A DNA stretch of 64,000 bases, from contig NW_020656077.1 in the NCBI RefSeq assembly GCF_003589595.1, positions 6,322,748 to 6,386,747 of the forward strand, read 5' to 3'. This document shows, one piece after another, positions 1-64,000 of the stretch (positions are counted from its first letter, which is position 1; every line of letters begins with the position of its first letter). Both the position numbers and the translations under genes were made by a program. The stretch is from Hyposmocoma kahamanoa (Eukaryota; Arthropoda; Insecta; Lepidoptera; Cosmopterigidae). The notes under the pieces were generated by a model. It had not been told where the DNA came from. It made no database searches and saw only the letters and a program-made list of their open reading frames with translations.

Positions 1-1870
1 TAATGATAAATGTATTCAAATGTATATTTACAAAGAGCAACGCCTAGAGTTTCTTGCTCATTCTTCTCGGGGGAATCAGCCTTACGAATGAACAGTATAA
101 TTTGTAGTGTGACGATTCCAAGTGTAATTTGCTTACCTATGAAATAAAAATTATTTGATATTGACCTTGAAAACGAACTTTGAGTATACTTCAAAATTTC
201 TAAGTTTAAGCTTTGTCTACAAAATTGGTTTTGTAAATACAAAAAACTTACGAGACGCTCACGGGCCGCTTTAACTTCCCACCGCCACGATCAACACTTG
301 GATTTCCCAATATGACGAAACCAAAATGGCTGCCATACAAAATCTCCTCAACTATCGATGATGCTTGTTGTTTTATAAATCTCACCTTAGGCTCTCCATT
401 GTGCAATATTGCGAGTTGGTACATTATTTTACAATGTAACAAATAATTAATAAACTCACAACGTAATAATACTTAAAACTAAAAATTTATTTGGATAAAA
501 ATCTGAAAAACTACAAAATCCCGCTATTTTTTTCTCTGAGATGCAATCCAAGTTTTATATATAAAGCCAATACATAATTTCGTAACTTAACATCTACATT
601 ACGTAAGTTGTATGAACTACAAATTACAATACAATACTCTTGGTTCGAGCCCACGAACATTCTTTGTTGTAAAATGAATTTTTAATGGGATTGTTTCACA
701 TTTAAATTCGCTAAATATAATTACATGCTTCAGGCCTGAACAAATATACCCTCAGTTTCGTGTGGAAGACGTATTTTTCTACATACCCCATGGTCATTAG
801 AGTACACAGAGCTAAATTTTATTGCAATATTTTCATTATAATGTACACAAGGCGTTTATGTGATCATGGGAATTATGTTGTCTGAATCTAAGTCACTTCA
901 CCTATTATATATCTACATTTTGATGTACACGAGGCGTTAGGAGGTTAAGGGCTAAAATACAAAAACTAGTTTTTCCAGGTTTTACTAACACAAATTTCAA
1001 CATGAACATACAGAAATGACGTTTACTATATACCCAGCATCCACATGGCATTAATATGTCACGCGTCTTACAGACACACGGTGTCCTAAACGATTTTAGT
1101 AAAACAAATTAAGTAGCAGTAGAGGTCCTTGTAAAAGAGTCTAGTGTAGTACTGCCACCTTGCCTATTTCTGCCACCAAGCAGTAATGCGAGCATTACTG
1201 TGTTTCCGGTTTTGAACGTTAAGGGTGCTGGGTCGTTCGTTCCGTCACTTAGTTACATAAAAAAAAATTAATATTTTTTTTAATGGTGGATGAAAACGGT
1301 TGGTTGCACGTTAGGGACACCATGTGACTCTCGCTACAGTACCAACATCTTTTTTTTTTATAATATAAAGTGACGGCACGAACACATCGTGCGCTTGATG
1401 GTAAGCTTGTCCATAAGAATTGCAGAGCCACTCAGACCTTTAAATCGCAAAGATCTGCGGGGCACTACAACTGGGCCCGTCACCTTGAGTCATATGTTGA
1501 CAAGTCCCATGTGCCTGTAATTTCACCAGCACAGGAACACCATGTGTCTAGCGCGCGTGACGTGTTAGTTTTATATCAAACAATTTTTTAAGCTTAGGCA
1601 TTTATCTTGAAAATGCAAAATGGCTCAAATTATGTGTCCTGGAGTATATCTCATCAATATTAAAGATTAAGGCAAAGCGATCTATTTTGACCTATCTATC
1701 ATGCATTTAAATATAAATGTTATTTTAGACTCACGCGTTAAATATCCGTCCAACGGCAGCTTTCCTTACTTTCATGAGGTTTCAATATGTACCAATTGTC
1801 CTTCAATGACGATTGACAATTGTTATAAATAACTGAAGTTACAAGCGAGTATTGGCCCGTTCAATTGCAG
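1..1870. other. Intron or upstream sequence, no exon recognised
   Basis: This is probably FHIP intron, since the exon at 1871 starts mid-protein. Apart from the composite repeat at 1109-1590 nothing is recognised on either strand. Confidence 0.6.
1109..1590. repeat. GTAGCAGTAG repeat, composite
   Basis: A plus-oriented part (1109-1255) is followed by a minus-oriented part (about 1369-1560), separated by an A/T run. The 73-codon frame here is chance. Confidence 0.6.
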
Positions 1871-1976
1871 ATCAACTGGTGTCAGTTCTCAATCAGCTGT
1901 GCGTCGCGCTAATGCAGAACATGAAGTTCGTCGACCTCTTCTTCTTGACGACTCACGCGCACAATGGATCGCAGGC
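1871..1976 (+). CDS. FHIP: FHIP exon with an abnormal donor site
   Basis: The exon starts after TTGCAG with two bases of a split codon and reads [17 protein letters not shown], a conserved FHIP segment. It runs on through [13 protein letters not shown]. The next exon (3036) begins with the third base of a codon, so this exon should end two bases into a codon, after GC at 1975-1976. The bases that follow are TGAGTA, not GTGAGTA. A canonical donor would exist if one G were restored, so the site has either lost a base or is misread. A GC donor at 1975 would break the frame. Confidence 0.6.
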
Positions 1977-4900
1977 TGAGTATGTTGATTGTCACTTTAA
2001 TATTGACACGAACTGCATTTATTATTAAACCGACATGGTTTTCGTTTCTGCACATTTATTCGAAATTTAATGACTACGCTCAAATATTACACATTTGATT
2101 TTTTAACCGACTTCAAACAAAAGGATGAGGTTCTCAATTCGACTGTATTTTTTTTATGTATGTTACGCGATAACTCTGTATTCTTACGCGATAACACGAT
2201 TTGTCAACCGTTTTTACTGATTTTTTTTTGAGTACCTCAGTATTGGTTCCGTTTCAATTTCAAGGAAATATTCCATCTCTAAGGATGGCCAACTAAGAGA
2301 TGAATCCGGTTTCGTGCACTTTCCTGTAACTAATTTCAATATAACTTGGCAAATAAATGCATTTCTACGAACTTTTGAAGTCAGTTTGTTTTTTATAAAA
2401 AATGTTACAATTATTAAATTTCTGTTAACTGAATAGTAATTCTGCATATTTGGTAAGTAGGCTTATTTTACTATAGCCTTTATTAATAATAATGTCAGTC
2501 ATCTAGATCAGACACAATTTAGAAAAGTTTATTTTCCAAATTGATGCTACCGGAAATCGAACCTGAGACCTACTCATACATCGCCCATAGTGTAACCCCT
2601 CTAGTCTAAATAAAACCTTCGAATCTTTTTTCTTCTCGTTATACGACCATGGCTGTAATGAGAAGAAAAAGCCCGAAGGTTTTATTTGGGGCATTATAGT
2701 CAAGTTAGCCTGCATGTAATCATACTATTTACTCGCGAATGTGATGAAAAACGTATGTTTCAAGGGCGGGCGGTACGGGAATTAAGAACCTCGACTCCGA
2801 CTTCGTGCTTCTAATAGAGTCTCGTTCGTAATTCTTCATTTACCGCCCTTAAAACAATGATATACTATAACGTGCCTAGAAGCGTTCAGGTGTAGGGGAT
2901 AGTTCGGAATGTGCAAATTATGTTGGGTCTAAGGGACCGAGCGCGCCGTACGCATTCGTTTTTAAACCATCTTCCTGATGAGTTCTTTCTTCGTCGCATT
3001 CTAGAAACCCATCGATATGCAATATTTCCTTTCAGATTCATAATAGTCCGCTTGCTATTAGCGTCTGTGCACCGCGAATGTGGCACCGGCGCGACTGCAC
3101 GCGACGCTCTTTTGCTCTGCGCCAAGATGTCCTCACGGTGTCCGCAGCTCGCGGAGTACATGCTCGCCGGGAACACTTGCGTCGTACTTGCTACTGGTCA
3201 GTTTCTAACCTCGGCAATCTTTTGTCATTTTCTCCGTCTGGGGAAAAACAGATTCGTCTCATGTCTACAGTGTCATTTTATTCCGTTATGGGGCAAAAGC
3301 CTCCTCGAAGCCCTCTTTTTCGTCTCTCAGTCATCAAAAATATGGAGTGGCCATTTCTTTATTATTTTTAACGGAAAATAAATTTGTTGAATGTCACGAT
3401 GTTTCACCATATGATGTTAATTATATAATTATTAATAAAAAGATCGAACACTTAGAAAAAATTCCTTCGATCCAGCTGGATTCGAACATCTGGCACGGTT
3501 TGCTAGAAGACGTTGGTTCGAATCCAGCCGGATCGAAGAAACTTTTTCTAAGTGTTCGGTCTTTGTATTACTAATCGGACACCGATTATTCATCTAAACA
3601 TCGAATTTTTAGGTTATATTAATTTCCAATAATCGTCTAAATATTGGTTAAAATACACAATGCAGTCAGTCCAAGCATACTTGTGTTCAGGTCTAAGCGG
3701 GCTGTACTCACATCTGCCGCGGTCCCTGGACGAAAAAATCCACCGGCTGACGCCCGATGATGTCAACCACGTTCACAAACTCACACTCTTCATCGATTCG
3801 CTGGAGTTCTGTAACGCCGTCGCTCAGGTAATAAATGAACAACCCCTTTTTTGCTTAGGTTTAGTAGTATCAACCAAACAACACTAAATTTTCATCACGT
3901 AGTCGTAACACGTAAGTGCTAAAGCATGAAGTGTAAAACATGTTTGATAAACTCATCCGTAGAACAGCGATCAATGTGCAAGAGTATGTGTTTTCAGGAC
4001 ATACTACATTTCGTTCGTTCTTCATCGCTGTGGATGTCAGATCGACCGTTGGTCGATTTTATATTGCATTATATGCATAAATTCTCAAATAATCTTTACA
4101 TAGGTCTTAGTTTGAATAAATTAAAGTAAAGCCAGTAAAGTCCCTCACCTCAATGCTAAGTGTGTGTCTGTGTCACACAGGGACAGGGACAACCACACAC
4201 ACACACACACACACATACACACACACACACACGCACGCACGCACGCACGCACATACACACACGCACGCACGCACACACACTTCCGCACGCGCGCAGACAC
4301 ACAGACACACACAGATACACACAGACATACACAGACACACACACAGATACACGCGGACACACACACAGACACACATAGACACACACACACAGACATACAC
4401 AGACACACACAGACACACACAGACACACACACACACACACAGACACACACAGGGACAGACACACACACGTATGAATCACTTTCGCGCAATTTATGTAATG
4501 AAAAATCTCGAACAGGAGCTTGATATGAGCGCAGAATAAAGGCGCCTTCAAATTAGACGCTCATGGAAGCGCTGCAGTAGCGCGTCTGTGTCACGGCAGC
4601 CGCAGCACTACTAATTTTCATACATACATAACTGCCTGCGTGACCGGTTACAATGCTGGTCAGCCACGCATATAGATTCCCGGGCCGGGAGAAATATTTA
4701 TATGGACTACATTTATTTCTCTCGTGACTTTGTATGTAATTTGTAGTTGTCTATGGCAACCGCGACACGGGGAAGTGCGGGGCTTTGAGTGTGTGCTTTA
4801 ATTTTTATCATAGTCTGTTCCAATTCATTTTGAACAAAAAGTAAACAAACCTGTTTGGTTAAAATTCTAAAGCAATCACTCAACAAATCGAATAAATAAC

Positions 4901-7900
4901 ACTTTCACGTATATTTCGAAGATTTCGACTTGATATCTCATCACTTTTTCCAACAATATTCATTTGAATAGCATCGTAAAGTCGTATTTGAAAATTGGTA
5001 GTTCAAAAGTGAGGTTATTTTTCATCTATACTTCTATGACTCGTCTATGGTTGCATAGTGCTGTACGAAAAAAAACATTCCGTTCATTCAATTAAAGTTT
5101 TTGTAATCTATTGGTAAATCGAAAATTTAAATCGCAATGGAACGAGTATGTAAGTGTAAACATTTGAAAGAGGATTTAAAATTAAGATTTTGGAAATTTT
5201 AAATGTATGCTTTTATGGATTAATGTATTTTTACTATTCATGTAAGGAAAACCGCTAGTATGACTCAATTAAACAAATCGATTCATTCAATTAATTAATC
5301 GATTTTTAGTTTGCATTACAATTGGCCATCACTAAACTGTCTATGGTCAGGTCAGTGATTTATTTGTTTAATTTTTGTTTAGAATGGATTGGAACGAAGT
5401 ATATCTAGTCTGCAAAGATGGTGCGTTTGTGGCGCTGCAGCTGCGCTCCTAAATATTGTATGAAAATTAGTAGCGGCGCCACTGCAACGCTTCCATAAGC
5501 GTCCAATTTAAATTCGGCCTAAGACTAGGACTCACGTTCAGACATACGCGTTTTTACCAAATTTAAATACATAACATAGAACAAAAGTTGTTGTTTATGA
5601 TGTTAGTAATATAGTCCTGCGAGGTTGTTCGTATTTTAAACATTACACTGTGTAGATAGTTGTTTATGATATTTATCAATTTGTTTTTAGGTAGCACATC
5701 CGTCCATAAAGAAGCAGCTACTGGACCTTCTGTATCAAGGCTTCCTGGTGCCAGTGATGGGACCGGCGCTGCTGCAGGTAATCTTTGACGCTCTCGCTAA
5801 TGGAGTAGGACGGGATAGGGTAAACCCGCTGTGGGCACAGTGTACATTGTGAAATTACGATGAGATGTTAAGTGTGCTATATTTTTTACGATCGCGAATG
5901 ACTTAAAATTTAGTATAATTTCCTGTATATTTACATATACACCGTGAAAATTTAATTGTCGAATGAAATTTTAATTTGTACTTGCTAAAAATACGTGAAG
6001 TACCTAATGACAGTTAGCAAACATGACTTTCAAACGAGTTGTTTTATTACATTTACAAATTATCCTGTAAGCACAAAAAAATTAACTACACAATCTATAA
6101 TAGTATTCTATCAATGAAAGTTAGTGGTCATAGCAAGGTGATGCGGCAGATTTTGCCAGTTCGCTGATTTCACCTCAAACTATTTACTTCGAAAATTTTC
6201 GAGACCTACTGATTGCCCGCACTGTGTTATGCACATAAAATTTTTCATTCACAAATTCAAATTCAAAGATTCAAAGACTAATTTTCAATCAATCAATTTA
6301 AACAGTTTCTTTATACAATACATTGCTAAAGGCTTATAATGATGACCTAGGTAGATAGGATTGTGTGTTATATTTTATAATGAATTGTAGAAAAAATATC
6401 CACATTTGACATCTCTATATCAATTCGCTGATTGTTTTGTCTTTGTGAAGGAAGCGAAATGGATGGTTTTTATTTCATAAAACATGGTGGTGAAATGAAA
6501 TCATTTATAGGCGGAGAACTTTTACTTTCGACATTTGCTGATGACAAACAAGGTTAGTGTTTGTAATTTACACACACCGGCACGTTTAGGAAAACACTAG
6601 TTAAATCTTTAAATAAAAAAGGTAGCAGTAGTGCTCCTTGTGAAAAAGTTCGTCCAGGGAGTCCTGTCACCTTACCTATTTCTGCCGCCAAGCAATAACG
6701 TGAGCATTACAACGTTTCGGTTTTGAAGAGAACGGGTGCTGGTGAAACTACAGGCACATGGGACTTGACAATTTATGTCACAGGGTGACAGGCGCAGTGG
6801 CTGTGCCCATGAGATCTTTGTGATTTAAAGCCCTGAGTGGCACTGCAACTATTATGGACAGGCGTGTCGCTTACCACCAAGCGCACAAAAAAACTGCAGT
6901 GTTCTTGCAAAGACGTCTTTTCCTTACGTCTAATTTGAAAATTTAAAGAAAAATGTGTTTTTCATTCATTTGTTTTTATTTACTTACTTTTTAAATTCTA
7001 TTTATTTATTTACATTATCAATACAATTGCATAGAATAAGTTTGTCGAATGGTTCGAAAGCGAATGCCGAAAATTTTGGTTGATTTTTTAAATTTAATAT
7101 GTTTTAATTTAATCCATGGTACATACTACTTACACTATATACTGTTTAAATTTTCTGCCTTTTCTACTTTGTCAGAAAATGTAAAAAAAAATGCATTTTG
7201 TTTCATTCCGTTTTTTTTAAGTAAAGGTTGAGTAACGCTCAGACGATGTTAAAAGATGTTAATATAATTGCTACTTTATGTCTAATTCTTACTTATTTAT
7301 ATATAACCGTTACTATTTTATATTCTCACTTTTTTGTTACGCTAAATTGTGCCGGTGTGTGTATATTATGGGATATGTATAATTTTTTTGTCTAAATTAT
7401 GATTTATTAAAAAAACACAAAATTGTAAACATAATTAGTAACTTTTAACTTTTCACGGTTCATTCATCTTTGTATTTGTTTATCGTCGTAATCGTGTGAT
7501 ACGCATGATGCTAATCCCATAGAAATAAAGGCTGTGGTAGATTACTAGGAGAGCGGTTGCCTCCGTTCCGTTGTTTTAGAATCCCTGTGGCGACATGTAC
7601 AGTTCATGACCTTAGATACCTGACCCCTAGCTGGCTGCAGGACGTTGTATGTTTCCATAATCACAACTTGACCAGCATTCATTTGTCGCTTTACTCTCTA
7701 TTGCCCAGCGGTATTTTATATTCCTAATCCGAACTACAATAAATTCAACAATTTATAATGCAAATTAACCTCCTGTACATGATTTCATATACACCCATTT
7801 CACTCTAACAATATCACGAGGCGCGTGTCCGCTGAAGCGAGTAGCCTTACTAAATTAAAACGTACTTCTTGTAGTGACCTCGTTATTAACCATTGAGTAT

Positions 7901-10900
7901 TTATTTCAGCAATGGCAGGTGAAGAAACATCAGATTTGTATAAACATTTAATTTACTTGCACAAATAACCTTTGGCTGTTGGTGTACCTGTGTAACCATC
8001 GAATATATAACAAGAAATAGAGACAAAATGTCATTTAATTTCTGAAAACTATTCAGCCAAATCATTACAATGACAACTGCGCTCCAATTGGCCAACCCGA
8101 ATTCGTCAATTGTTTCCATTGACTTACAATTATATGGACGTCGGGTCCGCGCTAAAAAGTGTCCGCACTTGTAAGGCGCTAAAATCGTATACAGAGCGCG
8201 ACACTCCGCTTTAGTCTTCATTTGTTCTACTGACAGCGCGATACTGCGATGACATTACAATTTAAATTTCGAATAGGTTGACTTGGGACATTTTTTTCGT
8301 GGTTTTTGTATTAGACCCGTCGTCCATTTATTTGTAAGTCAATGATTGTTTCACTTCAAAATGACCAGTTTAACATGGGCTTTGATATAATGGACGAAAA
8401 TTTAAATATTACATATTTAATTACCGATGAAATGTGATTCTGTTTGTTTTGTAATTAGAGGTTTTGCTGTTTTTCCCACACCACCGAATGGAACAGGCGC
8501 CCATTGTTAGAGATATTATCGTTATTATAGTAAATACAGAGAGAGACGTACACACAGTTCTGTTGTTGGCGCTGTACTGTTTCAGCTTTCTAATTTATGA
8601 TTTCAACGCTAACGTGAGTTGATATTTAAAAGTTATATAAGGCCCATTTGCCTGATGAGTTGCCAGTGATGGCCCTTATTTCGTCTCTATTTCTGGTTAT
8701 ATACTCGATGTATATAACCGACACGGACACATGCTAATCATTAATTATAATTTGAAATTAAGAGCTCGATGACTTTCTGGAACCAGGGCTTCTCTTTAAA
8801 ATATTTAATAGACCAGGAAAGCCGACGAATCATACACCGCTTCAATATCATCACGTGATTTTTTTTTACCCACAACTCAGAAACATATTACATATATGAT
8901 GGGCTGCCATAATTGTGTAACCTCCTAAGGCCACGTGAAGTGTTCAAACTTGACAATATTTTTCTTATGATCACGTAAACGCCCAATGTAGATATAATGA
9001 AAATATCACATACAAATTTAGCGCTAGATATTCTACATGACATATCTATACACCTTACACAATCTGAACATGTTTTCTTTTTGTTTTATAGATATAAATG
9101 CATAATCCATCGCAACAAAGTTATCATTAATTTTAAATTTAAAAGCCCACTACTAATTTTGTTCGTTTGTTTATAAGGCTTCAATAATTTATGTCATTGT
9201 GGATAACTACTTTGGCCTAAGTTATTTAAGACAAATATTGTTATTGAAGAATTATTGTTATTGAAGTTACTGAACCATGTAAAGTAATACCCCGCTTTGC
9301 GCGACCCCGCATTGCCCGATTTCGTTACAACGCGATTTTCAAAATTCGCGCTAAATTACTGTTGATTTACAACCCTCTACGGGTTCAAATTGGTTAAAAT
9401 TCTCAGTTACTAAAAGTGCAATGTCAGAGGTAGTTCTTTCTTGATAGGCCCTTTAACTTGTACATTAGTACTGTCTGTTGTCCAGACAAAATAATTTTTT
9501 TTACGAACAATGACGCCACCGGCTAAGAAATAAGAGAGTCAAAGCTTGAGTTTGGAGACGAAGACAAAAATTTTAGAAAAGATGAGTTCGTTCGAATGGC
9601 ACTTCCGTTACAATATTTAGCTTTTTATTCGATCATACCCAGTTATATCCCTGGTAGCAGTCGTTAGGTCAAGTTAGAGACCCTAGTCAAGTTACAGAGC
9701 TCTTATTAATAGATATTTGGTTAATTGTGTTTTACGGTGTTTATAAGTATAATATCATTGGTTTTACGCATCTAACTGATATTTCCCTAATATCTATCGA
9801 CAATTTTCGTGTTTCGGCTGTCGTCGGATTTCTATCAGTTGCCCTTTGCATTAGGTGCAGATCGGACGTACTCTATTGACTTGGAAGTAGCTACTTCTCC
9901 TTATTTAGTTTTGATGGCCTCAAATGGCCCAATGGTTTGCACTATGGATACTGGATGAGGAGGTCCCGTGTTGGATTCCCGGTTGGACCAATTTGGGAAA
10001 TTAACTTTTCTAAATTGGTTCTGGTCTGGGTGTGTCCGTTGCTCCGGTACTCATAGTACAGGAAATTTCCTAGTTTGAAACCTGGCAATTGGCGCGTTTA
10101 CGAATTAGGCTAAATTTTAATTTTAGTATATTGTTAGGGAGTAAATGTTGTTTTACGGCTCCGTATATTTCACAAAATCAAAACAAAACAAGATTAAATT
10201 ACGTAGTTCTGAATTCAAATTATTAAGATATAAACGGTATAGACATTGACTTACAATTATATGGACGTCGGGTCCGCGCTAAAAAGTGTCCGCACTTGTA
10301 AGGCGCTAAAATCGTATACAGAGCGCGACACTCCGCTTTAGTCTTCATTTGTTCTACGGACAGCGCGATACTGCGATGACATAACAATTTAAATTTCGAA
10401 TAGGTTCACTTGGGACATTTTTTTCGTGGTTTTTGTATTTGACCCGTCGTCCATTTATTTGTAAGTCAATGGGTATAGATGATAAATGTGATAATTTCTA
10501 GATATGGAAATTTGTACTCGGGGGCAATCGGATATCCGAAGATTGTCGAGAGATTGATTACTAACCTAAGAACAATAACTGTTCTTAGTAACTAACACTT
10601 TTTTATCAACTAGTAATGAATTGAAAAGTGAGAAACGTAATTAATAATATGAAATCTATTTTCACTAAAATGTAATAAAAGTACAATTTGTTTTTACAAC
10701 CTGTGATAAAAGGGCCCTCGCTGACATTGATTTTTAACGTTATTAGTATCTTAACATTGTACAGTGCCTCTACCACGAGTTTTTATTACTTCACAATGTT
10801 GTATTATACAACGCCCGTAGAGGTTACAAGAAGAAATAACATTTTGTACATAAACATTTTACGCGGTTGCTAGCGATAAATGTCACTGTAATCTCATGGT

Positions 10901-13900
10901 TGAGGCACTGTTGTCATTAACATCGACATATGGTTTGGAGTGTGTGCTGGCACATCGCGTTCAGTCTCGTATTGTATTATGGTCCTAATTACATTTATAT
11001 AAGCCACGTGTTATCGTTCATCGTGTTGTGTGTATTTGAAAGGTGAAGGCTTTTATTCTAGGTGAAATGTTGATCATACCATGAATGTAACACTTAATAT
11101 TGAAACACAGTTGCATCGGATGGTAAGAAGCCAGTTTACGTGAAATTTCACCCGTAAACACGGGAAGGTCTCTTTCAAAGAGGTTAAATATAATTTATAA
11201 TTATAGTTTAAATAGAAGTTTATATTCACAACAAGTGTTGTAGTAAGACATTTCTTAGAAATGCCTAAGAAATTTATTACACTCTTTTGAAACAAATTGT
11301 CATATATATAGACCAGTCACAGCATGCCGTCGGGATAAAACTATTTTATCCACAATTAGCTGTCAAATTCGAATGATAAAATCGCCATTTTAAAAATTGA
11401 GTGCGACAAATGAGATAAACAGAAATATTATAATGAAACAGGTTGTTATATATTAATTATTGAAAAAAGTGGTAACATTTATAATACAGTTCTATACATG
11501 AGATTAATTTAAAATACGTAAACAATAACTAATGCAATGTAAAATTGTTTAGTAGGTGTTCTATGTTATTTTTCAGTGAAAATGTTGAGAGGATAAGAAG
11601 AACGAGTTCCCAGAGAATTATAAAATAAGCCAAGCTGATTTTTCTCCGACGTTTTCACAAATTGTGTATGGCTTTTGCAAATTTTGAAAGAATTGAGAAG
11701 TTTTCCGTCGTTTTTTATTATTTATGTATTGAGCTTTAGCTATAGAGCCATCAGTTTAAATTATAATCAATAATTAAGAAACTTACTACGTAATAAAACT
11801 TAAACTGCTGACAAAGAATGCGCAATTTCATGTCGTTGTCCTTGTTCATCAAAATGTATAACAATAGTCCATTATCAAATAAACAAATGAATGGATGAAA
11901 CTACCGATTCAGTATTCACAATAAATGTATAATAAATTAATAGCAACATAGCTTTATTACTGCGATAAATATGTCGAGGAATATGTGAGGTTTATCACAT
12001 ATCGCATGGGATATACCGCCATGCTACGGCTGCAGTAGTTCGTAGATAAATTGTCAAAAACATCAGTTGGACATTTGTTAAAGTGTCATAAAAAGTGGAA
12101 ACATTTTCATGATATTCTAATCGATCTATATATACGTATTTTGTAACCCAGAATATCAACGGCAAGCTCACTAGAGGATTTAGACTCTGACATAACAAAT
12201 ATGTGTTAATAGTGCAACTAATTGTCTTTGTGGTAAGCTTGGTATTGGTATCTTCAGTGTACACATACATCACAATGTCTGTGGCAATGTCATTGATTAT
12301 ATTGTCGTAATTGTCATTTATTTATTTTTTTGTAAATGGAACTGCTTATTTATGTACTGCCAACCTCATCATCGTTCTGCCACAAGGGTTGTACGTATGC
12401 TGTGATAATAATATCGTGTTTGTTGTTTTGTGGGTTTTCATTGCACGCACGGGTGTGGCGCACTATAGTAAGCACACACTAACAGCGATTTAGTGACGGT
12501 TCGCTTTTATAGAATATATGCTAGTCCCATGCTCTATGATTTCTGATACTTTAAAAGTTTAAGTCGCTACGAAAGCCTTGTTAATTATTACCAACAAGAG
12601 GTGCTGAAAAAAAATCCGATCAAAATTAGCACAAGTGGTCAGATTTGACTGTACTGTTAATAAGTTGTTGTTTTAGTTGATGCCAATCGTTCCCTTATGG
12701 AGTGTCAACGCACAAGAACTAGAGTGACGTTCAATTTTTTGTTATTATGTAGACTTTTATGGGATGGAGTTGACCATTGATTCATTAAGGCTGTAGCCCC
12801 TTATAAGCTAATAAGCTATTAAATACTCGATTTTGTAACTATTTACATAAAATATTATGATTTAGAGTTACCGCTCTAAGACATTATACAGTCTGTTCCA
12901 ATCCATTTTGAACAAAAAGTAAATAAACCTGTTTGGTTAAAATTCTAAAGTAATCACTCAATCAATCGAATAAGTAGCACTTTCACGTATAACCATTGAC
13001 TTACAAATAAATGGACGACGGGTCTAATACAAAAACCACGAAAAAAATGTCCCAAGTCAACCTATTCGAAATTTAAATTGTTATGTCATCGCAGTATCGC
13101 GCTGTCCGTAGAACAAATGAAGACTAAAGCGGAGTGTCGCGCTCTGTATACGATTTTAGCGCCTTACAAGTGCGGACACTTTTTAGCGCGGACCCGACGT
13201 CCATATAATTGTACGTCAATGCGTATAATTCGAAGATTTCGACTTGATATGTCATAACTTTTTCCAACAATATTCATTTGAATAGCTTCGTAAAATCGTA
13301 TTTGAAAAATGGTATTCCAAAAGTGACGTTATAATTCATCTATACTTCTATGACTTGCCTATGGTTGCATAGTGCTGTTCGAAAAAAAACATTCGGTTCA
13401 ATCAATTATAGTTTAGTAATAGATTATTAAATCGAACATTTTAATCGCAATCGATCGAGTATCTAAGTGTAAGGGTTTGAAGGAGGACTTAAATTGAAAT
13501 TTTAAATATGCTTATATAGGTTATGTAAGGAAAACCGCTAGTATGACTCAATTAAATAAAACGATTCATTCTGTTAATTAATCGATTTGTAGTTGGCGTT
13601 ACTATTGGCCACCACTAAACCGTCAATGATCGGGTCAGTGACTTTTTTGTTTACTTTTTGTTCAAAATGGATTGAAACGAATATGAATTATTCCTATTCC
13701 GGCACCGCTTATATTTTCCGTTGATTCGAGTCTCACGCGTTTCAAGAACAAACTGATTTGATTTTCGCGATTGTTAGACATTAGAAATAAAACTAGTTTT
13801 TCGGATCTAAATCAAGCTTTTTCAAACAAGCCAATGTTTACACCATGGGATCATGGTCACGGCTCTCTGAGATGGTAAAGTGGTTTGTTGTTGTAACAAA

Positions 13901-16900
13901 CATAATATTACCGCAAATAATTGGTACAATACTATAATGAACAGAGGACACATACACTTTAATGGAAAATAGTTAGGTTTAGGCACAACAATGATCTTGG
14001 AAGAATCCGATACCCGTAAAAACTCTACAGGTTCTAAAACATTTCAGTGTGAATATCTCGAATTTTTATATACTTATATAGTTGTCTTGTTTTATTAAAA
14101 CGAAACGTAGGAACTACTTTTGTTCCTTTTTTCATAAGGTCATCTAAATCATTCTTCAATCCTCTTGAAGCAAAATTTCATCATAAAATTTTGCTGAAAC
14201 TTTCTGTAAAACCATAAAACTTGCTGGTTAAGTGGGAATTCGGTTACAAAATGCTTACTGGTGCGGTTTTTATGTAGAGCTTCCCAAATCTTCCGACAAA
14301 ACGAAGTTTCGACTGCATTTACCTATTAACAAATGGACGTCGGGTTCGCGTTGAAATCAGATATTGAGCGTCAATCGCGCAACAGTCTACGTTTGTTCGA
14401 CTGACAGCACGGTTGTCAATCATGGAGTGCTATATGATAATAACTACTGCGGTGTAGTGTAAAAAACAGGATTTTGTATCATATTTTCACTAAACAAATA
14501 TATTGTGTTATAGTTATCATTTAAAATTTTCATTTATATATTTTTTTATATTTCATTAAATGTCACTACGTTGGTATAGGTTAACTTCGGACAATTTTTT
14601 CGTGGTTTTTGTATTAGACCCGTCATCCATTTGTTGGTAGGTCAATGTTCGACTGTCTTAAATCATGCAAAAAGGGATATCAATTGCTTAGTGTCTTCTC
14701 TCGTCACAGCGGACATTATTGCCTGTTTATTTTTTGTCTCATTAAGTGTATAAAAAGAGTTTAGTCCAAGGTAAAGTTAATTCTTAATCAAAAGCCGTAA
14801 CTGGCTATTCAGTGTCTGGGGGTCTACTATCCGTTCTTAGTCCGACATCCGACCGAAACAATTACTGTCAGATAAGTAATTAAAAGACAATGTCATGTGT
14901 GAAGCTTCGTTCGCATCATGCGTATTGTTTCGGACGGAGGACGAGAGTACAAGGCCTTAAAGGATCTACTGTTACTCTTAAAGTTATGCAGACCATTCCG
15001 TTTTGTCTCCGGTTGATACACGCTGAATATAACTAAGTACGTGTGGAATCGGTATTGAGTACAATGTCCCATGTTTATTTTATTTCTTTTTAGCGATCTA
15101 TATGTTCTTGTACCGCGGCTCTCCAAATGGAACGATCATTCGGATTAAAAGAGATGTCTTTGCATCCATAATAATAACAAAATAGGCGAGTATTTTAAAA
15201 AAATATACAGGATTATTTGTAAAATGCTAACAACCTCGCTGTAGGGCGCACATAGAAGCGCGAGATATTGCTATTATCTACAGGAGTATGGTAGTAGCTC
15301 TCGCGCAAGTCGCGCCCCATCGTGCTATCCCTACAGGACGATATTACTAAGACCATAAACAACAACTTTTGTTCCATAACTTTTAAAAATTCTTCGGATT
15401 TTACTTTCATAGACAACAAAAAATACTTTGATTTAAACTTTCTCGATTTTCACACGTTGTTTGATTTTTAATTCGGGACTTAATCATGTGTAAAACATAT
15501 TTTAATCAGCTCAACGTTTCGAACGTATTGCAATGGTCCCTTCGAGACCTTGTTAAAAGTCCCTTCGCGAACTTCGAGACCTTGGACGTAGACAATTAAA
15601 ATATGTTTTATACATGATTAAGTCCTGAACTAAAAATCAAATAAAAATAACAATCGTCGATCGCACTAAACGGTGATAAGTCTGTGCTAAACACGGGAGT
15701 CGTCGGAGAGGACACTTGCACTTTTTAAACTTACTACTTTACCACCAAATATCTAGAACGATCTAAAGTGTCAGATAGTACAAAAAAAAACTAAGAGCTT
15801 TATCATGGTTTGTCATAAGTCATGGTACAAAAGTTGTTGTTTATAATGTTAGTTATCTTGTCCTGTAAGGCCGTTAGTATTTTAACCTTTTGACCGCCGT
15901 GGACGCTTTAAAGAATCTTATATTAATTTGGCTGATACGTCAATGGCACCTTATAGCGTCAATGAAATGAAATTAATAAATAAATATTAAGACATTCCTT
16001 GGATTATTTATATATCCTAGTTAAGTATGGATTCATAGTTTCATTTTATGCTCAGTTATGTTCTTCTTTGGCTTAGGAAATTTGTTTTAATATAAGGTGG
16101 AAATTCATAACATGTCAAATCACAATAACACGAAACTAGTTTTTGTCAGTGGCTGTCAAAAGGTTAAAAATAACCCCGTATATGAATATCATGGTAGCAA
16201 AAACTGAATGATGTTTAATAAAATAAATATAGCAAAAAGACAAAGTTCGCGCATAAAACTGTCACTGAACCGCTATGCTTGATTCACCCGTCGCAATGAG
16301 ACCTTACTAACACACGGCACGGTCGTAGACGAAAGCGGGGCGGTTGCAGAGTGGCGCTCCGGAGCAGGCCGCGGCGATGGCCTACCTCGAACTGGTGCTA
16401 CGCTGCGCCACCTCCAGCGGTCTCCTCAAAGCTGTGCTCCACTTCCTCATGCAGTACGAGTACGACGGAGTGCGTGTCATCGACGTTCTACTCGCGAGAC
16501 TTGACGGCGATTCACAGGTGAGATACAATTACAACTTTTTTATAAAAAAAAAAACGACGTCAAAAGTTCGTGGCATTGTATCTATTTGCCAAAGTTCTTT
16601 TTTTTTAAGGAAATCGGTTATCGGAAATTATGTGAAACCAAATTCATCCCCTAATTAGCCACCCTTAGAGGTGGAATATTATTTATTTTCTCCAAATTTA
16701 AATGTTACCAGTACTGAAACTTTCCTATAAAAAAAAGAATAATAAAAAAATACAGTCGAATTGAAAAACCGAGAAATATAATAACGCACACACTCCATAG
16801 CCCCGCACTAGGGAAACCCTGTGTCGCGGGTGCCATGGACACACACATAGACGACCACAAATTACACCCAAACTCACGAGAGAAATAAATGTAGGCCATA

Positions 16901-19900
16901 CTAATATTTCTCCCGACCCGGGAATCGAACCTGGGACCTCCGCGTGGCAGTCCGGCATGGTAATCGTTCGACCACAGAGGCAGTATGTAAGTTAATATGT
17001 TTAAACAATGAATACGGTTTCGTTATTTTGAGATCACCAATCTGCTTAGTGAAAATAATCAATTCAGCATCACAAATTTAATTGGTGAAAAAAAAAGACA
17101 TTATTTAGGTTGAATTAGTTAACAATTTCGGCTCTCCGCTTTGGAGAATAATGAACGATGATGTATATTTAAGAGTTAAGTTCGTCAAATTCAGTATTGA
17201 GTTTTAATCCTGAAATAAATTCATTCACGTTTAATAATTATACTACTTCTTTCATATACTTTCTGTGTTTTCAGCTATCTCTCGTGTCTCTGGCATTAAT
17301 GGACACGCTAATCAACCTGAACTGTGAAGACGTTATGATAGAGCTTGTATACAAGTACCTACTGAGCGGGCACCATCTTATGGTGAACCATCGTAACCAA
17401 GTCGCCGAGCCCGAACCCTACAGAGAAGCTGCTGTTGCGTTCCTTGGTCTCTCGCCACGATGTTGCTCGCGACCTCTAGACAAAACCATAGAATGGGTAG
17501 AAGAACTCGCCCTCAGCGGCAGAAGAATACTTGATTTAAAAAGAGACGACGATAACAGGAGATTGAACGGTGTTTACGGCGACATCGCTATGAACAATCT
17601 AGTCCAGGAGGTTAAATTCAATTATGGGGTAATTAAATTACTTATACGGACATATACGAACTCACTGTTTAACTTGCTTATATACTATCTCTTTCTGTCT
17701 GCCTTTTTTGAAGACGGAGTAAAATGACCTTTGCAAGATTCTCAGTTTTCGTACAATTTTAAATAGTTATGCAGTTATTGTCGAAGTAACCTATCACAAA
17801 CTGGAATTTATTTTTTCCGAAATGACGTTTGTTCAAATTTTCACTACCCCGAAAACCGAATTATAGCGAAACCGTTGCTCTTTCAGGATATGTTGGATGT
17901 TTATCGCAAAGACACGATTAGGTTCGGATAGGTTAGGTTAAGTTAAGAAAATGACATTTCGGACTTCTGATAGGTAACCTGTTGTCTACAGTTTCATTGA
18001 TAGATTTTGTGAATGTTACGACATTCTAATGATTACTATTTGTGTTATTGCCTTGCTTATTCTTATTTTGACAGTTTTTTTACTAGTATCAAAATCAACT
18101 TTTTTCATATACATAGTAAGGACCCGCGAATTTGATCTATATTTAATTAAAGTGCAAAACTTTAAAATATGTCTCCTCTTTGTATTTTTCATAGACATAG
18201 TTCTAAACGCAGTGTATGTATGAACTTGCAAAAATTTACAATTCAAATGAACCTGTGTTCAGCAGTTGCACTAATAATTGGCCGATGATGATTTAAATGA
18301 CACAAGTTTAGCTCCAACATTCAATCGATAGTCGAATATTTATCGACTGCAATCACTAGCTATTCCAAGCGGGCAACACTTGCGGTAACGAACAAATGTC
18401 ATTTTACTCCATGTTCAAAAAAGACAGACTATAGACCCTTTAAACAGCACAACAACAACCTGCAGAACTCTTGGACGCCCTCCACAATGAGTGTGGAATA
18501 AATTCCTCATTCTCATTTCAGAATCCGAACGACACGCTATTCGGCAACTACCACGCGTATCTCTGTGACGCAAGGTTCGAAATTGTCTCACGAACGCTCG
18601 CGTGTGCTAACTGGAGCTCTAAATACGACAGCGTTACCACACCCAAAAAGGAGACCAACAACAACACAAAGGAAACGAAAGAGACAGACGCGCATAACGC
18701 TGGGAAAGAGCAAGACAGCCTTATATCTGTTTGCACCAGCGGCTACGATACTCTGAAGACTAGTGACACTTCAGAAAAAGAACCGTCAAGCTTAACGTCG
18801 TTGAACGAAAATGGAGAAACCGAAAAAGGGACGAACGACCATCAGAACAGTGACAGCAAACACGATAGTTTGACGTCTGTAGGAGAAAGTAGTGGCTATG
18901 ATAGTTTTAGGTACAAAACGGAGGAAGGAGAAGATTCTGAGGCGTTCGCGGAGGAGGCTTTTAAGAGAAGTATCGGGAAACCAGAGCGTGCAAGAGAGTA
19001 TGACGAAGTGCCTTTGGTCAGGAGCTGGAGAGCGAGCGCTGAATCAATAATCGGTAAAGTATTAACTAGAAACAAAATCAGCAATTAAATAAAACAAAAA
19101 CAAAGAGACGTCTAGTTTTGATTCATTTGTTTCAAAATATCGCACACCGACTTCAATGAAACAACTCAAAAATGGCAAACGTGACAAATAACAATGCCAC
19201 GGGAATGTTTCGAATAAATATTTGAACGACACATTGTCAAAAGAGTGCTTACTGATATAATGACCGTGAGCGCCCAGTTACACGAGAAGTTTTCGCGCGG
19301 CGACTGCCCAGTTACCACGCCTTCATGTACGTTAATGGCGAATCTGAATTATATTTATTATGCAACAACATTACAATTCCTCTCAATAAAATTACCGCAC
19401 GGCCGCCGCGTAGACAAAGTTCAAGGCAGGCCAGCCCGCGTGCCCGGAACGATCATTTAAATTAAAACGTAAAAGCTAAACAAATAGAGCGTATTTTGCC
19501 ATGACAGTTAGACGCACGCGGTCGCTGCGCGGAGGCAACGCGGATTCGCGTCCAATAAATGCGCCCTTATTATAATTTTGCGTCATTTTTATTTTCTCAA
19601 AAGCAGGCAAAAAATTATGGATTTTGACAATGTGACACCGTTTAAGCCGGTCTGCTATATTTGTGTACTATTTATACATAGCACTGTTAACTCAATAAGT
19701 GTATTTTCTTTCAGAGTCTGAAAAATTAATCACTCTCTTTCCGTGGAAATAAAAAAAATTATATGTGGCCTAAAGTTTATTACAGATACCTAAACAATTT
19801 CCTACTATATTTAAAAATAAACGGGAAAAAATAATTTCTTTTTTTGTGTAGGAGGACTGTTGTCCAGAATTAGCTCACATGAAGTATGTATCTTCTTGAG

Positions 19901-22900
19901 TTGAGTAGATATATTTTAATTATTTCTTACAATATTTGAACGACGTTTTCGTTGGCGTGTAGAGAATCAAATTTTACGTTCAGTAATAGTTATAATCTTG
20001 AATTTCGTGTATTTTGAGTTGCAGTATATTATAATGACCAAAAATTAGTCACATAAACATATTGAATGTACATTACATTAAGAGCCTATGCACACTGTGT
20101 AATAGTATACACGCCGATGACGCGCGTTTACGGCGGCACGGTAAACGCGATGTAATCGCGCATTTTGTTAAGAGATAGTTTCAATTTTAGTTTTGTTTGT
20201 TAATTTCAGTTAGTATCTTTTGAAATGAAGCAAGTATATGAAATTTGAAGTGTAAACTCCAATGTAGTATGTAAGTTTTTTGCTTGCTACGCGATGTTTG
20301 CGCGCGTTTGAATCGATTCACTACAGCACGTCTGCGGCGCGTATACTTGAAAGTGTTGATGTGTCCGATTTATTTGAAAAAAGTAACATTTACAATTGAT
20401 CAATTATATCTCTCTCTCTCGAGGATCAAATAATATTGTCCCAAAGTCATTATTAAAAGTCATGGAACGTAAGTTGTTTATGGTGTCAGTAACACGGTTT
20501 TGCGAGGTTGTTAGTATTTGACGAATAATCCTGTATAAGTCTATGATATTCCAATCAGGCCCACTGCTCAGTAGTCTTCTGAAGAAAGCAGCGGGGTTGC
20601 TCGAGGCGGAGGTGAGTGTGAATGGACGTGTGACTTGCGCTCTCAGCCGCCTCGCCGCGCTGCCTACGCCGCTACTAGCTTCGATGCTGCTCTGCCCCGG
20701 TTTCGTGCTGCAACCAAACGTGCCTTCCCTATTCCAGGTAACTATCGAACCCTCTACTGAGTATGGGCCCTCACGTAATGATCCGAAAAGATTGTGGTAC
20801 ATAAGCCCTGCTTGTAATATCCGACCTCGGTGGCACTCAACGGTTTGCACTGGGCGCTTGATGCGGAGGTCCCGGGTTCGATTCCCGGTAGGACAAATTT
20901 GGGAAGTGAATTCCGTTATTCTGGTCCTGATAGTACATGGAAATTCCTCGTTTAGGGCTATCTTTCGTATTGCTGTTGTTATTGTTACATAACGTTTTTA
21001 ACCCATTCACGGACAGTGTTATAGTTCCGCACACAAAAATATCACTACTTTTTTTGTGCTGTAGTGCTTATGGTGATTCAATATTAAACTTCCAATATAA
21101 ATCACTGAATTTTATCAGTACGTTCTTGTTGATATTTCTCTGTTGAAAAGCAGTAGGCGGCAATTACACAGAAAGCACTTGGAAATCGCCGTATAAAGGT
21201 GGTTTTCCATCGGCGAGGCGAGACGAGAATTGAAATCTCGCCGGCATATTTTCACCAAAAATTACCATTAATAGCTCGCGACAGCTTGCGCTGTGGTTAT
21301 TATTGACGATTCGGTGCTGTTCAGTTCGTCCAACGATAAACACGCGGCTGAAGTAACATGTCACGTAAACGATTATTATTGAATATGTTAACTGAAGAAG
21401 AATCAGTTGAAACCATCTTTTTTAAAAATCTAAAATCGTACGGACCCCGCAATCTCGCGATTGGTATTAATAGAAATCGTGTTTACGTTGCAAAGTATAA
21501 TAATCTATGCAGGCAGCAGTACGTTTCAATATTCTTCAACATCTTCTGTTATTCCACGTTTTAAGCAAATAAACTAACTCTCTCTAGCAAAAAGTCTCTA
21601 GCAAATGCAGTGTAATGAATAATAACCTTTGCACATTGTCATGAAAATTAATGAATTTATGAACAAAAAAATTCTTTCCTGCTCATTTCTCACAAATAAA
21701 CATTGATTTGGTGTTATTTTTATTTTTATTTAATGTATTTACTTAAACAAAAGCTATTTTATATTCATTTAAAAGCGAGGTTTATTAAAACAATTTGTGA
21801 AATACGTAAATTAGTACACGTTGTTACAAAGTTATATTTTTGAGATTTTCATCCTGGATTATTTTTAGTATAGAATTCATTCGACTCATCATATTTATAT
21901 AGATGTAAAACCAGGTTAGCTCTCACCACGCTATTATACTGTTACAGATTTTAAGCAAATTGAAAGAAGAAGTGGACGAGGTGACGAGCGGGTTGAACAA
22001 CGCGGGGGAACTGGTGGACATGGCGCGCGTGTTCCTCATACAACGCGAAATATTGCTTGTCAAATCCCGAGGACCCCCCAATGATGATGGTTCGCATGTT
22101 CAATTACAAATTACGTTTCGACACCAGCAATTAACACTACGCCAACTTTCCACCAAAGCCTATAAATATTAGATAACATTACATACGTTGCTCTGATCCC
22201 AAAGTAACTGAAGCACTTGTATTATGGAAATCTATAGTAGCAGTAAAGCTCCTTGTGAAAGAGTTCTAAGGAAGTACTGCCACCTTTCCTATTTCTGCCA
22301 CCAAGCAGTAGTGTGAGCATTACTGCGTTCCAGTTTTGAAGGGTACAAGTGCTGGTGAAATTACAGGGACATGGGACTTGTCAACTTATGTTTTAGGGTG
22401 ACTAGCGCAGCGGCAGATCCTTTCCGATCTCTGCGGTTTAAATCTCGCGTGTGGCACTGCACCTGTTAAGGACAGGCGTGTAGCTCAGGCGTACGATTGT
22501 TCGCCCCGTCACTTGATATTATTATATTGAAAAAAAATGGCCTGAAACAATATAGAAAAATTTGTTTTCTACATTGACCCGGCCAGGGATCAAACCCGGG
22601 ATCTCAGAGATGGCGACACCATGAAACGATGTGAAAGCCACTCGGCCAAGGATATCGTCGAATATAAAAGGGAAATTTTATTTTCAAACATGATCACAAT
22701 ATAAATTGAGCCTTAGGCTACAACGTTACACATGTGTGGTGCAAACACAGGCGCGGGTAGAGATCAAGGCGAGTCTGCAGTGGCGCGACCCGAAGAATCT
22801 CCATTCCGACGTGTCGAGGCAAAACGCCGCAGCATCTCCTCGAGCATATCCAACATGTTCAGCCGACGACTCTCCTCTTGTAAGTACCGACTCACACCCA

Positions 22901-24601
22901 CCCGTTAACCCGTTAACAACCTATTATACATTCGTTGTGAATAAACAATGAACATCGAGTTAACTCGAAAACTACGAATACTTTGATGTCAGACATTGAC
23001 TAATAAAGTTTCATATTTCATTGTCAGCATCAATCAATAAATTAAAATTATTTTCTCGCTGCAGACTCGGCCACGAATTATCGGAGAGGGATAGCGATAT
23101 TGCGCTCTCTCCCACTTACCAATAGGGTACGAGCAGGGCCCGCTCATACTCGTAATCTTTTGTGATACATTTTATCAATATATATGACGTTTAATTTTGT
23201 TGTAAACGTTAATTGTGCAACGAATTGACTAAAGACTTACTATAACATAACTTAAAGTAATTAATGAAAAAGAAAAAAATCTTAATAGTTTATTTATTTA
23301 ATCTAACCTATTTAGTGTATTGTTTTTAAATGAGAAACTGATATATTTAACGCCTTTACAAATATAAGTAAAAATGTTTCTGTTACCTCTGCGTCGTTGT
23401 TATTTCCACGACAACTAGTAAGTAACATTGTTTTTAAAAAATACCGCCCCACCTACAGCAAATGGACTGTTTTATTAAGACCTTCAGTAAACTCATAATT
23501 ATTTTCTCAGTTCAGAGTGATAAGACTCTGGTGTACATAATAAATATGTTATAATTATAACTGACTAATAACATTAAATGTGGAATCCGTTGTGAGAGAC
23601 TGGCAGCGAGAAAATAATCTTACTTACTATTGTAATACGATATCTTAAAACTAAAAACTTTCGAAATTCGTGGTACAAGTTTCCCCGTTGTTAAAATATG
23701 ATGATTCATATGTACAAATCCTCTGGTGTTAGGTTATACTGACTGTTGTCGATAGTGACAGCGTAAAATATTTGACAATATTACGTAGCAAATTTTGTAT
23801 GTGAGAGGTGAGACACAAAGAACCTTAGGCCAAATAGTAATTTTTACTACAGAGCATTTTAATGAGAACGAGGCTCTTAACTAGGTAAAATCAATCTTAA
23901 AGTCAAATAAAAAGCAAAAGACAATAGGACTTGATGTCTTTTACCATTGCATGATTTTTAGCATTTTACAGCACCACTTACCTTCACAATAGTACAGCGC
24001 AATAGCATAAAGGGAAGTACCATTTGGTATAGATTTTTTTTTAGCGACAACTGTAAGAGCTATAGGCGTATATACTGTACTGAATCGATTCAAACGTGCG
24101 CAAAAATCACGTTTGCAAGCAAGAAGTTTATATGCTCTACTGGAGTTTACACTTAAAATTTCATGTAGTTGCTTCATTTAAAAAAACTAACTGAAATTAA
24201 CAAACAAAACTAAAATTAAAACTATCTTTTATCAAAATGCGCGTCGTCGGCGCGTATAAAATACGCCGTGTGCAAAGGCTTTAAATGTAGACTCGTAGAG
24301 GTACTGTACTTCTGTAGTCTTTATCTACCAATTTACCTGACTACCAAACTTTACAGCATCGCCGTCGCCGCACAATTCTCTGAATGTACAAAGCACAAGT
24401 CAACACCCGAGCCCACAAAGGCGTCTAATATTCACACAAGAAGCCTATTGGAATCAGTCCATCACTCTACGTTCCATATTGAACGCCGTAATTCTCGACG
24501 AATGGATTAAGGAGTTGGCTGCTTTATGCGAAGAGCACGCTCTTCGTCTCTCTGCTGATAACTACGAAGACGATACATATATACGAATGGTAGCCTTATG
24601 A
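1871..24601 (+). CDS. FHIP: FHIP-type Hook/dynein adaptor, C-terminal eleven exons (5' end outside window)
   Basis: The protein belongs to the FHIP (FAM160A/RAI16-like) family. These proteins join FTS and Hook in the FHF complex, which links early endosomes to dynein. Exons read: 1871-1976, 3036-3196, 3691-3827, 5691-5777, 16350-16517, 17275-17610 (or 17628), 18522-19053, 20559-20737, 21948-22089, 22751-22879, 24357-24601. All junctions after the second agree in phase. Family landmarks seen are LLNQLC-like [45 protein letters not shown] [53 protein letters not shown], then [24 protein letters not shown] and a C-terminal [14 protein letters not shown]. The long exon 18522-19053 holds a polar, low-complexity linker. 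Upstream N-terminal exons are missing from the window. The 22089/22751 junction is chosen by phase and is less sure. Family assignment is strong; FHIP1-like rather than FHIP2-like is an inference. Confidence 0.88.
2500..2605 (-). repeat. tRNA-derived SINE, family A, fragment
   Basis: The complement gives GAGTAGGTCTCAGGTTCGAT with the AATTTGGAAAATAAAC body, matching 9915-10080. Confidence 0.5.
2607..2690. repeat. Short hairpin next to a SINE fragment
   Basis: AAATAAAACCTTCG..CTTCTCGTTA pairs with TAATGAGAAG..CGAAGGTTTTATTT, leaving a small loop. No function evident. Confidence 0.65.
3437..3565. repeat. Head-to-head SINE palindrome
   Basis: GATCGAACACTTAGAAAAA..TCGATCC..GGATTCGAAC is followed after about 30 bases by its reverse complement. 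Both arms match the tRNA-like part of the SINE at 59780-59990. It lies in the FHIP intron after 3196. Confidence 0.75.
4192..4470. repeat. (CA)n-rich microsatellite
   Basis: About 280 bases of AC dinucleotides with CACG, CAGACA and CATACA variants. The long open frames on both strands here, made of Thr/His or Cys/Val, are artefacts of the repeat. Confidence 0.97.
4541..5519. mobile_element. PIF/Harbinger-like MITE carrying nested repeats
   Basis: The outer inverted repeats (4541-4625 and 5425-5519) share an AAATTRGACGCT, TGGAAGCG and ACTACTAATTTTCATAC pattern. TAA flanks the right end and TAAA the left, which suggests a 3-bp target. A SINE-like copy (about 4672-4795) and a 590-bp repeat (4812-5399) are nested inside. 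Confidence 0.55.
4812..5399. repeat. 590-bp inverted-terminal repeat element, copy A
   Basis: The left end (GTTCCAATTCATTTTGAAC) and right end (TAGAATGGATTGGAAC) are inverted copies. The internal sequence matches the repeat at 12892-13680. No coding potential. The target duplication was not resolved. Confidence 0.65.
6620..6900 (+). repeat. GTAGCAGTAG interspersed repeat
   Basis: The sequence GTAGCAGTAGTGCTCCTTGTG, CTGCCGCCAAGCAATAA, GGGTGCTGGTGAAA.TACAGG, GGACAGGCGTGTCGCTTACC recurs at 1109-1590 (composite, both orientations), 22235-22525 (plus), 42330-42590 (minus) and 44180-44450 (minus). Short noncoding TE of unknown class. Confidence 0.7.
8117..8344 (+). mobile_element. CATTGAC MITE, copy 1
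   Basis: The element is 228 bp, with terminal inverted repeats starting CATTGACTTACAA and ending TTGTAAGTCAATG. It is flanked by perfect 8-bp duplications ATTGTTTC at 8109-8116 and 8345-8352. It is the short subfamily, in the large FHIP intron. It has no coding capacity; the 106-codon minus-strand frame across it is chance. Confidence 0.9.
8415..8720 (+). repeat. Dispersed 300-bp repeat, copy A
   Basis: TTACCGATGAAATGTGATTC, GGCGCTGTACTGTTTCAGC and GCCCTTATTTCGTCTCTATT recur in inverse order at 62462-62785. Confidence 0.65.
9915..10080 (+). repeat. tRNA-derived SINE, family A
   Basis: AATGGTTTGCACTATGGATA, GAGGAGGTCCC and a decayed B box (GTTGGATTCCCGG), then AATTTGGGAAATTAAC as in the other copies. 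Confidence 0.6.
10244..10471 (+). mobile_element. CATTGAC MITE, copy 2
   Basis: The element is 228 bp and nearly identical to copy 1. The 8-bp duplications are GGTATAGA at 10236-10243 and 10472-10479, both perfect. Confidence 0.9.
12892..13680. repeat. 590-bp element, copy B, split by a MITE
   Basis: The same sequence as 4812-5399, interrupted at 12994-13221 by a CATTGAC MITE. It therefore inserted before that MITE. Confidence 0.7.
12994..13221 (-). mobile_element. CATTGAC MITE, copy 3, nested in another repeat
   Basis: The element is 228 bp, in the opposite orientation to copy 1. The duplications are CGTATAAC and CGTATAAT (7 of 8). It interrupts the repeat at 12892-13680 in the middle of a stretch that is continuous in the sister copy at 4812-5399. 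Confidence 0.9.
14316..14647 (+). mobile_element. CATTGAC MITE, diverged longer copy
   Basis: The element is 332 bp. Ends read CATTTACCTATTAAC and GGTAGGTCAATG, with the ATGGACG and CGGGT parts of the repeat kept. Perfect 8-bp duplications TTCGACTG lie at 14308-14315 and 14648-14655. The internal part differs from the other copies. Confidence 0.8.
15460..15641. repeat. Foldback element
   Basis: The arms of about 48 bases, starting TTTGATTTTTAATTCGGGAC and ending in its near complement, enclose about 85 bases that contain repeated CTTCGAGACCTTG. Confidence 0.75.
16780..16985 (-). repeat. tRNA-derived SINE, family C
   Basis: The minus strand has a GGTTCGATTCCCGGG B box and a body found again, in plus orientation, at about 4672-4795. 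It lies between FHIP exons 16350-16517 and 17275. Confidence 0.65.
20085..20365 (+). repeat. Dispersed repeat with CGCGCGT-rich ends, copy A
   Basis: AAATTTGAAGTGTAAACTCC, GTTTGAATCGATTCA and the GCGCGTATAC ends match, in reverse, about 24045-24285. It lies in FHIP intron 19054-20558. Confidence 0.6.
20822..20950 (+). repeat. tRNA-derived SINE, family A
   Basis: GGCGCTTGATGCGGAGGTCC is followed by a GGTTCGATTCCCGG B box and an AATTTGGGAA body. Relatives are at 9915-10080 (plus) and 2500-2605 (minus). It lies just after FHIP exon 20737. Confidence 0.65.
22235..22525 (+). repeat. GTAGCAGTAG repeat
   Basis: As 6620-6900, in the FHIP intron between 22089 and 22751. Confidence 0.65.
22545..22655 (-). 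repeat. tRNA-Ser-like SINE head
   Basis: The minus strand reads CCTTGGCCGAGTGGC (A box) and GGGTTTGATCCCTGG (B box). The stems do not close as a real tRNA, and poly(A)-like sequence borders it. Confidence 0.5.
24045..24285 (-). repeat. Dispersed repeat, copy B
   Basis: The reverse complement of 20085-20365, ending about 70 bases before the last FHIP exon. Confidence 0.6.
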
Positions 24602-24819
24602 CTGAGGGCTAAATGCCACCGCGGGCGCACACACTTTACGACTCACGTCTCCGAACGGTCTCTAGACACTTTCGTCTAAATATTAATCTATTCTTATGAC
24701 CGTTGCCTTCAACTTGTACATAGTTTTACAAATAAGCTAAGGAGAATACTATTAATAACAAAAGAACCACGAGTGGAAATAATGTAATGTAATTTCTATT
24801 TGCGTAAATATCTAAAGGC

Positions 24820-25336
24820 AGCTTCCTACGGGCCGTGTAAAGTTTCTTGAAAACGCATCGTGAAAAGAGGACCGCCCGAGTGCGCCCGCGCTCGCCCGTG
24901 GCGGCCTGTATCGGATCCGCCGCTGGTCGGTAGGTTACCTATCAGTAGTCCGAAATGACATTTTCCAGAAATAACGCTTGTTCGAATTTTCATAACCTCG
25001 AAAGTTATTTTGAGAGGAAAATGTTTTTTTCTTTTTAACCTAACCTTACCGAACCTAATCGTGCCTTTGCGATAAACATTCAACATATCCTGAAAGAACA
25101 ACTGTTTCGTTATAATTCGGTTTTCGGTGTAATGAAAATTCGAACAAACGTTAATTTGGACAAAAAAATTTCGACTTTGTGATGGGTTACCGGTAACTTC
25201 AAAGGCGCGACCCGAGAAGCAAATCCGAATACGCGCCGCGACTCGCGTCGGCCCGAGTCCGCCCGGACTCGCCCCTTTTGCGAACTCGCCCATACCAATC
25301 GACGCGTTTGACGTCACGGGCCGTGGGAACGCTTCA
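24820..25336. mobile_element. GC-rich element with ACGGGCCGTG ends
   Basis: The ends AGCTTCCTACGGGCCGTG and CACGGGCCGTGGGAACGCT are inverted. Both flanks hold GC-rich CGCCCG-type sequence. The middle (CCTAATCGTGCCTTTGCG) recurs inverted at about 17815-17990. The 238-codon frame across it is spurious. It starts about 220 bases after the FHIP stop. Confidence 0.6.
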
Positions 25337-26731
25337 TAAGAAAGTTCACCCTGGAGTGCAGTGCAGAAGCAATAAGAGAAATTTTGAACGCGATATTTGG
25401 GATCGTCTGTCGACCCAACGGTAGAATAAACAGTCGTGGTTTTTTCCAACGACTCGATACCTCTAACTTTATAGTTTAAATTACAATAAAATATTATTAA
25501 AAAGATTGCCATGATTGTAATTTTAAACTGTGATTTGTACAATGTTCAAAAACATTTTGCATAAATTATTTATTGACCGCAACCCTAATGGACTTTTAAA
25601 TTAACAAGAACTTACGCTGACAAACAAATGTGTTAAAAAAGTAGAAGTGACATTTTGGGGAAATTTTAGGGAGTGTTCAGAGTTGAGGCGATATTCTAAA
25701 ATTGCTTTGGATCCTACTCCTGTATATAACACCCTGAAATCACAAAAGTACAAAAAATATTAAATACGCAGCTCCTATATTTTTATACTTAAAAATATAA
25801 TTAAAAATCTATAGATAGAGCTAGACCAAGTATTATTAGAAATAGTAAAACTATTTTTGTACTTTCCTGTGTACGTTTCCCTCGGAATCATTCCCTAAAA
25901 TTACATTTTTACTTTATATCTGATAGATCTATTAATTTGAAGGTGGCATTTTTTAATAACTGCAATAAAAATATATATATTTTTTGCTAAATTTTTATAA
26001 ACAGGACTTGGAATGCGAAACTCCTTCCGATAGTCAAATGTCAATGTAAATAAAATAATTATTTTTAATATAAATAAATGAATAAATATATGCAATAAGT
26101 AATAATTAATACGTGTTGATTGCAGTTCGTGTTTGTGACAGTTTCAAAACTTGTTATACCAATAATGTTTTAACTTATCGCGGTATATGTTTTAAATTTG
26201 TTGTATGCTGTTTTATGCAATTTAATAAAGAATAATAGTAACAGATGACATAAATATTGTTGTTTTAGAACAATAGTACTGAACCAACAAGCTCTACTTT
26301 TCTTTTCTTTTTTTTTTTGTAAAGCCGTCATGCGTTTTCTACTTAAATATTTGTGTGATATAATTTATCCTGAAGATGCATTTGCGCAAATATAAAAATG
26401 TTGGAGCCAAAATGTCACCTGATTTTTTTATTCTTTAGATTTTTCATACAATATTTGTTAGGCTCATTTTTGTTTTTATTTTTAAATAATTCCCACTACA
26501 ATCGATTGAATATAAAATTGATCATACCACATTAATATTTTAGTTGAAATCAGTAAAGATAAAGATTGGACGTACGTGCAAAAACCATTGTCAACAAACT
26601 CCGTTAAAGATTGTTTGTTCCATACTATAATTGTCTAAATATTATCTATGACCTTTTTATAATAAACTTGAATCACTGGAATGCATATTTGATGAGTTTA
26701 CTAACGACTACGCCTTAATATATGCATGCAT

Positions 26732-26910
26732 ATCGAGTTCTTAGTTTTTCGCGATTGTTACACTTAGGAAATGAAACTATTTTTCCGGATTTAAATTGCG
26801 TTTGTTTCTTTTTTCATGGAGTCCACCGTGACTACGGAACCTGTAAAGGGCTCGAAATATTGGTTCGTTCGAATACGCGATTTAAATCCGGAAAAATAGT
26901 TTCATTTCCT
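26732..26910. mobile_element. Foldback element with 12-bp target repeat, copy A
   Basis: The element starts ATCGAGTTCTTAG and ends TTTCATTTCCT. Inside it, AGGAAATGAAACTATTTTTC pairs with its complement at the right end. Flanks ATATGCATGCAT (26720-26731) and ATATGCATACTT (26911-26922) agree in 9 of 12 bases. Confidence 0.65.
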
Positions 26911-28130
26911 ATATGCATACTTGCTAACACATAAATTGTAACCATACATTGTAACATAATTTTGTATGTTGTATGTGATTTTATTCTTGTATCTGATTTA
27001 ATGCACGTATCGCCCGCCACAACTGGCAAGTTTTAGTACCGATATCATTTTACCTGTATCAAATTTTATAATCATACTTGTTATCTTAAATCATTTTACA
27101 ATTCTTTATTTTATTAACAGACTATATTTTCTTAGTGATTTGTTTTATGTTTTATAGAAAAAAAATTTACTACTTGTAATAATATTTTTTTGAATACTAA
27201 TACTTTAGATTTTATTTGTATTTTTTGCAGAATGTTATTTTCGTATAACGATTAATTAATTTTGTGTTTTGTAGTGTGGAACACATTTTTGTTTAAAGTT
27301 TTATTTTATTTCTGGACATTGAAAAATTATTCTCGTATTTTATGATGGATGACTTGCAAAGGCTTGCTCAAATTTCGTCCTTCTGTAATTTAAGTGCAAT
27401 TTTGCCGTCCATGGAAAGCTACTGGTAGTTTTGTACTGGAAGGACTAACGAGAATCAGTATAAAAAAATTAACGTCATATTTTGTATTCAAACGCTTAAG
27501 TATCCTTAGCCAAGGAAACAACAAGTAACAACCGCTATGTTGCTCTTTGATACGACCTAACAGGTTGTATCATTGAAAGACTGCTGAGTTGTTGCTACGG
27601 TAATTATGGAACAAGTTTAATCTAGACGAGCGTCATTAGATTAAACTATTTCGAAAACACGAACAATGTGCAAATGGAACAAATTATTCGGTTTCAAGGT
27701 GCCACAGTATATGTACATATTTTCATGTTAATTCGTAACGTCCCATAACGTTAAAAAATTGCTTTTGATAAAAGTATTTCAAAAACTACTTTATAGTCAA
27801 TTAAGAGAATAACGAAAAGGTTAATAAAAGTGCTATGTCATCATCATTACTACATAATGTCGATTTAATGTTGTTTCCAGTGATATGTACATACATTAAT
27901 TAACCCTTAATTTTTATTAATATTTTATTTGCACAATTTCAGTCCAGATCTCTACGTTTTGTGAACGTTTTACTAATGAGAATTTTATTAAAGAAATTAG
28001 AATTGACGGAATGTTTCATTTTTATTTACTTTATCACCATTTAAGTTTTAGCTTGATAACGTGACTTTGAGAATAAAAAACTAGTAATTACAAAAGAAAA
28101 ATGGCCAGTCAATTAGTTGTTAGCTTTCTT

Positions 28131-28304
28131 GGTCGTATTCTAGTTTTTAGGTTTACTTTACTCAATGCCTAAGTCAGGATTGCAATGGAAACACAAGCAC
28201 TGGAAATACGACCCTAATGGCAGGGACTTGAGTATGATTTCGAGTGCTTTAAACCATACTCAAATCCTGACTTGAGCATTGAGTAGAGTTCTAGAATACG
28301 ACCC
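28131..28304. repeat. Foldback element
   Basis: The arms carry GGTCGTATTCTAG and CTCAATGC..AAGTCAGGATT, matched in reverse complement at 28262-28304. The inner part repeats GGAAATACGACCCTAA. Confidence 0.7.
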
Positions 28305-29383
28305 TAAGATCATGTGGAGCATACTAAGTCAGCTTGTCGCTGTAAATGAACTTGAAATTTAATAAAAGATATATTTAGGTGCTTCATAATTTCTACTGAG
28401 TGTGATGTATGGCCCAAATGCAACTGTGTACTTGCACTCAATTTTGAGCGCAATGGTGCATTTCGGTATAGCGAAATGTTAAAAATCCGCTCTGTTATTT
28501 AGATCTTTTCTGGACACTGTATACTTAAAATCTGGTCATTTAATTTAATACAAAGATAGAATAAGAAATTGCATGAGTACCTATATAAGAAAATAAAAAT
28601 CAATTCAGGGAGTTCATAATCATCACTGAAGACGAGGCAGTATAACCTTAGATCTTTGCTTTTCATTTATGAACGAATAAAACAAAAAAAATAATTTCAG
28701 AACGAAGTTTCACTCTACCACCTCAAACGTATGGCGCCCCGTAAACGATCAAATAATTTGTAAAATTTATCCTTCAAACTTCACATTTTCTTCAAACAAT
28801 TTTGACAAACTTGCGTGTACATAGTTCACACACGGTTATCTCTTTCTCCAGTCGTGCGTACGTACGTATATACATACCATAGTGTTCTGTGGTATGTACC
28901 ATACTATTATTAATACAATGGGTCATATTATCTCTTTGTAATTTGTGAAATGAGATAGCTATTGCGTAATAGATAAAGCGTTTCTGGCGTTAACTTTAGC
29001 ACTATGTATAAGAAAAAAGAAATATAAGTTGGTATAGAGAATGGTTGAAATTACAGAGAAAAACCTAATCACGAAAATTTGTTTTAGGAAATGTTGTGCA
29101 CAGAACCAGACGACTATATGGAATCTAGCAAGGTGAACGCACAAGTAATAACTGAAGTTTGGTTCGACAAAAATCCATACCTTCAAACGTGTTTATCAAA
29201 CACACCGTCAATCTAGATTTAAATCAACCACTTATCAAACATTGTTTGACAAACGCATCAAACACGACCGCAGACGATTGAAACAAAAAGTTTGACTACG
29301 AGATATTACGCACTCAGTGACTCAATTTTCCACAGAGTACTTATTTATTATGGTCAATTTTCCCAAGTTTCATATAAGTGTAC

Positions 29384-29424
29384 ATTACGGGCATTGACTT
29401 ACATTGTAAGTCAATAATTACGGG
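29384..29424. mobile_element. Excision footprint of a CATTGAC MITE
   Basis: Perfect 8-bp repeats ATTACGGG (29384-29391 and 29417-29424) flank only 25 bases. These read CATTGACTTACA joined to TTGTAAGTCAATA, the outer 12-13 bases of both MITE ends with nothing between. The footprint lies 98 bases before the nischarin ATG, probably in its 5' UTR or promoter. Confidence 0.8.
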
Positions 29425-29514
29425 TTTCAGTTTTTGTTGAGTTTAGGTTGTATTTAGATATCATCGTAATTAAATAAGAATTCTTATGTGGCCAAGTCAC
29501 CAATACAATAAATA

Positions 29515-32500
29515 ATGTCGTCTTTCGTAAATCATAGGAACGAGAGCTCGTTGAGTGTTGACGAAGCGTGTACAAAGGACAATGTTACTTATTACAAGAT
29601 TACAGTTAAGGTGGGCGCCGTGTACTGGATCGTGTGGCATCGGTACAGTGACTTTGTCGACCTGCATGATAGGCTGGTCACCGACCACGGCGTGGCTAAA
29701 GATCTGCTTCCGCCAAAGAAGGTCATCAGGAATAAAACACCAAAGTTTGTGGAGCAGAGACGTGAAGCTCTTAACGAGTACCTCAAGAGCGTGTTCAATT
29801 ATTTGACGCTGACGATGCCGTACGAGTTCGCGCACTTCCTTGATTTTCATTTGTATGATATTTTCTTCCTGTTGCAAGATTTGGCAAAAAAACTTTTCCT
29901 AGAAGGAGATAAAATGCTGCAAAACGAAAAGTCACACAGGTTCACGCCGATGGAGGTGAGTCCTTGAGTACAATATTATTGTGCAACAAATGTAGCAAAA
30001 TTCCGCTAGTTTATTCTGTACCTCAGCTGGAAGAGCGTCAGGCATGGTATGCTGATGGCACTGATTCCAATTCATCCAGATTGAAGGGATTTTCTTTGTA
30101 TTAATTAAAGATTATATTTTAATGTTTTACTAAAAAAATTTACATTTGATATTAAATATTAAAAGTTGTAAACAGGCAAGTGAAATTACTGCTTGCTCGG
30201 TATGCACTGCTTTGGTACTTGGTACTTGGTGTAACGGGCTGGTGTCCGCAACTCGACGTCAAGGCGCCTACTTTGCGTGTGGTATGCACTGCTTTATTCA
30301 CACTGTCTTTTTATCTTAGATGCAGGCACATAATGTATGCATACCCACTACAAATATAACAGTTAGTAAAAATAAAAAAGAAGAGGAACTGAAAACTGTG
30401 AAAGGGGTTCACTTTTGTGACACATGACTACTTTATGCCAACATCAAAGTAAAGGATTAGGAAATGGATGGGATGAAAACCAGAAAGGAAATATTTTAGG
30501 GCCCCATGGTGTTATTGTCATTTCAAATTAAAAGCCTTTATTATTCCCATTGACTTACAAATAAATGGACGATGGGTCTAATACAAAAACCACGAAAAAA
30601 ATGTCCCAAGTCAACCTATTTAAACGTAGTGACATGTCAAGGAATATGAAAAAGCTAAAACGTTGAATTTAAATTGTAATGTCATCACAGTACTGTCTAA
30701 TTTTGCTTGCTTCGCTGTCAGTTGAACAAACGAAGACTAAAGCGTGAATGACGCTCTGTATACGATTTTAACGCCCTATAAGTTCGGACACTTTTTAGCA
30801 CGGACCCGACGTCCATATAATTGTAAGTCAATGATTATTTCTTAATTAATTAACATAGTTTTCAGTAAATTCAGTTTTAAATATCATTGAAGTTACAATA
30901 TAATGTAGATTTAGAAAATATATAATTTTATTTATATATTTATTATTATTTTAGATTAAGGACCCCATGTTGGGTATAGGCCTCTTCCAACTTCTTCCAC
31001 TTAACTTTATCCTTTACTACTTCTATCCAGTGTGGTCCTGCTGTTGACAGGATGTCATCTCCCCATCTGCTCCTTGGTCTTCCTATTTTTCTTTTACCGT
31101 TTGGACCATTCCATTTTATGTTGGTGTCAGTCCATCTGCTGTCTGTTAATCTGGCTATGTGTCCCCCCATTGCCATTTTTGTTTCTTGTCATATTGTAGG
31201 GAATTTCATATCTGTGATTTTGGCTCTGGATCTTATTGTTTTGCTATTACTCTTGTTGTTTCTTCTTATTTTCAAGATATTTCTTTCCATACCTCTTTGT
31301 ATTTTTCTTAAGTTTAGCTTTGTTAGTAAGCCCATGTCTGACAGCCACAAGTCAAACTAGGTAGGATGCATGTGTCTATTACAGTTTTTTCAACATTAGG
31401 TTGAAGTCTCCTTTTAATATTTCTTTGTGGTTCCAGAAGTTTTTCCAGGACATGGAAAATTATTCTACATTCTATATTTCTTCCCAAATATAGTGATCCA
31501 CATTTTCAATTTTCTTCTTTCTCAATTACTACTTTAGGTGTAATGCTATTTGTAATGATTTTTGTTTTTGAATAGTTCATTTCCAGTCCTACTTTTTTGC
31601 TTTCTGTATTGAGACTATTGAGCATTCATTTCAGGCCTTCTATGTTTTCTGAGAACAATTACTATATCATCAGCGAATCTGAGTTGTGTAAGGTAATTTT
31701 TATTTACTTTGATGCCTTCTTTTTTCCTGTTCAGTGCCTGAAATATGTCCTGAAGTACTGCAATAAACAGTTTTGGTGATAATGGGTCTCCCTGTCTTAC
31801 ACCCCTGTTGATGGGGAATTCTTTTCCCTCAGTTTGTAATCTTACTCAGCTCATGCTATTGTTATATATCTCTTTTAAGGTGTTAATATGTTTGGTGGGT
31901 ATCTTGCAGTGTTGCGGCTTTCCATATGGAGCTGTGGGAGATGCTGTCGAAGGCCTTTGTATAGTCAATGAAGGCTAAATAGAGAGGTTTATTAAATTCT
32001 TTATATTTCTCTATTATTTGTTCCACTGTTTGCGTGTGGTCGGTGGTTGAGAAGTCTGATCTAAAATCTGCTTGTTCTATAGGTTGGTGCTTATCTATCT
32101 ATTCAGTTATACTACTGAGGAGCAGTGAAGTAAAGGCTTTGTATAAGCTCGATAGGATAGTTGGCAATATTGAGCAGATCTCCTTTTTTGTAAATTAGTA
32201 TAATGTCTTAGGTATTTTTTCTGAGTCTAAAGTACAGTTGAATAAAATTGTAAATGGTGTAGTTAGAACTTTAGATGCTGATTTTAATAGTTCGTTGCTT
32301 ATACCATCAGTTTGGCCTTCAGCTCTTTTCTTATATCCATTACTACTTTAGGGTAGTTTTAGTCACATTGTATGTTGTTCGGAAAATATTTGTTGTTCTT
32401 CAGTACTTCGACTTTCCTCCATGCTAGGGTTAGAGATACGAGTATTGGTCTTGATCTTTTACTGCTGATTTTTTACCTAACCTTTGTGTGCTGCTGATTT

Positions 32501-35500
32501 CCCATTCGTCGAACTCTCTGAATCTTACTTTCTCGCTTATTTTATTCAGTGTCTCTAAGACCAATGTTATTAGTTCACTATTGTTGGATTCAGATTCTTT
32601 AACACCATGAAGTATTAGATTATTTCTTCTGACAGCCCTTTCCAGTCTGTACATTTTTGTTTTTAGAGTATCTATCTCTTTCTTGAGTGTCCTGTTTTGT
32701 TCGATAATTGGAGCTATTTTTTCTTCAATGGTTTTAGATAGTGAACTCGTCAGGTGATCAGATTTTTTCTGCAACTCTGCTCTAAGTATCTCCAATGATA
32801 GTTGGGTCAATGTAATTCTGTTTGCGATCAAGCTCCAGCAACGAAAAAAAATATTGTCATTTACCTATTATGTTACTTTAAATTTAAAAAATAAGGTAAA
32901 TACATGGAACAAACAACTCCGAACTGTAATTAGTGGTTATCACAATAGATCAATCAATGGATGGAGTGATGAGAGGCCGCATATGCCCCGAATAAAGCCA
33001 CATAATAATAATAAATTAATCTTTTTAGCCTTGGGAGAGGCGAGTCTAAAATAGGTATAATAATAATAATAAGGTAAACACAGATCTAGAAAGACGACCT
33101 TATTCCTGATCACATGATTACATCTAATAAGGGTATCGCCACATTTATCGACACAGAATCGTACTAAGACAGAAAAAGTTATATGTACATGCAATAAAAG
33201 CGCCAAAGACGTAGTGCATGCGGCGGTCCGAGCGGCAATGAAATGCCCAACCATTTTTTCACTCTTATTGCATGTGGACATAAAGCTGACCAGCTTAGTG
33301 CGACTCTGTCTATAAGTGTGGTGACTCCCTACCTGTAACAGTATGGAAAGTGGCACAAACTAAGTCAATAACATCAGTTGTAACTCTTAACTAACGGGGC
33401 TGATCCCGAGTAGGTGGCGCCACGGGTAAATACAACTCTAAGTTCTCTCTTAAGTTACCATGTTAATACTCTTTTTATATTCCTTATCTATTATGTTTAT
33501 TATATGTAATGAGTTAAAAATTATTAAAATTTTCCAGCTTCACGCAATAAGTGAACGTCTAAAAATTGCATGTCCACCGAGTGAGAAGGAGGATCAAATG
33601 TATGACTTTAGCCATGTACTGGACTTCTGCTCTCAGCTGCGAGCACTCAATGTTGAAGGCAGTTATGAGAAGCTTGGGACCAGCAACATAGTGCCCAACG
33701 AACTGCATTTTGACCTAGTGTCCTTTAAGAATTTGGTAAACTTGAAAATTTTGGGTGTTCCCATGGCATGCATACAGAGTGTTGGTGAGTACACTTGAAA
33801 TAGTAATTTTTTTTAGTATATTGGTTTATTTCTGTGGATGATGATTCTCATTCGAAATAGATGCTAAGAAGTTGTGTTGTGGTTACCACTCCCTTACATT
33901 GTACATCATACTTTACAGTAATTATTATAAGATTGTGTGATGAGTATGCACACTATGCTAAGGCAGGAAAATCAAAAGTCTCTACCCTTGACGTGATCTG
34001 TATGAGACTAGTCATTAGACTTATATATCAATAAGAAATTCAATCCGTATTAACGAAAAACGAAGTCACAGCATTATTATTATGAATATACAGATAGCTT
34101 TCCAGAATAACATTTCATCTCAAAACACTTTTTTATCAAGAAGACTATTCAAAAAACTAAAGTATGTCATAAACCTACCCAATGACATCAAATATGATTA
34201 TTTTAACCAATGGAAAGCTGACTGTCTAATTCATAATAAATTTTAGCGCGTTCTGAATGCAGTTGATTAAATAAGTAAGAAAATTAACATTGTGATTCAG
34301 GCTATTATTCTTGAAAAGCGATATACAGTTGTATGTATAAACCATATACAATTGTATGATGACTCATACATAAATATATTCAAACTCAGTCATACTGCTA
34401 TAGGTTTTTTGTAATCAGTTCATACGCAATTAATACAATTTTTTGTATATCTTGTGTGTCTTGCTTCGTAAATAACAGTGTAATGCGTGCTCTAGAAAGA
34501 ACTACAATTTTTCATAATTTATTACCCCTGTTCTAAAGAAAGGTTCCAAAACAGTTATAACTAACTATAGACCCATCTCTAAATTGTGTATTGTGTCTAA
34601 GGTGATGGAAAAAATTGTTTATACCTAAGTTTATTCGGCATTGAAAAACTCATTTAGTCATTACTCAACATGGCTTCCTTTGAAAAGGCCTACAGTATCA
34701 AATCTAGTTTTGTTAAATGAATACGTCTCATTGTCTATGGACAAAGGATACAAAGTAGATGCCATCTATACTGATTACAGTAAAGCATTTGATAGAATTG
34801 ATCATGTTATCCTTTGGACTAAACTTTCCAAAATTGGTATATGGGGTGATCTATTACGGTGGTTCTCTTCGTATATTAATAATAGATCTCAAGAGGTAGT
34901 CGTTAATAATTATATATCCAGTTGGGTTACAATACCTAGCAGTGTGCCACAAAGTTCATTATTAGGGCCGCTGCTTTTAATTATTTTTGTTAACGATATT
35001 GGTGATTGCTTTCGCTTCTCTAATCTGCTGAGCTTCGCAGATAATATGAAAATATATGCCAAGATTTCTTCAGTTGATGAAGCTACTGCTCTCCAATCCG
35101 ATTTATCTCGTCTTGACGATTACTGTGTTAGCAATAAGCTAGACCTTAAACCCTCTAAATGTTTCTCAAAGACTTTTTCGCGTAAATTTAATACTATACG
35201 TACCTCGTATAGCTTGAGAAACATTGATCTTCAACATAAGATAGTCATGAACGATCTGGGGATCATTCATGATTCTAAGCTAATTTTTGTTACTCATATA
35301 GATGCTATTGTTTCCCAAGCTATTAAGTCACTTGGATTCATAATACGGAATTCAGTCAGTTTCTCAAGACCTAAAACTCTCTGGATACTGTATTGTGCGT
35401 ATGTCCGTAAATTGGAATATGCCTCCCAAATTTGGAATCCTTGTTATCAAATTTATGTAGACAGAGTTGAACTAGTCCAGGAAGAAATTATGAAAATCTT

Positions 35501-38500
35501 ATGCAATAAAATGGGCAAGTCTTTTAATTTAATCGAATATCCACGTCTTTGTAAGGATCAACACATATTGCCTCTTATTACTCGCCGAAGTATTGCTGAT
35601 TTAGTGTATTTGTTAAACATCAGAAACGGTGATGTCGACTGTCCCGAATTACTGAGTAGTATTGTGTTTAATATACCTACGCGTTCCATGAGATACTACC
35701 GTCATGTTGCAGTTCCGCCGCCGCTGCACAGTGGGCTGATTTCGAAAAGTGTGGACTTAAGGCTTGAAATTGTTAGGATCGGATTCTACTAGTCAATATG
35801 ATAATTTTATGTTCTGGAACTTTTTTCGTATCTTCATCTATACCAATATTATAAAGAGGTAAATTTTTGTAAATTTGAATATTTGTATTTCTGGAACTAC
35901 TCAACCGATTCAGAAAATTCTTTCATTAATAGAAAGTTACAGCATCCCCGAGTGATATAGGCTGTTGTAATAGGATTACTATTGGAATCTTTATACGGGG
36001 CGCAACTAGTAGTTATAGTTTTTGAGTAATAACACTTTAAAAAATGTTTGTAGAAATATTTAAGATTTGACATAATTTATTTTAATTTCGATATTATGCG
36101 GTACATTCTCGACACGAGAAAAGATAGCACACATAAAATTAATGCCAATCAAAAAGATAATAACATTATTAATATCAAGACGCAGCAGTCTCATCACCCT
36201 AAAATGTCACTTGTTTTGCTAAAAACACACGTGTAAACAATGGGGAGCTTATCATAAACACGAACAAAAGATCAAGGTTGTTAAGAAATATGCTTATCTT
36301 TGACAATTGTGGTCAAGTTAGAATAATAGCAGGTAGTAATTAGGTCAGTTTTTCCCATTCGAGTAAATTTCTCTCAGAACGTGATTACATTTCGTAAGAA
36401 ACGCACTACTTATTTTCAAATAATACCCTTTTCTTGGAAGTTTTATAAAAATGGTTGGTGAATTGGTGACTAACCTAGACTTATTTGTAAAACTAAAAAA
36501 AAGTGGCAATATTAAAAATGCTGCGGCATTATTTGATATTATAAAAATTAGTTTAAACAAAAATTTAAGCGAAGACAATATCAAAAAGTTGAAAGCGTTT
36601 TGTGCAACATGTTGTTCTAATCTTCACAGAAATTGGCTCAGTGCTAATAGAAGAGAAGAAGATTGTATAAAGAAATATAGTAAATGGTTGGATGCAGATG
36701 TATTATGGCCCGATTATGTTAGGAGTGCTTCAGAACAAAGCAACGAACCATCTACGACCACGCCTATTACATCAGCACAATTTGCAACATCATCAAAAAT
36801 AAGCGGTGGAACCTATACTGAGTTGAGTCCAAGAAAACCTTTCTGTGATTTAGGGCCTAAACAAAAAAAGAGTCGCGCTGAGAATATTGATAACACAATA
36901 CCTTATGATGAGATATCGTACGTACATTCCATGAAATGAAAAGCTGATGGTCATGGTGACATTGCCAAAATCGTTGATTACTTGCTTAAAAATCCACAAG
37001 ATGTGAAAAAAGTAAAAGAATGTATTAGTAACAAAACTGAAAAACCATTGTTTGATGCAGATGAGGCTTTAGGTTTGTTTGTATCACGAAAACTATCCAA
37101 GTGGCAGTATAATACATTGAGAAAAAGTGTTGCAGAAAAAGGTGTGCATATATTTCCTTCCTACTTTAAACTCCAAAAAGCAAAACAGTCGTGCTATCCA
37201 CCTAAAGAGGAGATTACACTAACAGAGACCACTGCTCAAATAAAATTGCAAGCGCTCTTAGATTTGACAGCAAGCAGATTATTAAAAGCTATACCGTTAA
37301 ATGACGATTGTAAACAAATGAAACTAATAAGTAAATGGGATTTTGACGGTGCCTCGAATCAAGTTACATATAAGCAAACAATAGAATCAGAAACGGAAGA
37401 TAATGGAGATGATTCCAGCGTATTTATGGGAAGTTTAGTGCCCATCAAGTTAGTTTCTGGAGAATCAACGATTTGGGAAAACGACTCGCCAAATTCAACA
37501 CATGTGTCGCCCACTATTTTTTAGATTCTTTAAAGAGAATAAAGCAACCGTAATACAGCAAAAGACATCAGAAGAGTCTGAAATTGACCAACTGCAGACT
37601 ACAAAAGTAGAAGATATTGAAATTACTCATTCCTTACTGCTTACTATGATAGACGGTAAAGCCACAGCAATTTTAAGTGAAACATCAATCCAACGATGTT
37701 ATATGTAGGTATATGTAAAGCGTCTCCCAAAGAAATCAATGAGTTAGATCTTACATCATCAAAAAATATAGATACCGAGTTATATAAATATGGCCTATCC
37801 TCATTGCATATGTGGATACGTATGAAGGAGTGTATTCTTCACATAGCGTATAGATTAGATTTGAAAACGTGGGTTGTGAAAGGTGAACAAAAAGCCGCTC
37901 TGGAAACTAGAAAAAAAATTATTCAGGACGCCTTTAAAGTTCAAATGGGTTTATTGGTTGATGTTGTTAAACAAGGTCATGGTACAACGAATGATGGAAA
38001 TACGGCAAGACGATTTTTCTCAAACTATAAAACATCAGCTTCATTCGTCATTACAGGTGTTGATGAAAATTTTATTAAAAGGTTTGCCACAATTTTGCAA
38101 GTCATTTCTTCGGGACAAACAATAAATATAACAAAATTTAAAGAATATGCTGAAGTAACTATGAAGTCAATATCGACAGATGTCGATATTGACAAAACCT
38201 TAGGTAGACTTGCTGATATTTGAAATGCAATAGTTGAAAGAAATTGTTAAAAGCGTTTGCTATTTGGGTATTGTCTGTCAGTCGTCATCATCGTCTGTCG
38301 TCATCTTTTAAACTCGATATGTTTCTGTCAAATTTTTGTTCTGCTTGGTTTGTTAATTTATTATTTAGTGCTTTGTTAATCCTATTTAAAGTTTGGAACT
38401 TCTTAGCATGATAATATAATACTTTTTCTATTTCTAGGGAAGTTTTATTTTTAATAATAATATACAACAAAAGAATTTAAAAAGTCAATGTATATCACTA

Positions 38501-40189
38501 TAAATATACTGAGGATGAAACTATGACAAATGCGCCCTACTTCTTTACACCATGGGTGTGTAATAGATTTTTTTTTTAATTTATAACAATTTCAACCCAA
38601 ACCGTTATATTAGAAAACTCGCACTGAACCGCAAGTGCAGATATAGATTTTATGGTAACTCAAGACTCCAACTATATGGATCAATACATTATTTTTTGAA
38701 AAAATTTGAGATTTCAGAGATATACCCCAATTTCACTTTTTCTCCATACAAAAAAAGTTTCAGAGCCATATAACTATAAAATTACTGTGTCAATCGAAAA
38801 TATTCACATGACAGTTTATGATTGTATTGGTGAGTAAAATCAATATCCATCATCATATTTATAAAAGGAGTTGTTTAATTTTCAAGTACCCCTAAGTCCA
38901 CTAGCGATCATTTTCAGCCCACTGTGCGCTGGCGAGGACTAAATATAAGTTTTTTCCCACAATTTGCAAAAACATCAATTTTAGTTTATTTTAATTAAAT
39001 ATAGGGGTAAGCGGTTAAATAACACATAAGCATTAAAGTAAGAAGTCGTCCTGGAAGACTGGATTTAGTAAATATTGCTTAAATAATTTTTATTTCAAAA
39101 ATATTCACTTGATCCCTAGACACTTTTGATGTGTGTACTTCTTGTTACATTATTGTTTAAACTATTACATACATACATAATTATGGATCGAGTTACGGAC
39201 ATACCTATTTAATCATTTATGAAAATATTATATGTTTCATATATTGATGAAACAATGTGAATGAGTCATTGACTTACAATTATATGGACGTCGGGTCCGC
39301 CCTAAAAAGTGTCCGAACTTATAGGGCGTTACAATCGTATACAGAGCGTCATTCACGCTTTAGTCTTCGTTTGTTCCACTGACAGCGAAGCAAGCAAAAT
39401 TAGACAGTACTGCGATGACATTACAATTTAAATTCAACGTTTTAGCTTTTTCATATTCCTTTACATGTCACTATATACGTTTAAATAGGTTGACTTGGGA
39501 CATTTTTTTCGTGGTTTTTGTATTAGACCCGTCATCCATTTATTTGTAAGTCAATGGAATGAGTCATAATTATGGGAGTAGTATTTTATGCCTAATGTTT
39601 TATTAAGATGATGCCTCTATGGCTCAGTGATTTACCAGTTTGGGTAAAACATAAGGCAGTTTCCAGTTGTATAATTGAGGAAATTTTTCTACATTAACTG
39701 GGGTTTGTGTGTTTTGGGTAGTGCTGGAGAATTTTTACTCATTATTCACACAGGCAATGTTATTCCTATCATCACGTAAACGCCCAGTGTACATTTTATT
39801 GAAAATATCACATTCAAAGAACAATGGCGTACTCCCATATAATTTTTTTGTTGAATAGTTTTTATAATAATATGTCTGTTTATGAAAAATGTGTGAAAAT
39901 ATAGTTTAGAATTTAAACTTCTATTTGTGAATTACTACTGATTTAAAGTTGCGTGTGATGTTGTGAATTTAATTATATTTAATTTTAGTTTATGTTTTTG
40001 TGCGCGTGTTTTATATATGTGCTTGTCCCCAAGCTGAAAATCAATGCTGTGTATGAGCATATGCTCTACATAGTGTGCGGAGCTCCCCTGCTACACAGTA
40101 ATTGCAATTGTTAGGGTTGTAAATTGTAATTGTTGTAATTTTTATGTCATTGAAATAAGTTTCGTTTAACATTTTGTGTAGTGACTAAA

Positions 40190-40221
<32 letters not shown>

Positions 40222-43200
40222 GACATTTATTTATATATAAATGATTTAATTCCTGAACAAATTTGGTTTTCCGTTTACTATTCTGAGAGGTCTGGAATTA
40301 AAGATATTCCAGTTCTATGTTTTGGAGGTATATTTTACATAATTGAATAAAATATATTCTAATATATATTCGGTGTATTATATATCAAAATAAACTCCAG
40401 AAGCCTTAAACGGAGTTAATAGAAGCTGAATAGTGCCGTAGGTTTGAGACATGACGAAAGTTCAGAGGAAATTGTTTTTTTATAATGGTATAGTCAAAAA
40501 GCATACACATTGAGCCATGACAAATGAAAAATACCAAGGAATTTATGTGCCACCTTACCGTGGTAACTCGATCACAGTTAATTTTTTTGTGAAACTTGCT
40601 ATCTATCCGTGTTAACGGGAAGGTTTTTGTCAGTTTTACTTAATATATTTTTTTAATACAGTAGTTGATTTCTTGTTGCAAATCGGTCAAATTATACATT
40701 TGATATTACGTTTACTAACTTAATGTAAACCTATGTAAACCAATATATACGTATGTACTGAAAATCTTTTTTTGGCTGCTAGATGTCGTTCAACGTTAAG
40801 AAACTGACGGTTGTAGATATTAGTCCGGTTACATACTAATTAGTCAATTAAGTTTCTTTTAAATATGATTTTATTTCCTGGCTTAGATAGGCCATTAGCA
40901 TAATTTGAAAAACGTAATGAATTTATTTTATTCACACTTGTAATTATGGCATTTAAAGACGCTAAAGAATTCGTTTTTACAATGATTTCGCCATTATTCT
41001 TTAGCGCTAGAAAGTTTAAATCGACCCCTCACACGTAAAGTATCGTATCTCAAAATTGCCAAGTTTACAGGGGAGCCTTTTAAGGTTCTGAATTCACTGA
41101 AATAAGCATAACACGTGACTTCTCACTTTTATTAGGCAAATCTCGTTACTCACATAGAGTATTATGAAATCCTAGATATCGCTTAGATGATCTATTAGAT
41201 GATCACAACACTTTGCCGAATGAAACGGAGAACTTTAAAACACTCCCCTGTAAACTTGGCAATTTCGACATACGATACTGTACGTAGGAGGAGTCGAAAT
41301 GAACATAGGGTATCTTGAACAATACGTTTTTCATACGAAACTGACGGCGTACTTGCTGGGGTCTGAAGCATGTACATATATTTAATGCATTTTAATATAC
41401 TATACTATACTATATAATAATCGTAAGAGGCTATAATCTGGTACATTGATTATTATATGTATTGCAGGTAGCCTTCGTGAGACCTTGGTCAGCCTGTCCG
41501 TGTTGATAGCCAGTGTGGTGTCCTTGAATGAATTCTTGCTGGTAGACATCATCCACAGGGACCCGGCTAGCATAGCTGAGACAGTGGTAAGTTCTACTTA
41601 CAACTTACAGCATATTTTATATCTATACCTCCTACGTAAGCTATTGTAAGCCATAAAATAGCATTTTTTACTTTTTAACTAAAAAACTTATCCATTTTTA
41701 TGTATACATATTATGGGTTTCATGTAATCTACATAATTCACACTTTTACATACTTTTAAATATGCAATTTATAAAATACATGAAAAAAGGATATATTATA
41801 TTATTATCTTTAAGTCAAAAAGCTAAAAAATTGCTATTTTGTAGCTTACATCAACTTACGTGTGAGGTAACGATATATTATGGACATGACTGTACCACAT
41901 ACAAAAGGAAATTAATTACCTCCACTAGCTGTAGTCCTGATACACGTGTATCGCGAATGGACAAAGATATAAGAAACATACTATGATTTGATTTATGTAT
42001 ATGTACAAATAATAGATTTCAAGGAAACTGGAAAATGACAAACCAAGTGTCGGGAAGTCATTATAACATTTACGCAAATATGACATCTGTACACGTGATT
42101 GATTATGAGACTACATCATTGTGTTACATAATATTTAATCAATTATATATTATAATTACTATCAAATCATAATGACATTATTCAGAGCGCATGTCTGTTA
42201 ACCTTTTACTACTACAAGCATAATATTATTAGTATGGGTATAGTTGTACGTGTTGATACCATGAATTGACTTTATTTAAATTGCCTGATAGCAAGTCAGA
42301 ATTGTGTAACAGTCACAAAACAATTTTTTATGATACCGAGTGACGGGACGAACAAGTCGTGCGACTGGTGGTAAACGACACGCCTGTTCAATAGCAGTTA
42401 CAGTACCACTCAGAGCTACAAATAGCAAAGATCTGACGGACACTGTCACTGCGCCCATCACCCTAAGACAAGTTGACAAGTCCCATGTTCTTATAGTTTC
42501 ACCAGCACTCTTACGGTACCAAACGCAATAACGCACACATTACTGCTTGGCGGCAGAAATAGATAAGGTGACAGTGGACGAACAAACAGCTCTGCTCTCA
42601 CTGAATACATGAAATAATAAATGAAAGAGGGGTTAAGAGTGCATAACAGGTAAGTTACACGGGGGATCGCTTTACCTAATTAGCTACCACGGAGCAAATA
42701 GGATTTATGTTTGCTGGTACTGCAGTCTAATATAAATAATAATTCTATTATTACGTAAACGAGGTCAGTATAGTAACTAACAACTAGGCGTTCTAGAATG
42801 CATTATACATACTGGTTCCTTAAATAGAATATAATCATTTAAATCTTGTTGTCACAATATTGCCATTTATAATACAACGTGAAATTAAAATATGGTACCA
42901 ATGATCAACATTTAAGGGAAGTGTGTCTTTGAAAGAAATAACTTTTATCTTTTTAAATTGATTAGTTTACTTGATAGATTGTAATCCTGAGGAAAGATTA
43001 TGCTGTAGTATGTTTCATATAAAAGCTATTATAATTATTACTAAAAAAAACCTGAACTAGACTTTTTCTAAATCTCCAATAATGAACACCCAGTAACTGA
43101 CATTTACCAATAAGAAACGTGTTGCTATGATAGAAAATGTTGTCCTAAATCTTATTATTCTACATACTCTTTTATTTATGTTATATTGCAAGTCAAATAA

Positions 43201-45084
43201 ACTTTTTTATTTTATTTTATAAGAAATGAATGTAAATAATCTCTGTACAGAGTACTAACAAACCGACCTCAAAAGTCATTCCTTCCCTAGTTTGTCACCC
43301 TTAGAGGTGGAACATTTTCTTCAAATTTAAACGGACCACAACCGAGGTACTCTCTTTCCAACAAAAAATTAAAATGTTAATAACTAATAAATATAATTAA
43401 ACACAAATATTGTCGAAATACAACGACATCAAATAAAAATAAAATTATAATTTCTTATCGAGTTCTTAGGTTTTCGCTATAGTTACACATAGGAAATGAA
43501 ACTATTTTTCCGGATTCGAATTTGGAACCGTGACCATGGGACCTTTAAAGGGCCCGAAACGTCGGTTTGTTTGATAAAACAAATATACGCGATTTATAAT
43601 CCGGAAATATAGTTTCATTTCCTATTATAATTTCTTCCTCAGAAATTCCTCTAAACTGCAAAATTCGTTATCCAATAAAAGGAGTTTGGTCGGGTATAAT
43701 ACATTTCGTCTTTATCTTTTTCGATTTGCGGATCGTCGGTTCATAAAATCGGTGACCTATTACTGCAAATTTCTCGTTGCAAGTTCGGTACAATGGGTAA
43801 CGAATAATTGCTTTGGCAAAATATGAACCCATATTATAATTAAGGAAGTTCACCAAATGCGTATATAGAATTTAAGCTTATTTTTAAGGATTGATTTGGA
43901 AGTTGTAGGATTTTAGTATTTGGTTTGACTTTGATCGTGCATGAACGTGGATCATGTTTATCGACACAAACGGTGTTATCGCCATATTTAATAGCACACG
44001 CGTTCCCTGTATCTTATCAAATATTACATTTCCTTGTAACAAAAAGCTGTAAATTAATTATATCTCATTATTAATTTTGGACTACAAATGATTTTTTATG
44101 TGTATTCGACGTTTAATTGTTGCTGTTTTTTTTTTGTACTCGTATTTGTAAATCTGCTCTAGGTACTCGCGTTTTTTTTACACCAAATAACGGGACACGC
44201 AACAAGCCTATTCATAACACTTGCAGTGCCACTCAGAGCTTTAAACCGCCAAGGTCCTAGGGGCACTGCCACTGCGCCCGTCACCCTGAGACATAAGTCG
44301 ACAAGTTCCATGAGCTCGTAATTTCACCAGCACCCGTGCCCTTCAAAACCTGAACGCAATAATGCTCACATCACTACTTGGAGGCCAAAATAGTTAAAGA
44401 GGCAGTACTTCCCCGTACAAACTCATTCACAATGAGCTCTACTGTTACTTCATATTCAGAAATGCTGTTTCATGGTCAAATTTTTATTTACAGAAATGGA
44501 AGAAACTCTCTCTGGTAAACTTCTCAAGCAACAACATTCGTAATGTCGATTGGGGGATCAAATTGGTCCCTAAACTCCAACATTTGAGTTTTTCGTCGAA
44601 CAAGCTCACTGAACTCTGTGATATATCGTGCCTTCACGAGCTTCGAGTGCTCAACCTGTCAATGAACAATTTCTCGGTGTGCGACAACTGGCACGCTAAA
44701 ATTGGCAACATCGTTAAAATTGATTTGTCGCAGAACAAAGTCGAATCTCTTCAAGGTTTCTCGCGTTTGTACTCTTTAGAGAGCTTGGACCTGAGCTGCA
44801 ATCTTATACAGGACGTGGAAGAAGTCCAGCACATATGCAACTTACCGTGCTTGGAATATCTGTGGTTGACAGCGAATCCTGTGGCGTCATCAATAGATTA
44901 TAGGGTTAAAGTTATAGAGCAGTTTAACGCACGGATGGCGGAAATCTGTCTAGACAACGAGAAAGCTTCTGAGAAGGAACTGGACACAGCGAGGGTGCTT
45001 CAAGCGCTGAGGGTGGTCAAGGAAGGCAGGAAGCCTAGCTTCCTTCAAGATAGTAGTACGAGTCATACCTTTAATAAAAGTTGA
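29515..45084 (+). CDS. Nisch: Nischarin (PX domain plus leucine-rich repeats), four exons
   Basis: This is a membrane-recruited scaffold of the nischarin/IRAS family, known in mammals to bind phosphoinositides through PX and to act in integrin, Rac/PAK and endosome signalling. Exons: 29515-29955, 33538-33784, 41468-41586, 44494-45084. All donors are GT, all acceptors AG, and phases agree (0, 1, 0), giving 465 codons. Residues about 10-120 form the PX domain, with the basic WHRYSDF, a PPKK turn and FVEQRREALNEYL. Exons 2 and 3 link to leucine-rich repeats in exon 4 (LQHLSFSSNKL, LRVLNLSMNNF, IVKIDLSQNKV, LESLDLSCNLI, LEYLWLTANPV). The start ATG is the first in the frame and suits the PX fold. 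The protein stops after the repeats, so it lacks the long C-terminal part of vertebrate nischarin. An AATAAA lies at 45380. Confidence 0.9.
30015..30110 (+). repeat. Degenerate SINE, family B
   Basis: CAGCTGGAAGAGCGTCAGGC and a decayed B box (TGATTCCAATTC) match the family B unit. It lies just after nischarin exon 1. Confidence 0.5.
30548..30833 (-). mobile_element. CATTGAC MITE, long subfamily
   Basis: The element is 286 bp, with the extra internal block that includes AGCGAAGCAAGCAAAATTAG on the other strand. Duplications are ATTATTCC and ATTATTTC (7 of 8). It lies in nischarin intron 1. Confidence 0.88.
30940..32835 (-). mobile_element. Non-LTR retrotransposon remnant with endonuclease region missing
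   Basis: On the minus strand, 32831-32430 encodes a coiled-coil leader (LKKEIDTLKTKMYRLERAVR, then NNLILHGVKESE). After about 30 bases this passes straight into the start of a reverse transcriptase domain (ISNELLKSASKVL, GDLLNIANYRPISLLS). Further pieces follow in several frames: AFIDYTKAFDSISH, INRGVRQGDPLSP, LRFADDIV. The C-terminal end, 31176-30946, reads MGGHIARLTDSRW..GRPRSRWGDDI. Many stops and shifts are present. The endonuclease domain expected between leader and RT is not there. It sits in nischarin intron 1. Confidence 0.75.
34520..35792 (+). mobile_element. Jockey-like non-LTR retrotransposon fragment, reverse transcriptase, defective
   Basis: A 383-codon frame (34641-35792) holds reverse transcriptase motifs: IYTDYSKAFDRIDH, a VPQSSLLGPLL segment where GVPQGS is usual, and LLSFADN where FADD is expected. 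Upstream, from about 34535, a stop-broken piece reads KKGSKTVITNYRPISKL. The change of the second catalytic Asp to Asn and the broken start mean that it is inactive. Endonuclease and ORF1 parts are absent. It lies in nischarin intron 2. Confidence 0.8.
35837..36008 (+). mobile_element. Helitron-like non-autonomous fragment
   Basis: It starts TCTATACCAATATTATAAAG and ends CTAG between A and T. The middle (CTCAACCGATTCAGAAAATT, CCCCGAGTGATATAGGCT) matches a repeat I know as common in Lepidoptera. The 3' hairpin was not clearly seen. Confidence 0.4.
36451..38223 (+). pseudogene. RAG1/Transib-like DDE transposase, broken and 3' truncated
   Basis: Three frames together give one protein in the intron between nischarin exons 2 and 3. 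Recognisable parts are LSKWQYNTLRKSVAEKGVHI, SKWDFDGASNQ (first catalytic Asp, RAG1 D600 position), VPIKLV..IWENDSPNST, CRPLFFRFFKEN, LLTMIDGK (second Asp, D708 position), a split CYIC zinc pair, GLSSLHMWIRMKECILHIAY and GTTNDGNTARRFF. Breaks: an in-frame TGA at 36937-36939, a one-base shift near 37500, and an 8-base insertion with a stop near 37700 inside the CYIC motif. The frame ends before the region that would carry the catalytic Glu. Terminal inverted repeats were not found. RAG1-like assignment rests on motif order and spacing (about 106 residues between the two Asp), not on a search. Confidence 0.7.
39267..39556 (+). mobile_element. CATTGAC MITE, long subfamily
   Basis: The element is 290 bp. 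Perfect duplications GAATGAGT lie at 39259-39266 and 39557-39564. It lies in nischarin intron 2. Confidence 0.9.
40192..40222. repeat. (AAT)n microsatellite
   Basis: A run of about nine AAT units in nischarin intron 2. Confidence 0.9.
41021..41297. repeat. Foldback element
   Basis: The arms include GTATCGTATCTCAAAATTGC and CAAGTTTACAGGGGAG, matched by the complement at 41240-41297. It ends about 170 bases before nischarin exon 3. Confidence 0.7.
42330..42590 (-). repeat. GTAGCAGTAG repeat
   Basis: Reverse orientation, beginning GAGTGACGGGACGAACAAG, in the last nischarin intron. Confidence 0.65.
43457..43623. mobile_element. Foldback element with perfect 13-bp target repeat, copy B
   Basis: The same family as 26732-26910. 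Perfect 13-bp direct repeats ATTATAATTTCTT lie at 43444-43456 and 43624-43636. A diverged relative may lie at 13740-13890. Confidence 0.72.
44180..44450 (-). repeat. GTAGCAGTAG repeat
   Basis: Reverse orientation, ending about 45 bases before nischarin exon 4. Confidence 0.65.
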
Positions 45085-45397
45085 CAAGAGGACAGTTTGC
45101 TACAAACTGTCTTCGTTCTTATAGTCCAATGTTATACGTGCTTTAAACACGACGTTGTATTTCAAAATTACGGTTTTCCTGTTTTGTATTATGGCCAGGG
45201 ATTAAGCCGACATATATGCTGAGCCTGCTTCTCTAAAATAATTTCACGACTGTTTTTCGTGCGCAGCAATGGACATCAAGTTGTGTGGCAGCAATGTTTA
45301 TGACCCTTCCTATATCCTATGTTGTGGCGTTCTGTATTCTGCGTCAGGCTTTATATAGGTGACATTTGCTTGTCGTAAGAATAAACTATATTGTAGG

Positions 45398-45996
45398 TAG
45401 TGTTGCCAGGTCTACTGTTTTTCCAGTAGATCTACTGTTTTTTGGACGACATCTACTGTTCTACTGTTTTTTAGCGAAATTCTACTGTTTTTAGGAACTT
45501 TATGTTTTTTGGAATGAAAGTGTAGAGCACATTAAATAAAAAAAATGTTGTAAACTGTTCTTATTGGATAAAATAGGTACTTTATGCACTCCACTGGATT
45601 ATGTTTTTTAGCTGGTACATAAACGTATCTACTAAAAATCTTTTACGTGCAAGCATTTAGCATTAACGTGATCTCAACTGTGACTGTCTGAAGATATTGA
45701 ACATTTGTCGATGTTTTTGCAAAACTTTACAATGTGGTCGAATCATAGGACATCGTCCTTTTATTTTTTGTGGTATTTCGGCATATTTGTCAATCACAGG
45801 TCTAGAAAATGCGGGGATGTAACATCTAGGGTATCCAAATACAAATTTTATTGTGAGATATCAACATCGATCGATCGAAAATCGATTAAAAGTGTTTCAA
45901 ACACCGTAAGTTCAGCATCTACTGTTTTTTTCCTCAATCTACTGTGTTTTCTGTGCAATATCTTCCGATTTTTTCAGATTTGACCTGGCAACACTG
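45398..45996. mobile_element. hAT-like MITE with CTACTGTTTTT internal repeats
   Basis: The ends read TAGTGTTGCCAGGTC and GACCTGGCAACACTG. Perfect 8-bp duplications ATTGTAGG lie at 45390-45397 and 45997-46004. The terminal sequence and 8-bp target fit hAT elements. CTACTGTTTTT recurs inside several times. A 92-codon frame in it has no recognisable domain. It inserted just after the nischarin polyadenylation signal. Confidence 0.8.
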
Positions 45997-46045
45997 ATTG
46001 TAGGTCCCGTCAACCGTCAAAAGTAGTGATGTCATCGATTTACGC

Positions 46046-46255
46046 CATAGGTTCCCAAATTTTTTTGGCTCACTTAGGCAAAAAATAAAATTTTTGCACC
46101 TACGATCACAAAAAATAATTGAAAACGCGTATTTTTTATGTTACCTTAACACAAAAAAACGCAAGGAAAAAAATTATATATGTGCTATAATTATATTCCG
46201 CTTCTAGATCTGTTCAGCGTCCACTGGGCGATAGGAACCACTTTGGGAAACTATG
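46046..46255. mobile_element. hAT-like MITE
   Basis: The ends read CATAGGTTCCCAAA and TTTGGGAAACTATG as an imperfect inverted repeat. Flanks ATTTACGC and ATTTTAGC are a decayed 8-bp duplication. Confidence 0.6.
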
Positions 46256-46994
46256 ATTTTAGCCGTTCTCTAATTTACGAATTCGATAAAAATGCTTATA
46301 AAAAGACATAAAAATAATTTATATAACCGTTATGTTCACACGGCGCACATATACGCATAAGTAAGAAAACGTCGCTTTTGAATATTAGCTTTGTACAGTC
46401 AAAAGCACATGAAGCTTGACATTTTGGACTATTCTATTGCAAACCACTTAGAGTTGGATTGAAATCTTAAGTGTCAAACTTTTCACGTGCACTAGGCCTT
46501 CGACAAACAACAACAGGTTAAATTTAATAATAGTAAATTTTGGACACCTTGTATACATATAGCTATGGCCCAGTGTATATGTAATTTTTCGTAAGTTTAT
46601 GTCTGATCACGATTTGCTCAAGTGCGAAGTATTGCTCACTGTGTCAAATTCTCTCCGTTGCGACTGTTTTTAGCCAGGCTGGAAGTTAGGCTAATATAGA
46701 TTTTAAAATTTTGAAATAATGCATAATTGTTTAAGAATTTACCCACTTAACAGTCACCGGTTACATTAAATGTTGAACTCGTGAAAGCGTAATCGGTTAT
46801 GGCAACTAAAGTTGCCAAATATCGGGTTTGTCCACTCTAGCTCGTACCTCTGTCCACAAGGGATACCTCCGGCTACTAAGTGGATAAAACGTAGCTCATT
46901 TGAAAATTGACGTCTAATAATAATTACGAGAGTTATAAGTATGTTGGCTTTAATATTTTTATTCATTGACATGTATTAAGGTACCCACAGACTT

Positions 46995-47335
46995 GTTCGA
47001 GTTTTTGACTATCGACACGTGTCGATCTACAAAAAATTCGATGTTGATTGTCTGCTTCTTACACTTACTCGATTTTGTCTGATCACGTATTATTCAACAA
47101 AAATACGATGACGATATTCTGCTTTTTACACGTTTACTCGATTTTGTTCGATCACACGTGTTGACCGACAAAATATACGATGTCGAACGTCTTTTTCTTA
47201 TTCATATACCCGATTTTGAATGATCACATGTGTTGATCGACAAAAACTACTATATCTATTGTATGTTGCTTATAATTTTACTCGTTTTGTTCGATTAAAC
47301 GTGTCTATCGTCAAAAAATCGAGCCAATCTGTGGT
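46995..47335. repeat. Minisatellite, about five 70-bp units
   Basis: Units begin near 46996, 47067, 47135, 47207 and 47279, with the pattern CTCGATTTTGTTCGATCAC, then ACGTGTTGATCGAC, then AAAATACGATGTCG. Spacing is 68-72 bases. The array is bounded by CACAGACTTG on the left and CAATCTGTGG on the right, near inverted copies, so it may lie inside a TE. Confidence 0.8.
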
Positions 47336-47795
47336 CACTTTTAGGTGTTTCCCACTTGCCCCGTAGAATTTATTGATGTTTATTCCACTTTACCTAATAA
47401 GAACAACAGTGGTGTGTGTATTCTTCTAAAATAGAAATCATAAATAATTAATAAAATTTTTCAAGTTACCAACGTAAAATAGCAAAGGTGATAACACATT
47501 GTAGTTTATAGAAACATTCAGTAGCATGGGACAAGTGAGCACTCCTATTATTCAACATCAGTTGAATAGTTAGACATATTGGAATTAAACCGTTGATTTA
47601 GTAAATACGTAAGATTATATTTATTGTGTATTATATGTATAATTTTGCTAAGCATATTTAGTTTTACGTCGTTTGTTATGCCCGATTGTGAATGTTCAGA
47701 ATCCTACTTTGTGACCAATAAATAATTGTCGCCCCAAATAAATGCTTGATTCGACTTTGCGACACTGCAAGGTTAATAACGTAAGTAGTCTAGCG

Positions 47796-48122
47796 CAGTG
47801 TTTCCTAAACATTGTTCTGCCATGGCCCGGTAATTTTGCATACTGCTTCTTCATAACCCACTCAATACTTTTCAAACCCGAGCTGGCTACATTAAGTACA
47901 GTAATACACATTTATTTTTAGTAAAACTGTTTTACTAATATTATTTCGGTATTCGGTAGTGCGAAGTATGGAGCTGCTGCTTATTTTTTACTAAAGAATC
48001 CTAGTTTGCGGAAAATGACGAAAGTTTTATCTTGAGGCAGGTTCCACTTCAACAAGACGGGAATGTTGCGACCTGGTATTTTATTTTGATGGCCAGGTAC
48101 CGGGTCGCGATGGGAAACGCTG
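47796..48122. mobile_element. hAT-like MITE
   Basis: The ends read CAGTGTTTCCTA and TGGGAAACGCTG. The 8-bp duplications are GTCTAGCG and GTCTAGCC (7 of 8). Confidence 0.72.
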
Positions 48123-49574
48123 GTCTAGCCAATAGAACAATTCAACTTATTATTTTAAGTCCAGTACCACACTAACCGAATTAAGCCGGGCAGAAAAAGC
48201 TTTACGTGACGTTGTTTGTTTCGCGTCGGCAGTCCTAGCGGAAGCGGAACGCGCAACGTCTTTCACTCTTAACCCATGTACATAAAGCTACTTCTGATCG
48301 GCTCAAGCCGATCGCGCTAAGTTTGGTGACTCCCTAAGAAAACGAACGTTTTCATTTAAGTTTTGAGCAGTTTTAAGTCGATGCTCATAGACAACTTTCT
48401 AAACATAGACGTTATATAATTGCATGACAAAATTCATTTATCAATGTTATAAATTCTAAAAATTTTACGAAATAGAGAATGTGTCGTTTTCTTACTAATG
48501 AAAATAAATGTGTTGAAACTATAATACATTTAGTTGCTATTTATTGCCTGGAATTAAGCAATCGAGGTTTCTACTTTCTCCGGTCAGTTTCTACTGTAAA
48601 GTAGGATTCTATGTTATACCATGAAATAGGCGAAATCGCCTATTTGGTATTTACACTTATGGACATATTTATATGAACGCTAAAAAAAGGTACACTCAAA
48701 TTTCGAACATCTGTGAAAAACAAAACATTTTCATTCGACCTCTATTATAATATCAGTCGAGATGAAGTTTTATTCGAAATGAAATGTCAATAGAAAAAAA
48801 TGTTGGCAAATTTCACACGTTACTTGAAATCGAATAATATGATAGTTGGAGCCGACTCTAGTTTGGCTATGAATTAAATAAAAGCTACGGTTGTGTGACA
48901 TGCGTGACAAAAGTTTTTACCAGTCGCCAGTCGTAACATTCGGTTCCTGAACACATCGTAGAGAGCTGTGTTTAGATAAAGCAGTGTATGTAACTGTACA
49001 TAATTAGGAATTAAAACACTCGTGTGATGTTTTTATTCCCTTAAACCCACACTCGTATTTTAACACCTTTCGGTTCCTCCAAATATGTCCATGAGTAATA
49101 AATATTTCGATAATAAATATATCCACCAAAAATTTGAGCTCCGATTTTCTATATAATAGAATTCTTGTTATTTATATACTTATAATGTGATATTGGATGG
49201 TGTTTATAATTTAGTAAGTAAGAATATTAATTATATGAGAAACATGTAACTTTTATGTAAAATAATTTTTAAAGTCCGACCAATATACTACGGAATTGGC
49301 AATGTTATAACTTAACACGTTTGACATACTAAAATATTGTTAAATTTAGTTTAATTGTGAATATAATATATTGTTTTGCTTCAATGCAAATTCGTAACTT
49401 TAGTTTTATAGCTGTTGGTATTATCACTCAAAAGTATTACTTATTTTCGTAATTAATTAAATGGATTTATAATGTATTTTGAATTGTTTACAAGTATTAA
49501 ATAATTATATTTTATTTTGAAACTATTTTTCATTCCAAAACCAACACGCTTGCAGCGCATTTGATAATTGAGTA
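48123..49574. other. AT-rich spacer
   Basis: Between a hAT-like MITE and a SINE. A stretch near 48170-48340 shares GGTGACTCCCTA and nearby words with 33110-33340, so both may be copies of an old repeat. No gene recognised. Confidence 0.5.
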
Positions 49575-49826
49575 CATCATCATCATCAACCCATTTATAC
49601 GTCCCACTGCCGGGCACCGGTCTATTGGGTTGAGGGCTTCACACGTTTTCGGAGGATTATGAACCTTCTTCGACGCGCAGGTATCATCACGATGTTATCC
49701 ATCACCGAAAAGCACATGGAAAATTTCAAATTAAATTAAAATTCACACTTAAATTCCGAAAAACTCAAGGGTGCGAAGCCGGATACGAACGTACGGCCTC
49801 TGCTTGCGAGGCGGTAAATGAAACCA
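49575..49826 (-). repeat. tRNA-derived SINE with CATCATCATCA tail
   Basis: CATCATCATCAACCCATTTA, TGCCGGGCACCGG and a degenerate tRNA-like end (AAGCCGGATACGAACG..GCCTCTGCTTGCGAGGC) follow the layout of common lepidopteran SINEs. Confidence 0.6.
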
Positions 49827-49829
49827 TTA

Positions 49830-50065
49830 GGCTCAATTCATATTGCGGCGGAATGGAAGCGAATTATTGCAACGACATTGTACATAGCGTAATTAACTTT
49901 ATGGTCAATTGCGTTACGTACAAACTAAACACGAGACAAAACTCCTGGCGAATCCACGGGAAGTGGCGTGAGGGCAGGCGCAGTGTGACGTCACACGTTG
50001 ACGAAATCCTACAGTCCCAAGGCGCGCCTTCTCGCAGCGAGGCGAAATGCAATGTAAATTGAGCC
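49830..50065. mobile_element. PIF/Harbinger-like MITE
   Basis: The ends read GGCTCAATTCATATTGC and GCAATGTAAATTGAGCC, flanked by TTA on both sides. The 3-bp TTA target and GGC start fit PIF/Harbinger. A fragment of the same end lies just before FHIP exon 22751, around 22700-22723. Confidence 0.72.
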
Positions 50066-50067
50066 TT

Positions 50068-50957
50068 AGGTTACCAAGACACGGTAAATGAGTACTAGAA
50101 AGTTAATTATGAAAAATCATTAACCCGTTCATGGCCAGTACTTAAATAGCGTCGCACACAAAGACGTCACTACTTTTCTTTGTGCCGTATTGTTTAGATT
50201 GATTCAATATAATTCAATTCATATATATTTATTTCAGATAAAAATCCATATAGTGTTATAAAGGAAATAATTTAAGATCTAGTGTTATCATTGACTTACA
50301 ATTATATGGACGTCGGGTCCGCGCTAAAAAGTGTCCGAACTTATAGGGCGTTAAAATCGTATACAGAGCGCCATTCACGCTTTAGTCTTCGTTTGTTCGA
50401 CTGACAGCGAAGCAAGCAAAATTAGACAGTACTGCGATGACATTACAATTTAAATTCAACGTTTTAGCTTTTTCATATTCCTTTACATGTCACTACGTTT
50501 AAATAGGTTGACTTGGGACATATTTTTCGTGGTTTTTGTATTGGACCCGTCGTCCATTTCTTTGTAAGTCAATGAGTGTTATAATATATATGTTATATAA
50601 TAATTACGTTTTATCACGACTGATCCCGTCAATATTTTTGTATAAACGAAAGGCTATGACAGTAGCAGGATGGTTGCCGTTATGTCATATTGAATTTGTA
50701 CTATGTGGTTACATAGTATGACCACCAATTGACGGCCGTTTTTAGTACAAATTCAATATGACATAACGGCAATAATCCTGCTACTGTCATAGCCTTTCTT
50801 TTATACAAAAATATTGACGGGATCGGTCGTGATAAAACGTAATTATTATATTGAATCAATCTAAACAATACGGCACTAAGGAAAGTAGTGACATCTTTGT
50901 GAAGATTTTTCATAATTAAAAACTTTCGGTTACTCGTTTACCGTGGCTTGGTAGCCT
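50068..50957. mobile_element. Foldback element with long arms, split by a MITE
   Basis: The left arm runs from 50068 to about 50702 (less the MITE at 50289-50574). The right arm runs from about 50734 to 50957. Paired landmarks: TTACCAAGACACGGTAAA with TTTACCGTGGCTTGGTAG, and TATGACAGTAGCAGGAT with ATCCTGCTACTGTCATA. Some 30 bases separate the arms. A related fragment lies around 20995-21110. Confidence 0.8.
50289..50574 (+). mobile_element. CATTGAC MITE, long subfamily, nested in a palindrome
   Basis: The element is 286 bp. Perfect duplications AGTGTTAT lie at 50281-50288 and 50575-50582. It is inserted in the left arm of the foldback element at 50068-50957. Confidence 0.9.
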
Positions 50958-51952
50958 CAATTTATTGATTGGACCGGAAACTTCAATTTCGCCTGTAGGC
51001 AGAAGGCGACTGTAGCATGACCATCAGTGTAGCATGGTCATAAAAACATAGGCGTTTTAGAGAAAAAAATTGGTTATAACTTACTTTCACTGTTAAAAAG
51101 TTCAATGGCATTGACGTGTATTGTTGTGGACGTTTCATTAGGACTTTATCAGTATGGAGGAGGAGGAAAACATTTGGTAATTGGAACTGTCAAGCCCATA
51201 GTTGGTTTTTTGAGATCCATATACCGATACGAGGTACTCCGTACTTATCATATTCTGATATTCAAAGTTACGGTTAACGAAGTTACTATGCCGTGACGAT
51301 GGTGACCTCCTTCATCGTGATCCCACCTTTTTATCACACTCTACTGGTTCCTGGCCACTTTGAGAATTTTGAATCCTTCTCAAATTCTTTCCACCCCCTA
51401 AGTCAAATTCCCTCTTCCGTTCGTTCTGTCATCACTCTCATCAGACGCGCATGTAAACTCAAACTTCGCGTGACTTGCTGTTTTTTAAATCATATTGATA
51501 TAACGTACGTGTATGGTTTCTTTTGGAGTAAGTGTTATAGTGTCGATTGTTTATTAAGTAGTGTTCTATACTAATTGTACTTTTTATATTATTTTTATTT
51601 TATTATTACAAATCATTTTCTTTAGCTAAGTTTAGGCCACATGGGCCAGAACAACCTTAGGGTATTTAATCATGAAAATGCAAAGTGGCTCCAATTATTT
51701 GCCCGGGAGTAAGTACGTACGTGAATAGCCAAATTGCTACAAAATGAAATTTATTTGAATTTTATTTATTTATATCACAAAATAAAGAGTATATTATGGA
51801 ACACATGAAACCAAATAATGTCTTAAATAGTTAAATTGAGAAAAAACGGTTTTAAACTTCAAATAAATGCTGAATGGAACCCATAAATTTATATTCTCGT
51901 TTAGGTATAAGTGGATAACTAAGTGTTATATATAAAAAGAATCCCATTGTTC

Positions 51953-52180
51953 CATTGACTTACAAATAAATGGACGACGGATCTAATACAAAAACCACGA
52001 AAAAAATGTCCCAAGTCAACCTATTCGAAATTTAAATTGTTATGTCATCGCAGTATCGCGCTGTCCGTAGAACAAATGAAGACTAAAGCGGAGTGTCGCG
52101 CTCTGTGTACGATTTTAGCGCCTTACAAGTGCGGACACTTTTTAGCGCGGACCCGACGTCCATATAATTGTAAGTCAATG
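51953..52180 (-). mobile_element. CATTGAC MITE, short subfamily
   Basis: The element is 228 bp. Perfect duplications CATTGTTC lie at 51945-51952 and 52181-52188. Confidence 0.9.
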
Positions 52181-52188
52181 CATTGTTC

Positions 52189-55100
52189 GCAATAACAACC
52201 TACTAATCTATAATTTCTTTATACTTATAAATCGTGTTTTCTCAATTCCACCAAGTTTGAGTTACGACAGTATTTAGTTTTTATGTAGGTATGATTATGA
52301 AGTCAGCAGCGTCGGTGACATGGTCCCCTGTGTGACAACACTTCACAAAAAATTTATGAAACGTGTGGTTACAAAAATGAAAGACAATTCGTACTGAATA
52401 AAAGTAAAAAAATAATGAGGTACATACAAAATTGTAAACAAATTGTATTTCTAAATACTAACACGGCAATAAAATTAGTTTTCGGACTGGATGACGTAGC
52501 GTTCCGGTCTTTGAGGCCATCGCGACAACGCGAACCACGTAGTCCAGTCCTGGAAACGTTTGGGTAACTTGGCCAAGGAAAAAATACTAGCGTTGTGAGA
52601 ATAAAACGGAATTGAAATCATCCAACCATTAAAAATTAAAAAAAAAGACATAAGTACAATTATTAAACTAATTTTTTCGTTTTTATTATGTTATTAGTTC
52701 GATCAAATACATTTCTCTTAATTAAATATGATAAAAAATTCAACATGCCCCAGTTTTTAAACATGAATAACATATTTATTTTATTGATTATCATGATATG
52801 TTTACTAATATGATATTCGTATACTTTTTTGTGATAATATGTAGTGCACTAGTTTGTTATTATACAAAGTTAGAACATCACACAAAAAAATCCATCTAAT
52901 TAAGCTACAGACCGTGTCAGCGAATCTTACGAATTGTTCTGTGCTTGTTGTATCTGCATCTTTGCATTGGATTTAAAAGGTTTTTTTTGCCGTCAGCGCC
53001 ACCAGTGAGAAACTTGTGAATGAGAAACCTAAGGATAAGGATACAATGTACATTTTTCACATATATTATTTGGACTCTTGGGATTTTGTCTTGGATACTT
53101 TATTAATCTGAGTCTGGTGTCTGTATGACTATATAATACGTGTCGTTCAAACAAGGTATAGGTTTATGATCTCTGGCGAAAAACCATCTCGTGTAGTAAT
53201 TTGTGATCCCGCGCTGAGTCCCGTGATCTATAAATCTAGGGTCGGCGGACTAAGTCACATAAGTCAAAATTCGAAATTTAAATTATTCAATCAATTAATT
53301 TAAATCATTCATTTAAATTAATGCATCTACTGGCTAAAGCACATAAGTCAAATTCATTTGTTACTTCATAAATTTCGAACTTTATTCTAGAGGTTATTTA
53401 ACTTCCAACACTAAAAACAACACAAAAAATATATATAATTATATATTAACAAATGAAGCACTGTTTTGACTTATGTGCTTTAGTCTGCCGACCCTATAAA
53501 TATCTAGGACCCGTCTTTTTCTATGTGTCGTGGAAATAATAAATGCTAATCCTCGTAAACGGCAAATTTTTAATATGAACAGGAATATTATTATAGAAGC
53601 ATACAATTGCCCGTTGAGTGAATTCGTGATTTGTGAATCACGAACAGCCAGTTCATTTTTATTTCTTCGAAGACAACTGTCAAGAACAGCCAGCTTATTT
53701 TTATTCCTTCGAAGATAACTCAGGTCGAGAACAGCCAGTTCATTTTTATTTCACACTTCATGTACTGTGATGCTTGTGACAGAATAGTAATTTCTTTAAA
53801 CTTATCCCTCATAGGCGCTCTGGGGCCCAGGTTGTTGATTAACCTATACTGGCACGTTTTTTGCAGGACAAAGATTCTATTAACGTTTGTAGAATTACTT
53901 TGAGGTAACATGCCGTACGTCATATAACTGTGAAAGAAGCAAAAGTGTCCCGATGTAGCGGTTTCTATGTTTGAAAGCTCTCACATCTTTCTAAGGAGTC
54001 ACCAACCGACCAAAAGTAATAACACCAACGCCACCGCGGGACAACAACAAACAACAGTCTCCTAAACACCTTGGACAGGGTAGGTTGCCCGATGGTAAGG
54101 TACTGGAATGCGTGTCACACGCGTTCCGTAGCTGCCTTATTTAGCATTAATTAAATCTTCATAGCTACGTATGTGGTTAATAAAACAATTGTTACTAACC
54201 AACTATGAACATTTATACATTAATAAACGTGGTGTCTCCTCTAGGCTCGACAAGATATATATGGGGGCCCCATTGCAATTTAGGTTCTTTAAAATAATGT
54301 GTGTTTTTAAAGGACCTATTAATGTGACATATATTAATAGGGTTTTATATTGTTCTTTTATAAATGCTATTTGAGCACTTTATTAAATGTACACCTTTAT
54401 AAATATTATTATATCGCAACTTCAGTATCAAAATGTCGAAACTAGCAATATAAAATTAATGGGAAAACGACATTACAAGTTGATAATGACATAAATATAA
54501 AATGGTTAAAATAGATAATATTATTTACCATAATAATGTCACATAACATTTTATTTCACGAAATTTACTCTTCTGAAATTTGCTCGATTTAGTTTGTTTT
54601 AAATATTCTTCCTATCCCCAATATTTGTTTAACTTTACTTTAAAAAATATATATAGCACCGCACTACGAGCAGCGCACATCCCTACTGTCAACATGATTG
54701 TCTATTCCCTTTCGTATTCTCCGTCTTCTATCTATCTGCGATAGACTCGTGCCTTATCGGTGTTTAAAGAAAGCGATTCTATGTGGTTTGTAGGTGGTGG
54801 TCTTGTAGTTCATTTATTTAATTTATTTCTTCTAGTTCGTTAATTCGTGTTGTCTATTCTAAGACATTGAACGAACGCTCCAAACTAGTTATTTTATTCA
54901 CATGAACTACTGCGGACTTCTAGTATTAAGAGGGCAATAGTACACTGTACTACATATATGTATATATTAAAAAATAGAATTTGTATGGAATCGGTACTAT
55001 TTAAATTTCATTCATACTTTATAGGTTTAAGACTCATTCTAACTAAATATCCTTTTTTTTTTACAAAATACTAATGTTTTGTAAAAAAAGCATATTACAC

Positions 55101-55648
55101 TTCATACATACGTAGGTTGGTATTATACATACAGATAAAATACATACCTATTACATATTGTACGTATTAGACTTAAAACGAGCTGGCAACGTTTAGTCGT
55201 GCATCTCACTTATACTAAAAGCAGTGATAAATCGCTAATCATCCCGCTCACACCGTTCCTACTAAATATAAGACAGGTGAACTATCAACGCAGGTGGTTC
55301 CTAGTTCATATTGAACTAAAAAGACCGAGGAGCTATTAAGACCCTTCAAGACGAACTAGTTCATATCGGTCAGTGTCGGTATACATTATATTTCGTAGTT
55401 CATGCACACTATACAAACCTAGTCTGCGATCAGTGCGGATGTATTGTTATTTATACCGATTGTTTATCTATATCTCATAGATACTCACCTGATCCCCTTT
55501 TTCTCTTTATTAATTAATCTCGTTTCCAAATTTCTTTTTTATGTTAAAAGTTTACCCGTTTTAAAGACAAAAATCACCAACAAAAACCTTGTGGCTTGAA
55601 CACTAACCGCGAAAATCGTAGAAAATAGAGAAATAATGCAAATTTGCT
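52189..55648. other. AT-rich spacer
   Basis: It holds the MITE at 53239-53494 and short tandem copies of AACAGCCAGTTCATTTTTAT near 53643-53750. Otherwise no gene or RNA recognised on either strand. Confidence 0.55.
53239..53494. mobile_element. MITE with GGGTCGGC terminal repeats
   Basis: The terminal inverted repeats are about 30 bp, pairing GGGTCGGCGGACTAA with TTAGTCTGCCGACCC and including CACATAAGTCAAA. An internal copy of the end motif (AAAGCACATAAGTCAAA) lies near 53337. The target duplication is not clear. Confidence 0.65.
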
Positions 55649-55656
55649 GCCGCCCC

Positions 55657-55880
55657 CATTGACTTACAAATAAATGGACGACGGGTCTAATACAAAAACC
55701 ACGAAAAAAAGTCCCAAGTCAACCTATTCGAAATTTAAATTGTAATGTCAAGCAGTATCGCGCTGTCAGTAGAACAAATGAAGACTAAAGCGGAGTATCG
55801 CGCTCTGTATACGATTTTAGCGCCACAAGTGCGGACACTTTTTAGCGCGGACCCGACGTCCATATAATTGTAAGTCAATG
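55657..55880 (-). mobile_element. CATTGAC MITE, short subfamily
   Basis: The element is 224 bp. Perfect duplications GCCGCCCC lie at 55649-55656 and 55881-55888. It is about 800 bases past the transposase-derived ORF. Confidence 0.9.
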
Positions 55881-56656
55881 GCCGCCCCTGTAAATGTCTC
55901 ATAATTGTAACTGGCCATTATTTAAAATATATTTATAGCCTACCACCTGACGCAAGCATGTAAACTATAATAATTATCGATAAGAAGAATAACTTTTTTA
56001 TCGATTCATCAACTTACGTTTTTTTATCTCCTCTTTTTAAATTAACGCCTTTTATTAGTTTTTTTTATAAATATAAAAACATAAAAATGTTGAAACATGC
56101 ATTTCTTTATAATATCTCACATTTTAAATGGGATAATCCTTTTTTCAAGTATACGATTTTTTTTCTTTTGATATACCTACATATCATATTCTGTTACGTG
56201 TATATTAGTTGACTTATGGATAAATTGATAATAAATGAACTGCATTCAAGGTAACACTATCATTATGGTTAAGCATATCTACTAAATTATAATCAAAAAT
56301 AATATTTTTTCCCTTTTTTCATATAGGTCAAATCTTCCGTTCAGTAGGTTATGTTAGGTTAGTATATGAATTCTTGAGTCTTAGTTTTGAGGCTCAACAT
56401 GAAACTATCAGTTAATTTATACAAATCAAACATTAGCACAGAGCAGATTAAAATATAGATCGATTTAATTTTTTTTATGACTCTGAGAAAAAAGGATCAA
56501 TAATTTCAAAAAGATGACCGTTTAGATTTTAGGCCTGCTGCTTTTACAAATTTAAAAATGGTCATTTAAATACGTGCCAATTTAAATTAGTGCGGCAGAA
56601 AAGACCTGCCGCTACTAGCTCTCGCATAACGGATGGCGTGGCCGACTAGTTTGACT

Positions 56657-58225
56657 CTACTTAGGCAAACCATGTAGGGCCTGCTCTACTAAATGGTCAT
56701 AAATAGTAGACAAACCTTTCGCCGTAAAATTAGCATTGTTAAAAAATAAACTAAAATTTTGCAAAACTAATTTACGCATCGGGAGACATTTTAAGGTTCC
56801 AGATTTTATATAGTCTGTGCACAAACATAGCAGTACAAGCAAGTTACATAACATCGTATTGAAGACGAACTTGTTGGAAAAGTTGATGACTAAATCGTCG
56901 TTGCAATTCTTAAGACCTTGTATATATTCGTACACCTCCTTTATCTGGTTTTGGACATATTTGTGATTCTTCCGAGAAATACTACTCCTGAAGCCATAAA
57001 TACCAACCACCTTATTAATATTCTTTATGAAAGTTACTGTAGCGGTGGAGTCACCTAAACTAGGAAACATGACTTCTCTTTGCATACGCTCTATCCCTTG
57101 AGCTACCGATTGGTTCCAAAGACTAGACACTATTCTATCCGTAATCTGCAGCTCATTTCTATTGTTATGGAGTTCCTCCACGAAGCTGTACTCGATCAAT
57201 TCTTCATTGTGATACAGACGCCGCTTCTGGACAAACAGTTCTTTCATTAATTTCCACAGACGTTTGGGGTCAATCATCAAATAGTATTTGGTGTCGTTGT
57301 GCATGAAATAAGGTTTAAATGGCGCTGCATCAAAATTTGCGCCCAGGGCGCTCGCTAAATTTAAACTGGACATGTTTCCATTCAACGTAACGGTTATTAC
57401 TCGAAACTTTGATGCAGACAAACTATCTATGCAGAGCTTAATGAGACTAGCTTTTTGTGAAGGTGTAAAATTTCTTCCAAAGAATTGTCCAATGGGGAAT
57501 TTCCTATCAGACCTCATGGTGACAGCTATAATTATTAAGGCTTCATTTGCTAAATCGATTTGATCTCCATGCAAATGATTGCCTACGTCAGCATAACCAT
57601 AATAGGCGGTGGCAGTTTGATCCATCGGAATCCTACACTCAACATCTTCTCGAATTTTGACTTCATACACGTGGAGGATCCCCAATAAGTCTGCCGCTGT
57701 ATGATTGGTCAGTGTCATTATTTCTATTGAACTCAGTGTGATGCCGGGCCAGCCCCGTGGTTGCTGATACCACATCGATATCACACTGGGATGAGGTAAA
57801 CACAAAAAAAAATTCCTTCGGATTGATTCGTACGTCTCCGGACTATAAAAATGAAGTGTTATAGCGAATGTTTTTAAATCTAACAAATATGACTTATCTA
57901 CACAGTCAACAGACTTTTTGTTAATTAAATGTTGTACAAGTTTCTCAGGGCATGTCGCCATCACGGTGCACATATTATCACAGATATCCTTATGGTTCCG
58001 TAACATTTGAAAGATCTCCGTCACTTTACATGCAAGTCCGGTGTTGTGTGAAGATTTCTTGTTGATTGATGGTATCTGTCGATGCGAATCGCGTTGTTCC
58101 CTGGTTAAAATAATAACAACACCATTAATTGATTTATTGCATGAAAGGCTTGGTACAATCCCGCGTCGCGTATAACATACAAATCTTGATTGATTACAAT
58201 CTGCACAACAACAAGAAAAGTGCAA
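56657..58225 (-). CDS. P-element/THAP9-type transposase-derived ORF, probably co-opted, possibly fused to the kinase
   Basis: The open frame of 522 residues resembles P-element and THAP9 transposases from about residue 66 onward. Segments seen: a helical lead-in, then KTFAITLHFYSPETYESIRR..LCLPHPSVISMWY (about 118-153), then the RNase H-like core (EALIIIAVTM..RKFPIGQFF, LIKLCIDSL, VITVTLNGNMSS), YYLMIDPKRLWKLMK and a GTP-binding-insert-like region. It ends soon after the third catalytic motif. The residues that align to the catalytic D, D and E are Y187, N282 and S492, and the CH before LKL is KR. No N-terminal THAP zinc finger is seen nearby. Residues 1-41 look like translated intron. The coding part may really begin at 58100, after an AACCAG acceptor in frame with the upstream kinase. 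Strictly an independent gene, a fused exon or 3' UTR are all possible. Confidence 0.75.
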   Translation of the reverse strand: MHFSCCCADCNQSRFVCYTRRGIVPSLSCNKSINGVVIILTREQRDSHRQIPSINKKSSHNTGLACKVTEIFQMLRNHKDICDNMCTVMATCPEKLVQHLINKKSVDCVDKSYLLDLKTFAITLHFYSPETYESIRRNFFLCLPHPSVISMWYQQPRGWPGITLSSIEIMTLTNHTAADLLGILHVYEVKIREDVECRIPMDQTATAYYGYADVGNHLHGDQIDLANEALIIIAVTMRSDRKFPIGQFFGRNFTPSQKASLIKLCIDSLSASKFRVITVTLNGNMSSLNLASALGANFDAAPFKPYFMHNDTKYYLMIDPKRLWKLMKELFVQKRRLYHNEELIEYSFVEELHNNRNELQITDRIVSSLWNQSVAQGIERMQREVMFPSLGDSTATVTFIKNINKVVGIYGFRSSISRKNHKYVQNQIKEVYEYIQGLKNCNDDLVINFSNKFVFNTMLCNLLVLLCLCTDYIKSGTLKCLPMRKLVLQNFSLFFNNANFTAKGLSTIYDHLVEQALHGLPK

Positions 58226-58449
58226 CGTAGCAAGCCACGTAATGTAATAAACCGTCGCGTTCTTCCTTACACGCTGCTTTACTGTCCAAAATTGAACGTT
58301 ATATAGCTAACATAATTATTATGCTACGTTTACAACTATTGACTTCGCGTAGGCAAACAAACCTGGACGAAACTAAGTACCCAGGTCTCTACATGGTTTT
58401 AAGATTAATTTTACATTCAACAACTGCACAGAGTGGAGGGCTGTCTTAC

Positions 58450-58550
58450 CTTTCGTTCAAGTGTTCGTACAGCGGCGATAGGGCCCGCAGTTCAGCGGCT
58501 GTCGGACGCAGCAATGGATTCTTGAATAGCATCCGTTTGACTACGTCCAT
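58450..58550 (-). CDS. Last recognisable kinase exon, ends phase 2 with GTAAGA donor
   Basis: The exon begins after TTTTTAG and reads [20 protein letters not shown], continuing to the LYEHLNE region. It closes the kinase C-lobe. It ends with AG, two bases of a codon, before a good GTAAGA donor. Two acceptors follow on the minus strand. TGTGCAG ending at 58201 gives R-L-stop. AACCAG ending at 58101 gives R then the transposase-derived frame. Confidence 0.8.
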
Positions 58551-61500
58551 CTAAAAACATTTTAAGTTTTTGTAGCGCAAGAATCGCCGGAAGTCAGTCA
58601 ACTGAGAGTCTAATTCTTGGTAGTGCGACGACGGCGACCAATGAGAACGCCCGCTCGATATCGAAACTAAAATATTTAAATTTTTTACGCGGTTTCTTGT
58701 TGCGCCAATGGCAGAATGGTTTTTATAATGTTGCCCACTTAGAATAAAGGTTGCACATATGTAAAATTACTTTATTTAAATTTTAAATAAATAAAACAGA
58801 TTATTCTTTTTTTGGACATATTAACGGATGGTAGTTTTTTTTTTCAACCAAGGTGCGTCAGGTGGAAAACCACCTCTTCCACTAGCACCGATCAGAACAC
58901 GCCGGTGAAATTTTACAATCACTTGTGATTCAACTTAGCAAACTTATTTGGATTATCAATGTGCTCCAAAAGGAAGATTTTGCAGTCGGCGCAATTGTTT
59001 TAAAAATGCGAACTACTTGTTTTAACAGCTGCATATTGACTGCATGCCAGCCTCAAGCAGACTGTCCAGTCCAGTCAGCGACTAGGGACACGGAAAAGTG
59101 TCGATACTTGTTGGTATCGAATATTTTTCCCTCCGATACCGATACTTTTGTACTCGACACTTTTCATTCGATACTTTTCAGATATTAGTACTTTTTGACA
59201 AGTATCGTATCGTTTCGAATAATTGCTACATATGACACCTCATATCATAACGCTAGCCACCGAGCGATTTTTTTTTAAATGGCAACCTATACCACAAATT
59301 ACTTGACTGTATATTGTATGCCGCCATTTGTCTTCTAATAGAAGTTTGTCCCTTCTGAACGTTTGTTCTCAAAAGCAGGCAATACAGTATCCAAAACGAG
59401 AAACAGACCGTCACCAAATAGATTTTTGTTTTTAAGTAATTGCACAAAGGAGGAGTGGGAAATAGAAAATTTAAGTAACACAAATTATGTGAAATGACGA
59501 TTGATTGAATTGATCAAATGATTTAATTAATCAAATTCTTTTGTTATTTGTTTCAATTCAAAATCATAAATCAATAAAAAAAGACAAATTCATGTATTTT
59601 ATTCTGCCTTAAAGCAGGGAAAATCTGCAGGACACAAGTATCGATACTTCAAGGCTTAGACTTTAGACTTTTTCCATCCTCTAAGCCTCAAGGATACTTT
59701 TATGAGTACGACACTTTTAAATTTTTATTGATTGATATTCAATTGTTTTTTTGTGAAATTACTCCACTAGTTTGTTATAATTATTAATAGAAAGATCGAA
59801 CACTCAGAAAAAATTCCTTCGATCCGGCCGGATTCGAACCAAGACGTCTTGTAGCTTACCGTGCCAGACGCTATACCAACTAAGCCACAGAACGAACCAG
59901 CGGACCTCACGAATTTTTCTATGTGCTTGCGTCGTGTCTTTGTATTTCGTTTTCAACGACTTTTTAGTCGTAGCGCCATCTATGAGAAATCTACTAAGTA
60001 CGATAATTTTTATGCGATATTGCTCATGAATACAGTATCGATACATTTGATTTGATACCGATAATGTCCCTAAGCGAGCCGGCCTAACATAATTGCGTGT
60101 ATGTGTGCCTGTGTGGCTGCAAATTGACGTCACAAAAACTACATTTCTGCAACTGACCGCCGCTTTTCTGCTGCCGCGCCAGCAGTCTGTCTACGGAATA
60201 TGATCCTTGTATCATAACTTGATAGTTTGACAAATTACATGTGAAATAGTCAACTTTACAAACCAATACCCTTCGTCAATAGAAGGCTATTGGATTGTAA
60301 AGTCAAGAGGTACTAAAACACAGGGATTTACAAGATATTTCGTCAGTTTGTAGAGCGGGTGATTTGGCAAAATGTTTTGTTCAAGTTCTGTCAAATCGCC
60401 GGATTTGTCCTTTCTTTGTGTTTAATCTTTGTATTATTAATTACAACTTGATAGTTATTAACTCATAATATGCACTCTATAATATGAATCATAATTAGAT
60501 GTACATACAAAATGTAAACAAAGGTGTCAATAAAGCAAAAAAATACATGTAAAATTTTAGTTTCCCATTTTAGACGATTATAAATGCTTAGAACTCTTTT
60601 CAAGCTGTAATCTGATAAACCTTAGAACAATTCACATTTTTGCAATATGTCTTTTCATTAATTTCTTTTAATACAATAATTATAATAAAAGACTATGTTT
60701 AAGGTCGTAAATAATTTTATGACCCTGGTAACACAATCGGAATCAAAAACATTTTTTGTGCCGCCATTTTATCGTGTCATAGATGTCATTGGTGCTTGGT
60801 TTCTCGAACGCGAATGTTTCCTTGTCTCTGTAGCGCGTTTGTTAGATTATTAGGTGTTGTTGTTAAAGTTTTTGTTTATTGGTAATATTTTGTACAATAT
60901 ATAATTAAAATTGTAGAAAATGAGAACCTCTTCTTTTTACAATTCCGTTAAAAATAGAAGGTTTAGCACAAATGTATTCACCCTTTGACAATGACATTTC
61001 AAGACATTCCTTTGTTTACATTTTGGACATCTAATTATGATTCATATCTAGCGTGAGTGTGATAATTAGCGTCCGACTATAAAAGTAGTTTCATTCATTA
61101 AAAAAACCATCTGACCTCATTAGGGTGAGTTTCTTGGAACTTTTTTGGATAGATGCCTTTACGGACTTCGTCAAAGGTTTTGACGCGTTCATGGTTGGAG
61201 CCGATCGGATAGAACAGCTCGAAGAGGTTCAGGCCCATCGCATAGATGTCCACTTTATAATCGTAGTCACAGTGACCGCCACGACGCTGTTCTGGCGAAC
61301 TGTACAGCGTGGTACCTGGGAATATAAATATATATATATTTTAATTTATTCATTTACATCACGCAACTATGACGGACTATTATATTAAGGACTTCTTTTT
61401 CTTGACAAAGAAAGAAAAAGAAAACAACGATAACCCAGAATACTCAGACCAAAACCAACTTAGAAATGTTCGTTTTTTAAATTGGCCCAAATCGGGAATC

Positions 61501-63411
61501 GACCTCATCATCAAGCGCTCATAGTACTAACTGCTGTGCCACCGAAGACCATGAGCACAACGTAAACTGAACCCGACCAAGCGCCGCAGGCCGAGCTCGA
61601 CCCCACCGTAGGTGGGGTACAGGACTCGTAGTATAATATGGAAACTAATCTAGACGAATTGCACTTGTCGGCGACGTGTGGCGCAATCTTGTGTCCGGTA
61701 CCTGGCCGCGGAATAGCCGATATAAGACTCCCTTCGGCCAAAAGTCCTCCTTCATGAAGGTCGACAGGTCCGTGACAAGAACAAACTTTTACGTTTTAAT
61801 ACTTTTGGATCTGTATTTGGTGGTAAGGTAGTAAGTTCAAACGTGTTAGCGTCCTCCCCGACGATCACCAACCCCTGCGTACTGCTATTTATGCTAGCGC
61901 TTTCTTTTTTTACCGCGCAAAGTTGTCACAGTTTAGTGCGGTGTATTTAAATATTTTGATTCTTGTACGAAAGTAAAACATACTTGTGCACACTCCTTGA
62001 GAACATCCTACTTATAAAAAATATGTTATAAAGTAAAAACTCACCAACTCCCTTAGTATGCCGGCGATGTTTTGAAGTTTCCGGCCCATCGGAGCCGCTA
62101 TCCCCCATGGTGGTGACCAGGCCGAAATCCCCCACCTTTACGCGTCCATCAAAAACAGAGAACAGAATATTCTGCGGCTTGAGATCGCGATGTATCAGCT
62201 CGTTGTTGTGAATGTACACCACGGCCGACACTATTTGACTGAACAGATTCCTCACCACCTGCAATAGTATCAACCCCTGCCCTTAACTACCATTGTCATG
62301 GGCAAAAAAACAGCTGATAGAGGATTGGACCTTATTGCTAAACATTATAATGAAAAGGGCCAATAACCCCATATTGAATAAATTGATTTTAAAACAAGAA
62401 GTGGAGCCATTTTGACAGTTTGTCATCTCGACGTGAAATACGTATCGTCAGCATATATTATCGAGTATATAGCCAGAAATAGAGACGAAATAAGGGCCAC
62501 CCCATCCATCCCTGGCAACTCATCAGTCAAATGGTACTGATAACATACTGTTAAATATTAACCCTCGTTTGCGCTGAAATCACAAATTAGAAAGCTGAAA
62601 TAGTACAGCGCCAACAACTGACCTATGTGTACGTGTCCGTCCCAAAAATATTCTGTATTTATTGTATTAAAGATATATATCTCTAGCTATGGGGGCTGTT
62701 CCATTCAGAGGTGTGGCAAAAACAGCAAGACATCTAATTACAAAACAAACGGAATCACATTTCATCGGTAATTAGATATAAAATTATGTAATTTTTATTT
62801 TTCGTCCTTTATAGCAAAATTCAAGTTAAACTGATCGATTTGAAGTGAAACAATTGACGACATCCGTCGATTCCTTTGATTCTCTCCAACTGAACTACGG
62901 AACGAACTAGCGGACTTTGCTTGTTGCAGATCTTTATTTATGGTTTTTAATGACTTTTTTGCCGTAGAGCCACCAGTGAAAAATCTATAAAGTTTTTCTT
63001 CACTCAGCCAGGTGCCTTTACAGCTACCAGCGGCTTGACTAGAGATATTACTTTAATAATTGTAATATTAAGTTTATTGTATATCACGATGTTTGACTAC
63101 CATGATGTTCAGTTATTATTTTGTGAAATTACTCCATTAAGTTATCGAACACTAAGAAAAATTCCTTAAATCCGGTTGGATCGGATTCGAACGGTGCATA
63201 AACGCGCGCCGCCGGGACGGCTAAAAATTGTCTGATTCCTCGAAATATATATATATATTTTAAATTTATATAAAAAAGAATGTAAAAAATAAACCTTGAT
63301 ATCTCTCGTCTCCAACTTATCGTTTTTCTGCAGCCAGTCAAAGAGGCTCTCGGGCTTGCAGAGCTCCATTTGGATGTAGAGAAAAGTGACGAGATTTTCA
63401 GGCACCGACTT
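58450..63411 (-). CDS. eIF2alpha kinase (HRI/PERK class), C-terminal part of kinase domain
   Basis: The enzyme phosphorylates translation initiation factor eIF2alpha under stress and lowers protein synthesis. Exons in transcript order: 63411-63295, 62258-62045, 61315-61116, 58550-58450, with phases 0, 1, 0, 2 all matching. The first visible exon holds the hinge (FLYIQMELC). The second holds IHRDLKPQN and KVGDFGLVT. The third has [28 protein letters not shown] and the [12 protein letters not shown] helix typical of eIF2alpha kinases. The fourth ends the domain with [18 protein letters not shown]. Catalytic Asp and DFG are intact. The N-lobe, with its Lys and glycine loop, lies beyond the window. 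YIHN before HRD resembles HRI; the hinge resembles PERK. A Bombyx HRI-like kinase (BeK) is a possible orthologue, which I cannot verify here. No coiled-coil tail exon of HRI type is seen downstream. Confidence 0.88.
59086..60073. mobile_element. Possible hAT-like element with TAGGGACA ends
   Basis: ACTAGGGACACGG..GTGTCGATAC at the left faces GTATCGATAC..AATGTCCCTA at the right. TATCGATAC-type motifs recur at both ends. A SINE is nested inside. Flanks AGCGAC and AGCGAG agree in part only. Confidence 0.45.
59780..59990 (-). repeat. tRNA-derived SINE, family B
   Basis: On the minus strand a TGGCTTAGTTGG A box and a GGTTCGAATCC B box stand in tRNA-like spacing. Family members are at 3437-3565, 30015-30110 (plus) and 62845-63000 with 63128-63200 (minus). 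Not scored as a tRNA gene, since no clover-leaf acceptor stem closes. Confidence 0.65.
62462..62785 (-). repeat. Dispersed 300-bp repeat, copy B
   Basis: The reverse complement of the repeat at 8415-8720, with about 20 percent change. It lies in the kinase intron upstream of exon 62258-62045. Confidence 0.65.
62845..63200 (-). repeat. SINE family B fragments in kinase intron
   Basis: CTCCAACTGAACTACGGAACG and, further on, ATCGAACACTAAGAAAAATTCC with GGATTCGAAC match the family B repeat. The two pieces are separated by unmatched sequence. Confidence 0.5.
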
Positions 63412-63648
63412 CTGGCAAAACGTATACGATAATTAATTACGTACCAGTCACGCTGCTCTCCGTGTCATAACTATTTTGCATTTTGATAACTTTAGGTGAA
63501 ACTATAGGTGTTAAAAATCTAAAGTTTTTTTTTCTTTGAAAATAGTCAATTACCTACGCTGATTTTATTTAACAATAAAACTGAATCTAAATAACATATA
63601 AGAAACTTTAGAGGGGGTTGTAGATCTCATTTCGCTGATTCCAGATAT

Positions 63649-63865
63649 AATATCACCCCTCATGGAAGAATGGCATAAGTGGATTCCATTAGATACAGAA
63701 ATATATAACCCACATTTTCAATCCTTGTAACTCTATCTACAATATTAGTCGATAGAGTTACAAGAATTGTAGAGAATGTGGATTATATTTTTCTGTATGT
63801 AATGGAGCAATAAGCGTTTTTGACGTTACTCCACTTATGCCATTCTACGATGAGGGGTGCGATAT
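63649..63865. repeat. Foldback element
   Basis: The arms of about 90 bases share ATCACCCCTCAT, GAATGGCATAAGTGGA, ATACAGAAA and CTTGTAACTCTATC. The right arm has an insertion near 63800. It lies upstream of the first visible kinase exon, in an intron. Confidence 0.75.
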
Positions 63866-64000
63866 GTTAATAACTAAACTTCGCTAAAAATGTCGACTAC
63901 GTTAGTTATTATAAAGAGTGCAGCATAGGTGGTGGAACCTGTCTCTTGTAAAGCCGGGTTTTCACTATACGAATGCTCTCGGACCGAGCAGGCTCGTAAG

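Follow-up and report, generated by a model that had tools for sequence, protein, structure and literature searches.

A candidate fusion of a PERK duplicate with a P-type transposase core in the moth Hyposmocoma kahamanoa

The window, i.e. the 64-kb stretch of Hyposmocoma kahamanoa DNA that was analysed here, carries what we judge likely to be a host-transposase fusion gene that arose from a duplicate of PERK. Its kinase part is a partial second copy, and the intact PERK gene of this moth, which belongs to the superfamily Gelechioidea, lies a short way upstream. Kinase and transposase parts probably make one protein, because a related predicted protein, P0006, carries the same join. Fusion of an eIF2alpha kinase with a P-type transposase had been suggested in an earlier note on this DNA. 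This idea gained from P0006 and from the open joined frame, while the identity of the kinase had to be changed to a soluble PERK duplicate. The step from gene structure to predicted protein appears well supported by the sequence; the further step to function we infer by analogy.

A partial second copy of PERK

In a protein search, P0020, the PERK record of H. kahamanoa, was the top match to the kinase part (best 120 of 1280 matches), and PERK was likewise its best relative among solved structures. P0020 maps exon by exon onto the contig of the window, placing canonical PERK at window-equivalent 142491 to 94138 on the strand that also carries the kinase in the window, and the latter is therefore a second, partial PERK copy. 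Its exons keep PERK's intron phases throughout and contain no stop (PERK exon numbers are those of this analysis):

67857-67750 and 66462-66240, minus strand: upstream exons of the kinase copy, preceding exons A to D
63295..63411, minus strand: kinase exon A, phase 0 at both ends, AG/GT flanks, weak donor GTTTAT
62045..62258, minus strand: kinase exon B, which carries the catalytic motifs HRDLKPQN and DFG, between AG and GT
61116..61315, minus strand: kinase exon C with the end of the activation segment (SPEQ), between AG and GT
58450..58550, minus strand: kinase exon D, the homologue of the last exon of PERK, preceded by TTTTTAG and ending in phase 2

Exons A to D, which had been named earlier, are real, in phase and located on the minus strand; exon A matches part of PERK exon 12. 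The first exon of the copy is a shortened PERK exon 8: the copy reads VPKMSSSTP, corresponding to FFAPKVSSSSP behind the transmembrane helix of PERK. An in-frame stop is found not far upstream, and the copy has no such helix. Upstream of the start of the duplicate, at window-equivalent 69642-69556, a remnant of the 5' part of exon 8 lies out of frame and marks the transmembrane deletion. When full-length PERK was compared by tblastn with 154 kb of the minus strand, exons for the ER-luminal sensor and the transmembrane segment were found in canonical PERK only. PERK exon 10, which encodes part of the kinase insert loop, is absent from the copy as well. The catalytic motifs are intact and the domain is that of an eIF2alpha kinase.

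An HRI-like kinase with a missing tail exon was considered and rejected, given that the best match is PERK P0020 and that exon D corresponds to PERK's last exon. No HRI-like tail exon had been seen earlier, and none is to be expected, since the kinase is soluble and derives from PERK by tandem duplication.

Two side observations concern the kinase genes. A MITE-like element (window 60482-61047; 24-nt arms, 96% complementary) resides in the intron between exons C and D. The PERK model P0030 of Helicoverpa armigera (817 aa) repeats a stretch of the DFG region and misses the N-lobe; we would attribute this to faulty annotation or assembly and not to a true duplication.

The junction and the transposase-derived exon

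The following features, all on the minus strand, make up the junction and the exon behind it:

58444..58449, minus strand: splice donor GTAAGA, within what was coding sequence at the end of the last PERK exon
58201..58207, minus strand: alternative acceptor TGTGCAG, ending at 58201, product HLNERL-stop
58133..58138, minus strand: AATAAA in the intron between exon D and the transposase exon
58101..58106, minus strand: splice acceptor AACCAG, ending at 58101, with Thr-Arg likewise placed in P0002, P0003 and P0005
56657..58100, minus strand: transposase-derived terminal exon, 480 codons plus stop TAG (56657-56659)
57770..58003, minus strand: P-transposase helix-turn-helix (PF12017, E 1e-13)
57341..57748, minus strand: RNase H N-terminal domain (PF21787, E 2.2e-17)
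56969..57127, minus strand: part of the GTP-binding insertion domain (PF21788, positions 64-115 of the 119 in the profile)
56051..56056, minus strand: AATAAA about 600 bases past the transposase stop

The phase 2 end of exon D with its GTAAGA donor agreed with the earlier description: the exon ends with HLNE plus two bases of a codon. The last coding exon of PERK reads PLYEHPIVPPCAVVTT, followed by a stop, and ends 11 residues past the point homologous to the end of exon D. In the copy the same region reads PLYEHLNER, TAA, and then the remnant DSPPLCAVV (PERK: ...PPCAVVTT). One small change within PERK's old coding end would therefore have created both a stop and a donor. This donor, AAAG/GTAAGA, is strong-looking, and the whole window contains six instances of the pattern [AC]AGGT[AG]AG, counted on both strands. 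At the other side of the intron, the first base after the 58101 acceptor completes AGG (Arg), and the frame then continues with EQRDSHRQ, precisely as had been read before. The joined frame comprises eight exons, all open and in phase, with a predicted product of 863 residues. The earlier note had granted this frame match a one-in-three chance of being accidental; the match proved to be more than such a chance, with Thr-Arg alike in P0002, P0003 and P0005 and with P0006 already joined.

The same region would also permit a kinase without tail. Unspliced, exon D stops at once, since the donor itself contains an in-frame TAA (58448-58446), so that a kinase-only protein ending in HLNER is possible; use of the 58201 acceptor leads to a stop after one codon, and translation indeed yielded the HLNE-R-L-stop that had been foreseen. 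The duplicated kinase might hence simply end at HLNER or HLNERL, leaving the transposase as 3' UTR or as a separate transcript. The AATAAA at 58138, ahead of the transposase exon, is a possible polyadenylation signal of such a form, as that at 56051..56056 is of the fused form, and PERK too ends just 11 residues past the homologous point. However, P0006 joins both parts without a stop, and neither an open transposase frame nor Thr-Arg in three relatives would be needed in a UTR. We therefore regard it as unlikely that the kinase ends solely at HLNER or HLNERL. The donor TAA and the intronic AATAAA nonetheless count against the fusion, as do the weak donor of exon A (GTTTAT), the fact that P0006 is the only joined relative, the lack of a whole kinase with the transposase among the proteins listed, and the at most moderate constraint on the transposase (see below).

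Within the transposase exon the P-transposase fold is present. Its stop-to-stop frame spans 549 codons, of which 480 follow the acceptor, in place of the 522 residues given originally; the first Met is residue 32 (MLRNHKDIC...), with none upstream in frame. The catalytic residues of the fly P transposase are given as D230, D303 and E531 in PMC7776569. In the window, Y, N and S align with the catalytic D, D and E of active P transposase, the first Asp being replaced by Tyr (residue 145) and the second by Asn (residue 240), and judged by these residues the core is catalytically dead.

No THAP exon had been seen for this transposase before, in agreement with our results: Pfam detected no THAP domain in the transposase exon or in the kinase part, and a search of either strand of 52-94 kb for C2CH patterns, which covers a THAP domain contained in one exon and would miss one split over exons, gave one match, inside the transposase itself. 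The idea that the intron or the upstream region harbours the transposon's THAP exon was dropped, this single-exon scan having found none outside the transposase. As only about 32 residues precede the helix-turn-helix in the window exon, a leucine zipper in the tail is unlikely, judging from the alignment. Among the repeat pairs flanking the exon (25 of 27 pairs listed), none was convincing as terminal inverted repeats; they measured 16-27 nt, were 72-94% complementary and mostly AT-rich, and decayed repeats could escape such a comparison. A second close copy in the genome was likewise sought and discarded: there were 51 matches including the exon itself, and the next best was 37% identical and contained a stop. 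A profile of nine close transposase sequences, including that of the window, gave no match to solved structures at E 0.01, and the match to 6p5a therefore rests on the genome's own P copy and on the fold. As a separate observation, the genome contains six P-type transposase copies with equal scores and 874-codon frames (L003-L008), and the one examined, L003, has an open frame of 854 aa with D, D and E; they possibly represent a young or still active P family.

Joined and unjoined relatives, and constraint

The transposase part had 19 protein matches, eight of them close (P0001-P0008; 37-97% identity) and all eight from source 'lgn'. Among these, P0006 begins MLSEDPAFRPTAAKLRRLWPLSEH, i.e. the PERK C-terminus is joined to the transposase core in one predicted protein. 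Its N-terminus aligned without gaps to the PERK end with a score of 82, compared with 72 for the window copy, and none of 300 shuffles came near this value (maximum 59). The linker between kinase end and transposase comprises 17 residues, which leaves no room for an intron.

The remaining close relatives were less informative. P0002, P0003 and P0005 extend upstream with Thr-Arg at the acceptor position, P0001 and P0004 start at an internal Met downstream of it, and P0007 and P0008 reach it without Thr-Arg and without a clear kinase end. P0007 has an N-terminus (PSDRP...) that resembles the PERK end, but 7 of 300 shuffles scored as high, and the match was too unsafe to accept it as a second fused relative; for P0008 the kinase-end score was reached by 151/300 shuffles. 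No kinase residues were detectable in P0002, P0003, P0005 and P0008 (scores reached by 89 to 185 of 300 shuffles), which would be as expected if these sequences were genomic reads crossing the acceptor. A search with a junction profile revealed no further joined protein among 21 matches (84-406 aa), none of which carried a kinase Pfam domain; the kinase end was absent from all eight that were examined. The only close relative that this search contributed is P0140, listed with 71% identity over 38% of the query and with 61% in two further comparisons. A protein with whole kinase and transposase was found neither among the 19 transposase matches nor among the 120 kinase matches listed of 1280 (Pfam). 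Relatives in viral contigs were also pursued; of 26 pattern matches none was confirmed.

In a tree of 23 sequences and 415 columns (FastTree local supports), P0006 was sister to a group consisting of the window, P0001-P0005 and P0140 (0.98), with P0007 and P0008 outside. This position suggests that the join is older than the split between P0006 and the window group, unless it arose twice.

The transposase could instead be an independent domesticated P-derived gene that starts at Met32 and merely adjoins the kinase copy. Indeed, P0001 is predicted as a 449-aa product from that very Met, the helix-turn-helix match begins about there, and the predicted starts of P0002, P0003 and P0005 are Mets slightly upstream of the acceptor. 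Yet Met32 is absent in P0003, P0005 and P0007, and the window frame has no Met upstream of it from which to begin. Moreover, from the acceptor to Met32 the window (EQRDSH), P0003 (EGRDSH) and P0005 (EQRGSH) resemble one another, though P0002 does not resemble them, and P0006 is attached to a kinase end. A separate gene beginning at Met32 thus seems very unlikely to us.

Constraint was assessed on both parts. Comparison of the kinase copy with PERK gave a dN/dS of 0.35 (bootstrap 0.26-0.47; 379 codons). Lineage-specific changes numbered 27 in the duplicate and 5 in PERK at 32 sites, namely those at which the two copies differ, six outgroup PERKs are identical and either copy shares the residue of these outgroups. 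The kinase copy is apparently under relaxed, yet not free, evolution. For the transposase part, neutral simulation to the identities of six diverged relatives, with 100 runs for each, predicted 9.5-17.6 stops on average (lowest number in any run, 1-8) and none was observed, a count to be read with the caution that the protein database itself favours open frames. By mean BLOSUM62 score, changes were more conservative than neutral by about 3 s.d. in P0003, about 4 in P0140 and about 2 in P0001, P0002 and P0006, while P0004 and P0005 were indistinguishable from neutral. When the fraction of positive-scoring changes was considered, P0003 alone of seven relatives exceeded 2 s.d. These values point to moderate constraint on the transposase exon at most and are not proof of it.

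The faster change of the duplicate and the near-neutral change types in the transposase of several relatives would also suit decay of both halves, in which case a PERK pseudogene lies beside an old P-element relic, the frames are open by luck and P0006 is a product of chance. We hold this to be highly improbable in view of eight exons that are open and in phase, the dN/dS with its upper bound of 0.47, and the lack of stops, even allowing for the bias of the database.

Proposed history, function and precedents

We propose that the fusion gene arose in three steps. The 3' half of PERK would have been duplicated in tandem; the copy would then have shed its luminal sensor together with its transmembrane helix, with a new ATG as start; finally, a donor would have arisen in PERK's last coding exon and paired in frame with a downstream acceptor, whereby a P-type transposase relic located downstream was captured as a tail. 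The predicted product is soluble; its eIF2alpha kinase domain is complete and of PERK type, and behind it come the helix-turn-helix, a dead RNase H fold and the partial GTP-binding insertion domain.

The eIF2alpha kinases are distinguished by the sensor attached to a common kinase domain, and they are switched on when this attached domain pairs two kinase domains. For this reason we propose that the transposase core may cluster or localise the kinase, as a new module replacing the lost luminal sensor. A more far-reaching and rather doubtful possibility is a new type of eIF2alpha kinase, i.e. a PERK copy freed from the ER that uses the dead P transposase core as sensor: its tail, through the helix-turn-helix and the GTP-binding remnants, would react to GTP or to nucleic acid of transposons or of foreign origin, cluster the kinase and thereby shut down translation, and would have been kept since before P0006 and the window group separated. 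If true, deletion of a sensor and its substitution by a transposase core would be a route to a new input of the integrated stress response, and transposase capture would extend from transcription factors to a signalling kinase. The intact PERK gene adjoining it provides a built-in control, and the idea is directly testable in moths.

Most known host-transposase fusions are vertebrate genes in which a DNA-binding domain of a transposase is linked to a regulatory domain. As in such fusions (transposase capture; PMC8700633), a downstream exon encoding a transposase domain would here be spliced to a host domain, and the transposase has lost catalysis while its frame stays open; unlike in the known cases, the partner is an eIF2alpha kinase, the transposase is of P type and the host is a moth. 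In kind, the proposed gene is thus a host-transposase fusion, and new here are the eIF2alpha kinase as partner and the moth host. According to PMC12062965, protein kinase domains in general are found together with numerous domains of transposon or viral origin across eukaryotes, and a kinase/transposon fusion as such therefore has precedent. Neither a kinase/P-transposase fusion nor a moth PERK duplicate was described in the titles and beginnings of abstracts of the papers listed, a body from which subscription papers are mostly missing.

With PERK/EIF2AK3 (P0020; PDB 4x7h, 4g31) the copy shares, by direct tandem descent, the kinase domain, the intron phases and the insert loop; it differs in lacking the luminal sensor, the transmembrane helix and exon 10, in that the terminal exon is now internal, and in its transposase tail. 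GCN2 is an eIF2alpha kinase with a C-terminal non-catalytic domain resembling histidyl-tRNA synthetase. By analogy, an eIF2alpha kinase would here be followed by a dead enzyme that could sense or dimerise; unlike in GCN2, sensing by the transposase tail is only putative, and no sequence relation between the tails is expected. Domesticated genes derived from the P element exist in Drosophila, and were reportedly treated by Quesneville in 2005. They share with the present exon an immobile, P-transposase-derived open frame kept by the host; to our knowledge, none of them is fused to a kinase. The helix-turn-helix, the split RNase H fold and the remnant of the GTP-binding insertion are common to the exon and to P-element transposase/THAP9 (PDB 6p5a, 6pe2; PMC7776569). 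In contrast to these, the window protein has no THAP match and no catalytic acids, its C-terminus is short, the space for a leucine zipper appears too small, and neither a close second copy nor convincing terminal repeats were found.

Elsewhere in the window, a 387-codon reverse transcriptase frame (PF00078) occupies 34629-35792 and adjoins long open frames of 171, 194 and 180 codons at 36424-38223. The latter, two of which were scanned without a Pfam match at E 0.01, are possibly another mobile element. The reverse transcriptase lies between a PX domain frame (29512-29967) and a leucine-rich-repeat frame (44398-45084), both on the plus strand, which perhaps belong to one gene that we would name nischarin-like.
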